From the NCBI GenBank assembly GCA_013997645.1, contig PNKB01000004.1, forward strand, positions 1 through 64,000: a DNA stretch of 64,000 bases. The letters run 5' to 3'. This stretch comes from Cyanobacteria bacterium PR.3.49. Its GTDB lineage: Bacteria; Cyanobacteriota; Vampirovibrionia; Obscuribacterales; Obscuribacteraceae. Below are positions 1 through 64,000 of the stretch, piece after piece. The notes below the pieces were generated by a model. It was given only the letters and a program-made list of their open reading frames with translations, ran no database searches and was not told the origin of the DNA. Positions within the stretch are counted from its first letter, which is position 1, and each line of letters opens with the position of its first letter. A program made the position numbers and the translations under genes.

Positions 1-70
1 GAAGGGAAAGCAATTACCGATCCCTTCACTGGTAGTCAAGACAAGAACAGTAAGCCGATGGGTAAGCCGA

Positions 71-553
71 ATGGAGATTGCTGCGGCGGCAAAAAAGGCT
101 CAAAGCAAAAAGAGCAGACAAAGTTTGCCAAGTAAGCCTTCCAGACTTATGCTTAGTGGCATGAGCTATTTTCTTGCCCTCTTAGTCACTTTGATGGTTG
201 CCCATCAGCAAGTTCAAGCACAAGGCTTGCCCGGGGCTGACATAAATCCCAACCCTCACCCAGGTCGAACAGCATCTACTGCCGGCCCACTCTTGCCTGG
301 AAAAACGGACGCTGAGCGGTGGAAATTGGTAAGCACCAATCTAGAAACCATGCTTGGCAAAAACAAAGCTGAAATCAAAAAACTATTCGGCAAGGTTGGA
401 GGCAAGGGCTCCGAGAAAGAGGAAATGGTTTATAGAATCACAGAAGCTTTACCGCGCAAACCTGGTGGGCTTCATCACATCGAACTATCGTTGCTTTTCA
501 GCAAAAAAGACCTAGTACATAAGGTATCGGTAGTACGCGTAACATGGCTCTAG
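71..553 (+). CDS. Hypothetical secreted/membrane-anchored protein
   Basis: 160 aa ORF; hydrophobic N-terminal segment (YFLALLVTLMVAHQQVQAQG) resembling a signal peptide; true start may be an internal ATG. Confidence 0.6.
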   Translation: MEIAAAAKKAQSKKSRQSLPSKPSRLMLSGMSYFLALLVTLMVAHQQVQAQGLPGADINPNPHPGRTASTAGPLLPGKTDAERWKLVSTNLETMLGKNKAEIKKLFGKVGGKGSEKEEMVYRITEALPRKPGGLHHIELSLLFSKKDLVHKVSVVRVTWL

Positions 554-1515
554 AAATCTTTCTGAGTGTCTAATTTCAACTTCACTGCAGCATCGACCCC
601 GTAGCGACGCACAATCTCCGCATGAGCACCTCTCCAGCCCACTCTATAGGCGTTATACGTTGATTTGTAGTATTCGTCATAAGCCGCTATCTTCTTTTCT
701 GAATTGATTTCCATAGCTGTCGGCGCATCGAACATCAGAAATTTTTTGAGTTGCGCTGAATTCGGATGCTTTAGGTCAAATAGAGTATTCAGTGACGTTG
801 TAACTTCAACACCATCTTTTATCCAGGTGTAAGTGACAGGTTTAGCGCCTTTCCAGTGCCGGGTTATATCATCGTGCACCTGCATTTCCGTGATGAAACT
901 CTGCACCTCAAGATCACCCTTATAGGCAACATACGCGTCAAGGCTCGGTGCCTTCGTTCCTTCAAACCACAACTTCTTCAACCCTTGGTGCGTTGCGTGA
1001 TAGCCCTCGTGGGCGACATGCTCAACCTGCAATGCAGCACTATCACTGGATTTCAAAATCAAAGTGCTTGTTCTGGCATTGTAAAAAGTATCTTTCGCAT
1101 TTCGATCAAATATGATTTTTAAGTCGTCAGGCTTTTTCCACGGGCTTGAGTCGAGCGCTTCGATTATCTCTTCATACGTTTTTGACTTTCCGGGGCCACT
1201 TTCCAAAGCCTTTGAATGCCAATAAGCATCGACAAATGGTGTTTTATATTTGTGAATGAAATCCTTGAACGGCAATACAACTCCCTCTGGAGGAGCTGGC
1301 TTTTCTGAAGGTTTCTCAGCAATTTGAATTCTTTCCGATACTTCTGCTTGCGCAACTACATCTGGTGGCAAAACCGAATGAAAGATGGACTCAATCGAAT
1401 TTGGCCTGCCTTTGTTGTCCTCTGTCGACCGTTCGGAAGATTGAAATTGCTCATTCTGCTTTTCTGACATAGAAGCGTTATGCCCATTCGCCAGACGAAA
1501 GATGTCAGCAGGCAA
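550..1515 (-). CDS. Hypothetical protein with HExxH motif (putative zincin-like)
   Basis: 321 aa ORF; motif VEHVAHEGYHATHQG; start could be the internal Met (MSEKQNEQ) at about 1470. Confidence 0.6.
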   Translation of the reverse strand: MPADIFRLANGHNASMSEKQNEQFQSSERSTEDNKGRPNSIESIFHSVLPPDVVAQAEVSERIQIAEKPSEKPAPPEGVVLPFKDFIHKYKTPFVDAYWHSKALESGPGKSKTYEEIIEALDSSPWKKPDDLKIIFDRNAKDTFYNARTSTLILKSSDSAALQVEHVAHEGYHATHQGLKKLWFEGTKAPSLDAYVAYKGDLEVQSFITEMQVHDDITRHWKGAKPVTYTWIKDGVEVTTSLNTLFDLKHPNSAQLKKFLMFDAPTAMEINSEKKIAAYDEYYKSTYNAYRVGWRGAHAEIVRRYGVDAAVKLKLDTQKDF

Positions 1516-1912
1516 CTCCAGCCTGTTGCGGTCCTGTCTCAGCCAAAGGCTGCCACTCCTGGTTGCGGCGCAACCACCGCGCTAGCTGCGAAGCCTTGAC
1601 AGCATTAGCCGTGCGAGGTGTATCCGCGCGTTTCAAGATTACTGTTTCAACAGTCTTCTAGAAACAGCTGTCATGACTCTAATAGAGTTCTTACGTTTCA
1701 CCCGCTTTTTTCATCGCTTCACAGGTACCTTTGCCCTCAGGCAAAACCCTCTAACTTCCCGGCTTAGTTCCCCCTTTCACGTGCTTAGCAGCATGCGGGA
1801 GTTACTGTCCGGATTTTCTCTTATCTGAAATTCACTATCTCCCGCACCGCTGCTGCATCTTGACCAAGAGCGGCTGCGGTTCGACATGCAAAAAATCTGA
1901 AGGAGTCGTGAG

Positions 1913-2980
1913 ATGCCTCATAACCATCCACACGGGTTCGACGCAGCCGCCACCAAGCGCCGCCTCGCATCGACCTGGTTCAAAACTATCTTTGGCATGA
2001 CTCTGATTTCCGTGCTCGCAGTCTCCGCCCTGGTTTACCTTGGGCTGAGCCTCACATGGGGAGTCGTGCTTCTCGGCGCATGGTCGCTGATTCCGGTATT
2101 CAGCTGGTATCACAGCGGCACGCTTGTGTTGAAGCTGATGAAGTGCCGCGCACCAAGCGAGCACAATCCCGATCATCAGCGCCTCGTGCGCCTCGTTGAC
2201 GAGCTGTATCCGGTGACCGGTCTCAAGGTCAAACCTCCGGTGTACATCTCGCCAATCCCACTGCCCAACGCGTTCGCCACCGGCCGCAGCCCTGCCACCA
2301 GCTTCATCGCTGCGACCGAAGGCCTGCTGCACCTCGACCTCACGGACGCCGAACTCAAGGCTGTGCTCGCCCACGAACTCGCGCACGTGAAGTGCCGCGA
2401 CGTCTCGATCGGCTCGTTCATGGCTGTAATGGGCTCGCTGTTTGCGATTGTTCTGTCGGCTGGATTCCCCGGACTCTTCCGCGGCGTCTTCTCCGGCGGT
2501 GAAGCGCCTTTGCTCGACAAGCTGTCGGACAAGGTCAACAAGGACAAGAAGCGGTTCTTCACGCCCGATGGCGGTGTTGCCGGCTTCATCATGATGCTGG
2601 CGATTTTCTACCTGGTCAGCATGCTGACCAAGTTCCTGGCGCTGTTCGTCAGCCGGTGCCGCGAAAGCGCCGCCGATGTTCTGGCTGCCCAGTGGACTGG
2701 AGACCCCTGTGCGCTTTCCACAGCGCTGCAGAAGATCCGCAATTTCATGATGCGCCAGCGTCGTGACATTCGCCTGATCACGCTGACTCGCGGCATGAAG
2801 CCTCTCTTCATCGTCAACGCGTTTGACGAGGACGACGAGAGCGGCGTCGACAAGAGCCTGGGCGCGCGCCTTGGCCGTTGGTGGCGCAGCCTGGGTGAAC
2901 ACCACCCGCCCGTCGAGAAGCGCATACAGGAACTGGACGCCATGTCCGGTGGTCAGTGCCCGCGCCTTCGCGATCGGTAA
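1913..2980 (+). CDS. M48 family (HtpX-like) membrane metallopeptidase
   Basis: LAHELAHVKCRD (HExxH), several TM segments, downstream RESAAD motif. Confidence 0.88.
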   Translation: MPHNHPHGFDAAATKRRLASTWFKTIFGMTLISVLAVSALVYLGLSLTWGVVLLGAWSLIPVFSWYHSGTLVLKLMKCRAPSEHNPDHQRLVRLVDELYPVTGLKVKPPVYISPIPLPNAFATGRSPATSFIAATEGLLHLDLTDAELKAVLAHELAHVKCRDVSIGSFMAVMGSLFAIVLSAGFPGLFRGVFSGGEAPLLDKLSDKVNKDKKRFFTPDGGVAGFIMMLAIFYLVSMLTKFLALFVSRCRESAADVLAAQWTGDPCALSTALQKIRNFMMRQRRDIRLITLTRGMKPLFIVNAFDEDDESGVDKSLGARLGRWWRSLGEHHPPVEKRIQELDAMSGGQCPRLRDR

Positions 2981-3030
2981 GAACAACATGCTTTCCTGAG
3001 ACGGATGGCTAAACTCATTCGCCTCAGCTC

Positions 3031-3096
3031 GAAGGGTTCTGCTTTCGGAGCGTATCAAGCCAGATACGCCCTGACTGCAGAACCCTTCATTTTTTG
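3031..3096 (+). terminator. Branched stem-loop terminator
   Basis: gaagggttctg ... cagaacccttc outer stem enclosing gcgtatc/gatacgc, followed by attttttg. Confidence 0.75.
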
Positions 3097-3169
3097 TAAG
3101 CAGTCTGCGACATGACGTAGTATTGCTGTGCTTTTGATATGGAGCAGGCAAACTAACCCGCATCAAAGA

Positions 3170-3197
3170 AAAGATTTTTCGCTGAAAAATCTTTTTT
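3170..3197. terminator. A/T-flanked hairpin (bidirectional terminator-like)
   Basis: aaagatttttcgctgaaaaatctttttt inverted repeat; near-identical copy at 59442-59470. Confidence 0.6.
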
Positions 3198-3442
3198 CCA
3201 GAGCGATGGATTTTTGCCCACCCTCACAGGGTTGAATGCGGTAAAAATCGCAAGCTGCAAAGCGTGAAAGTTAGCGCGCGCGGGCGAACGAAATACTGCT
3301 GCCTGTGCATTTCCAAATGGCATACAGCATTGCCTTGGCTGTCTGCTGTAACTCATCGTCTAAACACAACTCTCCTCCAGAAAATTCGGTATTCACAACA
3401 CCACTACATCACCACCACACCAGAAAGAGAAAGGATTTGCGG

Positions 3443-3610
3443 ATGGCAATCTTGGGTGCAATCTTCGTAGGTGTTCTCGCATTTTTCGTGTGCGCCTTTT
3501 TCTGCGCGGGCTTACCTCAACTCCTCACACTTTTCATCAGCATGTTATTTGCAATGTTCTGCGGGCTCATCGCACATTTACGTTTCGATAGACGGCCCAG
3601 CGGGGACTAA
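3443..3610 (+). CDS. Small hydrophobic membrane protein
   Basis: 55 aa from ATG 3443; AGAAAGGA-type RBS upstream; two hydrophobic helices. Confidence 0.55.
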   Translation: MAILGAIFVGVLAFFVCAFFCAGLPQLLTLFISMLFAMFCGLIAHLRFDRRPSGD

Positions 3611-3652
3611 CGACCCGATTTCGAACAGCGAATAACTCGACTTGACTCGAGA

Positions 3653-3696
3653 ATGCAGGCGGAAAAACACAAGCCATTCCGCCTGCATAATTTTTC
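3653..3696 (+). terminator. Rho-independent terminator
   Basis: atgcaggcgga ... tccgcctgcat followed by aattttt. Confidence 0.75.
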
Positions 3697-3814
3697 ACTT
3701 CTTAGTACTATCGAACATCGTTTTTGAGGCAGGCGTCAAAATCTTTGACCAAATCACAGGCAAACTCACAGCAATCAAGTGCTGGAGCGGCTCGATTCAA
3801 TTCGCAAATCTGAA

Positions 3815-4033
3815 TTAGTTCCAGGAACCGGCTTGTTTGGCGGCTACCCAATGAACACGTGCAGCGGCATCATCTGTCAAAGTTGCTATCAATCCTGACT
3901 GCGCCGCATTGAATATGGTGATCACCAGTGCAACTGCAATTGCTGAGTAAGCCAACATCGTGCCGTACTCAACTGTTCCATCACCGGACGTGGAGCTGAC
4001 AAATTTGTTCAGTTTGTTGTCTGTGGGCTTCAT
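3815..4033 (-). CDS. Flp/Fap-type (type IVb) pilin-like small protein
   Basis: GDGTVEYGTMLAYSAIAVALVITIFNAAQSGL resembles the Flp pilin G-x-x-x-V-E-Y-x-hydrophobic core; AAGGAG RBS before ATG. Confidence 0.55.
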   Translation of the reverse strand: MKPTDNKLNKFVSSTSGDGTVEYGTMLAYSAIAVALVITIFNAAQSGLIATLTDDAAARVHWVAAKQAGSWN

Positions 4034-4420
4034 GACCATCGCTCCTTCGGAGGGAACTCTCATTGATAAGGCGCGTCTTGCCCCGAGAAGTTCCCTGAGA
4101 ACAAGGTATCACGCGTTTCAAAAACATCAAATAGAAAACGCTAATACAGTATCGGTTTGCAAAGTTCAAGATTTGTGGCTGATCGTACACCGTAATCAAG
4201 AGAGGATTTGTGATTTATTTTGGGGTATCTCTTGAAATCCCGCGTGTCATCGGCGTTTTACTCACCCATTCAAGATGACGAGCGACAAAATTATTTCAAA
4301 AAAGTGGTGTCAAATATGGACTATGCTCTGCTAAAATTAAGCAACTCAAATCTAATGATCAAAAAGAATTTCGATCAAAGAAATTCTCAAAGTCCCAACT
4401 CCAAGAAAGGCGAGCGAAGT

Positions 4421-4807
4421 ATGGAAAGCGTAGCCCTTCAGAGCCCCCCAGCCTTGTCTTTCACGATCGCGTGTGACGAGAGATGCGCCATGGTGCACAA
4501 ATTCAGCTCACTAGTGAAGTGGTGGGACCGCGAAAATGTTTTCACGTTCGTAGATAGAGATTCGAGAAATCCTGCAGCACAGCGCCTTGTTAGTGACCTC
4601 GACCGTTCTCCCTGGAGCCTCATGCTCATCGATGAAGATGGAGAGCGCTGGTCAGGTCCGGAAGCAATTCCAATGATTTTGAAGCATTTGCCTCTAGGAA
4701 AATTGGCTGCTGTTTTCTACATCTTGCCGGGCACGATGTGGATAACCAGACAGTTTTATTTGTTTGCTTCACGCAATCGCCGTTTGCTCACACAGCAAAA
4801 CGCATAA
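4421..4807 (+). CDS. DCC/DUF393-like thiol-oxidoreductase family protein with degenerate CxxC
   Basis: IACDERCAMVHKFSSLVKWWDRENVFTFVD and C-terminal YLFASRNRR match the DUF393 pattern; second Cys replaced by Val. Confidence 0.55.
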   Translation: MESVALQSPPALSFTIACDERCAMVHKFSSLVKWWDRENVFTFVDRDSRNPAAQRLVSDLDRSPWSLMLIDEDGERWSGPEAIPMILKHLPLGKLAAVFYILPGTMWITRQFYLFASRNRRLLTQQNA

Positions 4808-4824
4808 GACTGCACGCAGTTTTT

Positions 4825-5733
4825 TCAGGCCGAATTCATCGAAAACAGCGACAGGACATCAGCGTCTTGCAATCCCATTTCGCGCGCCGCAGTAAAAACG
4901 CACCACAAGTGCTGTGCTAATTCGCTGCCCTCCAGACCACCCGGTAAAGGCGGTGGATTGGACGCATCAAACACTTCAATGCGACCAGGAAAGTAAGAGA
5001 CAAATTTTTCCAGCTCCAGACCGGGCGGATCTTGTGCAATCACCAGGCGCTTGCGCGGGTCCATATTGGCAAGCAATTCCCCCAGAGCCTCTATAGCATC
5101 TCCGCCTGCAGCGCCGGCTTTCAAGTCAGCATAACCTTCATCCGTGATGATGAGAATGTTCGGATTGAGCGCGGCGGTGAGCAACGACAGCTCGTCAATT
5201 GAGCGAGGCGTCAGCTCAAACAGGCAATAGCGCGTTGTCTCATCCAGAGTCAGCAAAGCGGTCAAAGCCTCTCCAGGAGGCAGCACCGCAGTTGGTGGCA
5301 CAAAATGGAGCCGGTCTTCAAAGCTCGAGCTCATCACCCTCGACATCATTTGCGTAACCAGACCAAAAGGGCGAGTTTTAGAGCCGGTAATGGCAACTAC
5401 TGTTGGATTCAGCCGTCGGCGCCAGTTTCGCGCCAAACTTTTGAGCGCTGCCAGCGTGTCGTCAACTGCAATCAGCGGGAAGGACGAGCTGGCAATCGGA
5501 TAGCTGCCGCGTTCGCTGACTATGCAGCCCATCGCACCGGATGAAAATGCATCGCCGAGGAAATCGTGTCCATCAAAACGGTCTCCACGCAAAGCCACAA
5601 ACCATGCGCCTTCACGAATCTCGCGCGTGTCGATGCACAATTCGGCGGCATCCGACTCGTCCGGCATCATGCCTTGAGCGAGCCGCCCTGTGGTTATTTC
5701 AAGAATCTCTTCGGCAGTAAAAGTGGCGACCAT
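4825..5733 (-). CDS. MurF/Mur-ligase-like protein lacking the canonical P-loop
   Basis: MurF N-domain pattern (CIDTREIREGAWFVALRGDRFDGHDFL, A-x-G-A-x-G-C-I-V-S-E), but VVAITGSKTRPFG in place of AITGSNGKTT; shorter than MurF (302 aa). Confidence 0.7.
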   Translation of the reverse strand: MVATFTAEEILEITTGRLAQGMMPDESDAAELCIDTREIREGAWFVALRGDRFDGHDFLGDAFSSGAMGCIVSERGSYPIASSSFPLIAVDDTLAALKSLARNWRRRLNPTVVAITGSKTRPFGLVTQMMSRVMSSSFEDRLHFVPPTAVLPPGEALTALLTLDETTRYCLFELTPRSIDELSLLTAALNPNILIITDEGYADLKAGAAGGDAIEALGELLANMDPRKRLVIAQDPPGLELEKFVSYFPGRIEVFDASNPPPLPGGLEGSELAQHLWCVFTAAREMGLQDADVLSLFSMNSA

Positions 5734-5902
5734 TGTCCGGCACGTTATGTGTCACGCACGTAAGCATACTCGCTTAGAGCGCGCGATGCATCGAATCACA
5801 GGCAGAAAATTGCGATGCTTGCAACCGGACTTCTCGAAGCTGCGGGTGCCCCAAAATATTTGACAATATTCTCAATAAGGATTTTTGGTTCGCAACAAGA
5901 AG

Positions 5903-6112
5903 TCAGAGTCGATATAAAAGGATGATTTCCATAACGGCAAAAACCCAACAGAAAGGTACGGCAAGGCTGAACGCCACCTCCAAGCCCCAATCGATGGGGT
6001 CGCCGTCGCACATCATGCAGATATAGATAATGGCGCTGGTAAATGGCGTGACGAACCAGCCCATGATGCCGGTCATCAAAGCTACTAAAAGTAAGACTGT
6101 CCAGACGTCCAT
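5903..6112 (-). CDS. Small hydrophobic membrane protein
   Basis: 69 aa, two TM-like stretches. Confidence 0.4.
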   Translation of the reverse strand: MDVWTVLLLVALMTGIMGWFVTPFTSAIIYICMMCDGDPIDWGLEVAFSLAVPFCWVFAVMEIILLYRL

Positions 6113-6688
6113 TTGTGCTTTCCGCTAGCGCCTTCTTTTAATCGGATGTTGCCAGAGTTCTTGACTCACGCTCCGATAATCTCACTGGGTAGGGCTTTTG
6201 AAAAGCGTGCAATTACGTACGCCGGTCAATTTCAGCACGGCCAAAATTGCGGAATGATTCGCAACTAGTTGCAAAGATGACAGAGTTAGCGCAGCCTTAG
6301 TTGAGACTAACTCGCAATAAGCTAAGATTGCCGAAGCGCTGAACCTGCCCGAAAAATCGCCCCGTATATAGCTTCAATCTCTGGAATATCTTTAGATTCT
6401 ACGGTTGATACTGAGATCATGAGCTTCTTAGACTGCATTAGTAATTTCAGTACTTCAATTCATCCCGGAGACATCTTCTCTCTTTTCAGGAAACCCAATC
6501 CTCCTCGGAAAAACTGCTGCTTGAAAGTTCTCGATTATGAGAGCAGAAAAACACGGAAACTCTGATCAGGCTTGTTTTGTCTTGAAAGCAGAAAACGATG
6601 CTCTACTTCGCACAGCTGTCTCAGTTAGCGACAGTCTATGCGAAGTATCTCCGAGCGTGCGGCATCACAGTCGCAAAGGAGGCACTAC

Positions 6689-6985
6689 ATGGGGAAACCC
6701 ACAAAAATCTATGTATGCACCGAGGGTAAGAAATGCCCGAAACGCGGCAGCAAGAAGGTGCTCGCTCAGCTCAAAGCTGAAGTCGAACAGCAGAATTCTT
6801 CGCTGGAAGTGAAGGGTTGTGGCTGCCTCGGCACGTGCAAGAAGGGTCCGAGTCTCGTTGTGACACCGGACAAAGTTCGCTATGGTCGCGTAAAACCTGA
6901 AGACAGTGCCGACATCGTCAAAGCGCACAGCGCCGGCGAAGGACCTGTCGAAAGGCTGGTAATCACGAAGAAGAAAAAGAAGTAG
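6689..6985 (+). CDS. Thioredoxin-like [2Fe-2S] ferredoxin domain protein
   Basis: IYVCTEGKKCPKRG ... GCGCLGTCKKGP Cys pattern; AAAGGAGG RBS before ATG 6689. Confidence 0.75.
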   Translation: MGKPTKIYVCTEGKKCPKRGSKKVLAQLKAEVEQQNSSLEVKGCGCLGTCKKGPSLVVTPDKVRYGRVKPEDSADIVKAHSAGEGPVERLVITKKKKK

Positions 6986-7184
6986 CCCTCAGCGCTTCTC
7001 TGCTTCGCGAGCCGACTTAGCGTTAACAACGCTGAGCGACATCTCTATCGCATTTGAATCCAACTCTATGCTCGCGCAGAAACACCGTACAGCATGCGGT
7101 TCTGCGCGCATGTCCACTACGCCAATGACCGCTCAGGGAAACAGCTGTGCCCAAGCGGAAGTAAGTCATGTAAGGAGAACAATC

Positions 7185-8159
7185 ATGAAACGATGGCAAA
7201 ACCGTCGCTTCTGCGAACTGGTGGCACACGTCACCGAGACGCGCGATGCTCTTGCTAAGGAGACCGACCTGTCTCCGCGCAACGAAATCGTCAACCAGAA
7301 GCTGCACAACCTCGTTCACTATGTCACTCTGCCGCACAACCAAGCGGCCGCAAAGCGTGCGCTGCAGACCCTGTCTCAGACGGGTGTCACGGCTTCTCTT
7401 CGCGATATCTGTCAGCGTGCGGAATTCCAGCTCGAGCTGTACTTCAGCGACCCCGACCGGGTTCTGGACTTTCCGTACATCGATCACTACCTGGAGCTGG
7501 CGCTCAAGGAGAGTGAACTCGCCAATCTCAACTCCAACAGCCGTGTCGTTTTCGTCGGTGGTGGTCCGCTCCCTTGGACGCCGCTGGTGCTGACGATCGT
7601 GCAGTCCGCGAAGGCCCAGGGCATGCTCGGCGAGCTGACTCGCTGTCTGGCCGAAGGTGACGCTCACACCGACGACCTGCTCAAGAAGGTCATCCAGAGG
7701 GAGTTCTGGCGTGACTGGCCGAGTTCGTTCCAGGTGATGTCCGTCGAGAAGGAGGCGGAAGCCGCGGAAAACTCGGTTAAGGCGCTCACGAAGCTGGGCT
7801 TCCAGGACCACGTCCAGGTCGCTCATGTTGACGGCGCGGAGTTGGTTGTTCCGCCCGGCTTCGACACCTTCTTCATCGCCAGCATGGTGACGGAGAAGCA
7901 GCGCGTGATGCTCAACATCATGTCGCAGGTCGAGCCCGGCAAGGAAGTGACCTTCTTGGTTCGCAGCGTTGATCCCGTCAACATGCGTGCCCTCCTGTAC
8001 GAACCGGCTGACAGCCTGCTCGAAGACATGGAAGCGTGCATCCCCGGTCTTTCCTGGGTCGACACCTTCCTGCCCGAGAACGGCTCATGCCTGATCAACT
8101 CCGTGCACGTCTACAAGTACCGCCGCCCGGTTGAGTCCGAGGCGGAGGCTGCTGCGTAA
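7185..8159 (+). CDS. Nicotianamine synthase-like protein
   Basis: FPYIDHYLELALKE, RVVFVGGGPLPWTPLVL, FFIASMVTEKQRVMLNIMSQVEPGKEVTFLVRS and RALLYEP match NAS family blocks; TAAGGAG RBS before ATG 7185. Confidence 0.8.
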   Translation: MKRWQNRRFCELVAHVTETRDALAKETDLSPRNEIVNQKLHNLVHYVTLPHNQAAAKRALQTLSQTGVTASLRDICQRAEFQLELYFSDPDRVLDFPYIDHYLELALKESELANLNSNSRVVFVGGGPLPWTPLVLTIVQSAKAQGMLGELTRCLAEGDAHTDDLLKKVIQREFWRDWPSSFQVMSVEKEAEAAENSVKALTKLGFQDHVQVAHVDGAELVVPPGFDTFFIASMVTEKQRVMLNIMSQVEPGKEVTFLVRSVDPVNMRALLYEPADSLLEDMEACIPGLSWVDTFLPENGSCLINSVHVYKYRRPVESEAEAAA

Positions 8160-8200
8160 CACTGCCGGAGCGTTGTTTCGCTGAGCGCGACGCAACGATG

Positions 8201-8256
8201 AATGACCGAGGAGATTGGCGATGCAAAACGCGCCAATCTCTCTCGGTTCATTCTTT
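8201..8256 (+). terminator. Rho-independent terminator
   Basis: aatgaccgaggagattggcg / cgccaatctctctcggttcatt then cttt. Confidence 0.8.
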
Positions 8257-9186
8257 AAGCCGCCTTTCTACTACATCATTTAGCATCAAATCTCAGTTCG
8301 TTTAGAACACATTTCCGGAAGAAATAGCGCTAGCTGGTCTGCCGCCGGCCAAAACCTGATTGAGATGCAAAAAATTGGGCCATCGCCAACCGCGCTAACT
8401 TGAAACCCTTGTCATCCACCCCCTTTTCTTGACATTGGCAGTTTTTGGGACCGGCAAACTAATACGGTTGCGGCTACTTCGAACTCGAGAGCAACGTTGC
8501 CATGCCCGCCGCTGGGAGCAGCACGGCTACAGTGCGAAGACAGCGCCAGACCGCGACGACGAATAAGTTCTGCCTGAGTCCTCTGCGAATTGACTGTTGG
8601 TGGGGGTCGGCGTTATGCGTCGACCTCCACTTCAGTTACAACAGCAGATTTTTCTCCTTTTTTTGGCCTTCTTGCGCACCATATACGGTGCCCTCACGGT
8701 TTTCACTTTCAATAGTGAGATGACAAATCAGAGCACGCAGCTACCTTGGCAAGGCGGGCGAGCGTTTCCAGATTCGAACCTTCAGACGCGCTCGGATGAT
8801 CCCCCACCGGGGGTTGCGCTCATGCGGCTCTGCGAGCCGGATTAAGCGAGTTAAGACGAAATTCCTCCCAGGGCACGAATAGGCCAGCTAACGCGAAAGC
8901 ATCACCGAATGGCGCTTTTCACGCCAGCAATGGCAGAAAAGCGCCTCTTCACAACAGCGCTGCCAAGTAGCAAAACAGCTGCCCTATCTGACAGGTTTTA
9001 GTTCCTATTTTTCATTTCCAGCAGTCACCTAACTAAAGCACTCAAGAGTTTTCACTCACACCATTTCAGGTCAAACATCACGCGCGCGTAGCTCGTGTGT
9101 TTGGAGTGCTCCGTTTTGACTGCAGTAAGTCCCTGTCGCGCAGCGCTTCAAAGCCCTCGCGCACAGACAACAATGAGGAGCGAATT

Positions 9187-9915
9187 ATGGACCACTCGCA
9201 TCATCACATGCCGGACGACGCCGCTCTCGTCGCGCCCGAATGGCTGATTTCATCCATCGGCATTCTCTTTCTGGGATTTGCCGGTTTCTATCTGTGGCGC
9301 CTCTTCCGTCCCACCATGGTCAAGAACGCCATCGGCTTCTTCGACTGGGAAGGCGAAGCAGGTCACTTCATCTGCATGCTGGCAATGGCGAGCCATATGG
9401 CCGCCTGGCTGATTCCCATCCCCGGCATCGCGTGGTCGTGGATTCTCGGATTCGGCACGTTGTACTACGCTGCTCGCGCCATGACCTGGGGCAAACGACT
9501 TACGTACAACAAGCAATGGTGGGACTGGACGCACTCGGCGATGTTTCTGGGCATGTTCACCATGTTCCAGCCGCTGCCGCTCGCACCGCTGCTGCTCACC
9601 GTTTTCAACGGCGCAATGGTGCTCTTCTGGGTCTGGTTTTCCGGTTACTACGTCAAGGACTCTGTCCTGGATGCGCGCGCCGGCAAGCCTCTCTCCTTCA
9701 CCTCCGACCTCGCGCATCTTTCGATGGGCGTGGCGATGTTGCTGATGTCCCTTTTCCCGGCGCTTCTCATGCCCGGTCATGGACATCATCACCACGGGGC
9801 TGCAGGAATGCCTGGAGACACCCAGCAGTGTGCCCCGATGAGTCACCCGATGCCGCATCACGAGTCGCATCACGGCTCGCACGAACACGCACCGGCGTTG
9901 AACTGCGATAACTGA
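9187..9915 (+). CDS. His/Met-rich polytopic membrane protein (DUF5134-like)
   Basis: Multiple TM helices with His-rich N-terminus (MDHSHHHMP) and C-terminus (GHGHHHHGA...MPHHESHHGSHEHA). Confidence 0.65.
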   Translation: MDHSHHHMPDDAALVAPEWLISSIGILFLGFAGFYLWRLFRPTMVKNAIGFFDWEGEAGHFICMLAMASHMAAWLIPIPGIAWSWILGFGTLYYAARAMTWGKRLTYNKQWWDWTHSAMFLGMFTMFQPLPLAPLLLTVFNGAMVLFWVWFSGYYVKDSVLDARAGKPLSFTSDLAHLSMGVAMLLMSLFPALLMPGHGHHHHGAAGMPGDTQQCAPMSHPMPHHESHHGSHEHAPALNCDN

Positions 9916-9974
9916 TGCTTCGGGCTGAATGGAAAGCGCTCTGCGCCTCCGTTCAGCTGAAACAAACTCTGGAG

Positions 9975-10013
9975 ACTGGCTTGTTAGCGCAAACAAGCCA
10001 GTTTCCTTTTTTC
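9975..10013 (+). terminator. Rho-independent terminator
   Basis: actggcttgtt agcgca aacaagccagt ttcctttttt. Confidence 0.85.
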
Positions 10014-10340
10014 GCACCAGCTACTACAAGGACTCGCAGATAAAAGCGAGCACTGGTAAGCCATTTGGAAGTTTCACCTCTTCAGTTAACCCTTGCCACG
10101 CTAACCGGCAGACCTAAACTTCGCTGAAGTTTCCCTGGAGTCATTTGTTTTCCTCATCGATTTCTTTATGCTCGATGTATCGCCTTTCTTTCTCACTTTC
10201 TGCTCTGGAGCAATTCCAAACTCAGCACCGCTCGAACGATTCAAACTCTCGCCATCCTGCTTACGCTCCAAAACACGGATGGAATCAAATACGACCGATC
10301 AACAAAGCGGCCCTCAAGCCGTTTGACGAAACGACCCAAA

Positions 10341-10616
10341 ATGAACAACCACAGCGCAGTTCGGCAGGCACATCCCGAGTTCGAAAGCGCCCAGCGTGCC
10401 CAGCAGACCGCCATCACCGAATTGCTGGTCAGTTATCGCAACTACTCAAGCCGCCGCCGCAGCCTTGCACATGCCAGGGCGAGCGGAGACTGCAGCACCC
10501 TAGCCGCACAAGAAAACGCCTTTATCGAATCACAAAAGGCTTTCCGTGCCGCCCGGCTCCATGCAGGTATGGCGATACTTGCCGCAGGCAGAGCTGCCGC
10601 AACCAGCCTGCACTGA
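10341..10616 (+). CDS. Hypothetical protein (about 91 aa)
   Basis: ORF MNNHSAVRQAHPEFESAQ...; followed by a strong terminator. Confidence 0.5.
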   Translation: MNNHSAVRQAHPEFESAQRAQQTAITELLVSYRNYSSRRRSLAHARASGDCSTLAAQENAFIESQKAFRAARLHAGMAILAAGRAAATSLH

Positions 10617-10646
10617 TTCGAAGCAGGACTGATTCGTTTTCCCCAA

Positions 10647-10680
10647 GGGAGTTGACGGCGCCGTCAACTCCCTCTATTTT
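10647..10680. terminator. Perfect-palindrome terminator
   Basis: gggagttgacggc|gccgtcaactccc, 26-bp perfect palindrome then tctatttt. Confidence 0.8.
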
Positions 10681-10806
10681 GCCGGATGAACGCTGAAACA
10701 CGGGCACCATATGCGGCACCACAACTCCCATTCTCTTTATCTGCTCTTACTATGCTCTATACTAGAAAATTGAAGAGCAACACCCCGGTTGGCTAGCAAT
10801 ACCCCG

Positions 10807-12804
10807 CTACTGCTTCAAAATCAAAGCTGTTTTCAGTGACTTCGCGTTGTCTTTCATCCAGTTGAAATTGGAATCAATTACCTGAACGATAAACGCACCC
10901 GGCATCTGAAGTTCGTGTGCCAGCTTGTTTTGCAGCTCGAAATTGGCGGAATCAAGCGAAAAACCCAGATTTGTTTTCGGAACAATGGCAAGCACATACA
11001 GCTTTTGATCGGGCAAATACTCCATCACCTTGCGGTATAGATATACCTCTTTGATCAGCTTGTACTGCCGCAATTGCTCGACAATGATGTCCACAGCCGC
11101 TTGCGAAATTTCATGTTCTGCGATCAAATCACGCTGTTCGAGCCCGGCTCGCTCGCCCCGCGCCAGGAGCAAAACTTGCTCATGCATTTCCCAGGTTTTC
11201 CCAATCGCCTTCAGAGCTTCTTTCATACCCTGCTTTTCGTAATGCTCCTTGAGCGATCCGCAGGCATAAAGTCCATACTGAGTTTTCTCCTCAGCAAGAG
11301 TCTTGAGGATATCGAACGCTCTCTCGTCCTTAATTTCGAGCAAATGTGCACCGATAGCGAAACGCGCTTCGCCGTTTTGCGGATCTCTTTCCAGCACTCT
11401 TTCGTAGTATGGCATCGCCACTTTCAGTCCATCCCTTCCGGTAATGAGCGACGCTAAAATGAGCACTTCGGCCACCGTCAATTCTTCTTCCGGTTTGCTC
11501 TGCAGCTCCTGCAACTGCCTTTCAGCGTCAAGCATCTGCAAATGTACGTTCTTCCACGAGCCGCGCATTTGATTCGCCCAGGCATCACTGAAGTGCTGAA
11601 TCAGGGAGGACAGCTTCTTGCCGAAGAAAATCTCCGCTGCCGTCTGCCCTTTGTCAAGCTGCAATGGGACGGTTCTATAAAGCTCGGTTGCAGACATTCT
11701 GGCTTCCGGAAAGTCGACGATGCGAAGACGTTCCGAAAGCGATGGGTGCGTATCTTCGTTGTCCGTTGCCCGGCGCAAAGAGACAGCTAAAGCATCCAAT
11801 GCCTTCTCCTCGTCCTCCGGCGCCTGAGCCAGCTTCTCACCGATTTCGAAATAGACCAGATCGGGTGGTGTCGGCAATTGCCTGACCCGGTCGGTTATCG
11901 ATGCCCAGACATTTCCCAAATGATTGCCTTTGATTTCGGTGAGCACCAGCGCTTCGCCGCTCGTTTCATTAGAGTTGATCTCGGCAGCCTGAATATCAGC
12001 CTGTTTCTCGTGTTCCCGCGCGATAACAAGAGACGACGCACTGAACCGCGGGTAGTACCAATCGTAAAATTTCACCAGCATCAGCATGGCAATCTGAGAG
12101 TGTTGATGCATAGCGGTAAGAATCTGGACGAGCCTGACTCGCTGATTGTAGATAAAGGCGTTGCTTTTGCCGTGATTGCCGGAAATGTGACCGAATTCGT
12201 GCGCCAATACCGACTTAAAATGCGCGGGCGGAAGCGCTTGCATGAGCGGCAAGCCCAGAACGACATAGTTGGCGTACCAGCCAAAGAAGCCTAGGCGCGG
12301 GCGCTGCAGCACCATGGCGTTAAATTGGTCGTCTGCCATGACATAATCGATTTTGATGTTGAGGCGCAGTGAAAGCTCGTCTACAAGTTCGAAAAGCGCC
12401 GGATAATCTGAGCGATCTAGCTTGACGCCGACCGGCTCATCAAAGGGAACCCAGAGGGCGCGAATGTAAGCAAAAAGTGCGATTACCAGACCGAAAATAA
12501 ATTGAATTTCCAACCCGTAAGCGTGTCTGGTTTTCATCATCAGCCAGACAGTGCCAAGAATCAGCAGAGCAAGCACAATCGGCACGAATAGAATGTAGAG
12601 ATAACCGAGGACGGCAAACCCCAGCACGCCGCGCCGATAACCCGCATAGTCGCGCCGGGCGTGCTCTTCGGCCTTCCGAATCCGACGAGTCAGCTCGTCT
12701 TCCGGCATCAGCTGCGCCGTCACGCTCTCAGGCGTTTCCATCGCCGGCAGCCGCGTCAAAGATTTTCGCGGATCGACCTGTTGAGACCCAATCTCATTGC
12801 TCAT
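10807..12804 (-). CDS. M48 family metallopeptidase with long C-terminal (TPR-like) extension
   Basis: SVLAHEFGHISGNHG; two N-terminal TM segments; REHEKQADIQA; C-terminal helical repeats. Confidence 0.85.
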   Translation of the reverse strand: MSNEIGSQQVDPRKSLTRLPAMETPESVTAQLMPEDELTRRIRKAEEHARRDYAGYRRGVLGFAVLGYLYILFVPIVLALLILGTVWLMMKTRHAYGLEIQFIFGLVIALFAYIRALWVPFDEPVGVKLDRSDYPALFELVDELSLRLNIKIDYVMADDQFNAMVLQRPRLGFFGWYANYVVLGLPLMQALPPAHFKSVLAHEFGHISGNHGKSNAFIYNQRVRLVQILTAMHQHSQIAMLMLVKFYDWYYPRFSASSLVIAREHEKQADIQAAEINSNETSGEALVLTEIKGNHLGNVWASITDRVRQLPTPPDLVYFEIGEKLAQAPEDEEKALDALAVSLRRATDNEDTHPSLSERLRIVDFPEARMSATELYRTVPLQLDKGQTAAEIFFGKKLSSLIQHFSDAWANQMRGSWKNVHLQMLDAERQLQELQSKPEEELTVAEVLILASLITGRDGLKVAMPYYERVLERDPQNGEARFAIGAHLLEIKDERAFDILKTLAEEKTQYGLYACGSLKEHYEKQGMKEALKAIGKTWEMHEQVLLLARGERAGLEQRDLIAEHEISQAAVDIIVEQLRQYKLIKEVYLYRKVMEYLPDQKLYVLAIVPKTNLGFSLDSANFELQNKLAHELQMPGAFIVQVIDSNFNWMKDNAKSLKTALILKQ

Positions 12805-12974
12805 AGCTTCACCCTGCTTACTCGCAAGCCAACCGCAAGAATAACACCTTGAAATTCCCCCAAAATCCCATCGGAACGATGCCGCTCAGCCAAGCCCGCT
12901 GAACCTACGTACTTCCACCAGTGACTGAGGCGCGCGCGAGCAATAGCATGTCTAAGCCTCCCGGGAGAAAAGCC

Positions 12975-13679
12975 ATGTCAGTCCGAATCCGCGCCGTCGC
13001 CGCCACCTGCATTCTTTCCCTTTGCCTGTTTCAGTTGCCCGCATTTTCACAGCAGCTGACCAAAGAAGAAGAAGTCGCCGCGCAAAACTTCAACGGCATC
13101 GACATCACGGTCCCCTCACCGGCCGGGCAAAACAACAGCATGATGTCCCCAGCGGCAGGCGGGCAGAACTTCAACCAGGTCATGAGCCAAAACGCATTCG
13201 GCAACAGCATGATGCAAAACGGCTTGCAATCTAATCTCAACAATCAAAACACGCAGCTTGGCCAGGTCGGCATGTTCAACAACGGCCAAATGAACACCGG
13301 CATGCCGAATCAGTTCACCAACGGCATGAACATGGGCGCGGGCAACATGCCCGGCATGAGCGGCGGCATGCAAAACAACTTCAACCAGAACCAAAACAGC
13401 GATTTCATGGGCAACGCCATGGGCGCCAATTTCAACGGCGCCATGCAGGGAAACTGCAATAGCGGCATGAATAGCGGCATGAGTAACGGCGGCGGAATAG
13501 TCCAATCGATCGGAAACAGCATCATGAGCGATCCGAAACTGATGCAGCGAGCCGCCGGTGTAGCCGGTGCAGCCGCTCTATTGGGAGTATTCGTCGGCAA
13601 CGGCGGCATCGGTGGCATGATGCGTTCGGCAGGAATTGACAACACGCGCCACATTCGGGGCTCCGTGGTCGGCTATTAA
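12975..13679 (+). CDS. Secreted Asn/Met/Gly-rich low-complexity protein
   Basis: Signal peptide MSVRIRAVAATCILSLCLFQLPAFSQQ; NNQNTQLGQVGMFNNGQMNTGMPNQFTNGMNMG... tract; hydrophobic Gly-rich C-terminus. Confidence 0.65.
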   Translation: MSVRIRAVAATCILSLCLFQLPAFSQQLTKEEEVAAQNFNGIDITVPSPAGQNNSMMSPAAGGQNFNQVMSQNAFGNSMMQNGLQSNLNNQNTQLGQVGMFNNGQMNTGMPNQFTNGMNMGAGNMPGMSGGMQNNFNQNQNSDFMGNAMGANFNGAMQGNCNSGMNSGMSNGGGIVQSIGNSIMSDPKLMQRAAGVAGAAALLGVFVGNGGIGGMMRSAGIDNTRHIRGSVVGY

Positions 13680-13740
13680 GTCTCAAAAGTATCCCTCACG
13701 GGCGGTTGCCGCGTAATTTCAGCCGGGCTAAGATGGCTGA

Positions 13741-14472
13741 ATGAAACGATTGACGGTGTTCATAATCTCCCTTTGCTTTCTGTCCGGCTGTGCATTTAAA
13801 TCGCCGCCGGCACCGGCAAACGGGCCGCGCATCACGTTCAATCATGAAGAATTCGACTTTGGTCATGTCGATGAAGGCATAGAGCTGGAGCATGTATTCA
13901 CCGTGACGAACACGGGCACAGAAACTCTCCAAATCGAAAAAGCGCATTCTACATGCGGCTGCACAGTGCCAACTTTGCCAAAATCAAAACTGGAGCCGGG
14001 CGAGTCAACCACCATAACGGTCAAGCTGGACACTGCCATGAAGCAAGACCAGGTGACCAAAACCGTCGACGTGGACAGTGACGACCCAGATCGCCCCAAA
14101 GTCATTCTCTCCATGTATATGGACGTGGCAAACAGGCACAAAGCACTCGCCGAGCGCGATAAAGCAAAGATTCTGAGCGACGCGAAATGCATTGGCTGTC
14201 ACGTGTCGCAGGGCGTCGGTCTGTTCGGTGAAGAGCTATACAAAGCCGACTGTGGCATGTGTCACGGAGAAGACGCCCAGGGCAAAGTCGGTCCATGCCT
14301 GATTCGCGATTACAACGACCCGGCAGTGCGTAAATACATCTGGGAGGTTACTGCCAACGGCAGCAAACATCGAATTACAATGCCCGGTTTTATCGAAAGC
14401 GCCGGCGGGCCCCTGGCTAAAGAGCAAGTCGACTCGATAGTCGATTACCTGGCTAAGCTCAGTAAGAAATAA
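13741..14472 (+). CDS. Lipoprotein: DUF1573 domain fused to cytochrome c domain
   Basis: Lipobox LSGC; FDFGHVDEGIELEHVFTVTNTGTETLQI and CGCTVP (DUF1573); CIGCH and CGMCH heme motifs. Confidence 0.8.
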   Translation: MKRLTVFIISLCFLSGCAFKSPPAPANGPRITFNHEEFDFGHVDEGIELEHVFTVTNTGTETLQIEKAHSTCGCTVPTLPKSKLEPGESTTITVKLDTAMKQDQVTKTVDVDSDDPDRPKVILSMYMDVANRHKALAERDKAKILSDAKCIGCHVSQGVGLFGEELYKADCGMCHGEDAQGKVGPCLIRDYNDPAVRKYIWEVTANGSKHRITMPGFIESAGGPLAKEQVDSIVDYLAKLSKK

Positions 14473-14592
14473 GGCCTCTAGCAAGCTGTATCATATGACC
14501 TGTGGCGGCGCCCTCAGGCACTGCGGCCACTCGTTTAGACTTAGACATCCTTCTGAGACCGACCCCTGCAACTCAGTTCGACAGCACGCGGA

Positions 14593-16377
14593 ATGATACT
14601 GGTTCTGGTACCAGTGCTTATCGAGTTGGTTTTTCTGGCCCTCGTCGGTGCAATGCTCTACGACGCCGGCAATGAATATCAAAAACTGCAGCGCTCTCGC
14701 GATGGTTTGATGCGTTTGCACAAGTTTCAAGAAGTCGCAGAACAAGCGCTTTTCTCCCTGGCCAACGAAGAAGTAGTGCCGACAAACGACGACAACAGAT
14801 TGCGCGAAATCGACAACCTGCTGGTGGCTTTAGAAGTCCCGTGGTCGACTATCAATCCAGAGCACCCTGAGCTAAACGCGATCATGCGCGACTCCGAAGA
14901 TGCTCGAATGAATTTGATCGAGCTTTTGAAACAGGTGCGACTGCGATTCCTCAAAAATATGGGCAAGCCCATTCCCCCTGGAAAGTTGCTGCCGAAGTCT
15001 TCCACAATCACGATGTTCATGAATGTCCGCCCGCTCAGCAAGCGCATTATCGCGGTGGAAACGGATATGCTCAACACTGACGCTGGACAGCTGGACACCC
15101 TGTCATGGAAACTCGGATTGCTCCTGGCGGGAGGAGGCATATTCGGGTTTGTCGTCTCGCTTTGCCTGGTTCGCGATTTCACTTCGGTGTTTCTCAATCG
15201 CCTCGGCCTTGTCGCCCAAAAAGCCTTCCTTCTGGCAGGCGGCAAAGAATTGCCCCCGCCCATTGATGGCAATGATGAACTGGCAGAACTCGATCGAGTT
15301 CTTCTGCAAGCGCAGGCCGAGCTGAAAAGCGCTCGCCAAAAGCAATTTGCCATTCTCGACAATGCCAAAGACGTAATCTTCACGCTCGATGCCCGCCTGC
15401 GTTTCATCACTACCGGCGCGGCAGCCAATAAAGTCTGGCACTATTGCGAGGATGAATTGCTCGGACTTTCTGTTCTGACAATTGTCAGCGCACCCACTCA
15501 GGAGGTGACACGCAAACATTTGACGCGACTGGCGGAAACCGGCGGCGACTGCGAGTTTGAAAACGACATCAAATGCAAAGACGGGGCAGTGAAGACTTTT
15601 CTCTGGAAAGTTTCTTTCTCGCCTGAGCAATCCAATTATTTTTGCGTGGCGCACGATGTATCCGACCTCAAAGCTGTTCGACAGCTCAAACAACAGTTCC
15701 TCACAACAGCCAGCGAAGGATTGCGCACACCACTCGATCTGGCCAATTCACTGGTGGGATCGCTTGCTGACCCGGGAGCGAAAAACATTCCGGCCAATGC
15801 CAGAGAAGAGCTAGCCAAGGCAAGTTACAACCTGACCAGATTGAATGAACTTGTCTCTGAGCTGCTCGAATTGGAAGCATTGGAAACAATGAACCGCGAT
15901 ATCGAGAAGGTGCCGGTCAGCGCAAAAGAAATTTGCCGACAAGCTGCTCAAACACTGGAAGCTCTCGCAGGTGCCGGCTCAATAAAGATAGTCCAACCAG
16001 ATCAGGACGCCACTATATTTGGTGACCCGCGAAGATTGGTTCAAGCCCTGATCAATCTGCTCTCTAATGCGATCAAATTCTCGCCGCCCAAATCCACCGT
16101 CAAGCTCTCCGTCGAAAAGAGCAAAGACCGTGTCATTCTCAGCGTTTCCGACGAAGGACCGGGAATCACGCCTGCAGATCAGGCGAACTTATTTGGAAAG
16201 TTTCGCCAGACGACAACGGCAAAAACATCGAAAATCAAAGGCAGCGGGCTGGGGCTGGCACTGGTCAAATCAATCGCCGAAGCGCACGCAGGCGATGCCG
16301 GATACAGACCGGCACCGGAAAAAGGCAGCACATTCTTCATCGCCTTGCCTTTGGCGAGCGAGGATGAACCGCGATGA
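14593..16377 (+). CDS. PAS-containing sensor histidine kinase homolog lacking the phospho-acceptor His
   Basis: N-terminal TM, PAS, H-box region FLTTASEGLRTPL (no His), intact N/G1/G2 boxes (LINLLSNAIKFSP, DEGPGI, KGSGLGLAL). Confidence 0.82.
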   Translation: MILVLVPVLIELVFLALVGAMLYDAGNEYQKLQRSRDGLMRLHKFQEVAEQALFSLANEEVVPTNDDNRLREIDNLLVALEVPWSTINPEHPELNAIMRDSEDARMNLIELLKQVRLRFLKNMGKPIPPGKLLPKSSTITMFMNVRPLSKRIIAVETDMLNTDAGQLDTLSWKLGLLLAGGGIFGFVVSLCLVRDFTSVFLNRLGLVAQKAFLLAGGKELPPPIDGNDELAELDRVLLQAQAELKSARQKQFAILDNAKDVIFTLDARLRFITTGAAANKVWHYCEDELLGLSVLTIVSAPTQEVTRKHLTRLAETGGDCEFENDIKCKDGAVKTFLWKVSFSPEQSNYFCVAHDVSDLKAVRQLKQQFLTTASEGLRTPLDLANSLVGSLADPGAKNIPANAREELAKASYNLTRLNELVSELLELEALETMNRDIEKVPVSAKEICRQAAQTLEALAGAGSIKIVQPDQDATIFGDPRRLVQALINLLSNAIKFSPPKSTVKLSVEKSKDRVILSVSDEGPGITPADQANLFGKFRQTTTAKTSKIKGSGLGLALVKSIAEAHAGDAGYRPAPEKGSTFFIALPLASEDEPR

Positions 16378-18173
16378 AAATGCCGAATCTATTCTGGCGC
16401 GGCATGATCATCACGATGATTCCGTTGCTTTTCCAGCTAATAATCATTGCCTTTCTCGCTCATTACCTGCTGACGATTAAGAACGAGATCCTTCTGGAAT
16501 CAAGGTCGCAAGAGATCATCGCCAGAGCGTTCGTGCTCAATCGCGACGCCATGGAAACAATCTACAACCTGTCCACTACATTCGAGGAATTACCGCAGCA
16601 GCATCCAAAATTGTATGCTGATGACACCGATCCGATTATTACTCTTAACGAAAACCTTCAACGGCTCTTCGATGTCGCGCGTGTAGACGGAGAGTCGGCC
16701 GAGAAAATGCGGGAGCTGTACAGCTGCCACAAACAAGTGATCGAAATGATCAAAGATGCACGAAACCAGGTTTTTCAAAATAGAAGACATCGTCTCAGCG
16801 CCCGCCAGATTTACTTTCGCAAGTTTATTCAAATTGCCGGTGAATACTCGAGTGCAGCTAATTCCATAGTGGCGCTGGAAGAATCCATACAAACAAAACG
16901 TCCCAAAATAATCAGCTCACTGCTCAGCCAGGTTTGGGCAACCCTTTACGCTGCACTGGCAATAAGCGCCTTGCTGGCATTTCTGCTCGGCTACCTATAC
17001 ATCGCGCTGGTTAAACGCCCGCTCAAACGTACCTGCGAAAACGGCAGATTGTTGGCGAAGGGTCAGACTTTGCCGCCGCCGGTCGAAGGCAGCGATGAAC
17101 TGGCTACTCTGGACCGGCTGCTGCATTCAACCGCCGACGCTCTGGAAAAAGTCGAGCAAGACGAAAAGCGACTGGTCGAGAATGCCGCCGATTTGATTTG
17201 TTCTTTATCTCAAGATGGGGCATTCACCAGCGCCAACCCTTTTGCTTTCCGCATGCTGGGCTGGACTCCGGAGAACCTTATGGGGCGGAACTTGCATGAT
17301 TTAACGGTACCGGAAGAGAGTCTTGTTTGTGATGAGAAACTGAGAGAAACGCGCGGTTCGCCGGACATAAAAGTCTTCGACTTGCGCCTGCAAACCGCGA
17401 CAGACACGGTAATAGATACTCGCTGGTCCTGCTTCTGGTCTGAAGCTCAGCATGTTTTCTTCTGCGTAGCTCACGATATTACGGAAACGAGAAACGCCGA
17501 ACGGATGAAACAAGATCTGGTCGACATGATCAGCCACGACCTGCGCAGCCCGCTAACTTCGGTGAGTATCTCTCTGGCAATTTTGTCGAGAGGGGCAAAA
17601 GGAGAATTTCCCGCCGAGGAAAAAAGAAAGCTTGACCTGGCTGGAAAAACAGTCGAACAATTGATTGAGCTGGTAAGCGATCTACTCGATTTCCAAAAAT
17701 TGAACGCGAAAGAAATCGCCCTGGAAACCAGCCATTTCAAGATCAGTCAAATCTGCCAGAAAGCGCTTAAGACAACGGAATCGCATGCCGAAAAGAAAGC
17801 GATCAGCATTGATATTTCCGGAGATGCGCAGTTAAACGGCGACAAGTCCTTGCTCGCGCAGGCCCTGGCGGCTGCTCTGGAGAATGCCGTCAAAGCGGCG
17901 CCGGACGGCTCGACCGTTCGCTGCGAAGTGACAGAAATTGGAGACTTTGTGCAAGTGCGGGTAATAGACGACGGCGAAGGCTTGAGCGACGATGAGATTG
18001 ATCAGATAGCGCTGAGCGTGCCGATGCAAAAGCTCAGCAGCGGAGGCAATCGGTCGCTGCTCAAATTCTCGATCTGCAAAAAAATCGTTGAAGCGCACGA
18101 AGGCAATATCAATTTCTACAACGTCAAACCGCACGGCTGGAGTTTCTCAATGCGACTGCCGGCAGGTGTTTGA
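16374..18173 (+). CDS. PAS-containing sensor histidine kinase homolog with His but degenerate G2 box
   Basis: MISHDLRSPLTSV (His present), LENAVKAAPDG N-box, DDGEGL, but GGNRSLLKFSICKKIVEAH replaces GTGLGLAI; ATGA overlap with upstream gene. Confidence 0.82.
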   Translation: MKMPNLFWRGMIITMIPLLFQLIIIAFLAHYLLTIKNEILLESRSQEIIARAFVLNRDAMETIYNLSTTFEELPQQHPKLYADDTDPIITLNENLQRLFDVARVDGESAEKMRELYSCHKQVIEMIKDARNQVFQNRRHRLSARQIYFRKFIQIAGEYSSAANSIVALEESIQTKRPKIISSLLSQVWATLYAALAISALLAFLLGYLYIALVKRPLKRTCENGRLLAKGQTLPPPVEGSDELATLDRLLHSTADALEKVEQDEKRLVENAADLICSLSQDGAFTSANPFAFRMLGWTPENLMGRNLHDLTVPEESLVCDEKLRETRGSPDIKVFDLRLQTATDTVIDTRWSCFWSEAQHVFFCVAHDITETRNAERMKQDLVDMISHDLRSPLTSVSISLAILSRGAKGEFPAEEKRKLDLAGKTVEQLIELVSDLLDFQKLNAKEIALETSHFKISQICQKALKTTESHAEKKAISIDISGDAQLNGDKSLLAQALAAALENAVKAAPDGSTVRCEVTEIGDFVQVRVIDDGEGLSDDEIDQIALSVPMQKLSSGGNRSLLKFSICKKIVEAHEGNINFYNVKPHGWSFSMRLPAGV

Positions 18174-18209
18174 ATAGTTTAAACGTATGCATTCTCTCCG
18201 TTTGGAACT

Positions 18210-19076
18210 TTAGCGATATACGGTTTCGCCCGTCTGGCTTTGTTTTAGATCACGCGCTGCCGCTGCAGTATCGCCAAGTGCTTTGTAGCATTCGGCTCGA
18301 CCTTTGTACGCATGACCGGCACGAAATTTATTCAAATCAATTGCTTTTGAATAATCAGCAATCGCTTTCTTATACTCTTTCATTTCCTTGTATACGTCAG
18401 CCCGCATAATCAGCGGCTCGAACTCCCCTGCACGCAATCTTACTCCGGCACTCAGATCTGCTATCGCCTTATCGTATTCTTTTGCTTTGACGAAATAATT
18501 GGCACGCACATGATAGTTGGTCGGGTTTTCTGGAGAAAGCTCGATCAGCTTGCCGAGGCACTTGACCGCGTTGGGCGAGTCACCGCGATTGATGAAAATG
18601 GAACATCTATACTGCCAGGCTTTGATAGAGCGCGGATCGATCTTCAGCGCTGCATCGGTATCTGCCAGCGCTTCGTTTAATTTCTGCATGCTTTGATAGA
18701 TGATGCTCCGGCATTCATAGCCGGCGGATTCTTTGGGAAACGCCTGGATCATGCGGGTGCAATCGCGCAGCGCCTCTTCCTTTCGCCCCAAGTCACCAAG
18801 CAAAAGTATGCGTGTATAAAGCGCATCTCGATTTTTGGGATCGAGCTGCAAAGCTTTGTTCAAATCGACAAGCGCTCTTTCATCCTCGCAAAGCAGCATC
18901 AAATCTTTGGCGCGACCGACGTAATTGGCCGCATTGCCGGGCTCCTTTTTGATCTTCGGAGTCCAGCGATCAATATCTTCGCCGCGAGCAAATGCCGACG
19001 ATGAATCAAATCCAAAATTGCCGCAAACTAAAGCAGCCACTAAAGCAACAAAATTTGCTCGACTGATTGATCTCAA
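18210..19076 (-). CDS. TPR-repeat protein with signal peptide
   Basis: Repeated 34-aa TPR pattern (ALADTDAALKIDPRSIKAWQYR; AIADYSKAIDLNKFRAGHAYKGRAECY). Confidence 0.8.
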   Translation of the reverse strand: MRSISRANFVALVAALVCGNFGFDSSSAFARGEDIDRWTPKIKKEPGNAANYVGRAKDLMLLCEDERALVDLNKALQLDPKNRDALYTRILLLGDLGRKEEALRDCTRMIQAFPKESAGYECRSIIYQSMQKLNEALADTDAALKIDPRSIKAWQYRCSIFINRGDSPNAVKCLGKLIELSPENPTNYHVRANYFVKAKEYDKAIADLSAGVRLRAGEFEPLIMRADVYKEMKEYKKAIADYSKAIDLNKFRAGHAYKGRAECYKALGDTAAAARDLKQSQTGETVYR

Positions 19077-19079
19077 AAC

Positions 19080-19262
19080 CTAGTGGGCATCCCCACAGCA
19101 AGGGACAACGACTTCCTCGGCGAGTTTGACTTCCGGCACCGTCTTACGAAACCCACCAAAACCTTTCAACAGTTTTTCACCAAAAATACCAAAAATAGCT
19201 AGAAACGGCAGCATTTGCACAACAGAATTGAAAAATGCGGTCCAGCAACAACAAGGCTGCAT
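19080..19262 (-). CDS. Small Cys-rich membrane protein adjacent to CsoR
   Basis: MQPCCCWTAFFNSVVQMLPFLAIFGIFGEKLLKG...VVVPCCGDAH. Confidence 0.5.
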   Translation of the reverse strand: MQPCCCWTAFFNSVVQMLPFLAIFGIFGEKLLKGFGGFRKTVPEVKLAEEVVVPCCGDAH

Positions 19263-19279
19263 AGAGAATCCTCCGTTCG

Positions 19280-19735
19280 TCAGTGACAACACCCGGACTG
19301 AGCCTGGGATTGGCTCTTTGCTTGATTTTTGGAATCCACCTCCGTGTCTTCGCCTTCCTCTTCCAAAGAGGCTTCCCCACGACGCAAGAGTTGCCAGAGT
19401 TCGTCCATAACACGAGCAGAATCATCCGCTTTCACGGCTTCCACAACGCAAGTATCCAGATGCTGTTTGAGCATCAGCTGCGCTGTTTTATCGAGTGCTG
19501 CCTGCACAGCTTTAAGCTGTGTCAAAACATCGATGCAATATTTTTCGTCGTCGATCATGCGTACAACCGCAGCCAGGTGACCCTGAGCTTTGACCAAACG
19601 GGACCTGAGCTGACGCTTTGTGTCGCCTGTGATAGCCACGCATTTACCGCCGTTTCTTTTTGGGAGCGCTTCAGAAATGAAAGCAGAACTGAAGCGCGAG
19701 TTCAACCAATCCCCCCGGTGGGGAGAAGAATTCAT
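19280..19735 (-). CDS. CsoR/FrmR-family metal-sensing transcriptional repressor
   Basis: GDTKRQLRSRLVKAQGHLAAVVRMIDDEKYCIDVLTQLKAVQAALDK...HLDTCVVEA; Cys/His/Cys ligand positions. GTG at 19639 is the likely true start. Confidence 0.82.
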   Translation of the reverse strand: MNSSPHRGDWLNSRFSSAFISEALPKRNGGKCVAITGDTKRQLRSRLVKAQGHLAAVVRMIDDEKYCIDVLTQLKAVQAALDKTAQLMLKQHLDTCVVEAVKADDSARVMDELWQLLRRGEASLEEEGEDTEVDSKNQAKSQSQAQSGCCH

Positions 19736-19766
19736 CTATTAATTCGATCGCTCGAGAACTTGAATT

Positions 19767-19985
19767 TTAGCGTTGACCGGCGCCGGTCAGAACTTTGCTG
19801 TCATCCTCTCTCTTTGCGTCCTGCTCCAGCGATTGAGAATCGCTGTTTGATTTTGCAAAGATGCCGAAGATTCGACTGCTTACAGTGTCCGGACGTCGCC
19901 TTTCTGTAATAGCGCGAGACAAGAGACGATTGGCATAATTAGCCCGACTCGAATCATCGCAACTTGTGTTAGTTGCGTTTTCCAT
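19767..19985 (-). CDS. Hypothetical protein
   Basis: ORF from ATG 19985 with GGAGGAAAG RBS. Confidence 0.45.
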   Translation of the reverse strand: MENATNTSCDDSSRANYANRLLSRAITERRRPDTVSSRIFGIFAKSNSDSQSLEQDAKREDDSKVLTGAGQR

Positions 19986-20252
19986 GTGCTTTCCTCCGTA
20001 TTCGTCTTGCGACGAATTTCGCCACAACGGAGCCACCGTCACATGAGTGTAACCCGGAAAAGCGAGATGACAAGCGATATTTCATCTAGGTGAATTTCAT
20101 TTAACGATTCTAAATGCGCACATTCACTTCTTTGCAAAAGATCTGATGAAGCAATAGCTTTATTATTAAGCATGCGAATGAAGCGGGAAGACCATGCTGA
20201 AATTCAGTCCTGCTAACGCTTTTGCCCAGTTGTTGATGGAGCCGTTTTAGCT

Positions 20253-21317
20253 ATGTCAGACGCATCTTCCACTGCACTAGAATCAAAAAATCCAAAAAAT
20301 TCCAAAGATCAAAATAGAATGTCCGACGACAAAGACACCAACCTCACAGTCCCCGACAATTTGCCAGGCATTTCGTCCTGGAAAAAACGGCGCCATTTGC
20401 TGGATACGAAGGATTTGAGCGTTGAAGAAGTCGAAGCACTAATAACTGTTGCAAAACTCTGCAAGGACATACATTCAAAAGGGCGCGCACCACTGACGGT
20501 GCTAAGTCACAAAGTCGTCGCCAATTTGTTTTATGAAAATTCCACCAGGACACGCAGCAGTTTTGAACTGGCCGCTCGCAAACTGGGCGCATCGGTGCTC
20601 AATCTCGACATTCGCATGTCATCTGTCGCTAAGGGTGAGACCATAGAAGATACCGCCCGCACGCTTGTCTCGATGGGCGTGGATGCAGTAGTGCAACGGC
20701 ACAGCTCTTCCGGCAGCGCGCATAAATTAGCAGAGCTTTTGAAAGACGAAGTGCATGTATTAAACGCGGGTGACGGCTGGAATGCACATCCGACCCAAGC
20801 GTTGCTCGATCTTTTCAGCATGCAAGAAACGGGCAAGTCGATCAAGGGTCGCAAGGTTGCCATCATCGGCGATATCACACACAGCCGCGTCGCCAGGTCC
20901 AACATCTGGCTTTTGCAAAAGCTGGGAGCCGAAATTCATGTAGCCGGACCACCCACACTGGTGCCTGTTCAACTGGATACATTCGGTGTCACTGTTCATG
21001 AAAGACTCGACCCCGCCATCAAAGATGCGGACTTCGTCATTGCCCTTCGACTGCAGTTGGAAAGACAGGACGAAGGTTTGATTCCCAGCATCGGAGAGTA
21101 CAAACGCCTGTACAGACTTGATCATGAGCGCATAAAACGTTGCAAGCCGGATGTGAGAGTTTTGCACCCTGGTCCTGTCAATCGCGGCATTGAAATTACC
21201 GACGACCTGGTCGACGACAACAAAGTTTCGCTGGTCAATCTGCAAGTGGCCAACGGCATCGCTGTTCGCATGGCTGTTTTGTACCTGCTCATGTTTGACG
21301 AAAGCGACGAAGGTTAA
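20253..21317 (+). CDS. pyrB: Aspartate carbamoyltransferase catalytic subunit
   Basis: NLFYENSTRTRSSFELAARKLGASVLNLD; HPTQALLDLFSM; HPGPVNRGIEI. Confidence 0.93.
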   Translation: MSDASSTALESKNPKNSKDQNRMSDDKDTNLTVPDNLPGISSWKKRRHLLDTKDLSVEEVEALITVAKLCKDIHSKGRAPLTVLSHKVVANLFYENSTRTRSSFELAARKLGASVLNLDIRMSSVAKGETIEDTARTLVSMGVDAVVQRHSSSGSAHKLAELLKDEVHVLNAGDGWNAHPTQALLDLFSMQETGKSIKGRKVAIIGDITHSRVARSNIWLLQKLGAEIHVAGPPTLVPVQLDTFGVTVHERLDPAIKDADFVIALRLQLERQDEGLIPSIGEYKRLYRLDHERIKRCKPDVRVLHPGPVNRGIEITDDLVDDNKVSLVNLQVANGIAVRMAVLYLLMFDESDEG

Positions 21318-21345
21318 AACACAGGAATTTGACGGAAAACGAAAA

Positions 21346-22704
21346 ATGCAAAGCGCCATTCTCATCAAAAACGGAAGAGTGATAAATCCCACTGATGCCA
21401 GTGGAAAAGCGAGCAGCAGTCTGGCAAACAATCAAAGCCTGGATTTAAGAATTCGAGACGGAAAGATTGTCGAGCTGGAAAGCGACTTGAAGGTGAAAGA
21501 CAATGAGACCGTAGTCGATGCTGGCGGATGCTGGGTAATGCCCGGATTCGTCGACATGCACACCCACTTGCGCGACCTCGGGCAAGCCGACAGAGAGGAT
21601 ATATCGACCGGCACACATGCTGCTGCTGCGGGCGGCTACACCACCGTTGTAGCGATGGCCAACACGGACCCAGCCACGGATTGCGCCGAGATTCTCGATC
21701 GAATAATCAAACGCATCCATGAGCACGCAATTGTCGAAGTGCTTCCGGTTGCAGCCGTCACCAAAGGTCTCAAGGGTGTTGAACTTACCAACATGGTGGA
21801 AATGTCCGACATGGGCGCCATCGCGTTTTCCGATGACGGGATGCCGATATCGAACCTTGATGTTTTACGTCGCGCCCTTGAATATGCGCGCCTGCACGGA
21901 CGCCCGATCATCAGTCACCCGGAAGACAGAGACCTTTCGCACGGCGGCTCGATGAATGAAGGCATGCAGTCGACCTGCCTGGGCATGAAAGGCATTCCTT
22001 CGGCCAGCGAAGCCGCTTGCGTGGCACGCGAAATCGAAGTGCTCCGCTACACCGGCGGGCGTCTGCACTTCGCTCACACCTCTGCAAAGGCTTCCATCGA
22101 CCTGATTCGTCAAGCCAAAGCGCAGGGCCTCAACGTGACGGCAGACGCAACACCGCATCACCTGGTTTTGAGCGATGCTGAAATGACTCCTTACGACACA
22201 TCTTTCAAAATGAACCCACCTCTGCGCTCGAAGCAAGACGTGGAGGCGATCGAGCAGGGTCTCATGGAAGGTGTGATCGACGCCATTGCCACCGATCATG
22301 CGCCTCACTCGAAATTGGACAAGAGCAAGCCATTCGACCATGCGCCCTTCGGCATCATCGGATTAGAAACCGCCTTTTCGCTATGCTTCGAAAAGCTCGT
22401 TCTTTCAGGGAAAATGGCGCCCAATAAATTCCTGGCGCTGATCACGACTCATCCGGCAAAAATCCTCGGCATCGCCGCTCCGCAAATCGCCGTCGAGGCG
22501 CGCGCCAACATCGCCATCGTCGACCCTGAAATGCGCTGGCACTTCGAAATCGCAGAAAGCCATTCGAAGAGCAAGAATTCGCCATTTACAGGCCGTTCTC
22601 TCAAAGGCAAAAACCTGATCACGATTTTCAACGGCAAAATCGTCTACCTCGACAAAGAGCGCGCCGGAAAACGCGTTCCAGAAGTCTGTGCCACTTTAAA
22701 ATAA
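21346..22704 (+). CDS. pyrC: Dihydroorotase
   Basis: MPGFVDMHTHLRDLGQADREDI; TPHHLVLSD; IATDHAPHSKLDK; start at ATG 21346. Confidence 0.92.
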   Translation: MQSAILIKNGRVINPTDASGKASSSLANNQSLDLRIRDGKIVELESDLKVKDNETVVDAGGCWVMPGFVDMHTHLRDLGQADREDISTGTHAAAAGGYTTVVAMANTDPATDCAEILDRIIKRIHEHAIVEVLPVAAVTKGLKGVELTNMVEMSDMGAIAFSDDGMPISNLDVLRRALEYARLHGRPIISHPEDRDLSHGGSMNEGMQSTCLGMKGIPSASEAACVAREIEVLRYTGGRLHFAHTSAKASIDLIRQAKAQGLNVTADATPHHLVLSDAEMTPYDTSFKMNPPLRSKQDVEAIEQGLMEGVIDAIATDHAPHSKLDKSKPFDHAPFGIIGLETAFSLCFEKLVLSGKMAPNKFLALITTHPAKILGIAAPQIAVEARANIAIVDPEMRWHFEIAESHSKSKNSPFTGRSLKGKNLITIFNGKIVYLDKERAGKRVPEVCATLK

Positions 22705-22739
22705 GAAACTTGCAGCGAATTACGACCAAAATAAATAGA

Positions 22740-23216
22740 ATGGACGCAGAACTAGCCGCAACCGACGAGACCGGAATGAGCCAATACCTCAAAGAAACTC
22801 GCCGCTATCACCTGGTGATTCTCTTTGCGCTGCTGTCCGTCGCGCTCTGGTTTACGCCTGTTCAGCACATCATCTCCATCGGGCGTTTTCAGCATTATTC
22901 GATGGCGATTTTTGTTTTCTCCTGCGGGTATTTTATTCAGTCTGCATTCTCCTGGAAAGAATTGTCCAACTGGGGAAGATTGGCGTACTTGCTGACCGGC
23001 ATTTTCTTCACGTCAGTTTCCATCGTCTTCTTACAGAACCCCTGGTTGGTCGACCGAGCCTCCGTGGCAAGCGAAGACAAGCTGCAGATGCGCACCGGCA
23101 TGATGCTCTCTTACATGACCGTCAGCATCGTCATCGGCATCGTCTGGCTGAAAGTGGCTTATGACGAAGCCATGGAGAAGCGCAACAAGCAGCGCCACCC
23201 TGATCAAGCGAATTAA
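22740..23216 (+). CDS. Hypothetical four-TM membrane protein
   Basis: ORF with hydrophobic segments, after pyrC. Confidence 0.6.
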   Translation: MDAELAATDETGMSQYLKETRRYHLVILFALLSVALWFTPVQHIISIGRFQHYSMAIFVFSCGYFIQSAFSWKELSNWGRLAYLLTGIFFTSVSIVFLQNPWLVDRASVASEDKLQMRTGMMLSYMTVSIVIGIVWLKVAYDEAMEKRNKQRHPDQAN

Positions 23217-23252
23217 ACGAAGTCAAATGAAGGTCAGCAGAGGTCAAAGTCA

Positions 23253-23744
23253 GTGAAGCGAATCATACTTCTCATCGGTGTTCCAGGCTCGGGCAAGACG
23301 ACTCTCGCCGCCAAGATTGCCCAGAAGGGATTTACCATATTGAACGCCGATTCGATTCGCCAGGAGCTTTACGGAGACGCTGGCGAACAAGGCGAACCCG
23401 AGGCAGTTTTCAAAATATTCTTCGAACGCATGGAAAAACTGATGGAGCAAGGTACGGATCTGATAATCGACAATACAAACGCCAATCCCAAGCATCGCAA
23501 GCAAATCCTCGATCGCGCCAAGCAATTCGAATACAACGACGTGCAGCTCTGGCTTCTGGACACTCCCCTGGCGGTTTGCATCGCTCGAAACAAAAACAGA
23601 CAGAGGGTTGTTGGCGAAGACATTGTTGCCAACATGCATATGACCCTCAACCGCAGCGGCAGGCCCAGCCGAGAAGAGGGAAAATTGGTTTTGATCCGAC
23701 CAGGAGTTGACGAAAACGATTACAGGTTTTTCTTTCCGAATTGA
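23253..23744 (+). CDS. P-loop kinase/AAA-family nucleoside or polynucleotide kinase-like
   Basis: GVPGSGKTTLA Walker A; LIIDNTNANPKHRKQIL; GTG start. Confidence 0.75.
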   Translation: MKRIILLIGVPGSGKTTLAAKIAQKGFTILNADSIRQELYGDAGEQGEPEAVFKIFFERMEKLMEQGTDLIIDNTNANPKHRKQILDRAKQFEYNDVQLWLLDTPLAVCIARNKNRQRVVGEDIVANMHMTLNRSGRPSREEGKLVLIRPGVDENDYRFFFPN

Positions 23745-23815
23745 AAAAAGTGGGTATGAGATTTTTGTGTAGTGTCCTAAATGCAACCAAATATTTGGCA
23801 AGGACGGCTTGAGGC

Positions 23816-24499
23816 ATGCCCACGATCCTGGAAACTCACGTCGACAGTGACAATTCCGCCGCCAAAGCGCTGCAGGATGTCCTCAACATGGGCTTTTTCG
23901 AAACTTCGACGATACAGGTCGCCAGCACCGATCACTCGGCCGAAGGGCTCATTTACATAAGCAAAGGCAGTGCGATCAAAGGCGCCACTTATGTCGAATC
24001 CGGAGAGCAAGCGCCGGTCGAGAAAGGCTACACAGCACTGCGCAAACTTTTGCAGCTCAAGCAAGCTTATTTTGTCTACAAAACCGGTGGCGACCACAAC
24101 CTGGCGCTCGAGAGCGAAGGATTGAACGTTGAAATCAGCACTATTATCGAGCAGTTGCCCAATTTGCCGGTAGCGCCGCCCGATCAATACAAGCAAGAGC
24201 AGACGATACCGCCCAACCAAAAGCAGCGCTTCGAGATTGACGCGGAAGAATTGAGGAGCGGCTCAAAGGCGCAAATAGACAAAATCGATCCGGAGAAAAA
24301 AGCGCGCGGCAAAAAGCGCATGCGCAGCCTGGAAAAGCGCAACATGCTTTTGAAGGGACCGCTAATTTGGGCATGCGTTATCGGACTCGGCTACGGTGTT
24401 TGGCATTATTTCGGCGACAACATCAAGACCGCTCTGGCCTCTAAGACGAAAAACTCGCAATCGGTAAAACACAAACCTTCGCGCAAGCACAATCACTAG
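23816..24499 (+). CDS. Hypothetical protein with C-terminal TM
   Basis: 227 aa ORF; basic region followed by LIWACVIGLGYGVWHYF. Confidence 0.6.
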   Translation: MPTILETHVDSDNSAAKALQDVLNMGFFETSTIQVASTDHSAEGLIYISKGSAIKGATYVESGEQAPVEKGYTALRKLLQLKQAYFVYKTGGDHNLALESEGLNVEISTIIEQLPNLPVAPPDQYKQEQTIPPNQKQRFEIDAEELRSGSKAQIDKIDPEKKARGKKRMRSLEKRNMLLKGPLIWACVIGLGYGVWHYFGDNIKTALASKTKNSQSVKHKPSRKHNH

Positions 24500-24946
24500 C
24501 GAAGGGCTAGCACCTGTATCGCAGGCTGCTCAGTCCGGCGCTAGCTGAGCGAGGCAGTTGCTGACGGCTTTTTAACTGTCGTGCGGTGTTATCTGGTTTG
24601 CAGTGTGGGCCGGTTTTTCTAGAACATTTTGTTGGAAACCTTGAGTCTGTCGGCTTTTTGAGTTTTAGAACTGGTTTGAGAATCAGAAAGTATTGAACTT
24701 TCAATTGCCTGTCTTGCTTTGCTAGTCTCATGACATCCCTTGATCATCCTTTTTGAGACAGAAAAACTCCCTAAACTCAAGCACGCGCGCAAACCTGCTC
24801 TTCCTCATGCCATTAAGCGGCTATGGATGTGCGCCTCCTTTCTGTCTTTGAAGGAAAAACGACAAGAGCGTCGGCTTTGCGTCAGTTCGCACAGCTTAAG
24901 CTCACGACCAGAACGTCTTTTGACGTTCGAAAATGGATGGCACGAT

Positions 24947-25738
24947 ATGGAAAAAACGCGGAGGTTTTCTCCACCAACCGGTCCTCCAACCCAGGATGAC
25001 TGGCTCGACCACTTGAGCTACGAGCGCTTGCTGTCAGTTTCGGGCTCGCTCTTGATTGCGGTGAAATCGCCCGATTCGGACCTGCGCAAGGCGCTCAAAG
25101 CCGCCGGCTCGGTGCGCAGAAAGAAGCGCAACAGTGAGCATGCACTCGCACAGCGTCAGGCTTTGCTTCAGGAAGTAAAACAGTACCTTGCCAGGCACCG
25201 GCTCGCCGATCCCTCGCAAGGAGCTGAAATCGAACGTCCTCACGCTCAAGGCTTTCCGGCTTTCACAGAGGACGGCTCTTTGCCTGCCGGCTTCTGGCAT
25301 GTGATGCCGACAGAGTTTATCGCCACTCTAGCCTTCAATGCACGCAGGAAGAAGCAAGTGAAACTGCTCTTTCGGGCGCTCGCCATGCTGAAAGCAGCAG
25401 GGTGCAAAAAGGTGACGATTGGCGGCAGCTTTGCCAGCAGCAAGCCGAAGCCCAGCGACATCGACCTTATCTGGGACACCGAGGGTCTGGACAACGACAA
25501 GCTTGATCCCATCTTCGTCTCTGGCACCGGTCTCGAGCGGCAAATGCTGTTCGGCATCGATGCGTTCGCTGCCACCGACGAGTGGAAACTCAAGCTCTGC
25601 ATGGTTCAGTCCTTGTGGGGTGCGGATTCTCCAAAACCGCATGAACTGCCGGCGGATGCGTTCGACTCATTGCCGCGTTTTCGCGCAGTGGGCGTCCTCG
25701 TCCTCGACTTGACGCAGACTCTGCCTGCGTTCGACTAA
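24947..25738 (+). CDS. Putative nucleotidyltransferase-fold protein
   Basis: VTIGGSFASSKPKPSDIDLIWD (GS...D-x-D minimal NTase motif). Confidence 0.55.
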   Translation: MEKTRRFSPPTGPPTQDDWLDHLSYERLLSVSGSLLIAVKSPDSDLRKALKAAGSVRRKKRNSEHALAQRQALLQEVKQYLARHRLADPSQGAEIERPHAQGFPAFTEDGSLPAGFWHVMPTEFIATLAFNARRKKQVKLLFRALAMLKAAGCKKVTIGGSFASSKPKPSDIDLIWDTEGLDNDKLDPIFVSGTGLERQMLFGIDAFAATDEWKLKLCMVQSLWGADSPKPHELPADAFDSLPRFRAVGVLVLDLTQTLPAFD

Positions 25739-25812
25739 CGCGCCTTCCAGGCGCACAACCAACAACGTCGGTATAACGGGCAGCAAAGACCGCTGCCGGA
25801 GACGAGACGAAC

Positions 25813-26082
25813 ATGATTCGCGAGACTTTGACTGAGGCTTTGAAAGACATCGACGCCACCGGCACTCCCATGGAGATCGACCAGGTCGCCTGGCTGATCG
25901 GCAACTTCCCGGGCGACGACCTCAGGCTGCTCTGTCAGGGCTGCCCGAAGATCGAAGCGCTGCTGCCCGAGATGGAGCGCGAGACCGAGTTCAAGGCGCT
26001 GATCACGGTGGGGACTTACATGCAGCGCGAAGACAAGGTCGGCCGCATCGCCGACATCATTCGCCGCTACCGCCGGCCGTAG
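25813..26082 (+). CDS. Hypothetical small protein
   Basis: 89 aa ORF followed by strong terminator. Confidence 0.55.
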   Translation: MIRETLTEALKDIDATGTPMEIDQVAWLIGNFPGDDLRLLCQGCPKIEALLPEMERETEFKALITVGTYMQREDKVGRIADIIRRYRRP

Positions 26083-26094
26083 CGCAAGCAGTCT

Positions 26095-26148
26095 AACGAA
26101 GGGCGCATTGAGGGATCTCGCATTCCTCTCTGCGCCCCTTCGTTTATT
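26095..26148 (+). terminator. Rho-independent terminator
   Basis: aacgaagggcgca ... tgcgccccttcgtt tatt. Confidence 0.75.
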
Positions 26149-26193
26149 CCCAATTTTACTATCCCGTTTAGTATTACGGGGAAAAAGTTTCAA

Positions 26194-26652
26194 CTACTGA
26201 GCTGGCTTGAGCGCCGCCAAAATCTTTTTCGCCTCGCCAAGTTTCCACATGGCTCGTCCGTCTTTTGATTCCGAGAGCCCGGCAATGGCATATTTCAACG
26301 CCGCTTCTTTGCTCGTGAGGAGCGGGCGATAAAAATTATCTCTGCAACCTTCGAAAATCCCTTGCACGGAGGCTACTTTGCCATCTTTAAAATGCAAACA
26401 AAATGTCGGACCCAGGTAATTCAAACCTGAACCGCTCTGAAAATGAACGCGTTCAAAACCGGCATGAAAACACAACTTTCCTTTGAATTTTTTCTCGACC
26501 TCGTTTTTCGTCAAACCAAAAAACTCGTACTCGTCGACTCCCCAATCAGTATAAGTCCCAACTTTGTCGGCAGCCGAAGCGGGCGCCGATACGGAGATTA
26601 TCGAGGCTATGAAGACTGCAAAAAATGGGCCGCTTAATTGTCTACTTCGCAT
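26194..26652 (-). CDS. Hypothetical secreted protein
   Basis: 152 aa; signal peptide FFAVFIASIISVSAPASA. Confidence 0.6.
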   Translation of the reverse strand: MRSRQLSGPFFAVFIASIISVSAPASAADKVGTYTDWGVDEYEFFGLTKNEVEKKFKGKLCFHAGFERVHFQSGSGLNYLGPTFCLHFKDGKVASVQGIFEGCRDNFYRPLLTSKEAALKYAIAGLSESKDGRAMWKLGEAKKILAALKPAQ

Positions 26653-26658
26653 ACATAA

Positions 26659-26946
26659 TCACCTTCTACGGTCCTGCCACCCATCGAATTGAGCGAAAAA
26701 CTCATCGCCGATATTTCTCTTCTGGTCGCTCTTCAAAAAACCTGTTATGTCGTCAGCAACAATGAGAATTTCGAAGCCGCCCGGGCGCCGGCCAATCACA
26801 CGGCATTTCAACTTGTCTCCGCGCACGTAATTAAAACCACTTCCGTCACCCGTTCCCAGAGCCGTTCGTCGAGGAGGATACCCGCCGCCGGAGGATCTCG
26901 AAGACCCCGTTAGCGGCTTTAAACGCTCGTCTTCATCATCGATCAT
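26659..26946 (-). CDS. Hypothetical small basic protein
   Basis: 95 aa ORF overlapping the 3' neighbour by 4 nt; KCRVIGRRPGGFEILIVADDITGFLKS. Confidence 0.5.
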   Translation of the reverse strand: MIDDEDERLKPLTGSSRSSGGGYPPRRTALGTGDGSGFNYVRGDKLKCRVIGRRPGGFEILIVADDITGFLKSDQKRNIGDEFFAQFDGWQDRRR

Positions 26947-29117
26947 ACTGCCACCGCTGGCGGTGCCACACCCGCTTCCAAAAGTTCTCTCAATTGAGGG
27001 TATTTCAAAACGACACGAGTAAGCTCCGCCACCGACCAGGCTTGAGCAATGCAGCCCATCGGACGATGCGGTTCATCGCCATCGAAAATTTCTGATATCG
27101 AACCGATGCACGCTTCCTCGTTCATGTGCTGAATCAAGGGCAGCATGTGCTCTGCGATAAATTCGAAATTGCCCTTGTGCTGCCCGTGCACGGCAACGCG
27201 TGCATCTACCCAGTGACCGAGAAGAAATGGCCAGGCTGTGCCTTGATGATAAGTTTGGTCGCGTTGATACTGATCGGCTGCATCCATCGTGCCACCGTAG
27301 ATGCCCTGATAGGCGGGATCTTTTGGAGAAAGCGTGCGCAAGCCGAAATCGGTCAACAAATGATCTTCTACTGCCGTGAGCACACGCGATGCCTGCTCCG
27401 GGCTGATTACCTTAAAAGGCAGACTGACGGCAAAAATTTGATTGGGTCGGATGGCCGGATCGACAAAACCGTCGTTGCCGATCACATCAAACAAACAGCC
27501 GGCTTCTTCATTCCAGAACGCTGCAAAACCAACGCGAGCCTTTTCCGCCATATCCGCATAACGAATGGATAAACCCATGTGCAGGTCATATTCTGCGCCT
27601 TCGGAGCCTAGCACTGCCGAGCCTAAAGTAGTGTGCAAAAGTTCGAGCGTTTTCAAGAAATTGAACCAGAGCGCGTTGATCTCCACCGGCTTTCCATGCC
27701 GCGGAGTGACGACCAGGTTGCCGCACTTCGCATCCATCCAGGTCAACTGAATATGGGGCTCGCCTCCGGACAGCAGTCCATCCACTGGATCGACTTTGAT
27801 ACCGTATTCAGTGCCCTGCAAATGGGCAATTACGACTTTATCGAGCAGCGGAACTTGTTCTAAAAGGAAGGGCACATCGCCCGTATTTCGGTAATATTCG
27901 TCAAGCGCAAAAGCCCACCAGAGCGTGGCGTCCATTGTGTTGTATTCAGGTGATTGTCCTGCATCCGGAAAATAATTCGGCAGCATGCCATTTTTCATGT
28001 TCTTCCCAAAAGTGGAAAGAACGCTGCGCGCTTCCGCGTGCCTGCCGGTTTCTATCAAAAGCCCGGGCAAGCTGATCATGGCATCACGCCCCCAATCGCT
28101 AAACCAGTGATATCCGGCAATAATCGACTCACTTTCCGTCGAACTGCGCGTCACGACAAATTGATCCGAGGCAATAAGAAGCTGCTCCGCCACCTGTCCT
28201 TCAGCGCGCGCCTGGGTAATCAATTCACACAATCGCGCCCATTCGTTTCTGACAGCTTCGTTCATATCCAGGTCGCTGCCGGCGTTTTCCAAGCCGGCGC
28301 TGAGCAAAAACGATTTTCCTTTCGACAGAGATGTTTCCACCACACCAGTGCGATAAAGGTCTTCGCTGTCGGCAAGCCCTCTTTCCCATTCAGCCGGCCA
28401 GTTATAACCCCAGTACCAATCAGGTTGCTCGCGATAAGTGCCGGAAGAATAATTGAGAAACCATTTTACGGCCTCGTCATGCGCTTGAATGGAAACAGCG
28501 TTGCCCAGGAGATGTTGCTCGAATTTCCAATCATTGCGACCCTGCGTCTCGCCGTGGAAATCTCTATCCGTGGCAAGAATAGACACTTTGATGGAAATTT
28601 CCTCCGGACTTTCAAGACCAGGCTGCCAGGTATAACCAATCAGGACGCGCTGTTCACCGTGAATCAGCATCAATTGTTTGATTAAGACGCCGCCGAAGAC
28701 TTCATACTGCCAGGTAGGGACAGGCAAATGTGAGAAAGCCTTCAATCGCTCGTAACCATGCGGGGCTACCGCGCCGTCCTTCCAATAGCAGGTGGCCAGC
28801 TCGATTTTCTCTCCATCTTCTGCTGCGACAATTTCATCCAGGCGTGCCAGCAAAACCCTTCTTTGCACGGGCGGTTGCTGCGCCAAAACAAACAAACCGT
28901 GATAGCGACGCGTATTGGCATTGGTGACAGTCTGACTGGCATAAGAGCCCAGTCCGTTCGTAGCCAGCCATTCGAGATCGCTGCGTTCTGCAAGCGAATC
29001 GGTTTGCTCCAGGTCCGAAAAATCAAGCACCGGAAATACGGCGGTATCATCACCGACCTGCGTTTTCAAAAAACTCTCAAGACTAAAAACCGCCACCCTC
29101 TTGACAACCTCGAGCAA
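26943..29117 (-). CDS. Amylo-alpha-1,6-glucosidase / glycogen debranching enzyme
   Basis: WLATNGLGSYASQTVTNANTRRYHGLFVL; HWFSDWGRDAMISLPGLLIETGR; TYHQGTAWPFLLGHWVDARV. Confidence 0.9.
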   Translation of the reverse strand: MLEVVKRVAVFSLESFLKTQVGDDTAVFPVLDFSDLEQTDSLAERSDLEWLATNGLGSYASQTVTNANTRRYHGLFVLAQQPPVQRRVLLARLDEIVAAEDGEKIELATCYWKDGAVAPHGYERLKAFSHLPVPTWQYEVFGGVLIKQLMLIHGEQRVLIGYTWQPGLESPEEISIKVSILATDRDFHGETQGRNDWKFEQHLLGNAVSIQAHDEAVKWFLNYSSGTYREQPDWYWGYNWPAEWERGLADSEDLYRTGVVETSLSKGKSFLLSAGLENAGSDLDMNEAVRNEWARLCELITQARAEGQVAEQLLIASDQFVVTRSSTESESIIAGYHWFSDWGRDAMISLPGLLIETGRHAEARSVLSTFGKNMKNGMLPNYFPDAGQSPEYNTMDATLWWAFALDEYYRNTGDVPFLLEQVPLLDKVVIAHLQGTEYGIKVDPVDGLLSGGEPHIQLTWMDAKCGNLVVTPRHGKPVEINALWFNFLKTLELLHTTLGSAVLGSEGAEYDLHMGLSIRYADMAEKARVGFAAFWNEEAGCLFDVIGNDGFVDPAIRPNQIFAVSLPFKVISPEQASRVLTAVEDHLLTDFGLRTLSPKDPAYQGIYGGTMDAADQYQRDQTYHQGTAWPFLLGHWVDARVAVHGQHKGNFEFIAEHMLPLIQHMNEEACIGSISEIFDGDEPHRPMGCIAQAWSVAELTRVVLKYPQLRELLEAGVAPPAVAV

Positions 29118-29286
29118 AAAAATATTCCTTCAGTGAGGAGGTTTAGCTCACCCACTGAAGGACATATTCCAGGCTTTTGAGAAGCCCTAACAAAGTATTG
29201 CGGTGCAGATGAAGGGGCACCCAAGCAACACGCTTTCGCGCATGCCGGGCACCCCTCCATCAAACAACTGCAAGCGACGACGAAAG

Positions 29287-30444
29287 CTACTTCGGAAGGG
29301 TGACGACGACATTCACCTTCTGCAGCGGGGCGACGCCCGGCGTGCCTGTGGCGGAGCCGGCAATCACTTTGCCGAGGTCAGAACCCGAGCCCGGCACTTC
29401 GCCCTCCGGAACCGGCGGACAGCCGTCCACAGGAGACGGGTTGGTGGGCGGCGTGGGAGTGGTCGGCGGCACGGGAGTCGCAGGCGGCTGCGGCTCCGGC
29501 GCAGGAACATTGCGGCTGCCTACATAGAACTTACGCAAGGTCGCCTGCTGCTCGGTGGGAGTGGCGCCCTTGAGAGCTTCCAGGAGTTCCTGGATGATCT
29601 TGGTCGCCGCTGCCTGGTGCTTCTGGAAAGGCACCTTCTTGTAGCCGTACTGACCGAAGTAGCGCTGCCAGACCAGCTGAGACACGATCTTGATCGTGAT
29701 CAAGGTGTCGTGGTCGCCCGTCTCGTGGTAGTTCCAGGTGACGATGCCGATTTCGAAGTAAGTCTTCGCCTCGTTATCGTACTCGGGGTCCTTCACCCAG
29801 TCGTGCTTGCGAATGGCTCTGAGACCGGCGACCAGACCCTGGTCGAAGAGGCTGGGACGCTTGCCGACCTGCCAGATTTGCTTGACGAAACGCGTCGTGC
29901 CGGTGGCGCCGGGATACCAGCCTGCAGGAGGCGAGTTCTCGACGTCGTACGGCGGCAACCAGGGCTGGTCGTCGGCGAGGAAGTACTCGAGCCGGTTCTC
30001 GCCGTTCATCGAAGGGCGGAACGTGTCGAGCCTGATCGTGTCGTATTTCCGGGCGATTTGCGCCAGCTTGCTGACGATATCCACCTTGTTGTGAGCGATA
30101 ACGTGCGCGACAAACATGCGCCGCTCGCCGTGATAGCTGGGCGCAGCCGGAGCCACGTCACAGCGGTCCGAAGTGGTGCGGCTCTGCGACGGTCCGGCGT
30201 GGCTGTGCGACGCGTGTGATGCACCACCGGGCCTGTCGCCGCAGTGATGACCGTGAGCCATGATGCCGAAGCCACTGAAATAACCGTGGTGTCCACGCTC
30301 GTGGCTGTAGCCGACACTGAGCGCTTCGAAGCTGCTGTGCCCGGCACCACCGGCATTCGGACTGCCGTATGAGTCGTGACCGGAATGGGATCCCATTCCG
30401 CCATCGACATCAGCGGCGTCAAAACCACCATCATGTCCGTCCAT
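29287..30444 (-). CDS. Hypothetical protein, Gly/His-rich N-terminus and Pro/Thr-rich linker
   Basis: 385 aa ORF; AAAGGAG RBS before ATG; PQPPATPVPPTTPTPPTNPSP linker. Confidence 0.65.
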   Translation of the reverse strand: MDGHDGGFDAADVDGGMGSHSGHDSYGSPNAGGAGHSSFEALSVGYSHERGHHGYFSGFGIMAHGHHCGDRPGGASHASHSHAGPSQSRTTSDRCDVAPAAPSYHGERRMFVAHVIAHNKVDIVSKLAQIARKYDTIRLDTFRPSMNGENRLEYFLADDQPWLPPYDVENSPPAGWYPGATGTTRFVKQIWQVGKRPSLFDQGLVAGLRAIRKHDWVKDPEYDNEAKTYFEIGIVTWNYHETGDHDTLITIKIVSQLVWQRYFGQYGYKKVPFQKHQAAATKIIQELLEALKGATPTEQQATLRKFYVGSRNVPAPEPQPPATPVPPTTPTPPTNPSPVDGCPPVPEGEVPGSGSDLGKVIAGSATGTPGVAPLQKVNVVVTLPK

Positions 30445-30545
30445 ATGAGTCTCCTTTCAAGCGCTGATAGCGCTCGTTTTGACAGTTAGAACGAAATCCC
30501 ATCCGACGGAATGCAGGAAGGGAATTCAGATTTCAGATTGAGAAC

Positions 30546-31577
30546 TTAAGCAGGAATTGCCGCGAGCCTTTCGATCAGCTCGTCGACAATGGAAGCGATC
30601 AGCCTGTCCACCGGACCGACCGTCGTCCCCATAATGCCGCGCGAACGCCTTTCCACCAGCCAGTTGAGGAACAACAGGCGGCTCAAGGTTTCGGCGTGCG
30701 GCAAAACTCTTCGCACATCCTGTGCATCGCGACCGGCCTCGAAGCAGTACGCATCGATGATTTCCTCGCAATAACGACTGAGCGCACCATTTTTAGGGTG
30801 GTTCATCGTCACTGTGGCGAGGTCCATCAGCGGCACACCAAGCATGGTGAACCACGACCAGTCGATGATGAACAAGCGCTCTTGGCGCTTGATGATGTTT
30901 TCTGCGTAGAGATCACCGTGAACCAGGGAGAATGGCTCTCCAGCAAGCCTGGGCGCGAGCGTGGCCGCGAGCGTCTTCAAGCTTTTGGCTTGAGACTTGC
31001 TGGCCAGCTTCCACCCGGAAAGCTTGCGCGTCAGCTTCGCGCTGAACTCTACGTAGTCGATGGGCAGGAGCGTGCTGAGGATGTTCATGTGCACCAGCTC
31101 GTCCGTGCGATAGCAGTAGGAGCGATGCATTTTGGCGAGGTCTTCGCCAAGCCGCTGAGCAATCTCCTTGGTGGCGACATCTTTCACCTGAATGTTGCCG
31201 AGGTCCTCGAGAAACATCGCCGTCACTTCACCGTAATGCGCGCTCATGTAGAGTTGCGCAGAATTGGTGATGCTGGGAATGAGAATCCGCTCGTGCAAAT
31301 CCTGTTCGATGTCCCAGGGCGGGAGCACCTGCTTGTAGATGAGCGACGCCGGCAGGGCATCGCGAACTTTCAGGCGTTCGACATAACTGAGATCGCGGTG
31401 ACGGAGCAGCTCTCGCTCCTCAATCTCCACTTTCTTGCCGTAGAACTCTTTCAACCACGCCTGCAGCTTCTCTTCCGGAACCGGCGTGAGAAGTGAAAGG
31501 CTGGCATCTTCAGGCATCGTCTGCACCCGCTTGGCTGTACTTATTCTACCCTTGGGAGTACTTAGGGTATGCCGCAC
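30546..31577 (-). CDS. Aminoglycoside phosphotransferase/choline-kinase-like protein
   Basis: LVHGDLYAENIIKRQERLFIIDWSWFTMLGVPLMDLA (HGDxxxxN, IDW); start perhaps 31517. Confidence 0.75.
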   Translation of the reverse strand: MRHTLSTPKGRISTAKRVQTMPEDASLSLLTPVPEEKLQAWLKEFYGKKVEIEERELLRHRDLSYVERLKVRDALPASLIYKQVLPPWDIEQDLHERILIPSITNSAQLYMSAHYGEVTAMFLEDLGNIQVKDVATKEIAQRLGEDLAKMHRSYCYRTDELVHMNILSTLLPIDYVEFSAKLTRKLSGWKLASKSQAKSLKTLAATLAPRLAGEPFSLVHGDLYAENIIKRQERLFIIDWSWFTMLGVPLMDLATVTMNHPKNGALSRYCEEIIDAYCFEAGRDAQDVRRVLPHAETLSRLLFLNWLVERRSRGIMGTTVGPVDRLIASIVDELIERLAAIPA

Positions 31578-31604
31578 CGCGCGTCGGCGCTCACGGCAGT
31601 CTGT

Positions 31605-32744
31605 TCAGAACTTCCAGTATGGTGCATTGGTGAGGCGGTCGTTGCCTTTTGCCGTCACCACCAGATCGTCTTCGATGCGCACGCCGCCGAACCCGTCGAT
31701 GTAGATGCCCGGCTCGTCTGTAACAACGGTGCCGACATCGAATGCGTCGTGTTCGTAATCGTATGGGTCGTGAGCAACCAGCCCGAGGCTGTGCCCGAGA
31801 CCATGCGTGAAGTACTGCCCGTAACCGCTCTCGTTGATGTAGTCGCGGGCAATCTTGTCGAATTGTCTGTAGGTGATGCCGGGTTTAAGACCGCGGCGTG
31901 CTGCCTGATTAGCCTTGAGAACGATGTCGTAGATTTCTTGAATGCGCTTGCTCGGCTGCTTGCCGGGCACGAACGCTGTGCGCGTTATGTCCGAGCAATA
32001 GCCGCCGGGAAACAAGCCGCCGAAATCCATGATGACGGGCTCTCCGGCACGCAATTTGCGATTGCCTGTGGCATGGTGCGGAATGGCCGAATTGGGTCCG
32101 GCCGCGACAATCGAGGCAAAACTATTGGCCACGGCGCCGTAGCGTCTCAGCCGCATGTCCAGCTCGAAAGCCACCTCATTCTCGGTCATGCCCGGGCGAA
32201 TGATTTCCGCCACTTCGTTGTAGACCTTGCTGGTGATGCGGCAGGCTTTGCGCAGAAGCTCGATTTCTCCAGCATCTTTGTATTGCCTGAAGCGCTCCAC
32301 CACGTGCTGCGTGGGCACCATTTTGCCCTTCAGCTCGCGTTTCCAAATTTCGGCAATGGACACCGGCACATGCGCAGCCTCAAAGCCGATGCGGCTTGTC
32401 TTGGTGAGCTTTGCCAGAGCCAGAGCTTCGTTGATGTGGTCGGTGATTTTCTTGCCGCGGATGACCTTGACGAGTTTGTAGTCCTTGGCCTCGGCGACGG
32501 CGCGCGTGTAATAGCGGGCATCGGTGACGATGAACGCTTGCTTTTTCGTGATTACGAGTACAGCGGTGGTGCCGCCGAACCCGCTCAGGTAGAGCACGTT
32601 CTGATTGTCGCCTTCATTGACGCGCACGAGAAGTGCGTCAACTTTGTGCTTTACAAGCGCTTGCTGCAGTTTTTTCAGTCGAGTATTCATAACCGAATAC
32701 TCTACCAGATTCACTTGCAGATGAATTTGCACAGCAATCGGCAT
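31605..32744 (-). CDS. M24 family Xaa-Pro peptidase
   Basis: MDFGGLFPGGYCSDITRT; THGLGHSLGL; VVTDEPGIYIDGFGGVRIEDDLVV. Confidence 0.9.
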   Translation of the reverse strand: MPIAVQIHLQVNLVEYSVMNTRLKKLQQALVKHKVDALLVRVNEGDNQNVLYLSGFGGTTAVLVITKKQAFIVTDARYYTRAVAEAKDYKLVKVIRGKKITDHINEALALAKLTKTSRIGFEAAHVPVSIAEIWKRELKGKMVPTQHVVERFRQYKDAGEIELLRKACRITSKVYNEVAEIIRPGMTENEVAFELDMRLRRYGAVANSFASIVAAGPNSAIPHHATGNRKLRAGEPVIMDFGGLFPGGYCSDITRTAFVPGKQPSKRIQEIYDIVLKANQAARRGLKPGITYRQFDKIARDYINESGYGQYFTHGLGHSLGLVAHDPYDYEHDAFDVGTVVTDEPGIYIDGFGGVRIEDDLVVTAKGNDRLTNAPYWKF

Positions 32745-32803
32745 CGCCGGGGGAGGCCCTGAGGCGCTCCCCCGACTTTGCTCAGCTCACTGATTGCCCG
32801 CTA

Positions 32804-34339
32804 TCAGGCAGGCTTGCTGCCCTTGGCGAACTCGCCGGCCAGCTCGACCAGGGTCTGCACCGAGAACCCTGTCGAACCCTTGGGGTCGACCCCGAACTCG
32901 CGGTCGCGGAAAGCGACGGACGCGATGTCCAGGTGGATCCACGGCGTCTCTTCGCCGGCGAACTGCCGCACGAACCAGGCCGCCGTCGTGGCGCCCGCAC
33001 CGGCAGGACCGCCCGTGTTCTTCAGGTCGGACATCTCCGCCTTGTTATTGTCACGAAGCTCCGGCCACATGGTCAGGACCTCGTACTGCTCGCCGACACG
33101 CTCTCCGGCAGCCTTCAGACGCTTTGCGAAAGCGTCGTTGTTGCTGAAAAGACCGGCCGCGACGTCGGAGTTGACCTGGCGGATGGCGCCGGTCAGAGTG
33201 GCGACGTCGACGATGTGCGTGACACCGGCGCGGCGCGCGTAGGTGATCATGTCACCCAGGGTGAGTCGACCTTCGGCGTCGGTGTTGTCCACCTCCACCG
33301 TGATGCCGCTCAGCATGCGGATGCGGTCGCCCGGCTTGAAGGCGCGCCCCGACACCATGTTCTCGACCGGAGCCATGTAGGCCTTGACCGAGATGGGCAG
33401 GCGCAGGTTGGCGATCGCCTGCAGTGCGGACAGCACCGCGCCGCCGCCCGACATGTCGCGCTTCATGTGGCGCATGCCGTCGGCAGGCTTGAGGTCGTAG
33501 CCGCCCGAGTCGAAGGTGACGGCCTTGCCGACGTAGCCGAGCACGTCCTTGGTGGCACCGGTCGGCGGCGTGTAAACCAGCTCGACCATGTAATACGGCT
33601 CGTCGGAGCCCTTGCCGACATTGATGATGCCGTTGGCGCCGAGCACCGCCAGGTCGTCCGGATTCATCACCTTGCAGGAGATGAGTCCGCCCGATTCGTC
33701 GGCGATGCGCTTGGCCTCTTCGACGAAGGCGGTCGGCGTCAGTTCGCCGGCCGGCAGGTTGGACAGGTCGCGCGCCAGGTTGACGGCCTCGGCGATGGCA
33801 CGCCCCTTGGCCAGACCCTTGCGGACCTTCGAGCTGACGTTGCCCGTGGAGAGCAGGCGCAGCTCTTCCAGACCGGGGCGCGGGGCATAGCCGAGCACGC
33901 CTTCGGTCTTGTTGTGGTTGATCTCGTAGTCGATGAGACCCGAGACGGTGGCAGCCAGCTCAGCGTACTGAGCGGCGCTCACCTTGGTGCCGGACAGGGA
34001 CGCGTCGGCGACGGTCACTTCGTTGATCTTGGCGGCGCGGGCAGCCTTGAAGGCAGCCGTCATCGCCTTGCGCAGGGACGCCACGGTGAGCTTGGAGCGC
34101 TCGCCGACGCCGAAGAGAATGACGCGCTTGGCGGCCAGCGACTTGTGGGGATAGTGCAGGAGCGTCTGCCCGACTGCACCCGTGAACTTCTCCAGCGTCG
34201 CCTGATTGGTGATGGCGCCATCACCGGCGGTGCTGATGAGATTGCAGAGTCCGGTTTCCGATTCGCCCTGGAAGGACGGCACCAGAAGAGCTGCTGTATC
34301 GACCTGAGCGAATGCACGCTTGGTGGTGTTGAACTTCAT
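32804..34339 (-). CDS. pepA: M17 leucyl aminopeptidase
   Basis: GKAVTFDSGGYDLKPADGMRHMKRDMSGGGAVL; VDNTDAEGRLTLGDMITYA. Confidence 0.92.
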   Translation of the reverse strand: MKFNTTKRAFAQVDTAALLVPSFQGESETGLCNLISTAGDGAITNQATLEKFTGAVGQTLLHYPHKSLAAKRVILFGVGERSKLTVASLRKAMTAAFKAARAAKINEVTVADASLSGTKVSAAQYAELAATVSGLIDYEINHNKTEGVLGYAPRPGLEELRLLSTGNVSSKVRKGLAKGRAIAEAVNLARDLSNLPAGELTPTAFVEEAKRIADESGGLISCKVMNPDDLAVLGANGIINVGKGSDEPYYMVELVYTPPTGATKDVLGYVGKAVTFDSGGYDLKPADGMRHMKRDMSGGGAVLSALQAIANLRLPISVKAYMAPVENMVSGRAFKPGDRIRMLSGITVEVDNTDAEGRLTLGDMITYARRAGVTHIVDVATLTGAIRQVNSDVAAGLFSNNDAFAKRLKAAGERVGEQYEVLTMWPELRDNNKAEMSDLKNTGGPAGAGATTAAWFVRQFAGEETPWIHLDIASVAFRDREFGVDPKGSTGFSVQTLVELAGEFAKGSKPA

Positions 34340-34440
34340 GTTTGGACCTCTTTTTCATGGTCTGTCCCGAGGTCGCCTGCCGCGAAATTGCAGCAGCGGC
34401 GACTCTCGAGAATTCGTGAATGAAACAGTTACGAAAAACG

Positions 34441-35190
34441 CTAGGCGTCAGGCGCCTTGCGTTTGAATCCCTCGGGAAGAATGAGGGGAGACTTCGGTGG
34501 AGGAGGCGGAGGCACAATCTTCACCGGGTTTTCCCAGATCTTCGAGTTGGGGATGATGATCGGTCCGGAAGGCGACTCGACCTTCGTGGACAGCGTATCA
34601 ATATCGACGACTTTTCCCTTGGCGTCAGCGATGCCGACAACTTCGATGTAGTTGCCCACTTCGAATTTCGGCATCAACTGCAAGAGGGCGCCGCTAATCA
34701 GCTCCTTCATCATGCCTTGCAGAGCAAGAGCCAGAGCGGCGCCGAAAAGACTGACACCGAGAAAGAGCTTGCCGAGCAGATCGGGCGCGATCAGTGTCGC
34801 GGCGATGAAGATGGCCAGGCCCCAGTAGATGTACTGCAGGGAACGCTGAACCAGCACTTTGCCGCGATTACTCGCGCCGGTCTTAGCAAGCGCTCTACAG
34901 ACGCCGTTGGCCAGGGGCGAATAGAGCAAGTGAGCGATGCTGAGGAACAGCGCGCACACGAGCAAATCGCCGACCAGTGGCACAAGCTTGGCGCCGTAGT
35001 CTTTGAGAGAGTCGAGGATACTCTGATGCAAGCCGGCAGGCAGCCAGTTCGTGAACGATGCCACGACGACCAGTGCCAGCAAAATGAGAGTGGGCAGAGC
35101 TTTTCTGAGCCACCCGGGCAGTTTGTTTAGCATAGAGAACTCCCACAGGTGCGCGAGAAAACACATTTCAGCCTGATGAGAAAGCTTCAA
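34441..35190 (-). CDS. MscS-like mechanosensitive channel protein
   Basis: TM helices plus FEVGNYIEVVGIADAKGKVVDIDTLSTKVESPSGPIIIPNSKIWENPV; start perhaps 35133. Confidence 0.8.
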   Translation of the reverse strand: MKLSHQAEMCFLAHLWEFSMLNKLPGWLRKALPTLILLALVVVASFTNWLPAGLHQSILDSLKDYGAKLVPLVGDLLVCALFLSIAHLLYSPLANGVCRALAKTGASNRGKVLVQRSLQYIYWGLAIFIAATLIAPDLLGKLFLGVSLFGAALALALQGMMKELISGALLQLMPKFEVGNYIEVVGIADAKGKVVDIDTLSTKVESPSGPIIIPNSKIWENPVKIVPPPPPPKSPLILPEGFKRKAPDA

Positions 35191-35943
35191 TGCGCGCCTC
35201 GCGCGGGTTATGCAAGAACCTCACCAAGAGCAAGATGAACAGGGACACATCACTTTCGTGCCTGCGCCTTCAAGTGAACATCCGGCAAATTAGCTTGGAG
35301 TGAGGGTCTTGAGGGGACGGTGGAGTTGAGACCCATGCCGGAATGTTCTTCCGACACGGCAAGGTATTCAGCTTTTAGAAGAGCTTACTGGGTGAACGTT
35401 TTGGTTCGGAAGTAGTCTCCAGAAAGTGGGATGAAAGAAATAGACGATTTAGGCTACTAATAAGGGTCTTGAATTCTCAACGAGTATTTATGAGAAGCAC
35501 TTCAACATGACCCGACGGCCTGCTTTATTGGCAATATGTAATGCAATTCGGCTAGCGCAACTCTGACAAGATTGAAGCGCGCTCATTTTTTTGGAGTGCT
35601 CGCGAGGTGTTTGCGAACTGCACGAGAACTTCGCGAGCACTTCGCGAACTGTTTTCACAATGCCACCACGCGTGGTGGGCCAGCTTGCGTAATCCGGTTG
35701 CCAAGAAGCAAAACTGGCCCGCTTTTCGGGTAATTTTCGTTTCATGAGCTTTAAACAGGCTCTTCTCTTTTGTTAGCGTCATTGAGCTTCTTGCATATTT
35801 TTTCTTCAGCTCAATTTCTCTACCCACCTCAGAGAGCAGTCCCCGATTAACGTTTTCAATCTTCCGCTTCATTTCGAAGTGAGCAAGAAAGGCCGTTTTT
35901 CGAGAATTGCTCAGTGTTCAACGAACCAAAGAGGAATACGACT

Positions 35944-36798
35944 ATGAGCGAAACTCCTGAGGTTAACGGAGCCGCTAACGACGGCCCCGCCGCCGAAATC
36001 CGCCCGGATCCGGCACCCCAGATGTTCATGCTTGCCATGGGCAAGTTTTCACAGGCGTTCGCCTCCAGCGATTTCGCTGAGTGCGTCAACTGGTTGAAGC
36101 AAGCCGACAGTCTCACTGAAGGCAACAACGAAGCGATTCAGTCGCATCGTGAAGGCTACGCCCGGTTGATCACCGCCTGCGCCACCAAAGGCATCACTCT
36201 TGCACTGCGTACCGGCAATGTTCTGAAGCAGCACACCGAGCTGGCCGGCATCATCACCCGCTGCGCGGCTGCTCTTTCCGAGAAGTATCCCGCCAACTCC
36301 GGCGAGAAGGCGATGGCTACCGTCATCACCGGCTACACCGGGCAGCTCACGAACCGTCTCAATCGCGTCATGGCGACCGAGCAGTACGTGACGTCAGCCG
36401 AAAAGCTCGATGGTGTTCTGGACAATCTGTTCGACATCCTCAGCTTCTCGGTGCAGCTGGACCGCAACTCGGAAGAAGCGCTGCCCGGCATCTGCGATCG
36501 ACTGGCACTGGCTTCCACCGCTGCCAGCAACGCCGATTGCAGCCTGACCTGGTTCTTCTCCTCCAAGCTGTCCGACTGGGACAAGGCTGAGCTCTACTGC
36601 CGGCGTGCCGCGCAGTGGCTCAAGCACAATGTCGAGTCGCCCGGCAAGGTCGACCCGCACTTTGACGAGTGCGACGCCGGCGAAGTTGTCGCCGCCCTGG
36701 AGAAGGCCGCTGAGGCGCTCAAGCTGCGCCAGTACAAGCAGAGCAAGAAATTGCTCGAAGCTGCTGAAGCGGCGCTCGCCGACACAGTCTGCGTCTAA
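35944..36798 (+). CDS. Hypothetical helical protein
   Basis: 285 aa from ATG 35944, strong coding character, strong terminator downstream. Confidence 0.65.
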   Translation: MSETPEVNGAANDGPAAEIRPDPAPQMFMLAMGKFSQAFASSDFAECVNWLKQADSLTEGNNEAIQSHREGYARLITACATKGITLALRTGNVLKQHTELAGIITRCAAALSEKYPANSGEKAMATVITGYTGQLTNRLNRVMATEQYVTSAEKLDGVLDNLFDILSFSVQLDRNSEEALPGICDRLALASTAASNADCSLTWFFSSKLSDWDKAELYCRRAAQWLKHNVESPGKVDPHFDECDAGEVVAALEKAAEALKLRQYKQSKKLLEAAEAALADTVCV

Positions 36799-36870
36799 GA
36801 CGCAGACGCCGTCTGCAATTAAGACGTCGACATCGTCCGCGTCCTAGCAGACTGTCCGAGCGCATCGTCG

Positions 36871-36900
36871 AAAGAGGGCACCGCTCTTGGTGCCCTCTTT
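36871..36900. terminator. Perfect stem terminator
   Basis: aaagagggcaccgctcttggtgccctcttt. Confidence 0.85.
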
Positions 36901-36963
36901 CACTTGTTATCAACGAGTCGGAGGCACGCTGCCTCACGACATAGAAACGCATTGGAGACAACC

Positions 36964-37332
36964 ATGAAGTTCTTAGGACTCTTCACCCGCGGCGCCGCCG
37001 GCTCCGCGACCACCATGTTCGTCGTCAGCATGCTCCTGGCCGTCGTGTTCTTCGGACCGGCCGCCCTGGGCGCCTGGCTGCCGCTGCTGATTCAGTCGGT
37101 CTTTACCGGCGTGACTTTCGGCATTCTTTTCGGCGTCGTCCACCTGAAGCGCGAGGCGACCTTCGTCTCGAGCCTCCTGACCGGTGTCGGCTACATCGTC
37201 CTTTCGCTCGTCCTGAACGTTGTTCTGGGCGGCGGTCTGGCCATCGGGCTGGGCCTGCTGATCGGCGTCGTGGTCAACGCGCTCGTTCTGGGCGGCGGCG
37301 CTTTCGTCGGCACGCGCATCGCGCGTAAGTAA
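36964..37332 (+). CDS. Small polytopic membrane protein
   Basis: 122 aa, about four hydrophobic segments, Gly-rich. Confidence 0.6.
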   Translation: MKFLGLFTRGAAGSATTMFVVSMLLAVVFFGPAALGAWLPLLIQSVFTGVTFGILFGVVHLKREATFVSSLLTGVGYIVLSLVLNVVLGGGLAIGLGLLIGVVVNALVLGGGAFVGTRIARK

Positions 37333-37415
37333 GCTGGTCACGCCGGTGGTCGCGACATGTTGGGCGGTCGTAAGACCTGCCTGGCATGTCCGCCACGCCC
37401 GGTAATCACACTGTT

Positions 37416-37457
37416 GCTGGTGGTTGAGGCTAATCCCCTCTTCCACCAGCTTTTTTT
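37416..37457 (+). terminator. Rho-independent terminator
   Basis: gctggtgg ... ccaccagc ttttttt. Confidence 0.85.
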
Positions 37458-37747
37458 GCCCGCTCAATGCTACATTCTATAGTATTACTCGCGCCACTTG
37501 AGTCCGTTTTGCGCCCAATCAGCACCAAATACCAGTGTGGTTGGTAAAAATCGCAGTTTTTTACCAGCCCCACTGGTAAACCCTAACTTCAACCATGGTC
37601 GATACTACAGCAAGTAACAGTGACGCCTTGAAATAGGCTACCGATGGGCATGTTAGTAGGCAAGGAAAAACGGGCTGATGCAGCAGCAAGGGTGAAGGGG
37701 CAAGAGCGTAAATAGGCGACTTGGCAAAACGGAGTGAAGAGGGCGCT

Positions 37748-38134
37748 ATGAAAAAGCAGAGTGTGCAAAGTAAAAAAACGGGCACGACCAAACATCGCAT
37801 CTTCACGATGCCTTTCGCGACTGTTTATCCTCACTACATAGCCAAAGCTGAAAGAAAGGGTCGCACGAAAGAAGAAGTGGATGAGATCATCCGTTGGTTC
37901 ACCGGATTCAGCCAGAAAGAGCTAGAAGCTCACATTGAGAAGAAGACGGACTTCGAGAATTTCATGGCAGATACATCCCGTCTAAACCCAGCACGCACAA
38001 TGATCAAGGGAATTATTTGCGGTGTGCGAATTGAAGAAATCGAAGATCCTTTGATGAAAGAAATTCGTTATCTCGATAAGCTGATCGACGAATTGGCGAA
38101 AGGTAAAACGATGGACAAGATTTTGCGCAAATGA
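37748..38134 (+). CDS. DUF2200 domain protein
   Basis: [40 protein letters not shown]...[37 protein letters not shown]. Confidence 0.8.
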
Positions 38135-38332
38135 AACAGCGTCTGTATAAGAGACACTGATTTTGCACCAGCAAAAATGGACTTTCGCGGCGCAGATCTT
38201 AAGCCTTGTTGAAATTGCAGGCGGTTGTCAAGCGATGCGCATATGATGGTCGCAACTTAAGGACCATCCCCCTCACACACTTGAGACCAACCCCTTTTCT
38301 GGAACTGCGCCTGCATTTCCGAGGAGTCCATC

Positions 38333-40051
38333 ATGAAATTTGCCAGCCGAAGTTTTGGACCGCAAATTGATTCTCAAAACTCGCAAAACCAGCCCTCTCA
38401 AACGTTTCAAAAGTTGGGACGCTCAACCTTCAGAGCTGCGGCCTGCGCTGTTCTGGTCCCAATCCTGTGTGGATGGTTTCTCGCCGCATCAGCCGCGCCT
38501 GAAAATACGCCCAAGGCAAAAATAGTCGAGACTGCGGACCAGGCAACGGAAATGTCGCTCGACGAGATGCTCTCACTGGCGACAAAGCAGTTAGAGGACA
38601 AGCTGTATTTTTCGGCGATCGAGACATTCACTAACTGCCTCGACAAAGATCCGCGCAACGCCCGCGCCTTGGCCGGTCGTGCGCGCGCCTACAGAGAGTC
38701 AGGTGAAACGGACAAAGCTCTTGCCGATGAAAAACGAGCACAGGGAGTGGATGAACCGGCAGCCGGACCGCTGCCCGCTTCGCAAGTCGAAACCGCCGAC
38801 GCCCCCAAAGACGCGGATAAAAATAGCGATGATCCTGGTCAGCTAGGCAATGAGCTCTTGCGCAAGGGCGATTTCAAATCCGCCCTCAACCACTTCAACA
38901 TCGCTCTGAAGAAAGACCCGAATCAGCCCGAATTGCTCTCCAGCCGCGCTGCCTGTTATCTGTTTCTAGGAAATTACAATAAAGCAAAAGTCGATCTAGA
39001 CCTCGCACTCAAGCTCAATCCCAAGCTGGCAAGCGCCTATGCGCGTCAGGGACAGATAGACAATAAAAACAAAGACTACACACAAACCATAGTCAACACC
39101 GGTCGAAGCATCACTCTTGATCCAAAGCAAAGTCTGGCCTACGGTGTGCGCGCCATTGCCTTCGCGCAACAAAAACAATTGCCGCAAGCGCTCAAAGACG
39201 CCGATATAGCGGTGTCCAACGATCCCGAATCCGGTCTTGCCTATTACATTCGCGGACAACTTTTAGCTAATCAGAAAAATGACAAACCGGTCAACGATTT
39301 CAAGAAAGCAATCGAGCTGTCGCCCAAGTATTTCGACGTCTACATGAGCTTTGCGCAGCTTTACGCCAATCGCCTGCAATGGGACAAATCAGTAGACATC
39401 CTCAGCAAATACATCAGAGAGAATCCCAATTCAGCGGACGCGTATAAAATGCGCAGCGAGTTGTTCTTTCTTCTGACGCGCTATTCCGATGCGCTCTACG
39501 ACGCCAACAAAGTCGTCGAGTTAGAACCAAACAAAGCCGCATCGTATGTCTTCAGAATCAGCAAATTGATACCGATGAAACGCTCGGCAGAAGCACTGCG
39601 TGACTGCATGAAAGGGCTCTCCATCGAGCCGAAGAACGCTGCTCTTTATTCTCAGCGCTCATGCTTGTACATGCTTAACGAGCAATATAATTACGGTATC
39701 GCCGACGCCACCAAAGCCATTTCGTTCAATCCCAAGTTCGCCTCTGCCTACGTGAATAGAGGCGCTTGCTATGCGGCTCTAGAAAAGTATCCTCAAGCGC
39801 AAGCCGATTTTCTGAAAGCGACTATGCTCGATCCAAAAGACAAGGATGCCTGGCGAAATCTGGGTTCGGTTTATTTCTACCTCTCGAAATACGCACAGGC
39901 GATCCCGTGTTTCACCAAATCAATCAGCATCGATCCGCGCTTTGCCTCGGTTTATGCCGATCGGGGAAAAACCTATAGAATCCTGGGCAAATACGAACTT
40001 GCAGCAAGAGACATCGGCATTGCCAGAGCGCTTGGTTATACGGCAAACTAA
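38333..40051 (+). CDS. Multi-TPR secreted/anchored protein
   Basis: Hydrophobic N-terminus and many TPR units (ALNHFNIALKKDPNQPELLSSRAACYLFLGNYNKA...). Confidence 0.85.
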   Translation: MKFASRSFGPQIDSQNSQNQPSQTFQKLGRSTFRAAACAVLVPILCGWFLAASAAPENTPKAKIVETADQATEMSLDEMLSLATKQLEDKLYFSAIETFTNCLDKDPRNARALAGRARAYRESGETDKALADEKRAQGVDEPAAGPLPASQVETADAPKDADKNSDDPGQLGNELLRKGDFKSALNHFNIALKKDPNQPELLSSRAACYLFLGNYNKAKVDLDLALKLNPKLASAYARQGQIDNKNKDYTQTIVNTGRSITLDPKQSLAYGVRAIAFAQQKQLPQALKDADIAVSNDPESGLAYYIRGQLLANQKNDKPVNDFKKAIELSPKYFDVYMSFAQLYANRLQWDKSVDILSKYIRENPNSADAYKMRSELFFLLTRYSDALYDANKVVELEPNKAASYVFRISKLIPMKRSAEALRDCMKGLSIEPKNAALYSQRSCLYMLNEQYNYGIADATKAISFNPKFASAYVNRGACYAALEKYPQAQADFLKATMLDPKDKDAWRNLGSVYFYLSKYAQAIPCFTKSISIDPRFASVYADRGKTYRILGKYELAARDIGIARALGYTAN

Positions 40052-40170
40052 CGGGATGGCGAGCTAACGGGATGACGAACTAATAGGATTGCGAACTTAC
40101 CTGGGTACCTGCAGTCCGAACTAGATGCCTGCAATCAAAATGCAACAAATGCGCCCTATGGTTGATGGCA

Positions 40171-40247
40171 AGGACACTTCTATCCAGCCTTGAAGTGTCT
40201 TTTACCAAAGAATCTAACGCCCGCATCGAATTTGCGGGCGTTTTTCT
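40171..40247 (+). terminator. Two tandem hairpin terminators
   Basis: gacacttc...gaagtgtc tttt and aacgcccgcatcgaatttgcgggcgttttt. Confidence 0.75.
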
Positions 40248-40512
40248 TTGAAAAAACCGGCAAGGCGCCGGATTGCAATAAAACTGAAATAAAGAAAGCC
40301 TATGATTTAACTCGGACGACACACCCGCTTTTCGTCCAATCACCCCTCACGACCACATCCGACACGTTATTAACGGACACTGTGCCGTTGACACGCTTAG
40401 ATCATTGCCCAAAACGCAGTTGAAAGCTTATTTTCCAGCATTTCACTGTGGTTTAGAGGGGCAAGTCGGGAATTGATATAAGAGCAGTCCGAATTTGGCA
40501 AGTTTCTACAAA

Positions 40513-41733
40513 ATGACAGAGCCGGCATCCCCACAGCAAGAACACCTTCCAGCGCAGCCAGAGCAAAGCGCTCTGTTGCAGTGGATTGCAGAAAAATATC
40601 CGAGCCTGCATGTTCAAAAACTGTGTAAAAACATCCTCGACCTGGCTTTCGAGCAAGCGGCACAACTGAATGCCATAAAGTCGGCCGATGACAGGGAGCG
40701 GATTGAAACGCACTTGCAAGGCGCATTTTTCACACGCCCCATTGCAGACGCACCGGTTTTGGAACTGGCCCGCGGGCAGTTTGAAACCCTGGCGCAGGGG
40801 GCTCGAGAAGCGGACTTCGAAGGCCATATGTCCAGAGAATTTCTCGGGCATCTGATCATTGCCGATGGTCATCCTCTTATCAAAGAGCTTAGACCGTGGG
40901 CAAAAGAGAGGGCAGTCGACATACTTTACGAATTGGCGTCAGCCGGTCTCTTCGTAAAGCAAGTTGCTGGGCACGTTTTCAGTGCGCTTGGCGGCGCTCC
41001 AACTCTCAGCTTCGACCTGCGTCAAAAGGCACTGCTCACCTTCGACGCAATTACCGCCTCTACCGACCGCCCGTCGCTCGAAGCTTGTTCTTCGGCGCTG
41101 AAAAATGCGCTTCTTCTGGAGCTGTCGCGTTTCACAAATGATATCAATGAAGGCATTTTGATATCACTCATCGACAGGATAGTCCGCTATCCACACCCAG
41201 AAATTTACCCGGTTCTGGAAGCGCTTCAAATGAGAGAAGGTCTTCGTGCAACGCGCAAACATGCGCGCCTTGCCCTGGAATCACTGAGCCTGACGCCGGA
41301 TAAAATCTGGAACGAGACCGCACCGGATTTGGTATCTTCGGCACAAATGCGGGCAGCCATGCTCGAGCGAGTGAGCGACTCTCAACTAAGCAGCCTCGAA
41401 AAAGGGCAGATCATAGTCTATTCATTGAAAGAAAATTTGATTGAAGACGGCAACGATCCACGATTGGAAAAACTGATGGAAGCGCTGAATTCCAGCGATT
41501 CTCTTGTCAGTCTTACGGCAGCCCATGCTGCTGTAATGCACGCAGAAACACACACCTCGCGCACAGCAGAAAACAGTTCCGCCAGTTCGTCTCACGCCAC
41601 TTGCGCATTTATAGAAATGAGCGCAAACACACTTCGACGGCTCGAGAAAGCCGTTGAGGACAAGAACACGAGCGCTCAAGCGACTCGGCTTTTAAGCCGC
41701 CTGGAAAAAGTTTCACCCGTACTTTGCAGCTAA
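40513..41733 (+). CDS. Hypothetical alpha-helical (HEAT-like) protein
   Basis: About 406 aa ORF directly upstream of the 1824-aa ORF. Confidence 0.6.
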   Translation: MTEPASPQQEHLPAQPEQSALLQWIAEKYPSLHVQKLCKNILDLAFEQAAQLNAIKSADDRERIETHLQGAFFTRPIADAPVLELARGQFETLAQGAREADFEGHMSREFLGHLIIADGHPLIKELRPWAKERAVDILYELASAGLFVKQVAGHVFSALGGAPTLSFDLRQKALLTFDAITASTDRPSLEACSSALKNALLLELSRFTNDINEGILISLIDRIVRYPHPEIYPVLEALQMREGLRATRKHARLALESLSLTPDKIWNETAPDLVSSAQMRAAMLERVSDSQLSSLEKGQIIVYSLKENLIEDGNDPRLEKLMEALNSSDSLVSLTAAHAAVMHAETHTSRTAENSSASSSHATCAFIEMSANTLRRLEKAVEDKNTSAQATRLLSRLEKVSPVLCS

Positions 41734-41784
41734 CTGACCACACCCTACTCCATCCGACCACCACAGAATTGGAGTTTTTAGAAA

Positions 41785-44700
41785 ATGACTGAGCAACAAC
41801 CAGCTCGCAAAAAGCCCGAAGAACCGCCTGTAGACGAAAACGTCAATAAGCCGCTAGATGCCGGAAATAATTCCGATGCAGATTCTGAGGAAACTTTTCG
41901 CGACGCAGATGATGAGCTTGCTGAAGCAGCAGACCCGCCAGAAGCAAAGCTCGAGAGAATTTCCAATCCGGAAGCACTGGATAGAAATGACTATTTGCAA
42001 AGAACACTGATCGAGCTGAATTCTATTTTCAATGAGTTCAAACCGACGGGCCCGGCGGAGAAGCGGCAAGAAGAATTCAGCGCCTGGGTTGCCGGTCTTC
42101 AACAGCAACAACGCGCCCTACAAGCAGAGAGGGATAAGGGCGTCTTTGGTCCGGAAACGGCGAAGGCTTACAAGCAATATCGCGATTGGTTGGAGCAGGC
42201 AGCGGTACCGAATACAGTGCGCACGATGGACAGCTACCAACTGGCGCTTCCGCCCGGATGCCCGCTTAAATTGCCCCTGGACCAGCAGCAGCGAGCGCTG
42301 ACTCCCGAGTTATATAAAGCGATGGCGTCGGCCGGTCAACACAAGCTCGATCTCGGCTTGACCACCGATAGAGTTCCCACAGACGAAGAGCTGGAGCGGC
42401 TCGACAACACTTTCGCCTGGCTGGGACAGTGCCACGATTCTATAAAATCCGCCCACAACAGATTTCGCGACGACTTTCTAATCGGCCAGATTGAAAAGTA
42501 CAATTTGCCTGAAAAATGGCTTAACGGCAGGGAAATTGACCCGGACGCCTGGCGCTCATCCGCCAGCGAAATGGTTGACCTCTCCATGCGCACTCGCAAT
42601 TACGTAGAGGCGATGCAGAGTCTTTTCAAAGACTCGTATTACAGAGACTTTCCTCTTCAGTTCCCGCCCGGGACCAGCATCACCGTCAATGTAGACGGCA
42701 AAAGGCAGACGCTGACCGATCAAGACCTTATCGATCCATCGACCAGAAGTCTTTTGGGCCGCGCCAAAATCGAAAGCATAAAACTCGACTTGCCTGAAGA
42801 TTTGCGCCAGGAAAATCCTGCCAACAAACAAAAGATCGAGCGCTTGCGGCAGTGGCTCGACAAATACGGCGCGGAAATCGACCAAGCAATGGTCGAGTAT
42901 TTCAAGGTGGAGAGCAATCCGGACGCCATTATGATGTACGGCGATCAGGAGTGGAATGGCGGATGGAAAGGGCGCTTTAACGCCAACGATGAATTCCTGG
43001 GCATGGCCGGGCCAGGTCAACCGCCGGGTCCTGGCGAGACGCTCAAGGAAGTCAATCTCACCGGATATGACTTCACGACTGAAACACTTCCAAACGGCAA
43101 TATCAGAATTACACAAACGATTCAGGCCGAACACGCACCGATTTACGCATATCAAAACATCCGCGCTTTCGGCGTTCAGAACGTCGGCAAGAAGATGCCT
43201 GTCGACGTAAAAGAATACGGCCCGGAAGATTGGGTGCCAATCAGGGACGGCGACAAAGTCAGAATGGTTAAGGCGAAAAATGCGGATGAGGCCAGAGCCA
43301 CCCAAAAGGCATGGTACGTGGGCGAAAAGGTGGCAATCGCCGGAGGCGACCTGCTGACCGCGCTTCCACCGACCATGGCATTGGGCGCAATGGCGCTCAC
43401 AGCTCGCACGGCTGCAGTTGCAGGACAGGTGGCTCTCAAGCTGACTGCCAAGCAGGTCGCCTGGGAGCTGACAAAAAATGTCGCCAGAGTAGGCATCGGC
43501 GTGGCAGGCATATTCAACAATGCCGGTGCTCGTGACACGTCCTGGGGCGGTGCGGTCAACACCGCACGCGGAATATATTTCCTCGCCGACATCAGCGCGG
43601 GTCTTGCTGGTTCCGGCCTGCGCTGGGCGAGAGGCGGCGCCAAAGTCGCGCAAGAGATGTCCGGCGCCGAAAAACTTCACACCTTAATTCACGGACGAAA
43701 AGCCGCAGAAGGTGTTGAAGCCCTCGCTGGCATCCCCTACCTAAAACAAGCGCACACCGCTGCCAACTACGGATTTATGGCAGTGGAGGCAAGTTTTGCT
43801 CCGATTTTGTACAACGAATTCAGCCACGGCATCGACCAAATCGCCAATGGACATCGCGATCATTTGCGCGATGCAAAAATGCAAATCGGTGATGGGCGCG
43901 GCTTGCAACAAGCGGAGAAAAACAGTTTTGACCCGTCCGTAAAGCGAAATCTGGAAGGCGCGCATCAATTGCTGGACAACTGGGCCGAAACGCTCATGGA
44001 TGGCAGAAAGCCAGAGACCCAGGCGAAACTGCAAGAAATTTTCGCCAGTACCAAACGCTTGATGGGTCCGCTCGCCACCGATGAGCAAAGAGCTCAGTAT
44101 CGGCAAGAACTGCTTCGCAACACAACCTTCACGGGTGCAGAGATTCAGCGCATCGAAAATACTTACGCTGAGCAAATCAATTCGTCGACCTACCAGCTGA
44201 GCGATCAGCAAGTGCACGATCTCATGGATCCCCTCAAGCGAAGGGAGTTTCCAAAAACAGTGCGGGAGATGGCGGAGAAAATTCTTTCCGAAAAAGATGC
44301 CGATGTGGTGGCAGCGTCGCACCTGGCGCTACTCTATTTGTCCCGCGACAAAGATGGTTCCATCAGCGAACAGCTCGCCAAAGCGCCTATCAAGGTTGAA
44401 CAGTACAGCAGAGCACATGAAGTCTATAACGACCATGGCTCTACGACGACATGGGTAACGATGAGAGCGCGTGATGTCGAAGCGCACATGTCGGCAGCAG
44501 AGTCCGTGGAGAGCTTAAAGCGAGATCTCGAATCGAAGACACTGGGCAATCGCGGCATTGTTACCGGAGATGCTCTGGTTCGAATCGGCGCGCTCACCCA
44601 CCAGCAATATGGCGGTGTTCTGCAAGATGTGCTGAGCAGTCCAACGAGCAGCAAGTCAGATAAAATGCGAGCTTTGACGGATCCGATGAGTTCGCGATTC

Positions 44701-47259
44701 GCAGCCATAGTCGATGGCATACGACACCAGGAGACAGGTCTCGACGGCGAACCCTCCAGCGAAGCGAAAGACCGTTCGCTGGGCAAAAGTTTCGGACTTT
44801 CCTCGCAAAACATTTTGCGCACTCTGGAGGAAACAGCAAAAGGAGATGCAGATCCTGATGTACGCGCAATGGCCGCGGCATTGGTGCACGGGCTCAGGGA
44901 GAAAGAAGCTTCCGATCGCGGTGCACTTTTGACTACCTACAACCAAGCCTGGCAGGCGATGAAAAATCAACCGGCAGGAACTTTCGCTGCGCAAATCACA
45001 GCACACCTGAAAACCGCAGCAGATCTGAAGGTCGACGAAGGGGCCCCGGACAAAGAATTGCAACGCGGACGCAAAATGAATGCGGCACTTTCTCTGGCGA
45101 TGATGGCAAACCCAGATGACAAAGCGACGCAAGTCGCCATCAGCCGCGCCATTGCGGACTGTTTCAGCGCCGAAAATTTCACGATGAATTTGCAAGTCAT
45201 GCAAGAACTAATTCCAGCTCGCATGAAAGAACTCACTCAACACGACCCGGAAACCGCTAACAGACTGAGACAAAAGGCAATCGACTTCTTGCGAGTGCCC
45301 GATAGCGTCGATCAAATGCCTCAGATGACCGGCATTATGCAGCGCATGAAATCGCTGGTGTACGACTCTGCCGAAAGCGACACGAAGTCGCGCGCCGCAT
45401 TCGTGCAACAGCTCGCCACAAAATATAAGGACATGCTCGATCCCTCGCGCCCGCGTGACTACGCACAATACAGTCCGGACATTCGCGCCGCTGCTATTCA
45501 GGGATTGGCAGAGTTGGGCGCCAGAGATCCAAACACTCTCGCGCTCATGCACAGATATATCACTGCGGCTCCAACCTACAGTCTCAGCGGAAAAACAGTT
45601 GAAGCCGGCGAGCAAGATGCGCGGGTGCGCTCGGCAGCGGTCTATGCGCTGCAGCGGCTCAACGATGCCGAATTCAAGTCGGCGATTCTCGACCTCATCG
45701 ACAGAGAAACGGACCCGCAAGTCGCGCAGCAGCTCAAAGATGTCGAATTCAACACGCGTCGCATCGAGCCTGATTCGCGCGAGTACAAACAGATGTTCGA
45801 AGAAACGCTCAAAGAGCTGATCGATCCGGCATCCACCGCGAAATACAGCTACCTGAAAGATTGGGGCGACGCAAAAACATTAGAGTGGTTGGGCGCCAAC
45901 TTCCCCAATATGCAAATCGATGACTTCATGCGCGCCACCAACGCCAAGGCTCAAGGAACACTGCCGATCACACGCTTTTGGAGCCACAAGGAAACAGAAG
46001 CGTATGAAGAATACAAAATCATCTCCAAGGCAAGCGATGCTCGCTGGGCGCAATGGCAAAGTCTGACCGAACTGGCCAGAGGTGACGGAGAAGAAGCCAA
46101 CAAGGCAAAAATGGCTCTGGCATACATTCTCAACCATCCCGACTACATGGGCGAGCCGGGGCTGACGCTGAAATTCGAAGGCGACAAATTCAAGCAAGGC
46201 GTGGCCGATTCGTGGAGACGACAATACAACCACGATTACGCAGAGATGGCAGCTCGCGCTTTAACCGAGTGTGCGGCCCCTGGAAGCGGCGGTCGCGATC
46301 TCACTGCACACATCATCCGCATGGGTCTCAACTACCAACAAAACATGACTCCGCAGGTGAGTTATGAACTTCTGAAGGGCTGGAAACGGCTCGCCGAACG
46401 CAGCGACAAACTTGATGCAGCGGACGAAAGAATGTTCAAACAGCAACTTTTCGAGCAATGGAAAAAGCTTGGAAAAGTTCAAGGTCAACCCAATTCCAAT
46501 CAGGAGCAGCGCCTGCAAACCGAGCTGTATGACAGGTGGAGAGCGCTATCTACACGCACAGACAAACTCAACGCGGAAGAAGAACAGTTGCGTTCATTGG
46601 GCAGCACTTTCAAACCGCCGCTGTTCGCCATGACCAGAGAGCGCGTCGCTAATGTGACGGCCAAGGCGCTCGAAATCGAGCTTTTGCGCAATCCGGGCAA
46701 CCAGTGCGAATGGTATCAACAAGAGTTGATCGAACAACTCAAACAACAGCAGCACAGGATGGTATTCCCTGTCATAGAAGCCCTCGCGAAGAGCTCGAAC
46801 TTCCCAGGCGTGCGCGCCGACGCCGAAAGAATGCTTGCCGACCTTCGAGACTCAGTCTCACTTATGTGGAGAAACACCACACCCGATCTCAGAACGCCAT
46901 CGGAGGATAGAGCGCAAGCGCTCAAGAAAGCATTGCAAATCACTCAAAGCGGCGACAAACAAACAGGCAAGAACATCGAGACCACCGTGCAAGAAATCTT
47001 CAACGCCACTGCCGGCTTGGACTTGAAGCCCGGCGACCCGTGCTTGAACTATCTCTCTCTGGCAATGAACGAGCAAGCTGAAAGAGTGCGGCTGGCGGCC
47101 GCCATGGTTGTAGCGCAATCAAAACTTGATGCGAGCAATCCGGAGAAACAAAAGGCGATCGGAGTACTCCAGCAGCTCGCAGCGAATGGCTCAAAAGCAG
47201 GCTACAAGAAAGATGCCGCCGAGCTTTTGGTGGCATTAAGAGCAGCGGCGGCTCGTTAG
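41785..47259 (+). CDS. Very large (1824 aa) HEAT-like repeat protein with central hydrophobic segment
   Basis: Single uninterrupted ORF; C-terminal helical repeats such as DARVRSAAVYALQRLNDAEFKSAILDLIDRETDPQVAQQL; Ala-rich hydrophobic segment near VAIAGGDLLTALPPTMALGAMALTARTAAVAGQ. Confidence 0.8.
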   Translation: MTEQQPARKKPEEPPVDENVNKPLDAGNNSDADSEETFRDADDELAEAADPPEAKLERISNPEALDRNDYLQRTLIELNSIFNEFKPTGPAEKRQEEFSAWVAGLQQQQRALQAERDKGVFGPETAKAYKQYRDWLEQAAVPNTVRTMDSYQLALPPGCPLKLPLDQQQRALTPELYKAMASAGQHKLDLGLTTDRVPTDEELERLDNTFAWLGQCHDSIKSAHNRFRDDFLIGQIEKYNLPEKWLNGREIDPDAWRSSASEMVDLSMRTRNYVEAMQSLFKDSYYRDFPLQFPPGTSITVNVDGKRQTLTDQDLIDPSTRSLLGRAKIESIKLDLPEDLRQENPANKQKIERLRQWLDKYGAEIDQAMVEYFKVESNPDAIMMYGDQEWNGGWKGRFNANDEFLGMAGPGQPPGPGETLKEVNLTGYDFTTETLPNGNIRITQTIQAEHAPIYAYQNIRAFGVQNVGKKMPVDVKEYGPEDWVPIRDGDKVRMVKAKNADEARATQKAWYVGEKVAIAGGDLLTALPPTMALGAMALTARTAAVAGQVALKLTAKQVAWELTKNVARVGIGVAGIFNNAGARDTSWGGAVNTARGIYFLADISAGLAGSGLRWARGGAKVAQEMSGAEKLHTLIHGRKAAEGVEALAGIPYLKQAHTAANYGFMAVEASFAPILYNEFSHGIDQIANGHRDHLRDAKMQIGDGRGLQQAEKNSFDPSVKRNLEGAHQLLDNWAETLMDGRKPETQAKLQEIFASTKRLMGPLATDEQRAQYRQELLRNTTFTGAEIQRIENTYAEQINSSTYQLSDQQVHDLMDPLKRREFPKTVREMAEKILSEKDADVVAASHLALLYLSRDKDGSISEQLAKAPIKVEQYSRAHEVYNDHGSTTTWVTMRARDVEAHMSAAESVESLKRDLESKTLGNRGIVTGDALVRIGALTHQQYGGVLQDVLSSPTSSKSDKMRALTDPMSSRFAAIVDGIRHQETGLDGEPSSEAKDRSLGKSFGLSSQNILRTLEETAKGDADPDVRAMAAALVHGLREKEASDRGALLTTYNQAWQAMKNQPAGTFAAQITAHLKTAADLKVDEGAPDKELQRGRKMNAALSLAMMANPDDKATQVAISRAIADCFSAENFTMNLQVMQELIPARMKELTQHDPETANRLRQKAIDFLRVPDSVDQMPQMTGIMQRMKSLVYDSAESDTKSRAAFVQQLATKYKDMLDPSRPRDYAQYSPDIRAAAIQGLAELGARDPNTLALMHRYITAAPTYSLSGKTVEAGEQDARVRSAAVYALQRLNDAEFKSAILDLIDRETDPQVAQQLKDVEFNTRRIEPDSREYKQMFEETLKELIDPASTAKYSYLKDWGDAKTLEWLGANFPNMQIDDFMRATNAKAQGTLPITRFWSHKETEAYEEYKIISKASDARWAQWQSLTELARGDGEEANKAKMALAYILNHPDYMGEPGLTLKFEGDKFKQGVADSWRRQYNHDYAEMAARALTECAAPGSGGRDLTAHIIRMGLNYQQNMTPQVSYELLKGWKRLAERSDKLDAADERMFKQQLFEQWKKLGKVQGQPNSNQEQRLQTELYDRWRALSTRTDKLNAEEEQLRSLGSTFKPPLFAMTRERVANVTAKALEIELLRNPGNQCEWYQQELIEQLKQQQHRMVFPVIEALAKSSNFPGVRADAERMLADLRDSVSLMWRNTTPDLRTPSEDRAQALKKALQITQSGDKQTGKNIETTVQEIFNATAGLDLKPGDPCLNYLSLAMNEQAERVRLAAAMVVAQSKLDASNPEKQKAIGVLQQLAANGSKAGYKKDAAELLVALRAAAAR

Positions 47260-47273
47260 GAAAACCAACTCAA

Positions 47274-47684
47274 TTATGATTTGACCAACCACTTTTTCAA
47301 TTTCTCGGCAAATTCGTCGAGTGTAAAGGGCTTTGCCAAATAGTCGTCCATTCCGGATGCCAAACACTTCTCGCGATCACCAGGCATGACGCAGGCTGTG
47401 ACGCCAATTATTGGCACGTGGCGGTCTGTATTTTTTTCCAATTCCCTGATCTTCCTCGTGCACTCTAGCCCGTCCATTTTGGGCATCATTACATCCATGA
47501 GAATTGCGTCGAATTGATATGTCTCGACCGACTCCAGCGCTTCTTCACCGTTGCCGACCACGTGTGCCGTTATGCCTACCCGTTCGGCCAGGAGTTTGAA
47601 AAGCTGTTGTTGACTTGCGTGGTCATCGACAACCAGCACAAGCGGCAGGGGTTTGGCAGTTTCCTGCACCGAAGTGTCATTCAT
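47274..47684 (-). CDS. CheY-like single-domain response regulator
   Basis: VLVVDDHASQQQLF; DAILMDVMMPKMDGLE; GVTACVM; DDYLAKPF. Confidence 0.9.
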   Translation of the reverse strand: MNDTSVQETAKPLPLVLVVDDHASQQQLFKLLAERVGITAHVVGNGEEALESVETYQFDAILMDVMMPKMDGLECTRKIRELEKNTDRHVPIIGVTACVMPGDREKCLASGMDDYLAKPFTLDEFAEKLKKWLVKS

Positions 47685-47902
47685 GTGCCTTTCACCAAGG
47701 AGTAAGCGCAGGCTTGACGATTCGAACTTTGGGATGTTTTTTTTTCGCGCCGCTACGTGCAGAAGAGTGGCTCAGATAACGAAAGTTCCCAAAGAAAGGG
47801 CTATATCATTATTTGCCAAATAAAAAATTTGTAGTCACTTGGCTACAGACACTTGCGTTCGCTTACCAAAAGGCTACCAGTACATATTTAAGCCAATCTG
47901 GC

Positions 47903-50800
47903 TTACGAGCCGCTTACACCGGCACGCTCAGGAGCTATGTACTCTTCTCTCGGTCGAGTAGCGAGGTAGAGACCCAAAGCAGCACTGGCAATGATGGCGA
48001 CGCCAAACGCACCGCTCTTCACCTCGCCCAACTTGAATCCTCCAGTCGGTCTGGAAGCGGCCATCTTCTCAATCAGCGCTTTATGCACTTCGGGTTTGTG
48101 CAGGTTTTCCAGCACGTAGCGATGAGCTGCGAGTTCGACTCTTTCTTTCGCTTCGAGCTTGTTGGTTTTCTCTCTTGCTTCGAGGTCCCGTACACGGTTC
48201 TCCAGCATCTTCACTTCATCGGCGACGAGCAGTTCCTTCGCAGTGGCTTCGGTTCCAATCAGTCGAGCACCTACGGATTCCCGATTGCGTGTCATGGTTC
48301 CGTCAGGATTCGCGGTTTGCTCCACGCCGCTGATTCTTTCAGCGCTCGGTCCCGAACCACGACGCGGTCTTCTTGGCGCTTCAGTTTCCACCGGCTTAAC
48401 TTCAGCCACAGGTGCTCCGGAAGCCGGGTTCAACAGTGACTTAACTACCTGCGAACCCATCGGTCGAGCTTCGATTCCTTCCATCTTGAACAAGAAACCA
48501 TTTCCGGCACCCGGCTCCATGCTTTGTTTTCCATCCATCGGTATGTATTGATAGATAGAGTTCGAGCCTGCCTTCTGGAAGAATACGCCTTTCTCACCGG
48601 CAACCTCAACGCGATTGTAGGTGGCGCTATCAAATGCCTGTCGAGTCGTTCCCATTTTCGTACCGGCTTCATTTTTCACGACAACCCGACCATCGACTTT
48701 GCCGACCGCTCTCCAGGTTTCTCCGCCTACGCTCGTGGTCTGATCAACTGTGATGCCGGAAACAATCTCGGCTCCAGGAGTTGGACGGAATCTGCTTTCG
48801 GCTGCAGGAGCTTCAGTTGCTGGGCGTTGCTCAGCTGGTGGGTTTTCCGTCGCGGGGCGTTGCTCCGCTGGCGGGTTTTCAGTTGCTGGACGTTGCTCCG
48901 CTGGTGGGTTCTCCGTCGCCGGGCGCTGCTCAGCCGGCGGGTTTTCCGTCGCTGGACGTTGCTCCGCTGGCGGATTCTCAGTCGCCGGGCGCTGCTCCGC
49001 TGGTGGGTTTTCCGTCGCGGGGCGTTGCTCCGCTGGTGGGTTCTCCGTCGCCGGGCGCTGCTCCGCTGGCGGATTCTCAGTAGCTGGACGTTTCTTGGCT
49101 TCTCGCTCAGCAGCCAGTCTTTGCTCTTCGGCTAATCTTTGCTCCGCAGCCAAACGCTCTGCATTTCTTTGCTCGGTGGCAACTCGCTCCGCTTCGACCT
49201 TCGCCGTACGTTCTGCCGGCGTCATCCAAGATGTTTTGTCGACCTCGGTCGGCGTCCGCCAGTTTTGCTTAAACTCTTTATCCGTCAGCAGTTTCACTTC
49301 GCCGTTCTCAGTCACGGCCCACATCTTGCGATCGGCTTGTTTTCCAAGACCCAGTTCGCCATTCAGTTCCTTGAGGTCAGGAAGTTGCACAGCTTTCGCG
49401 CGCTCGGCGGTTGTACTCTTGTATTCGCCTGGCTTGGCGGTTTCCGTGTACCGTTCTTTGAACTCGGCTTCCGTCAAGTAAGCTTCTTTGCCGTCACGAC
49501 CGGTGACTTTGTACTTGCCTGCATGCTCGCCTTCTTTTATTTGCTCTGCTTTCACCATGGTATCGCGGGCCACATCCTGACCGGAGCGCTCAATGGCTTC
49601 GCGCAATCTGGCAGCGTTTTCAGGATTTTGTGCAAGAGCTTCATTACCTTGATTGCGCGAGCGCTCAGCGGCGATTCTGCTGCCTTGCTGAAACAACCGA
49701 TAGCCCATATAACCGGCGGTGGCTGCGGCAAGCAACTTTTGCGTGTCGGTCAAACTGTCCCATACGCCTTTGTCGACACCCTTGGGCGGCTCTTGTGCGG
49801 GCGGAGTGAAATCTTCCACCGGCTGTTGGGATGGTGGAAGCGCGTCACTAGGCGTTTCCGGTCCGCGGACGAAAGGAGGAATTACGATTGGCGGCACCTG
49901 GTCACCAGGTTGTGGGCCGACCTGTGCTTCGCCACCAGGAACGTGGAAAAATCCTGGATTGCCGTCAGCAGGCACGTGTCCGTCTGGTCCTCGTCCAGGT
50001 CTTCCGGGAGCGCCCGGTCCTCTTTGTGGAATTCCACCAGGCACACCTGTGTTGCCGTCACCGGACCACTGGTAGGGATCATTCGGTCCGAGCGAACCGC
50101 CGTTCAGCGCGCGATCTCGATTAGCTATCGCCGCTTTCTTTGCGGCTTCGGCAGCGTCCCAAAAATGTTTGTTATTCGCCAATTCCGGACGCAGTTTCAA
50201 CGCGTCTTCCACCAGCTCACGCCCCTGCTTCATCAACCTGTCATTGCCGGTGCTGATCAAGGCAAAACCAGCATTGGCTCTTGTAGTTCCAGGAGCTAAA
50301 TAGTCGGCAGTGATATCGCGCAGTTCAGCTTTCAACTTTTGTTGCTGCTGAAGAAGTCCGTTGATTTGTTCTTGCGTGTCACCGGCAGCTTTCGCTTTCG
50401 CTATCTGAGTTTCAAGCTGGTTTTGCGCCGCGAAATTAGTTTTACCGCGCGCCACAGTTTCGACCTGATTAATAGAATCAGCGGCCTTGATGTCTTCGCG
50501 ATAAGGCACGAGCGCTTTGGGAACACTGTACAGCAGCTTGATCTCGCGCTGCATCGCCAGTTCTTTTGCCGGTCCTTCCGGCATATCCTCAATGCGACGC
50601 TCAGACGGGCCCAACTGCTGAAACCACTCTGCGCCCGGCGGTTGGAAGGACAACTGCCCACTGTTGTCGCTAGCCGCAACTGGACCATTCGTTTGATCGA
50701 CTTTCGGCAGCGGCCTCGAAAACTGGTAAAGATCAGGGTTCGGCAAATCCTCTTCTGCAGGAGCATTTGCTGGTCTGGTATCAATTTCAGTTGGAGCCAT
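47903..50800 (-). CDS. Large (965 aa) repeat-containing, likely tail-anchored protein
   Basis: Eight in-frame 11-aa PPAEQRPATEN repeats, Pro/Gly-rich region, C-terminal TM (FGVAIIASAALGLYLATRP). Confidence 0.8.
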   Translation of the reverse strand: MAPTEIDTRPANAPAEEDLPNPDLYQFSRPLPKVDQTNGPVAASDNSGQLSFQPPGAEWFQQLGPSERRIEDMPEGPAKELAMQREIKLLYSVPKALVPYREDIKAADSINQVETVARGKTNFAAQNQLETQIAKAKAAGDTQEQINGLLQQQQKLKAELRDITADYLAPGTTRANAGFALISTGNDRLMKQGRELVEDALKLRPELANNKHFWDAAEAAKKAAIANRDRALNGGSLGPNDPYQWSGDGNTGVPGGIPQRGPGAPGRPGRGPDGHVPADGNPGFFHVPGGEAQVGPQPGDQVPPIVIPPFVRGPETPSDALPPSQQPVEDFTPPAQEPPKGVDKGVWDSLTDTQKLLAAATAGYMGYRLFQQGSRIAAERSRNQGNEALAQNPENAARLREAIERSGQDVARDTMVKAEQIKEGEHAGKYKVTGRDGKEAYLTEAEFKERYTETAKPGEYKSTTAERAKAVQLPDLKELNGELGLGKQADRKMWAVTENGEVKLLTDKEFKQNWRTPTEVDKTSWMTPAERTAKVEAERVATEQRNAERLAAEQRLAEEQRLAAEREAKKRPATENPPAEQRPATENPPAEQRPATENPPAEQRPATENPPAEQRPATENPPAEQRPATENPPAEQRPATENPPAEQRPATENPPAEQRPATEAPAAESRFRPTPGAEIVSGITVDQTTSVGGETWRAVGKVDGRVVVKNEAGTKMGTTRQAFDSATYNRVEVAGEKGVFFQKAGSNSIYQYIPMDGKQSMEPGAGNGFLFKMEGIEARPMGSQVVKSLLNPASGAPVAEVKPVETEAPRRPRRGSGPSAERISGVEQTANPDGTMTRNRESVGARLIGTEATAKELLVADEVKMLENRVRDLEAREKTNKLEAKERVELAAHRYVLENLHKPEVHKALIEKMAASRPTGGFKLGEVKSGAFGVAIIASAALGLYLATRPREEYIAPERAGVSGS
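48816..49079. repeat. 33-bp tandem repeat, eight units, coding
   Basis: Units of gtYgcYgggcgYtgctcMgcYggYgggttYtcM read directly; encodes PPAEQRPATEN on the minus strand. Confidence 0.9.
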
Positions 50801-50896
50801 GGATTGTCTTCCTCATGAGCACGCAAGCAAGAACAAGGTGGTCAGCCACTTGCCGGTGCAATAGTTTCACTCATTTGCGCGCCTATAAGATGTGGT

Positions 50897-51217
50897 CTAT
50901 TGCGCGCGTGCTGCGTTTTGAAGCAATCTGCTAAACCATTCCAGACTTTGCGGTGCCGCACCGTCTGACTCTTTGACAGGCACCGGGGCAGGTGCGTAGT
51001 CAGAAGTACTTGCTGCCGGGGCTTGAAGCTGCGCAGGAGTGAAGTCTATGTCCCCATCTACTAATTCAAAGGCATCAAGATTAAATGCGAGAGGAACTGA
51101 TGATTGTGCGTTAGTTGCAACGGACATAACTCTTCGATCTGCAAAGTAAGAAAGCTCATTCTGAATTTTGTTGAGAACAGCATGCTCACGTTTTTGCGTC
51201 GCGGTAAAGTTAGCCAT
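50897..51217 (-). CDS. Hypothetical protein
   Basis: 106 aa ORF upstream of and co-oriented with the 965-aa gene. Confidence 0.5.
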   Translation of the reverse strand: MANFTATQKREHAVLNKIQNELSYFADRRVMSVATNAQSSVPLAFNLDAFELVDGDIDFTPAQLQAPAASTSDYAPAPVPVKESDGAAPQSLEWFSRLLQNAARAQ

Positions 51218-51678
51218 CGCCGTTACCTGCCTTGATTTATAGAATCGAATACCCTGCGCTACTGGGGTGGTTACAGTCCAGATTAGACGCAGCTTATTTC
51301 AATTTTGTTGCAGCCAAGACCGCTGCCCAGAGTTTGGCAGGAGTGATTATGGAAGGTGCTTGAGGGCCATTTTGAAATGAGCGATGAGAAACAAAGACAA
51401 GGGCTTGAAATGAGCGTAGCTCTAATAACTGGGCCACTAAATATTTAAATGCAATGGTTGGAAAAAACTTCCCACCTGCGCTTGGGCCGCTCAGAAAAAA
51501 AATTTGTTATTGCTCATTTTTTGCCTTGACTTGATGTGTTCAAAACAGGCAGCCTGAAAGCCTATTCATCATTTCTCAATAGCGGAGATTTCCACCAGCC
51601 ACGGCGGCAAATTCCAAGTTTATGGACTACCCCAATGCGCACCATTTATGGTGGCGCTGCCGTTCGCATGAGGAGACA

Positions 51679-52638
51679 ATGCAGATGAGTATGACCATGA
51701 AAGAGTACGATGGCATGCTGGCCGTCGCCTGCATCGTCCTCGCTGTGGTGCTCAATGCGCTGCAGATTTCATACATCGCAGACGGCCTTGTTATGGCTTC
51801 GCATCAGGGATATATCATGGCCACTCTGATGGCGATAGTCATCTCAAGCGGACTTTTCTACAGCGTCTTCACAAGTCACCGTTTGTGGCTGAAAGGACAA
51901 CCACGCTATTACGCCTGGATTTTCGGCAGCCTCGCCGGAATTCTTGTCGGAGCCATGGCGGCTTGGTCCTTATCTTATTCAGCGCAAGTCGGCACAGCAC
52001 GGTGGTGGTTGGGACTTTTCCTGGGTCTTACCATTCCCGGCCAAACTCTGGCCCTGTGCAACATGACCAATGGAATGCTCGATTTGGCGGGTCCTGGTTG
52101 GTGGAAACGGCGCAAAGCCGGTTCTATTTCTCAGCGGCCCGAGCAGATCGATGCAAGCGAAACACATGTCGCAGCGCCGGCACCACCGGTAGCTCTACAT
52201 TCCATTGCCCCGGACGAAACTCGTGAAAGTTCGCAATTAGAGACGCAAGTCGAAGTAGAAGAAGTTCGCGCGGTGACCGCAGTTTCACTGGCTCAACCCC
52301 CTGAAGAGCTAGCCTCGATAATTGTTTCTCAAAACAGCGCTATGCAAATTTCCATCACTGGAGATCGCATCGCAATCCGCGTCGGCAGACAACTGTCGAA
52401 TAGAAAGTGGAAGCAATTCCACTTGGATTTGCGCCGCATTCCGTCCATCACTTGGGATGAAGCTCACAAGGCTAGTTCTATTGAAGGTCGGGCGGATCGC
52501 ACTGTGGAGGGAACGTTGCGAGTACAGCCTATTAAGGGGAAGAAGAACAGGCAGAAACGGCGGGCTGCTCGCCAACAGCAACTCGATGCCATTGCAGGAA
52601 GGCTCAAGGAGCTGGTCGAGCAGCACAGTTCAAATTGA
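51679..52638 (+). CDS. Membrane protein with cytoplasmic C-terminal domain
   Basis: GAGGAGA RBS before ATG 51679; four TM-like segments followed by charged C-terminus. Confidence 0.65.
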   Translation: MQMSMTMKEYDGMLAVACIVLAVVLNALQISYIADGLVMASHQGYIMATLMAIVISSGLFYSVFTSHRLWLKGQPRYYAWIFGSLAGILVGAMAAWSLSYSAQVGTARWWLGLFLGLTIPGQTLALCNMTNGMLDLAGPGWWKRRKAGSISQRPEQIDASETHVAAPAPPVALHSIAPDETRESSQLETQVEVEEVRAVTAVSLAQPPEELASIIVSQNSAMQISITGDRIAIRVGRQLSNRKWKQFHLDLRRIPSITWDEAHKASSIEGRADRTVEGTLRVQPIKGKKNRQKRRAARQQQLDAIAGRLKELVEQHSSN

Positions 52639-52644
52639 ACGCAC

Positions 52645-52669
52645 CAAGGCGGAGGAAGGCACCGCCTTG
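52645..52669 (+). terminator. Intergenic stem-loop
   Basis: caaggcgg aggaaggca ccgccttg. Confidence 0.5.
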
Positions 52670-52980
52670 TATGTTCCTCAAAGGAAAAAACTCACATGCA
52701 CAAACAGTACAGCATCTCGCGTAAGCATCGCAATCATCCCGCAATTGTTGTTCCACCCTAGTAAGGACACGAGAGAAATGCTCAGCTCAAGAAGACGCAG
52801 AATGAAAGAACAAAAATGCAAACCTGACAAAATCGACTGTCCATCAATGTATCGATATAGGTTCAACAAGGGGGCTCTCTCAGTGGAAGGGAGTGCGCTC
52901 GATTAATTTCGAAGGGGAGTATTCCACTCCCGTGGGCAGCATAAGCTGTCTACGGCTCGGTCTTTGGAAGGCTTGCGTCT

Positions 52981-53565
52981 ATGACCGATGTAGCTTCTGT
53001 ATCTACACCCCCCGCAACGCGTGGGGCAGCCGGCTTCCCCGTCCGCATCTATCAGTGGTACGTGGGCGGCACATATGACCAGATGCTTGTGAAAGCAGCG
53101 ATCACGATCCAACTGATTCTCTTGAGTCTCAGCCTCATTCACCAGACGAATGCTGTTTCTCAAGTGACAGGGATGTCGTGGACGTTGGCTTTCATGCAAG
53201 CCGTTGTTCAGGACTTCGGGCTATTCGTGTCCGAGCTTGTTCTCATACGGTTTCAGCAGACCGGCAGGTCCACGCTCTGGGCGACGCTATTTGTTGTTTT
53301 CGCGGCCCTTGCAAGCGGGTCGGGAAACGTCTTCGACTTCACGCAAAGGTTGGTACCTTACAGCGTCAACTGGTGGTTGTCTGCCTGCTACGGTGCTTCA
53401 GTGCCGCTGCAGGTCCTGCTTCTCGGCAAGATGGTCAGCCAACTTGTCACCGAGAAAAAGGTAAAACAGACAGCGGAGACTAAGTCGAAAGACGGGGCGC
53501 CTAGGGTGCGGTCGCCGAAAGCGGCAGCCCCGAAGACATCCGCGCGTGAGAAACGCGACTCATAG
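52981..53565 (+). CDS. Membrane protein with basic C-terminal tail
   Basis: 194 aa; 3-4 TM segments; KVKQTAETKSKDGAPRVRSPKAAAPKTSAREKRDS tail. Confidence 0.6.
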   Translation: MTDVASVSTPPATRGAAGFPVRIYQWYVGGTYDQMLVKAAITIQLILLSLSLIHQTNAVSQVTGMSWTLAFMQAVVQDFGLFVSELVLIRFQQTGRSTLWATLFVVFAALASGSGNVFDFTQRLVPYSVNWWLSACYGASVPLQVLLLGKMVSQLVTEKKVKQTAETKSKDGAPRVRSPKAAAPKTSAREKRDS

Positions 53566-53574
53566 CGACGTGCA

Positions 53575-53608
53575 GGAAGGCGGGCGGCAACCAAGCCGTC
53601 CACCTTCC
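53575..53608 (+). terminator. Intergenic stem-loop
   Basis: ggaaggcgggcggc aaccaa gccgtccaccttcc. Confidence 0.5.
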
Positions 53609-53791
53609 ACTCATTTGCATGAATGAAAACTTGCATTAACTTGTGCGCACAATCATGGGCACCATATTTAGTGCTTATCGTTGTTCGCATTACTGGATTC
53701 AAATGTCCAGCGAACTTCCGGTGCGGTCCAAACCACCTGCAAAATGACCAATCACTGACTGCCAAACTCTCATTGAAATTGGAGAATCACC

Positions 53792-54334
53792 ATGAAGTGC
53801 ATGCAAATAGATGGAATCTCATGGCCGGGTCTGTTGATTTTTCGAGACAATGGACGCCATGCCGTTGGTGCACCACACCTGCGGGCTCTAGCTTACATCT
53901 GCGAAGAGAACTACAAAAAAATGGTAGCCAAAAACGACATTCTCAATGTCAGTATCCCGGCGCCGCCAAAAAGACCGACACTTTACGACGACATCGTTGG
54001 CAACAACGCACCTTTTGTCCTGCGTGCGGAAGTAAATATCAAAGAAAACGGAGAAGTCTGGCTTGTCCCAAATTATTCAAAAAAATCCGAACTGATTGTG
54101 CTTACAGTCGATTTTTGGACCGCCGAAGATTGCGTCAGCCACTTCCTCGGCGACATGGACCGACTGGCTACTGTAATGGACCCAACCAGCAGCAAGACAT
54201 ATCACCTGCTGCGTTTGTCTCGCGACAGTGGTGTGGTTTCCATCAACAAGGGGTGGCACGGCAAAATTCCAAACGGCAAGATCATAGACTACCGACTGTT
54301 CTATTACGAAAACGGTCTAATGGCGATCAAGTAA
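53792..54334 (+). CDS. Tandem paralog family member 1 (unknown function)
   Basis: MKCMQIDGISWPGLLIF...; NGEVWLVPNYSKKSELIVLTVDFW; YHLLRLSRDSGVVSI; ttggagaatcaccATG. Confidence 0.75.
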   Translation: MKCMQIDGISWPGLLIFRDNGRHAVGAPHLRALAYICEENYKKMVAKNDILNVSIPAPPKRPTLYDDIVGNNAPFVLRAEVNIKENGEVWLVPNYSKKSELIVLTVDFWTAEDCVSHFLGDMDRLATVMDPTSSKTYHLLRLSRDSGVVSINKGWHGKIPNGKIIDYRLFYYENGLMAIK

Positions 54335-54414
54335 TCAGCAACATCTATCAGTAGTCAGCAAACAAGCGGAGGCGGGAAACAACCCGTTCTCCGTTTTCAA
54401 AATGGAAAATCACC

Positions 54415-54975
54415 ATGCGCTGCATCACCATCCATTCTCGCCCAACCAACGGAATTTGGATCTTTCCGAGTGACGACGATAATTACTCCGTGGCACTCCC
54501 GGGCCTCGGCAACATTGCCTATATCAGCCGCAAATCGGTTAGCACTATGCTTGCCGTCGGACAGTGCGTATTCGGCGTCATCGAAGATCAGCTGCTCCAG
54601 GACAACATCTATAGCTGCTATCCTTCGGGAACCGAAGCGATGTTCATCCTGGCTTGCGACTGCCATCACGATGCCGACGGCGTCCTCTGGCTGACTCCGG
54701 AATTGCATCCTGATAATGAGCTGTTGGTGCTGACCAGAGAACACTGGAGAAGCCCGCGCCGAAATTCGCATGTTATCGGGGACGTCAGCACTCTTGCAAA
54801 CATCAATGACGGCAATATCTTCTACAGCCTTCTTGATGTAAACCGGGAAAGCGGCATCCTCACAGTCAGCGATGTCGTCAACTCGGAGACAGGAAAAATG
54901 GAGCAGCGGCTCACAAGATCACTGTATCGCCGCTTTGACGACAACCTGATAATCGAGCCGCTTCCTGCTCTTTGA
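54415..54975 (+). CDS. Tandem paralog family member 2 (unknown function)
   Basis: MRCITIHSRPTNGIWIF...; DGVLWLTPELHPDNELLVLTREHW; YSLLDVNRESGILTV. Confidence 0.75.
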   Translation: MRCITIHSRPTNGIWIFPSDDDNYSVALPGLGNIAYISRKSVSTMLAVGQCVFGVIEDQLLQDNIYSCYPSGTEAMFILACDCHHDADGVLWLTPELHPDNELLVLTREHWRSPRRNSHVIGDVSTLANINDGNIFYSLLDVNRESGILTVSDVVNSETGKMEQRLTRSLYRRFDDNLIIEPLPAL

Positions 54976-55015
54976 AGTTTCGAAACCAGCAAAGATACAA
55001 TTTTGGAGAATGAAA

Positions 55016-55639
55016 ATGCGTTGCATCACCCTTACTGATCGTGCTTTCGACGGCATTCGCCTGCGCGAGCACAAAGGCAAATATGTGGTCGATGGACCCG
55101 ATGGAGAAGCGATGGCATTCGTGTCATTTCGCTCCTTCGAGGAGATGGTGAAGCTTGGACATGCTTCTCATCGCTCGCAGCCTCAGCGCTTCGAAAAAGT
55201 GGGCAAGCTTCTCGGACTGTTCGAGAGCGTTCCGGTCATCTACCGCTGCAGTTATGAAACAGCGGCAAACGAAAATATTTGGCTCATTTCCAAAAGTGAA
55301 GATGAGCGTAATACCAAAGACGTTCTTGTCATGGCTCCAAGGTTTTGCTGCAATCGCACGACCATGGAGTGCGTGCACATGCCCAGCCGTACGCTTGTCC
55401 AGAAAGTTAATCGCCTCAGCAATACGCGCTACAACCTCATGCATCTGGTTGCCGAATATCCGGCTAATTGCTACAGCAATGCCCGCTCCAAAAAGCCGGG
55501 CACCGGGCGCTCGCTCCTTAAGCCTCTGCGCAAAGCCGAGTATCAGCTGGACATGATTCCGCGGCGCTCCATCGTCGTCGATCGCGACGGAGTCGTTTCC
55601 ATCACCCGCCCGAACACCAAAATGGTTTTCTGGCACTAG
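55016..55639 (+). CDS. Tandem paralog family member 3 (unknown function)
   Basis: MRCITLTDRAFDGIRLREHKGKYVVDGPDGEAMAFVSFRSFEEMV; NENIWLISKSEDERNTKDVLVMAPRF. Confidence 0.75.
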   Translation: MRCITLTDRAFDGIRLREHKGKYVVDGPDGEAMAFVSFRSFEEMVKLGHASHRSQPQRFEKVGKLLGLFESVPVIYRCSYETAANENIWLISKSEDERNTKDVLVMAPRFCCNRTTMECVHMPSRTLVQKVNRLSNTRYNLMHLVAEYPANCYSNARSKKPGTGRSLLKPLRKAEYQLDMIPRRSIVVDRDGVVSITRPNTKMVFWH

Positions 55640-55677
55640 CATCAAACGTGCAGTTAATCATGCAATGGAGAGCGTAA

Positions 55678-56289
55678 ATGCGTTGTATGACCAAGAAGAA
55701 AACCTTCTTCAGCGGAGGCATCCCTCTTGTCCGCCTTGAAGATCGCTACGCAGTCACCACTCCCGGTGGCGCGCCTATCGCCTTCGTCTCGTTCGAAGAT
55801 TTTGCAGAGATGCTCAGAACAGGCGAAGCTACCAATCAAGATCATGAGGAGGGTTGCAGGAAGGACGAAACTTGCCGGTGCACTTTCCCATGCAACGGCA
55901 TCGGACCGATGGTTCACTCATGCGATTACAAACGCGGGAAAAACCTCGAAATTTGGCTGATCCCGCAAACAGCGTTCAGTTCGTCGATCCTCATTCTCAC
56001 CCCCGAATTCTGGCGCAGAGACGAAACAACCGTTGAGTACACTGCGCCTACTCAGTATCTTGCAACCGCGAAGGACGAGGACAGCAGCGAAATTCACGTG
56101 CTGCTGATTCTTTCGCAGAAATCCAGCATCACTGCACATTCAGGGGTTCGGCTGCCCGTCCGCGGCACCGGACCGACGCTGTTTCGTCCCTGGCGCAAGC
56201 GCCATTACGAACCAGTCAAGGTCACATGGACTGCCCTGTACCTCAACAGCTACGGACAGCCGAAAAGCGAGCCCAACCCGCTCGACTAA
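55678..56289 (+). CDS. Tandem paralog family member 4 (unknown function)
   Basis: MRCMTKKKTFFSGGIPLVRLEDRYAVTTPGGAPIAFVSFEDFAEML; KNLEIWLIPQTAFSSSILILTPEFW. Confidence 0.75.
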   Translation: MRCMTKKKTFFSGGIPLVRLEDRYAVTTPGGAPIAFVSFEDFAEMLRTGEATNQDHEEGCRKDETCRCTFPCNGIGPMVHSCDYKRGKNLEIWLIPQTAFSSSILILTPEFWRRDETTVEYTAPTQYLATAKDEDSSEIHVLLILSQKSSITAHSGVRLPVRGTGPTLFRPWRKRHYEPVKVTWTALYLNSYGQPKSEPNPLD

Positions 56290-56337
56290 CGGATGACTGG
56301 AAGTTCAATCAGCAGAAAACCCATGAAAGGAAAGACA

Positions 56338-56556
56338 ATGACTCCGCATCCTGGAATTATCATCTCTATCGCCATCATCATCTTCCTGACTCTGTTTAAC
56401 GCCGACAAGCGTTGGACACCGATGGCAGGTATCATCGCTTTCGTCGTCGGCGGACTAGTGGTAGTGGGCGACCTGCCCATCTGGGCATGCCCGGTTGCCG
56501 CTATCGCCTTCCTCCTCGTTTTTGTGTGCGAACACATCTGGGGGGAAAAGTATTGA
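56338..56556 (+). CDS. Small two- to three-TM membrane protein
   Basis: MTPHPGIIISIAIIIFLTLFNADKRWTPMAGIIAFVVGGLVVV; AAGGAAAG RBS. Confidence 0.55.
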   Translation: MTPHPGIIISIAIIIFLTLFNADKRWTPMAGIIAFVVGGLVVVGDLPIWACPVAAIAFLLVFVCEHIWGEKY

Positions 56557-56734
56557 GAGTTCAGCGAAGAGCAAAAACAAATCTAGAAGCCAAACTGCGA
56601 GCGGGTCCAAAACCTGCTCGCCTTTTCTACGCCTCGAACTTTCAGCTTTTTCACCACATCTACTACCTCTCATAGCACTTCAAAAAAAAGGAGTATCAAC
56701 GAGCGCACAGAATGCATGCAACTCATGCGCTTTC

Positions 56735-58345
56735 TCAAGCTTCTTCTGTCACAATTTCAATTCTGCCGTCGCGCACGGCTTCCCGAAGCCGCTCATAGTC
56801 CTGCAAATTCTGTTCTGAATACGCTGCGGCAAACTGCGAAATTGCTTCTGCGAAAACACCGCCCTTTCCAATGTATCCGGCAATAATTGCAGGATCGCCC
56901 GAACGCGCATGAGCGCGCGCGAGAGCCCATGCGCAATTACGAGCGTAACCGTGCATGTGTTCAGGATTGAATACTTCAACAAGCGGCTTCACTTTCACAT
57001 CTCGCAGTTGCCGTACATAGTAGTGTCTATCCGCCTGAGAGACAAAATGCCCAAGGAAAAAGTCGCTGGCTGCCTGCATTAAGCGCTGACCTGCGACAAC
57101 ACGCTCGCCATTATGCCTGCTCGTGTTGATGAAACTTGAATATGGCTCAAGTACGGAAGTTCGTGCCTCCTTAATTTGCAAGAAAAGCGGGTCTTCTTCC
57201 GCCGCAAAAAACAATCCGACGTGACAGTAGGTACCGACGCTTCCCACGCCGACAACCTTGACTGCGACATCGGCAAGTTCATATTTGTCGAACAATACAC
57301 GACGCTCCAGCGACAAAGATTCTCGATAACCTGAAATTGCGAATCTCAGAAGTTCTTGATACTCCTCGGACTCAAAATCACCTTCATGATAAATAAGCGG
57401 CGGCTGGTCTTTTATTTTCGGTCGTTCGCCCTTCATGCAGGCAAGCCTCACCAGCTCCTCATTAGCGCATCTGTTCATAGCTTTTTTGAGGACATTCTTA
57501 CGCAATTTCTTCAACTTCCTACAGGCAGTTTGTTCGATCAATTCCTCGTAGTCCAAGTACGAATACCAGGAATCGAGTGTTTTCATTTCTGCCAGTTCGC
57601 GCATTTTCTCGCCATAAGAAGCCGCTGCTTGATATGCCGCAGAAATCCCTTCCTTGAGTTTGTGTCCGTTGTTTTGAGAGGCAATGACCAGACTGGCCGC
57701 AAGCCGCTTCAAATCCCACTCCCAGGTAGCGGGGAATGTTTCATCAAAATCATTGATGTCGAAAATGATATTGCGCTCTGGCGTTGCAAACGCGCCGAAA
57801 TTCATCAAGTGACAGTCTCCGCAGCTCTGCACCGCATACTTAGTAGATGGAGTCGAAGCAAGATCCGCAGCCATAATCGCCGCGGCACCCCTGTAAAAAG
57901 CAAAAGGAGATGTCACCATGCGACCGTAACGAATCGGCACTAAATGCTCAATTCGCCCTTCGCTAGAGGCAATCAAAATCTCAACCGGGTCTACTCTGTC
58001 CCGACGCTCAAGATTGTACTTGGCATGTGATTCTCGCGCGCAAGTAAGGCGTAGCGCCCGCCCCATTTCGTACCTGTCTTTGCGGGTTTGCAAATGCATG
58101 GGCTTAGCGAGATAACTCGCCTCCACCAGCGTCGGCTTGAAATTGCTCTGAAAATGATGGCGCCTTGGATTTGCCGTACTGGTTTCGCCTGTTGTGTTGG
58201 TATCAGCTTTTGTTTTGGTTTTGCTTGTCGTTTTGGTTTTGTTTGTCGATTCGATTTCCGTGCGCTTGACCATCTGCAATTGCCCACTGTTCGTTGCCCT
58301 ACAAATCTGTAATACCCGACTTTGCAGGTTTGGAAAGCATTGCAA
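56735..58345 (-). CDS. DUF2252 domain protein
   Basis: RYGRMVTSPFAFYRGAAAIMAADLA; CGDCHLMNFGAFATPERNIIFDINDFDETFPATWEWDLKRLAASLVIA; N-terminal Lys/Thr-rich tract. Confidence 0.88.
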   Translation of the reverse strand: MQCFPNLQSRVLQICRATNSGQLQMVKRTEIESTNKTKTTSKTKTKADTNTTGETSTANPRRHHFQSNFKPTLVEASYLAKPMHLQTRKDRYEMGRALRLTCARESHAKYNLERRDRVDPVEILIASSEGRIEHLVPIRYGRMVTSPFAFYRGAAAIMAADLASTPSTKYAVQSCGDCHLMNFGAFATPERNIIFDINDFDETFPATWEWDLKRLAASLVIASQNNGHKLKEGISAAYQAAASYGEKMRELAEMKTLDSWYSYLDYEELIEQTACRKLKKLRKNVLKKAMNRCANEELVRLACMKGERPKIKDQPPLIYHEGDFESEEYQELLRFAISGYRESLSLERRVLFDKYELADVAVKVVGVGSVGTYCHVGLFFAAEEDPLFLQIKEARTSVLEPYSSFINTSRHNGERVVAGQRLMQAASDFFLGHFVSQADRHYYVRQLRDVKVKPLVEVFNPEHMHGYARNCAWALARAHARSGDPAIIAGYIGKGGVFAEAISQFAAAYSEQNLQDYERLREAVRDGRIEIVTEEA

Positions 58346-58362
58346 AACTTAAAAACGGTCAT

Positions 58363-58689
58363 TTATTGAGGGGCAAAAGTCTCCGCGCTCAACTGGGTGC
58401 AGGAGCGAGTTTTAACGTCGTTCAAAAGATGACTGTCATAAATCTCTTCCAGTATTTTTGTTTCCTCTTTCATCACGCTGGCCAGTTTCGCCAGCCTGAA
58501 CTTCTCTGCTTCCAGCTCGCGGATACGTTTTACATAAGCAGCATCCATACCTGAGAACCGCTTGCGCAGATTGTAGAGAGTGGCAACACTGATGCCGAAG
58601 CGATCGCAAATGCTGTGCACTCTGCCGCCGGCGTCCCATTGAGCCAGCGCGGAAACAACGTCTGCATCAGTCATGGATGGCTTTTTCAT
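58363..58689 (-). CDS. IS3-OrfA-like helix-turn-helix protein (transposase-derived)
   Basis: MTDADVVSALAQWDAGGRVHSICDRFGISVATLYNLRKRFSGMDAAYVKRIRELEAEKFRLAKL; ATG at 58689. Confidence 0.7.
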   Translation of the reverse strand: MKKPSMTDADVVSALAQWDAGGRVHSICDRFGISVATLYNLRKRFSGMDAAYVKRIRELEAEKFRLAKLASVMKEETKILEEIYDSHLLNDVKTRSCTQLSAETFAPQ

Positions 58690-58851
58690 AGCGGCGCACT
58701 CCGGAGTTTTCACGCACGATATAGAAGCAGGCGTGCAATTCGAGTGCAATTTTCTGAACGTTAGCACAATCAAAGCTTGTGCACGGCGTTTGCACGCATT
58801 GATATCTAAGTTTGAAACACCTCACCGACAACAACACTTTGGAGATTCTGC

Positions 58852-59424
58852 ATGAATCACGCAACTTCTCTTCCGCAACTGGCAGTTCTGGCGCCGCTGG
58901 AAATCGACTTCGCACCGGTGCCCCAAGCGATACCTCAAACGGCACAGGATATATTTCAAGTTCTAGAAATGGAAGTTATTGAACTGAAAGCGAAAGTCGC
59001 CCAGGCAGAGAAGAGAAACAATGAGTTAAAACATGTGCTTCATTCCATATACACGACGCCGGCACAAAAACGCGCTTTGCTTGAAGAGCTCGAATGGAAG
59101 CATCAGATCAGCCGTCGTCGCGCTTGCCGCCTACTTAATTTGGCGCGTTCCACCTGTTGGTATCGGACCGCCGCAGAAGGTCGTCTGCCGCCGAAGCCAA
59201 GCAAGCCGATAACGGCGCTCTCGCAAACATCGATGATTGCACACTTGAAAAAGGTCAGCCGTCAAATCAAAAATGGATTTATTGCCGAGGAAGAATGCGT
59301 GCAAGAACAATTCGCTTGCGGGCTAATTCGGCTCGGATTGCCGGTCGCAGCCAACCTGGCCAAAATGAATCTCAATCTCGCAATCGACATTTTTCTCGCC
59401 TGGTGCGAGCGCACAGGCAAGTAA
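58852..59424 (+). CDS. Protein with IS3-OrfB N-terminal HTH-like segment but no DDE domain
   Basis: TPAQKRALLEELEWKHQISRRRACRLLNLARSTCWYRTA; no transposase catalytic region follows; TTGGAGA RBS region. Confidence 0.65.
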   Translation: MNHATSLPQLAVLAPLEIDFAPVPQAIPQTAQDIFQVLEMEVIELKAKVAQAEKRNNELKHVLHSIYTTPAQKRALLEELEWKHQISRRRACRLLNLARSTCWYRTAAEGRLPPKPSKPITALSQTSMIAHLKKVSRQIKNGFIAEEECVQEQFACGLIRLGLPVAANLAKMNLNLAIDIFLAWCERTGK

Positions 59425-59441
59425 ATCTCTAAACAGCCTCC

Positions 59442-59470
59442 AAAAAGATTTTTCGCCGAAAAATCTTTTT
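59442..59470. terminator. A/T-flanked hairpin (bidirectional terminator-like)
   Basis: aaaaagatttttcgccgaaaaatctttttg between convergent genes. Confidence 0.7.
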
Positions 59471-59472
59471 GA

Positions 59473-61461
59473 TTAACCGAGCCGCCAGCCGAGTTCCTCT
59501 ACGGCGTCCTCATATTTCATATCTTTGCTCTGGCAGAGCTTCAACAGAGTATGCGCATGATCGGATTTGAGCGTACCTTTATCAACCAGACCGCGGCACT
59601 TCACTGCGGCGTCTTTGACCACGCGCTTAATGGCACCCTGCGCAACGAGAAGCGAAATCAGCTCACCGCCGACGTTCTTCTTCATCTTGGTTGCTTCTTC
59701 AATTTGTGAATCTTTGACCAGACCCGCCTGGACAATCAAATCAAGAACAGCATCGCCCGAACCTGCAGGCGCCGCGGGCATCCCCTGATGCGACATGGCG
59801 TGCTGCTGATTTCCTTGCTGAGGCATGCCCTGTTGCATCCCTTGCTGCGGCATCCCCTGTTGTGGCATGCCTTGCTGAGGCATACCCTGTTGTGGCATCC
59901 CTTGCTGCGGCATACCGGGCATTCCAGGCATGCCAGGCATTGGCATACCGGGCATCGGATAACCCTGCATCGGATAAGGCGGCATGCCCGGCATTCCGTA
60001 ACCCTGCATCGGATAGGGCGGCATTTGCGGCATACCATAACCACCCATGGGCGGCGGCATCGGCACTGATGGAGCCGGTGCGGTAGGAGAAACTTTTCTG
60101 TGCTTGGAAGTATCGATATTGGTGGACGCATTTTTCAAATCGTGGAAAACATCGATCGCGCCTTGATAGCGATCTTTCAGTTGTTTGGCCATGGCTTTGA
60201 AAACAATTTCTTGGATTTGTTGATCGTGCTGCACACCGGGTCTGACGACGCTGAAAAGCGGCGGCATTTCGTGAATGTGCATGTACATCGCTTGATAGGG
60301 GTTTTCACCAAGCAAGGGAACGCGCCCGGTGATTGCCTCATACATGACACAGCCCAGAGAATAGATGTCCGTGCGCCAGTCCATCGCAGCCCCCATGCAC
60401 TGCTCGGGGCTCATATAATGCGGACTGCCGACGACGTCGCCGGTGCGCGTCAATTCCATAAGCGTACCGTCGTTGCGAGGCATGATTTTGGCGACGCCGA
60501 AATCCACAATTTTGACAAGATCACCGCCGTCCGAGCCGTTGATGAGCATGACATTGCTCGGCTTCATGTCGCGGTGAACGATGCCTTTGGAGTGCGCGTG
60601 AGCCAAGCCTTCGCAGCACTGGATGAAAATTTCCAGGAAGCGTTCGACGCTCAAAGGTCCCTTCTGCCGCAGGACTTCCTTCAAGCTGACGCCTTCAATA
60701 TATTCCATGACCAGGAAAGGCTGACCGCTTGGAGAGAAGTCGCAGTCATATACCATGACGCAGTTTGAATGGCTGAGCGAGCTTGTTGCGTTCACTTCCT
60801 GCTCGAAGCGTTTTTTGGAAGAAAGGTCTTCCAAAAGGTGACCATGCAGTACCTTAATTGCGACAATGCGATCCATCTTTAAGTGACGGGCTTTGTACAC
60901 GACGCCCATGCCACCACGACCGACTTCGTTGACGATTTCGTAGCGATCGGACAGAACAGCGCCGGGTTTGAGCAAGCCACCGGTTTGCTCCGGAGTGTCC
61001 CTTCTTTCTTTAACTTCCCGCCTTTGCTCTGATGCCTTGCCCTTCTTCGGGTCTTCGTCCTCCTCTTCAGGATACCCTCCCGGTGGAGGCTTCAGCGAGT
61101 CAGGGATGACTGCAGCCGGTCCGGATGGTTTGGCTGTTGCGACAAGAATGCTGTTAATCAGCTCGATATCAGGAGTTCTGTAATTCCATTGCTCTGATGA
61201 ATCCTGTCCGTTCGCCAGGCTGAGCACCCAGTAGACTTCGTTTTCGTCGGCGGAATGAGCGTGTTTGACCACAAGCTGATACTCGCCTTTGCCCTCCTCA
61301 GCCTGCCACGTCATGATTTGAGTTTGCTGCGGATTGGCAAGAGCCAGATTTTGTACGTTTTTCAGCTCGACCTCTGAGGGAAAAGTTTCCAGAGGAATAA
61401 TATTGGTCAGCTGTTTCTGCTGCTGATTTTTTTTATTCGTGAATGAATCTTTGAGTGCCAT
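59473..61461 (-). CDS. Ser/Thr protein kinase with Met/Pro/Gln/Gly repeat linker
   Basis: VGRGGMGVVYKARHLKMDRIVAIKVL; IVHRDMKPSNVML; VDFGVAKIM; SPEQCMG; (MPQQG)n linker. Confidence 0.92.
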   Translation of the reverse strand: MALKDSFTNKKNQQQKQLTNIIPLETFPSEVELKNVQNLALANPQQTQIMTWQAEEGKGEYQLVVKHAHSADENEVYWVLSLANGQDSSEQWNYRTPDIELINSILVATAKPSGPAAVIPDSLKPPPGGYPEEEDEDPKKGKASEQRREVKERRDTPEQTGGLLKPGAVLSDRYEIVNEVGRGGMGVVYKARHLKMDRIVAIKVLHGHLLEDLSSKKRFEQEVNATSSLSHSNCVMVYDCDFSPSGQPFLVMEYIEGVSLKEVLRQKGPLSVERFLEIFIQCCEGLAHAHSKGIVHRDMKPSNVMLINGSDGGDLVKIVDFGVAKIMPRNDGTLMELTRTGDVVGSPHYMSPEQCMGAAMDWRTDIYSLGCVMYEAITGRVPLLGENPYQAMYMHIHEMPPLFSVVRPGVQHDQQIQEIVFKAMAKQLKDRYQGAIDVFHDLKNASTNIDTSKHRKVSPTAPAPSVPMPPPMGGYGMPQMPPYPMQGYGMPGMPPYPMQGYPMPGMPMPGMPGMPGMPQQGMPQQGMPQQGMPQQGMPQQGMQQGMPQQGNQQHAMSHQGMPAAPAGSGDAVLDLIVQAGLVKDSQIEEATKMKKNVGGELISLLVAQGAIKRVVKDAAVKCRGLVDKGTLKSDHAHTLLKLCQSKDMKYEDAVEELGWRLG

Positions 61462-61729
61462 TGGCTCAGTCTAAAAATCAGTGTGCAGTGGGTAGGGACG
61501 TGCAAAAACGGGGCTTCTAATCAATTTTTCCCGCCACAAAAAGAAAATACACTCTCCTGACGACAGATCCGAGATTTATCAGACCGCGGATGCCTGCTGA
61601 ATTCGGTGCAAGTCAATGGAATACGGTCTCTATGCGGATTATGGGCTGAAAAAATATTTTGCCAGGGATGTTATTTGGCGACAGCCAAAACCAAACCAGA
61701 TTTTACTGCTTGCTATAGTATAACAGCGG

Positions 61730-61783
61730 AAAAAAATGGAGAACCCTGAGTAGTCGGCAAAGCCGATTTTCTCAAGGTCCTCC
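61730..61783 (-). terminator. Long Rho-independent terminator (minus strand)
   Basis: Minus strand: GGAGgACCtTGAGaaaaTCGGCtttGCCGActaCTCAgGGTtCTCC then AUUUUUUU. Confidence 0.8.
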
Positions 61784-61933
61784 GGGTCATACCTTCAGCG
61801 CCACGCACGGAGGGCGCGGTGGATTTGCAGTCCACACGCGCACTCCCGACACAGCTTAACGAAGATTGCACCGCACCTCCCGTAGTGTTCGCCTTGGAAG
61901 CCAAGCACTGTTGAGCCTGAGGGCTCATCAGCA

Positions 61934-63466
61934 TTACTTGTCCTTCTTCGGCAACACCACGAGCGCGCGGCTCATCTCCTTGACGGTGACCCCGTACTGC
62001 TGGCTGACCATGTCCATCTGATCCTTGGTTGCCCGAACGACGATGGTCGCCTCGTAAGGCGCCTCGAAGTTGATGGACAAGTTGGAGATCCTAAGGCCAT
62101 AGTGCTGCTTGAGCTCGTCCTGGATGGTGTACGTTTCCATCATCAGCTCGTCGCGGTCGTTGGCTTTCACCGTGACCGCCCAGTCCTTGGTGTTCTCACG
62201 CGTCATGGCGCCACGGAGCTTCGACAGACGGCGCTGGTAAGAGACGCCCTTCATCGACTCCGCAGTTTCGCCCAGAACGCGCATCAGACCTTCGATGTTC
62301 TCGTCCACATCACCTTCGCCGCGAGCGATCGCGAACGTCAGCTTCTCGGACTTACCGTCCCAGGTCACGCGCAGCAGGTCGCCGCCGAGAACCCGGTCGG
62401 GATTGTCCTTCGCCAGGATGCGGCCGAGCGGGCCTTCCAGGTGCTGCAGGATGACGCGCTTCAGGTTCGCCACATCTTCGTCAGCCGCCTTGAGCAAGAA
62501 CTTGCGAGCGCACGGACGAACGTCCATGGTGAAGTCATCGCCGCGGGGCATCTGATCGATGATGCGATCGTAGAGCTGCTGCACGTTGATGTCGACGATC
62601 TTGAGCGTATCCTCGGCGGACAGCTCGCGATAGACGACCATGCGGTCGATACGGTTGCGGAATTCGGGCTTGTACCGCTTGCGCATCGCCTTCTGGACGA
62701 TGTTGGTGATCTCCTCGTGGTTCAGCACCTTCTTCTGACCGGAGCGGAAGCCGATTGACGAGCCTTCTTCTTCCGACTCGACCTCATCCATGCCGAGGTT
62801 GTCGGTGAGGATGAAGACCGTGTTGGTGAAGTCGACCAGTTCGCCGTTCGCCAGGGTCTTCTTGCCCTTGTCGAACACTTCCATCCAGAACTTGTAGAAG
62901 TCCCGGCCGGACTTGGAGAACTCTTCGATGACCACGACGTCGATCTCGCAGGCGGAGTTGAGACGCACGCGAATGCGGTTCCAATCGGAGATCTTGCTGT
63001 AGCCGTCGACCTGAGCCAGCTTCTCGCGCTTCATGCGGCGAGCGTCGACCGGTTCGCGGTGACCGACGTACTTCGGCGGCGCACCACGCAGGTCGTTCAT
63101 CTGGCTTTCGTCGTAGTAGTCCTCCGACGTGATGCGCGTCAGCGCTTCGTCATCGCCGTGCAGCATCTTGGCCAGCACCTGCGCCAGCAAAGACTTACCA
63201 CGGCGAGACTTGCCGACGAGCAGGAAGATCCCGAGGGGGAACTTCTTGTTGCGCATCGGGTTGTTCATGCGCGAACGCACTTCCAGCGCGATTTCGCGCG
63301 CTTCCGGCTGCCCGATCAGTTGCGTATCGAATTCGTCGCCGAAAGCTTCTTCGGCAGGCGTCAGGGTATCCAGGTCGACGGTTTCGAAGACCGGTTCCAT
63401 GCGCTTGCGGTTGCGGTCGCCAGGCTTGTCGCCACGACCCTTACGAGTTGCACTTGTACTAGACAT
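61934..63466 (-). CDS. ClpA/B D2-like AAA+ ATPase (single AAA domain)
   Basis: LLVGKSRRGKSLLAQVLAK; DVVVIEEFSKS; LVDFTNTVFILTDNLG; KPEFRNRIDRMVVYRELSAEDTLKIVDI. Confidence 0.85.
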   Translation of the reverse strand: MSSTSATRKGRGDKPGDRNRKRMEPVFETVDLDTLTPAEEAFGDEFDTQLIGQPEAREIALEVRSRMNNPMRNKKFPLGIFLLVGKSRRGKSLLAQVLAKMLHGDDEALTRITSEDYYDESQMNDLRGAPPKYVGHREPVDARRMKREKLAQVDGYSKISDWNRIRVRLNSACEIDVVVIEEFSKSGRDFYKFWMEVFDKGKKTLANGELVDFTNTVFILTDNLGMDEVESEEEGSSIGFRSGQKKVLNHEEITNIVQKAMRKRYKPEFRNRIDRMVVYRELSAEDTLKIVDINVQQLYDRIIDQMPRGDDFTMDVRPCARKFLLKAADEDVANLKRVILQHLEGPLGRILAKDNPDRVLGGDLLRVTWDGKSEKLTFAIARGEGDVDENIEGLMRVLGETAESMKGVSYQRRLSKLRGAMTRENTKDWAVTVKANDRDELMMETYTIQDELKQHYGLRISNLSINFEAPYEATIVVRATKDQMDMVSQQYGVTVKEMSRALVVLPKKDK

Positions 63467-63610
63467 AATTTTGACTCCTACTTTTTGGACCGTGCAAAGC
63501 CGCGGTCCGGGTTAAGTCAGCGGCAGAATGTCGCCAACGAAAAACGCCCTCCCACTGTGGAAGAGCGTCTACATAACGGCGACAAGGCGTCGCCTTTCAC
63601 ATTGACTCGG

Positions 63611-63979
63611 TTAGACCGTCGTTTCCCTCAGCATGTCGTGGTACGACCGCGGAACGAAATCACGATGTTCGCCGAGCAGATCGAAGACTTCAGTGCGAAT
63701 TCTCTCGCGGGCGGATTTGACGTCGCCCCCTACAGGAACGATGATTTCCACTTCGAGATAGGCGCCGCTGTAGACTCCGAGTCCTGTCACACGATCGACG
63801 GAGACAACGACCTGCACATCTGTGCCAGGTTGCGTCGACGAGTAAGACCGGCGAATCTTGCTGAATGACAGGGGCGATGCGCCGGCGACCAGTCTTCCGA
63901 CCAGCCTCAGCACAATCCCCGGCAACAGCCCAATTGCACCTTCCTCTTCTCGTCTTTCGCGCTCGCCGTCAATCATCAC
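63611..63979 (-). CDS. CYTH-domain protein (C-terminal part; frame open to window edge)
   Basis: YLTLKDWVMIDGERERREEE readable to the window end; KIRRSY ... VVSVDRVTGLGVYSGAYLEVEIIVP. Confidence 0.65.
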   Translation of the reverse strand: MMIDGERERREEEGAIGLLPGIVLRLVGRLVAGASPLSFSKIRRSYSSTQPGTDVQVVVSVDRVTGLGVYSGAYLEVEIIVPVGGDVKSARERIRTEVFDLLGEHRDFVPRSYHDMLRETTV

Positions 63980-64000
63980 CCAATCTTTCAGGGTTAGATA

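Follow-up and report, generated by a model that had tools for sequence, protein, structure and literature searches.

Two overlapping sensor kinase genes of Cyanobacteria bacterium PR.3.49 carry reciprocal catalytic lesions and are probably (at about 0.8) the two parts of a single asymmetric sensor kinase. In it the first product, subunit A, would use its ATPase to phosphorylate His388 of the second, subunit B, in trans. The genes lie in a stretch of 64,000 nucleotides, the window. The initial annotation had proposed complementary loss with phosphorylation of subunit 2 by subunit 1, and this is still the best-supported reading, given 7/7 pairs, independent contrasts of 8:0, the occurrence of both polarities and the existence of fusions.

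Features of the gene pair

Gene 1 (subunit A, 14593..16377) and gene 2 (subunit B, 16374..18173) are open reading frames for membrane sensor kinases of 594 and 599 aa. They overlap via ATGA, and they and all their features given below are on the + strand. Both have the layout of an N-terminal membrane sensor followed by PAS, HisKA and HATPase_c; the initial annotation's description of two kinase genes with a common layout is thus borne out by the frames and by Pfam.

The PAS domain of gene 1 is at 15349..15654 (residues 253-354). Its HisKA (DHp) domain at 15688..15885 (residues 366-431) is degenerate and scores 21.7 bits, under the curated Pfam cut-off of 26.9 bits. In the alignment the former phospho-acceptor site is occupied by Glu375 (15715..15717), and the acceptor region reads TTASEGLRTPL. 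The N, G1, F and G2 boxes of the HATPase_c domain (16021..16356) are all intact in Pfam match and alignment, in agreement with the earlier description of a gene without acceptor His and with intact N, G1 and G2 boxes. Conservation of the frame extends 5' of the ATG at 14593 (14557-14595), with changes that are synonymous, and the orthologs of gene 1 in genome G001 have a GTG at roughly the same place as the CTG at 14566, which is probably the true start of gene 1.

Gene 2 has its PAS domain at 17166..17480 (residues 265-369) and its HisKA (DHp) domain at 17505..17708 (residues 378-445). The acceptor region is MISHDLRSPL, with the phospho-acceptor His388 at 17535..17537 in a column that is invariant among 30 B-type proteins. 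The HATPase_c domain (17838..18164) is degenerate, with a Pfam match of 60 bits versus 100 bits for gene 1, and its fold is predicted to be kept. As noted earlier, the G2 box (18048..18074) is lost and reads NRSLLKFSI; in addition the F box is gone (IALSVP) and the N box (17862..17897, LAAALENAVKAA) is partly degraded and retains the second Asn alone. G1 is still DDGEG. Gene 1 therefore has the complete set of N, G1, F and G2 boxes and gene 2 does not, having lost F, G2 and part of N; conversely, the acceptor His of an autonomous HisKA kinase is found in gene 2 and, with Glu375 in its place, is absent from gene 1. Combined, the two genes provide one His, one full ATPase, a membrane sensor and PAS, the equipment of a HisKA sensor kinase.

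The ATPase domain (CA) of gene 2 is well conserved within the clade of the window pair and retains the second N-box Asn and the G1 Asp. Because of this conservation and the predicted fold, the broken CA probably has a structural role. Residual nucleotide binding by this domain is possible and would count against the preferred explanation. The full-length models of the two proteins had low pTM values (0.34 and 0.42) and were used for domain folds only; Foldseek searches with the predicted models returned only generic kinase matches.

Genome neighborhood and partner regulators

The neighbors of the pair are largely conserved, with a DUF1573-cytochrome c gene upstream and TPR, putative CsoR-like, pyrB and pyrC genes downstream. 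An Asn/Met/Gly-rich protein without Pfam match (12921-13679) adjoins the pair in most orthologous loci. The CheY-like gene to which the initial annotation had linked the pair is present at 47274-47684, and no support for the link was found. It is only one candidate among many, since the neighborhood comparison revealed no response regulator adjoining the window pair or its syntenic orthologs. Very long open reading frames at 41785-47259 and 47903-50800 (1824 and 965 aa) have no NCBIfam match.

OmpR-type regulators adjoin several lesioned pairs elsewhere (G010:C50, G023:C106, G065:C2 and G023:C290). In G065:C2 the regulator is located 10 bp downstream of the pair. The operon of G010:C50 (L119:1073-4931) starts with an OmpR-type regulator, followed by the His-less kinase A and then by kinase B, which stops right after DHp. 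In the operon of G023:C106 (L213:832-5448) the OmpR-type regulator lies between the complementary partners, after the ATPase-less kinase and before the His-less one. This adjacency supports the view that such pairs would function in two-component systems, each pair acting as a single kinase. A further His-less, ATPase-intact kinase without a clear partner was observed at L184:97-2274 (G014:C78), with an OmpR-type regulator and an intact kinase nearby.

Orthologs and selection

Orthologous pairs were found in genomes G007 (split over two contigs), G006, G004 and G002, and as two tandem pairs in G001. Both lesions are retained in 7/7 pairs, the window pair and the six others; an ortholog with a full catalytic set in either gene, which had been named beforehand as the decisive counterexample, does not occur among them. 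The former His site of A is Glu or Gln, or Asp in G006, and the G2 site of B reads RSLLK[FYL]S. Besides two unrelated kinases, a scan of contigs yielded one close relative, which is evidently the G007 contig.

Between G000 and G007, dN/dS for A is 0.095 in the sensor, 0.066 in PAS, 0.098 in DHp and 0.154 in CA, and for B 0.094, 0.056, 0.062 and 0.052, respectively, all values being rough because dS is near or above 1. At about 0.05-0.15, they clearly point to purifying selection on all domains of the pair. The possibility that the lesions are pseudogene decay of redundant copies under relaxed selection gains some plausibility from the size of the kinase family, with 136 stretches similar to gene 1 in this genome, and from the fact that some of the genomes are incomplete assemblies. 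It is opposed by the intact, overlapping frames, by the low dN/dS, by the retention of the lesions across separately assembled genomes and by their strictly complementary distribution. On the grounds of dN/dS and conservation this reading was rejected, and we consider it very improbable.

Distribution of lesions in the family

Many of the 136 gene 1-like stretches are full length with the same layout, and many of these kinases are arranged as tandem pairs. The tandem-pair kinase family is large, lineage-restricted and mostly canonical. The A and B members of the window type form two separate, mirrored clades, which indicates that both genes were duplicated together. A total of 91 pairs were gathered from genomes of the same bacterial family, mostly fragmented and in some cases incomplete assemblies, and the catalytic residues of every module were read with one profile. 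The 88 fully readable pairs comprise 51 with both partners intact, 34 complementary pairs, with loss confined to the His in one partner and to the ATPase in the other, and 3 with a single lesion; as the pairs were collected by similarity to a few queries, these fractions are no census. The single-lesion pairs (G028:C56, G023:C290 and G070:C142) look like intermediates. Neither a doubly broken module nor the same lesion in both partners was found among the 88. The His-less modules of complementary pairs have no losses (0) at five ATPase key residues, and their partners lose 1-5. Lesions are present in 37/88 pairs versus 3/66 unpaired kinases (Fisher p 3e-8, uncorrected for kinship, with modules at contig breaks set aside by hand).

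In 30 of the 34 complementary pairs the first module is His-less and the second ATPase-less, and in 4 the order is reversed; the idea that the lesions follow gene order was rejected, as both polarities occur. Genome G010 has related pairs of opposite polarity. In C517 A is without ATPase and B without His; in C50, which is additional to the 34, A is without His, and B ends right after DHp, lacks the whole CA domain and is followed by a different open frame on the opposite strand. By its gene structure, C50 represents a putative natural split kinase with the ATPase domain absent from the His-bearing partner.

In 21/34 complementary pairs the partners are fused into one open frame with two kinase layouts, mostly of 1170-1350 aa. 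A search of 292 sampled genomes of the phylum at E 1e-80 revealed no other occurrence of the fused family. Locus L144 (G028:C2:20545-32026) contains three consecutive fused kinase-kinase genes with all six modules canonical.

Kinship inflates the raw number of lesioned pairs, and independent contrasts are the actual test. A module tree from which the CA domain and His columns were left out requires at least 12 changes for His loss and 13 for ATPase loss. On the pair tree, loss of the first His goes with loss of the second ATPase in contrasts of 5:0, and loss of the second His with loss of the first ATPase in contrasts of 3:0 (mean 2.7); loss of the first His together with the first ATPase was seen in no contrast. 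Combined, the contrasts are 8:0 (two-sided sign test about 0.008), either test alone being too small to reach 0.05.

The broken CA domains of fused pairs evolve faster than the intact CA of the partner. In lesioned fused pairs the mean identity between relatives is 0.32 for the broken CA versus 0.64 for the intact CA, and in intact fused pairs it is 0.57 and 0.61; a single comparison of reverse polarity gave 0.51 versus 0.87. For DHp the identities are 0.52 (His-less) and 0.67 (His-bearing), and intact pairs lean likewise (0.62, 0.72).

Comparison with known systems

Kinases in which a His mutant paired with an ATPase mutant regains activity include EnvZ and NtrB, both trans-acting. The same complementation has been obtained in the laboratory with CheA (Swanson et al. 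1993, cited in PMC5956149). Such heterodimers were made from artificial mutants, whereas the pairs described here are a natural, repeatedly evolved state. In Rhodobacter sphaeroides neither CheA3 nor CheA4 autophosphorylates alone, and together CheA3 is phosphorylated (PMC3591291). As in the window pair, acceptor His and ATPase are located on two proteins (PMC3591291). However, these proteins belong to the CheA class, with separate P1 and P4 domains missing as a whole, whereas the window pair consists of full-length tandem HisKA paralogs with point-like lesions; with PAS, HisKA and HATPase_c as its Pfam domains it falls outside the CheA class (P1-P5). Reverse polarity and fusions are found in the family studied here and are absent from CheA3/CheA4.

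Hik36/Hik43 of Synechocystis is likewise a case of two genes making one kinase in a cyanobacterium, but one CheA is split there into two distant genes, without reciprocal decay of paralogs (PMC7656254). HrrS and ChrS of Corynebacterium glutamicum are paralogous kinases that heterodimerize, and the partner with a broken CA affects signaling; they differ from the window pair in having a single, laboratory-evolved lesion and in that the His of the pseudokinase ChrS takes no part in phosphotransfer (PMC9491836). DivL and RetS are also kinase-like proteins that work through another kinase, but their partners are complete kinases without a complementary lesion. None of these systems, as described, has full-length paralogs bearing reciprocal lesions, both polarities, or fusions. 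A literature search that covered mostly journals available without subscription yielded no previous description of tandem HisKA kinases with reciprocal lesions.

Proposed mechanism

Contacts between DHp helices and between membrane sensors would join the paralogous subunits A and B. The CA of subunit A would bind ATP and then phosphorylate His388 of subunit B in trans, and B alone would serve as phosphoryl donor to a response regulator encoded elsewhere; the DHp of A and the CA of B would persist as structural halves. The starting state was probably tandem pairs with both subunits intact, from which the asymmetric state was reached many times in the lineage. Once one partner had lost one part, the matching part of its counterpart would have come under relaxed selection, and in one branch both subunits are joined in a single chain, a proposed pseudo-heterodimer. 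Phosphorylation in cis predicts that His and ATPase survive together in one subunit and that lesions accumulate in the other. The opposite is seen, and a heterodimer acting in trans is therefore the simplest account.

HK853 is a cis enzyme, and by a hand count of spacing the window proteins have the same distance as HK853 from the His to the end of helix 2. This HK853-like spacing is in tension with the trans model, as the choice between cis and trans has been assigned to the DHp loop (PMC5956149). The lesioned pairs show no change in DHp loop length, their main spacings being those of intact modules, so that length does not discriminate between cis and trans.

The lesion pattern by itself equally fits a stable heterodimer and two homodimers acting in sequence, in which gene 1 ATPase homodimers would bind gene 2 homodimers transiently and phosphorylate their His, in the style of a kinase and a phosphotransfer protein. 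CheA3 and CheA4 do operate as two proteins (PMC3591291). Fused single chains, the fixed tandem adjacency and the mirrored trees of A and B favor a 1:1 complex, and sequential homodimers are regarded as unlikely. Gene 1 might also be a pseudokinase that acts by contact only, its ATPase being unused for phosphorylation and the His of gene 2 being phosphorylated by something else. DivL and RetS would be precedents, and the model of gene 2 is a good match to the kinase region of RetS (6dk7_E, TM 0.77 by target length, rmsd 3.5). Yet DivL reportedly works without ATPase domain or acceptor residue, whereas the His-less modules here keep the five ATPase key residues that their partners lose, which argues for use; nor would contact alone predict reciprocal loss in both polarities. 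We give this alternative a slim chance.

The asymmetric kinase acting in trans may be part of a wider pattern. It is an even call whether heterodimers of tandem paralogs are standard in this bacterial family, intact pairs included, with the fusions as previously undescribed one-way, single-chain asymmetric kinases and the whole as a series from symmetric to irreversibly asymmetric forms.

Significance

Histidine kinases are usually viewed as symmetric homodimers, each half of which is fully competent. Natural split kinases such as CheA3/CheA4 are known, but recurrent reciprocal decay of full-length HisKA kinases, in both polarities and with fusions, is new as far as could be found. Evolution has repeatedly left these kinases with the donor function in one half and the acceptor function in the other; this has happened in both polarities, and in covalently joined chains too. 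The family thereby provides a natural experiment on three questions: whether phosphorylation proceeds in trans, how paralogs come to depend on each other as obligate heteromers, and how one signal can be read from two sensors. Annotation based on residues would label dozens of these genes as inactive, although as pairs they are probably functional.

Follow-up and report, generated by a model that had tools for sequence, protein, structure and literature searches.

In Staphylococcus aureus, the immunity genes esaG and tsaI occur as strings of tandem copies that differ from one another and lie in variable islands (PMC9484751). The lpl clusters of the same species (PMC9484751) are likewise local tandem paralogs that change in copy number, and their products are lipoproteins. 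Here we analysed a four-gene array in a 64,000-nucleotide window, the whole stretch of DNA under study, from contig PNKB01000004.1 of Cyanobacteria bacterium PR.3.49. The array resembles the EsaG/TsaI arrays in being a string of non-identical small genes, in its variation in copy number among relatives and in its accessory location. However, no toxin or secretion system lies nearby, identity between the copies is far lower and no known family was detected; moreover, single-copy members of the present family are kept beside metabolic or transport genes. Unlike the lpl products, the array proteins contain no hydrophobic signal segment.

The array comprises four consecutive open reading frames (ORFs) on the forward strand, each assigned to the family by similarity: ORF1 (53792..54334; 180 aa, pI 8.4, net charge +2), ORF2 (54415..54975; 186 aa, pI 4.9, net charge −10), ORF3 (55010..55639; 209 aa, pI 9.7, net charge +13) and ORF4 (55678..56289; 203 aa, pI 7.6, net charge +1). 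All four have the codon-position composition of coding sequence. A 243-aa ORF in another frame (53623–54354) was rejected as a gene, as homologs exist for the 53792 frame only. The ORFs and nearly all motifs named in the original prediction, the central block included, were recovered. Each protein starts with M-[KR]-C-[IM]-[TQ], preceded in ORF3 by two extra residues (MK); ORFs 2–4 also carry the Y-x-V...[IM]-A-[FY]-[VI]-S segment. The exception was the late Y-x-L-L-x-[LV]-x-R-x-S-G block; its attribution to most copies was overstated, as ORFs 1 and 2 alone show it clearly and it has diverged in ORFs 3 and 4. Similar GGAGA starts had also been described: ORFs 3 and 4 carry GGAGA at a comparable position, and ORFs 1 and 2 have near-identical leaders, with a common leader and start, TGGARAATCACCATG, identical at 14 of 15 bases.

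Mutual similarity of the four proteins was significant and well above chance, with pairwise blastp E values of 5e-20 (ORFs 3 and 4), 2e-17 (1 and 2), 3e-14 (1 and 4), 1e-13 (2 and 4), 8e-7 (1 and 3) and 2e-4 (2 and 3). Compared with shuffled sequence, five of the six pairs reached Z values of 10–31. Only the ORF2–ORF3 pair was weak (Z 4.9), and these two can nevertheless be taken as homologous because each is linked to the other via the remaining copies. The comparisons confirmed, at the level of sequence, that the four ORFs are true, highly diverged homologous copies of one family of small, predicted soluble proteins. With identities of 16–28% among the copies, the duplications look old. The proposed local amplification with strong divergence held in that the genes were multiplied locally and diverged strongly, and was amended in that the array forms a single enlarged branch within a broader family made up mostly of single genes.

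Searches of Pfam, NCBIfam, PHROGs and PADLOC returned no match for the four ORFs (best E about 0.1), counting as membership any profile hit that reached the curated cut-off or had E < 0.001. Profile search thus placed them in no well characterised family, in agreement with the earlier view that the family was unrecognised, and profile search of PDB sequences gave no significant match either (best E 0.69). Using iterated profiles, we searched 50 genomes of the same GTDB family and recovered 31 members, spread over 20 of the genomes. This is a lower bound, given that many of the genomes are incomplete; the weakest few members (E 1e-4 to 4e-3) are less certain. At E 0.001, none was detected in a sample of 386 further genomes of the phylum. 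Phage records (50,697), plasmids (72,556), PHROGs and two IMG/VR scans likewise yielded no relative. Among the genomes searched, members were seen in one GTDB family only, as the suggestion of a lineage-specific family implied. These results support the assignment of the array to a previously undescribed and apparently lineage-restricted protein family. Undescribed, taxonomically restricted families are numerous in uncultured lineages.

The first profiles, built from the four ORFs, found relatives in three genomes (G004, G017 and G043), and adding those led to many more. Since the array branch was at first only marginally connected to the single-gene branch (E 0.004), the link was tested separately by profile–profile comparison. 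The array branch matched a profile of 15 single genes at 96.7% (E 4e-10, 118 columns) and still at 88.9% when it was represented by the array and G004 alone; among the controls, none of 50 column-shuffled versions exceeded 0.9%, and a reversed profile reached 0.6%. The aligned region covers the central and late part, and the N-terminal part is more variable. Besides the profile–profile match, the array has the M-x-C start, the R-A-x-[VL] ... L-x-P-E block and the late L ... D-G block of the wider family, although in its copies the late blocks are less pronounced.

Outside the array, members are mostly scattered single genes that typically begin with M-x-C. Their length across all 31 members is 153–224 aa (median 194), and Cys occurs at position 3 in 24 of 31 members compared with 14 of 194 neighbouring ORFs. 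Only the start Met and one Gly are common to all 31; beyond these, the positions that many members share are chiefly Leu, Gly, Arg-Ala, Pro-Glu and Cys3, and the single-gene subset has an invariant Cys (Cys3), Arg and Glu. A tree of nine members was poorly resolved, with only ORF1 and ORF2 (80/81) and G017 and G043b (93/99) forming groups. A match in G103 (E 0.007) was rejected as a member because it lies antisense to a long ORF. One shortened member of 155 aa (L022 7898–8365, reverse strand, G043:C137), whose profile match continues beyond a TAG stop, may be a decaying copy.

The AlphaFold2 model of ORF4, made with eight sequences, had a mean pLDDT of 83 and a pTM of 0.76. It is all-beta with one helix at residues 39–47, and the stretch 56–74 is of low confidence. 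The ORF1 model (pLDDT 72, pTM 0.71) shows the same order of elements and strands, with a poor C-terminus. Foldseek searches with both models yielded no significant match in the PDB (best E 0.43 for ORF4 and 0.11 for ORF1) or in BFVD (best E 0.14). The top-ranked match for ORF4, the PixA inclusion body protein (PDB 4lzk), is likewise beta-rich and of similar size, but an E value of 0.43 and a TM-score of 0.12–0.14 amount to no real structural match. Hydropathy revealed no signal peptide, lipobox or membrane segment, with a 19-residue maximum of at most 1.3 in every member tested, and we infer that the proteins are soluble and cytoplasmic. The suggestion that they are effectors is unsupported, as they have neither a signal peptide nor a membrane segment nor a secretion neighbour, although secretion signals of an unusual kind could escape such an analysis.

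Comparison with congeners showed that the array occupies a variable chromosomal slot flanked by conserved chromosomal genes. In the window it lies between genes at 47903–51217 and HTH and kinase genes at 58363–61461. In G006, orthologous flanks enclose Tad/Flp pilus genes (L058 6261–13558, G006:C2), and in G003 Tad genes, assigned by similarity to those of G006, adjoin the kinase flank (L059 4759–5998, G003:C621). The G004 slot holds two membrane genes, TM1 and TM2, followed by one member; two contigs seem to overlap by about 100 bases inside the end of this member, and a single copy is the simplest reading. The array copy closest to it is ORF3, at 36% identity, the best pair of members between the two genomes, whereas the flanking TM2 is 84% identical; the kinase flank is 95% identical over the part present. 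We also asked whether a 75-aa ORF ahead of this copy is a broken member and found no support for the idea. Just after the G004 copy, a short M-R-C-V-S frame with an early stop (L060 about 98–150, G004:C186) might be a remnant of another copy, being too short to tell. The slot offers a natural copy-number series of none, one and four among congeners.

The flanks of the slot have features of their own. On one side, the reverse-strand gene at 47903–50800 encodes a 965-aa protein with about nine tandem PAEQRPATEN-type repeats. On the other, a divergent gene pair (58363–58773, reverse; 58852–59424, forward), the first with a transposase-type HTH (HTH_Tnp_1), lies beside the kinase gene; it occupies the same place in G006 and has relatives in different surroundings in G033. 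The Ser/Thr protein kinase itself (59473–61461, reverse) contains a GMPQQ repeat stretch, and many weaker DNA matches to its kinase domain throughout each genome suggest that it belongs to a large kinase family.

Upstream of the array lie TM1 (51622..52638, forward), with four hydrophobic helices by hydropathy and a predicted cytosolic tail, and TM2 (52981..53565, forward), conserved beside the member in G004. They are tandem paralogs that share about 24% identity; a few genomes of the same family contain relatives, and a check for known domains found none in either protein. A DUF2637-like topology was considered for TM2, but Pfam gave it no support. Between TM2 and ORF1 is a 226-nt gap that holds a strong hairpin (53575..53608, forward; spacer z −4.7), which makes co-transcription of the array with TM1 and TM2 doubtful. 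The spacers within the array measure 80, 34 and 38 nt. The first of them contains a hairpin with a T-rich tail (54364..54396, forward; spacer z −3.5), a possible terminator or attenuator, and ORF1 may be transcribed partly apart from ORFs 2–4. A small membrane protein gene (56293..56556, forward; 87 aa, or 72 aa if the start is 56338) begins 3 bases after ORF4 and is followed by an intrinsic-terminator-like hairpin (56597..56621, forward; z −3.4) that would end the transcript; ORFs 2–4 and this gene are probably a single transcript. The small protein bears a weak resemblance, which is not significant, to small membrane ORFs in the slot of two congeners. A repeated hairpin motif was no commoner across the window than expected by chance.

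Members outside the slot have varied surroundings. In five congeners, a single-copy member adjoins a nucleoside transporter gene. This ortholog set is under purifying selection (dN/dS 0.18–0.36; the array copies themselves are too diverged for dN/dS), and its dN exceeds that of the adjacent transporter gene by a factor of about 3 to 16. In three genera, a class I/II aminotransferase gene directly precedes a member (L121 2–1731, L116 5552–7377 and L122 2747–4599), and in L121 the two genes overlap by 4 bases. Because neighbours differ from genome to genome, with no constant partner gene, context gives no function. For at least some of the family, the conservation of single-copy members speaks for an ordinary role in the cell.

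We favour, with somewhat less than even confidence, the reading that the proteins are non-enzymatic binding proteins whose copies have diverged to different partners. An old tandem expansion would have produced four strongly diverged copies of a lineage-restricted small soluble protein, each with the predicted form of a compact all-beta domain that includes a single helix. Each copy would act in the cytoplasm not as a catalyst but by binding a protein or small ligand, and the copies may be specialised, each for a different partner. This reading is preferred on the strength of the lack of a signal or membrane segment, the compact beta-rich fold, the paucity of invariant polar residues and the charge differences: the net charge spread from −10 to +13 among the copies fits diverged surfaces. 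An invariant polar set such as an active site would need was not seen across the 31 members, although at such divergence misalignment might mask conserved catalytic residues. That the family is instead one of small enzymes with fast sequence drift appears distinctly unlikely, because Cys3 and other polar residues are not kept throughout, for example in the array relatives of G017 and G043, even if the single-gene subset keeps Cys3, one Arg and one Glu without exception, so that an enzyme is conceivable there, and two sets of members adjoin metabolic or transport genes.

The reading with the best-known precedent for such arrays is immunity: each copy would neutralise a different toxin from competing bacteria, and the array would be a store of orphan immunity genes. 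The esaG and tsaI strings (PMC9484751), the variable slot and the strong charge differences among the copies all fit this reading, but we regard it as possible rather than likely. Near the array we found neither a toxin domain nor a secretion gene nor any PADLOC match, although orphan immunity genes need not have a toxin or secretion gene in proximity. Both the purifying-selected ortholog beside the nucleoside transporter gene and the member after the aminotransferase gene would be atypical for immunity genes, and recombination from gene to gene, as in esaG, was not seen among copies this dissimilar. A role as soluble subunits or sensors working with TM1 and TM2 draws on the TM1–TM2–member order repeated in G004, yet TM1/TM2 occur without an adjoining member in G033, G034 and, over the stretch that its contig covers, G002, many genomes, G017 and G043 among them, have members but no TM1/TM2 beside them, and the hairpin-bearing gap separates TM2 from ORF1; we consider it unlikely. 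Finally, the patchy distribution and variable slot could point to accessory genes derived from phages or plasmids; with conserved chromosomal genes on the flanks and no relative in any of the phage, plasmid, PHROGs and IMG/VR searches, such an origin is very unlikely.

A further and more speculative possibility, to which we assign a low probability, is that the proteins represent a new fold, or a new combination of folds, that is limited to this bacterial family and serves as a scaffold for fast-diversifying binding, with the array as a repertoire of specificities. The family comes with a reproducible profile and a confident predicted structure for which no structural relative was found in the PDB or BFVD. 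Its interest lies mainly in that fold and in the question whether each copy has a partner of its own.
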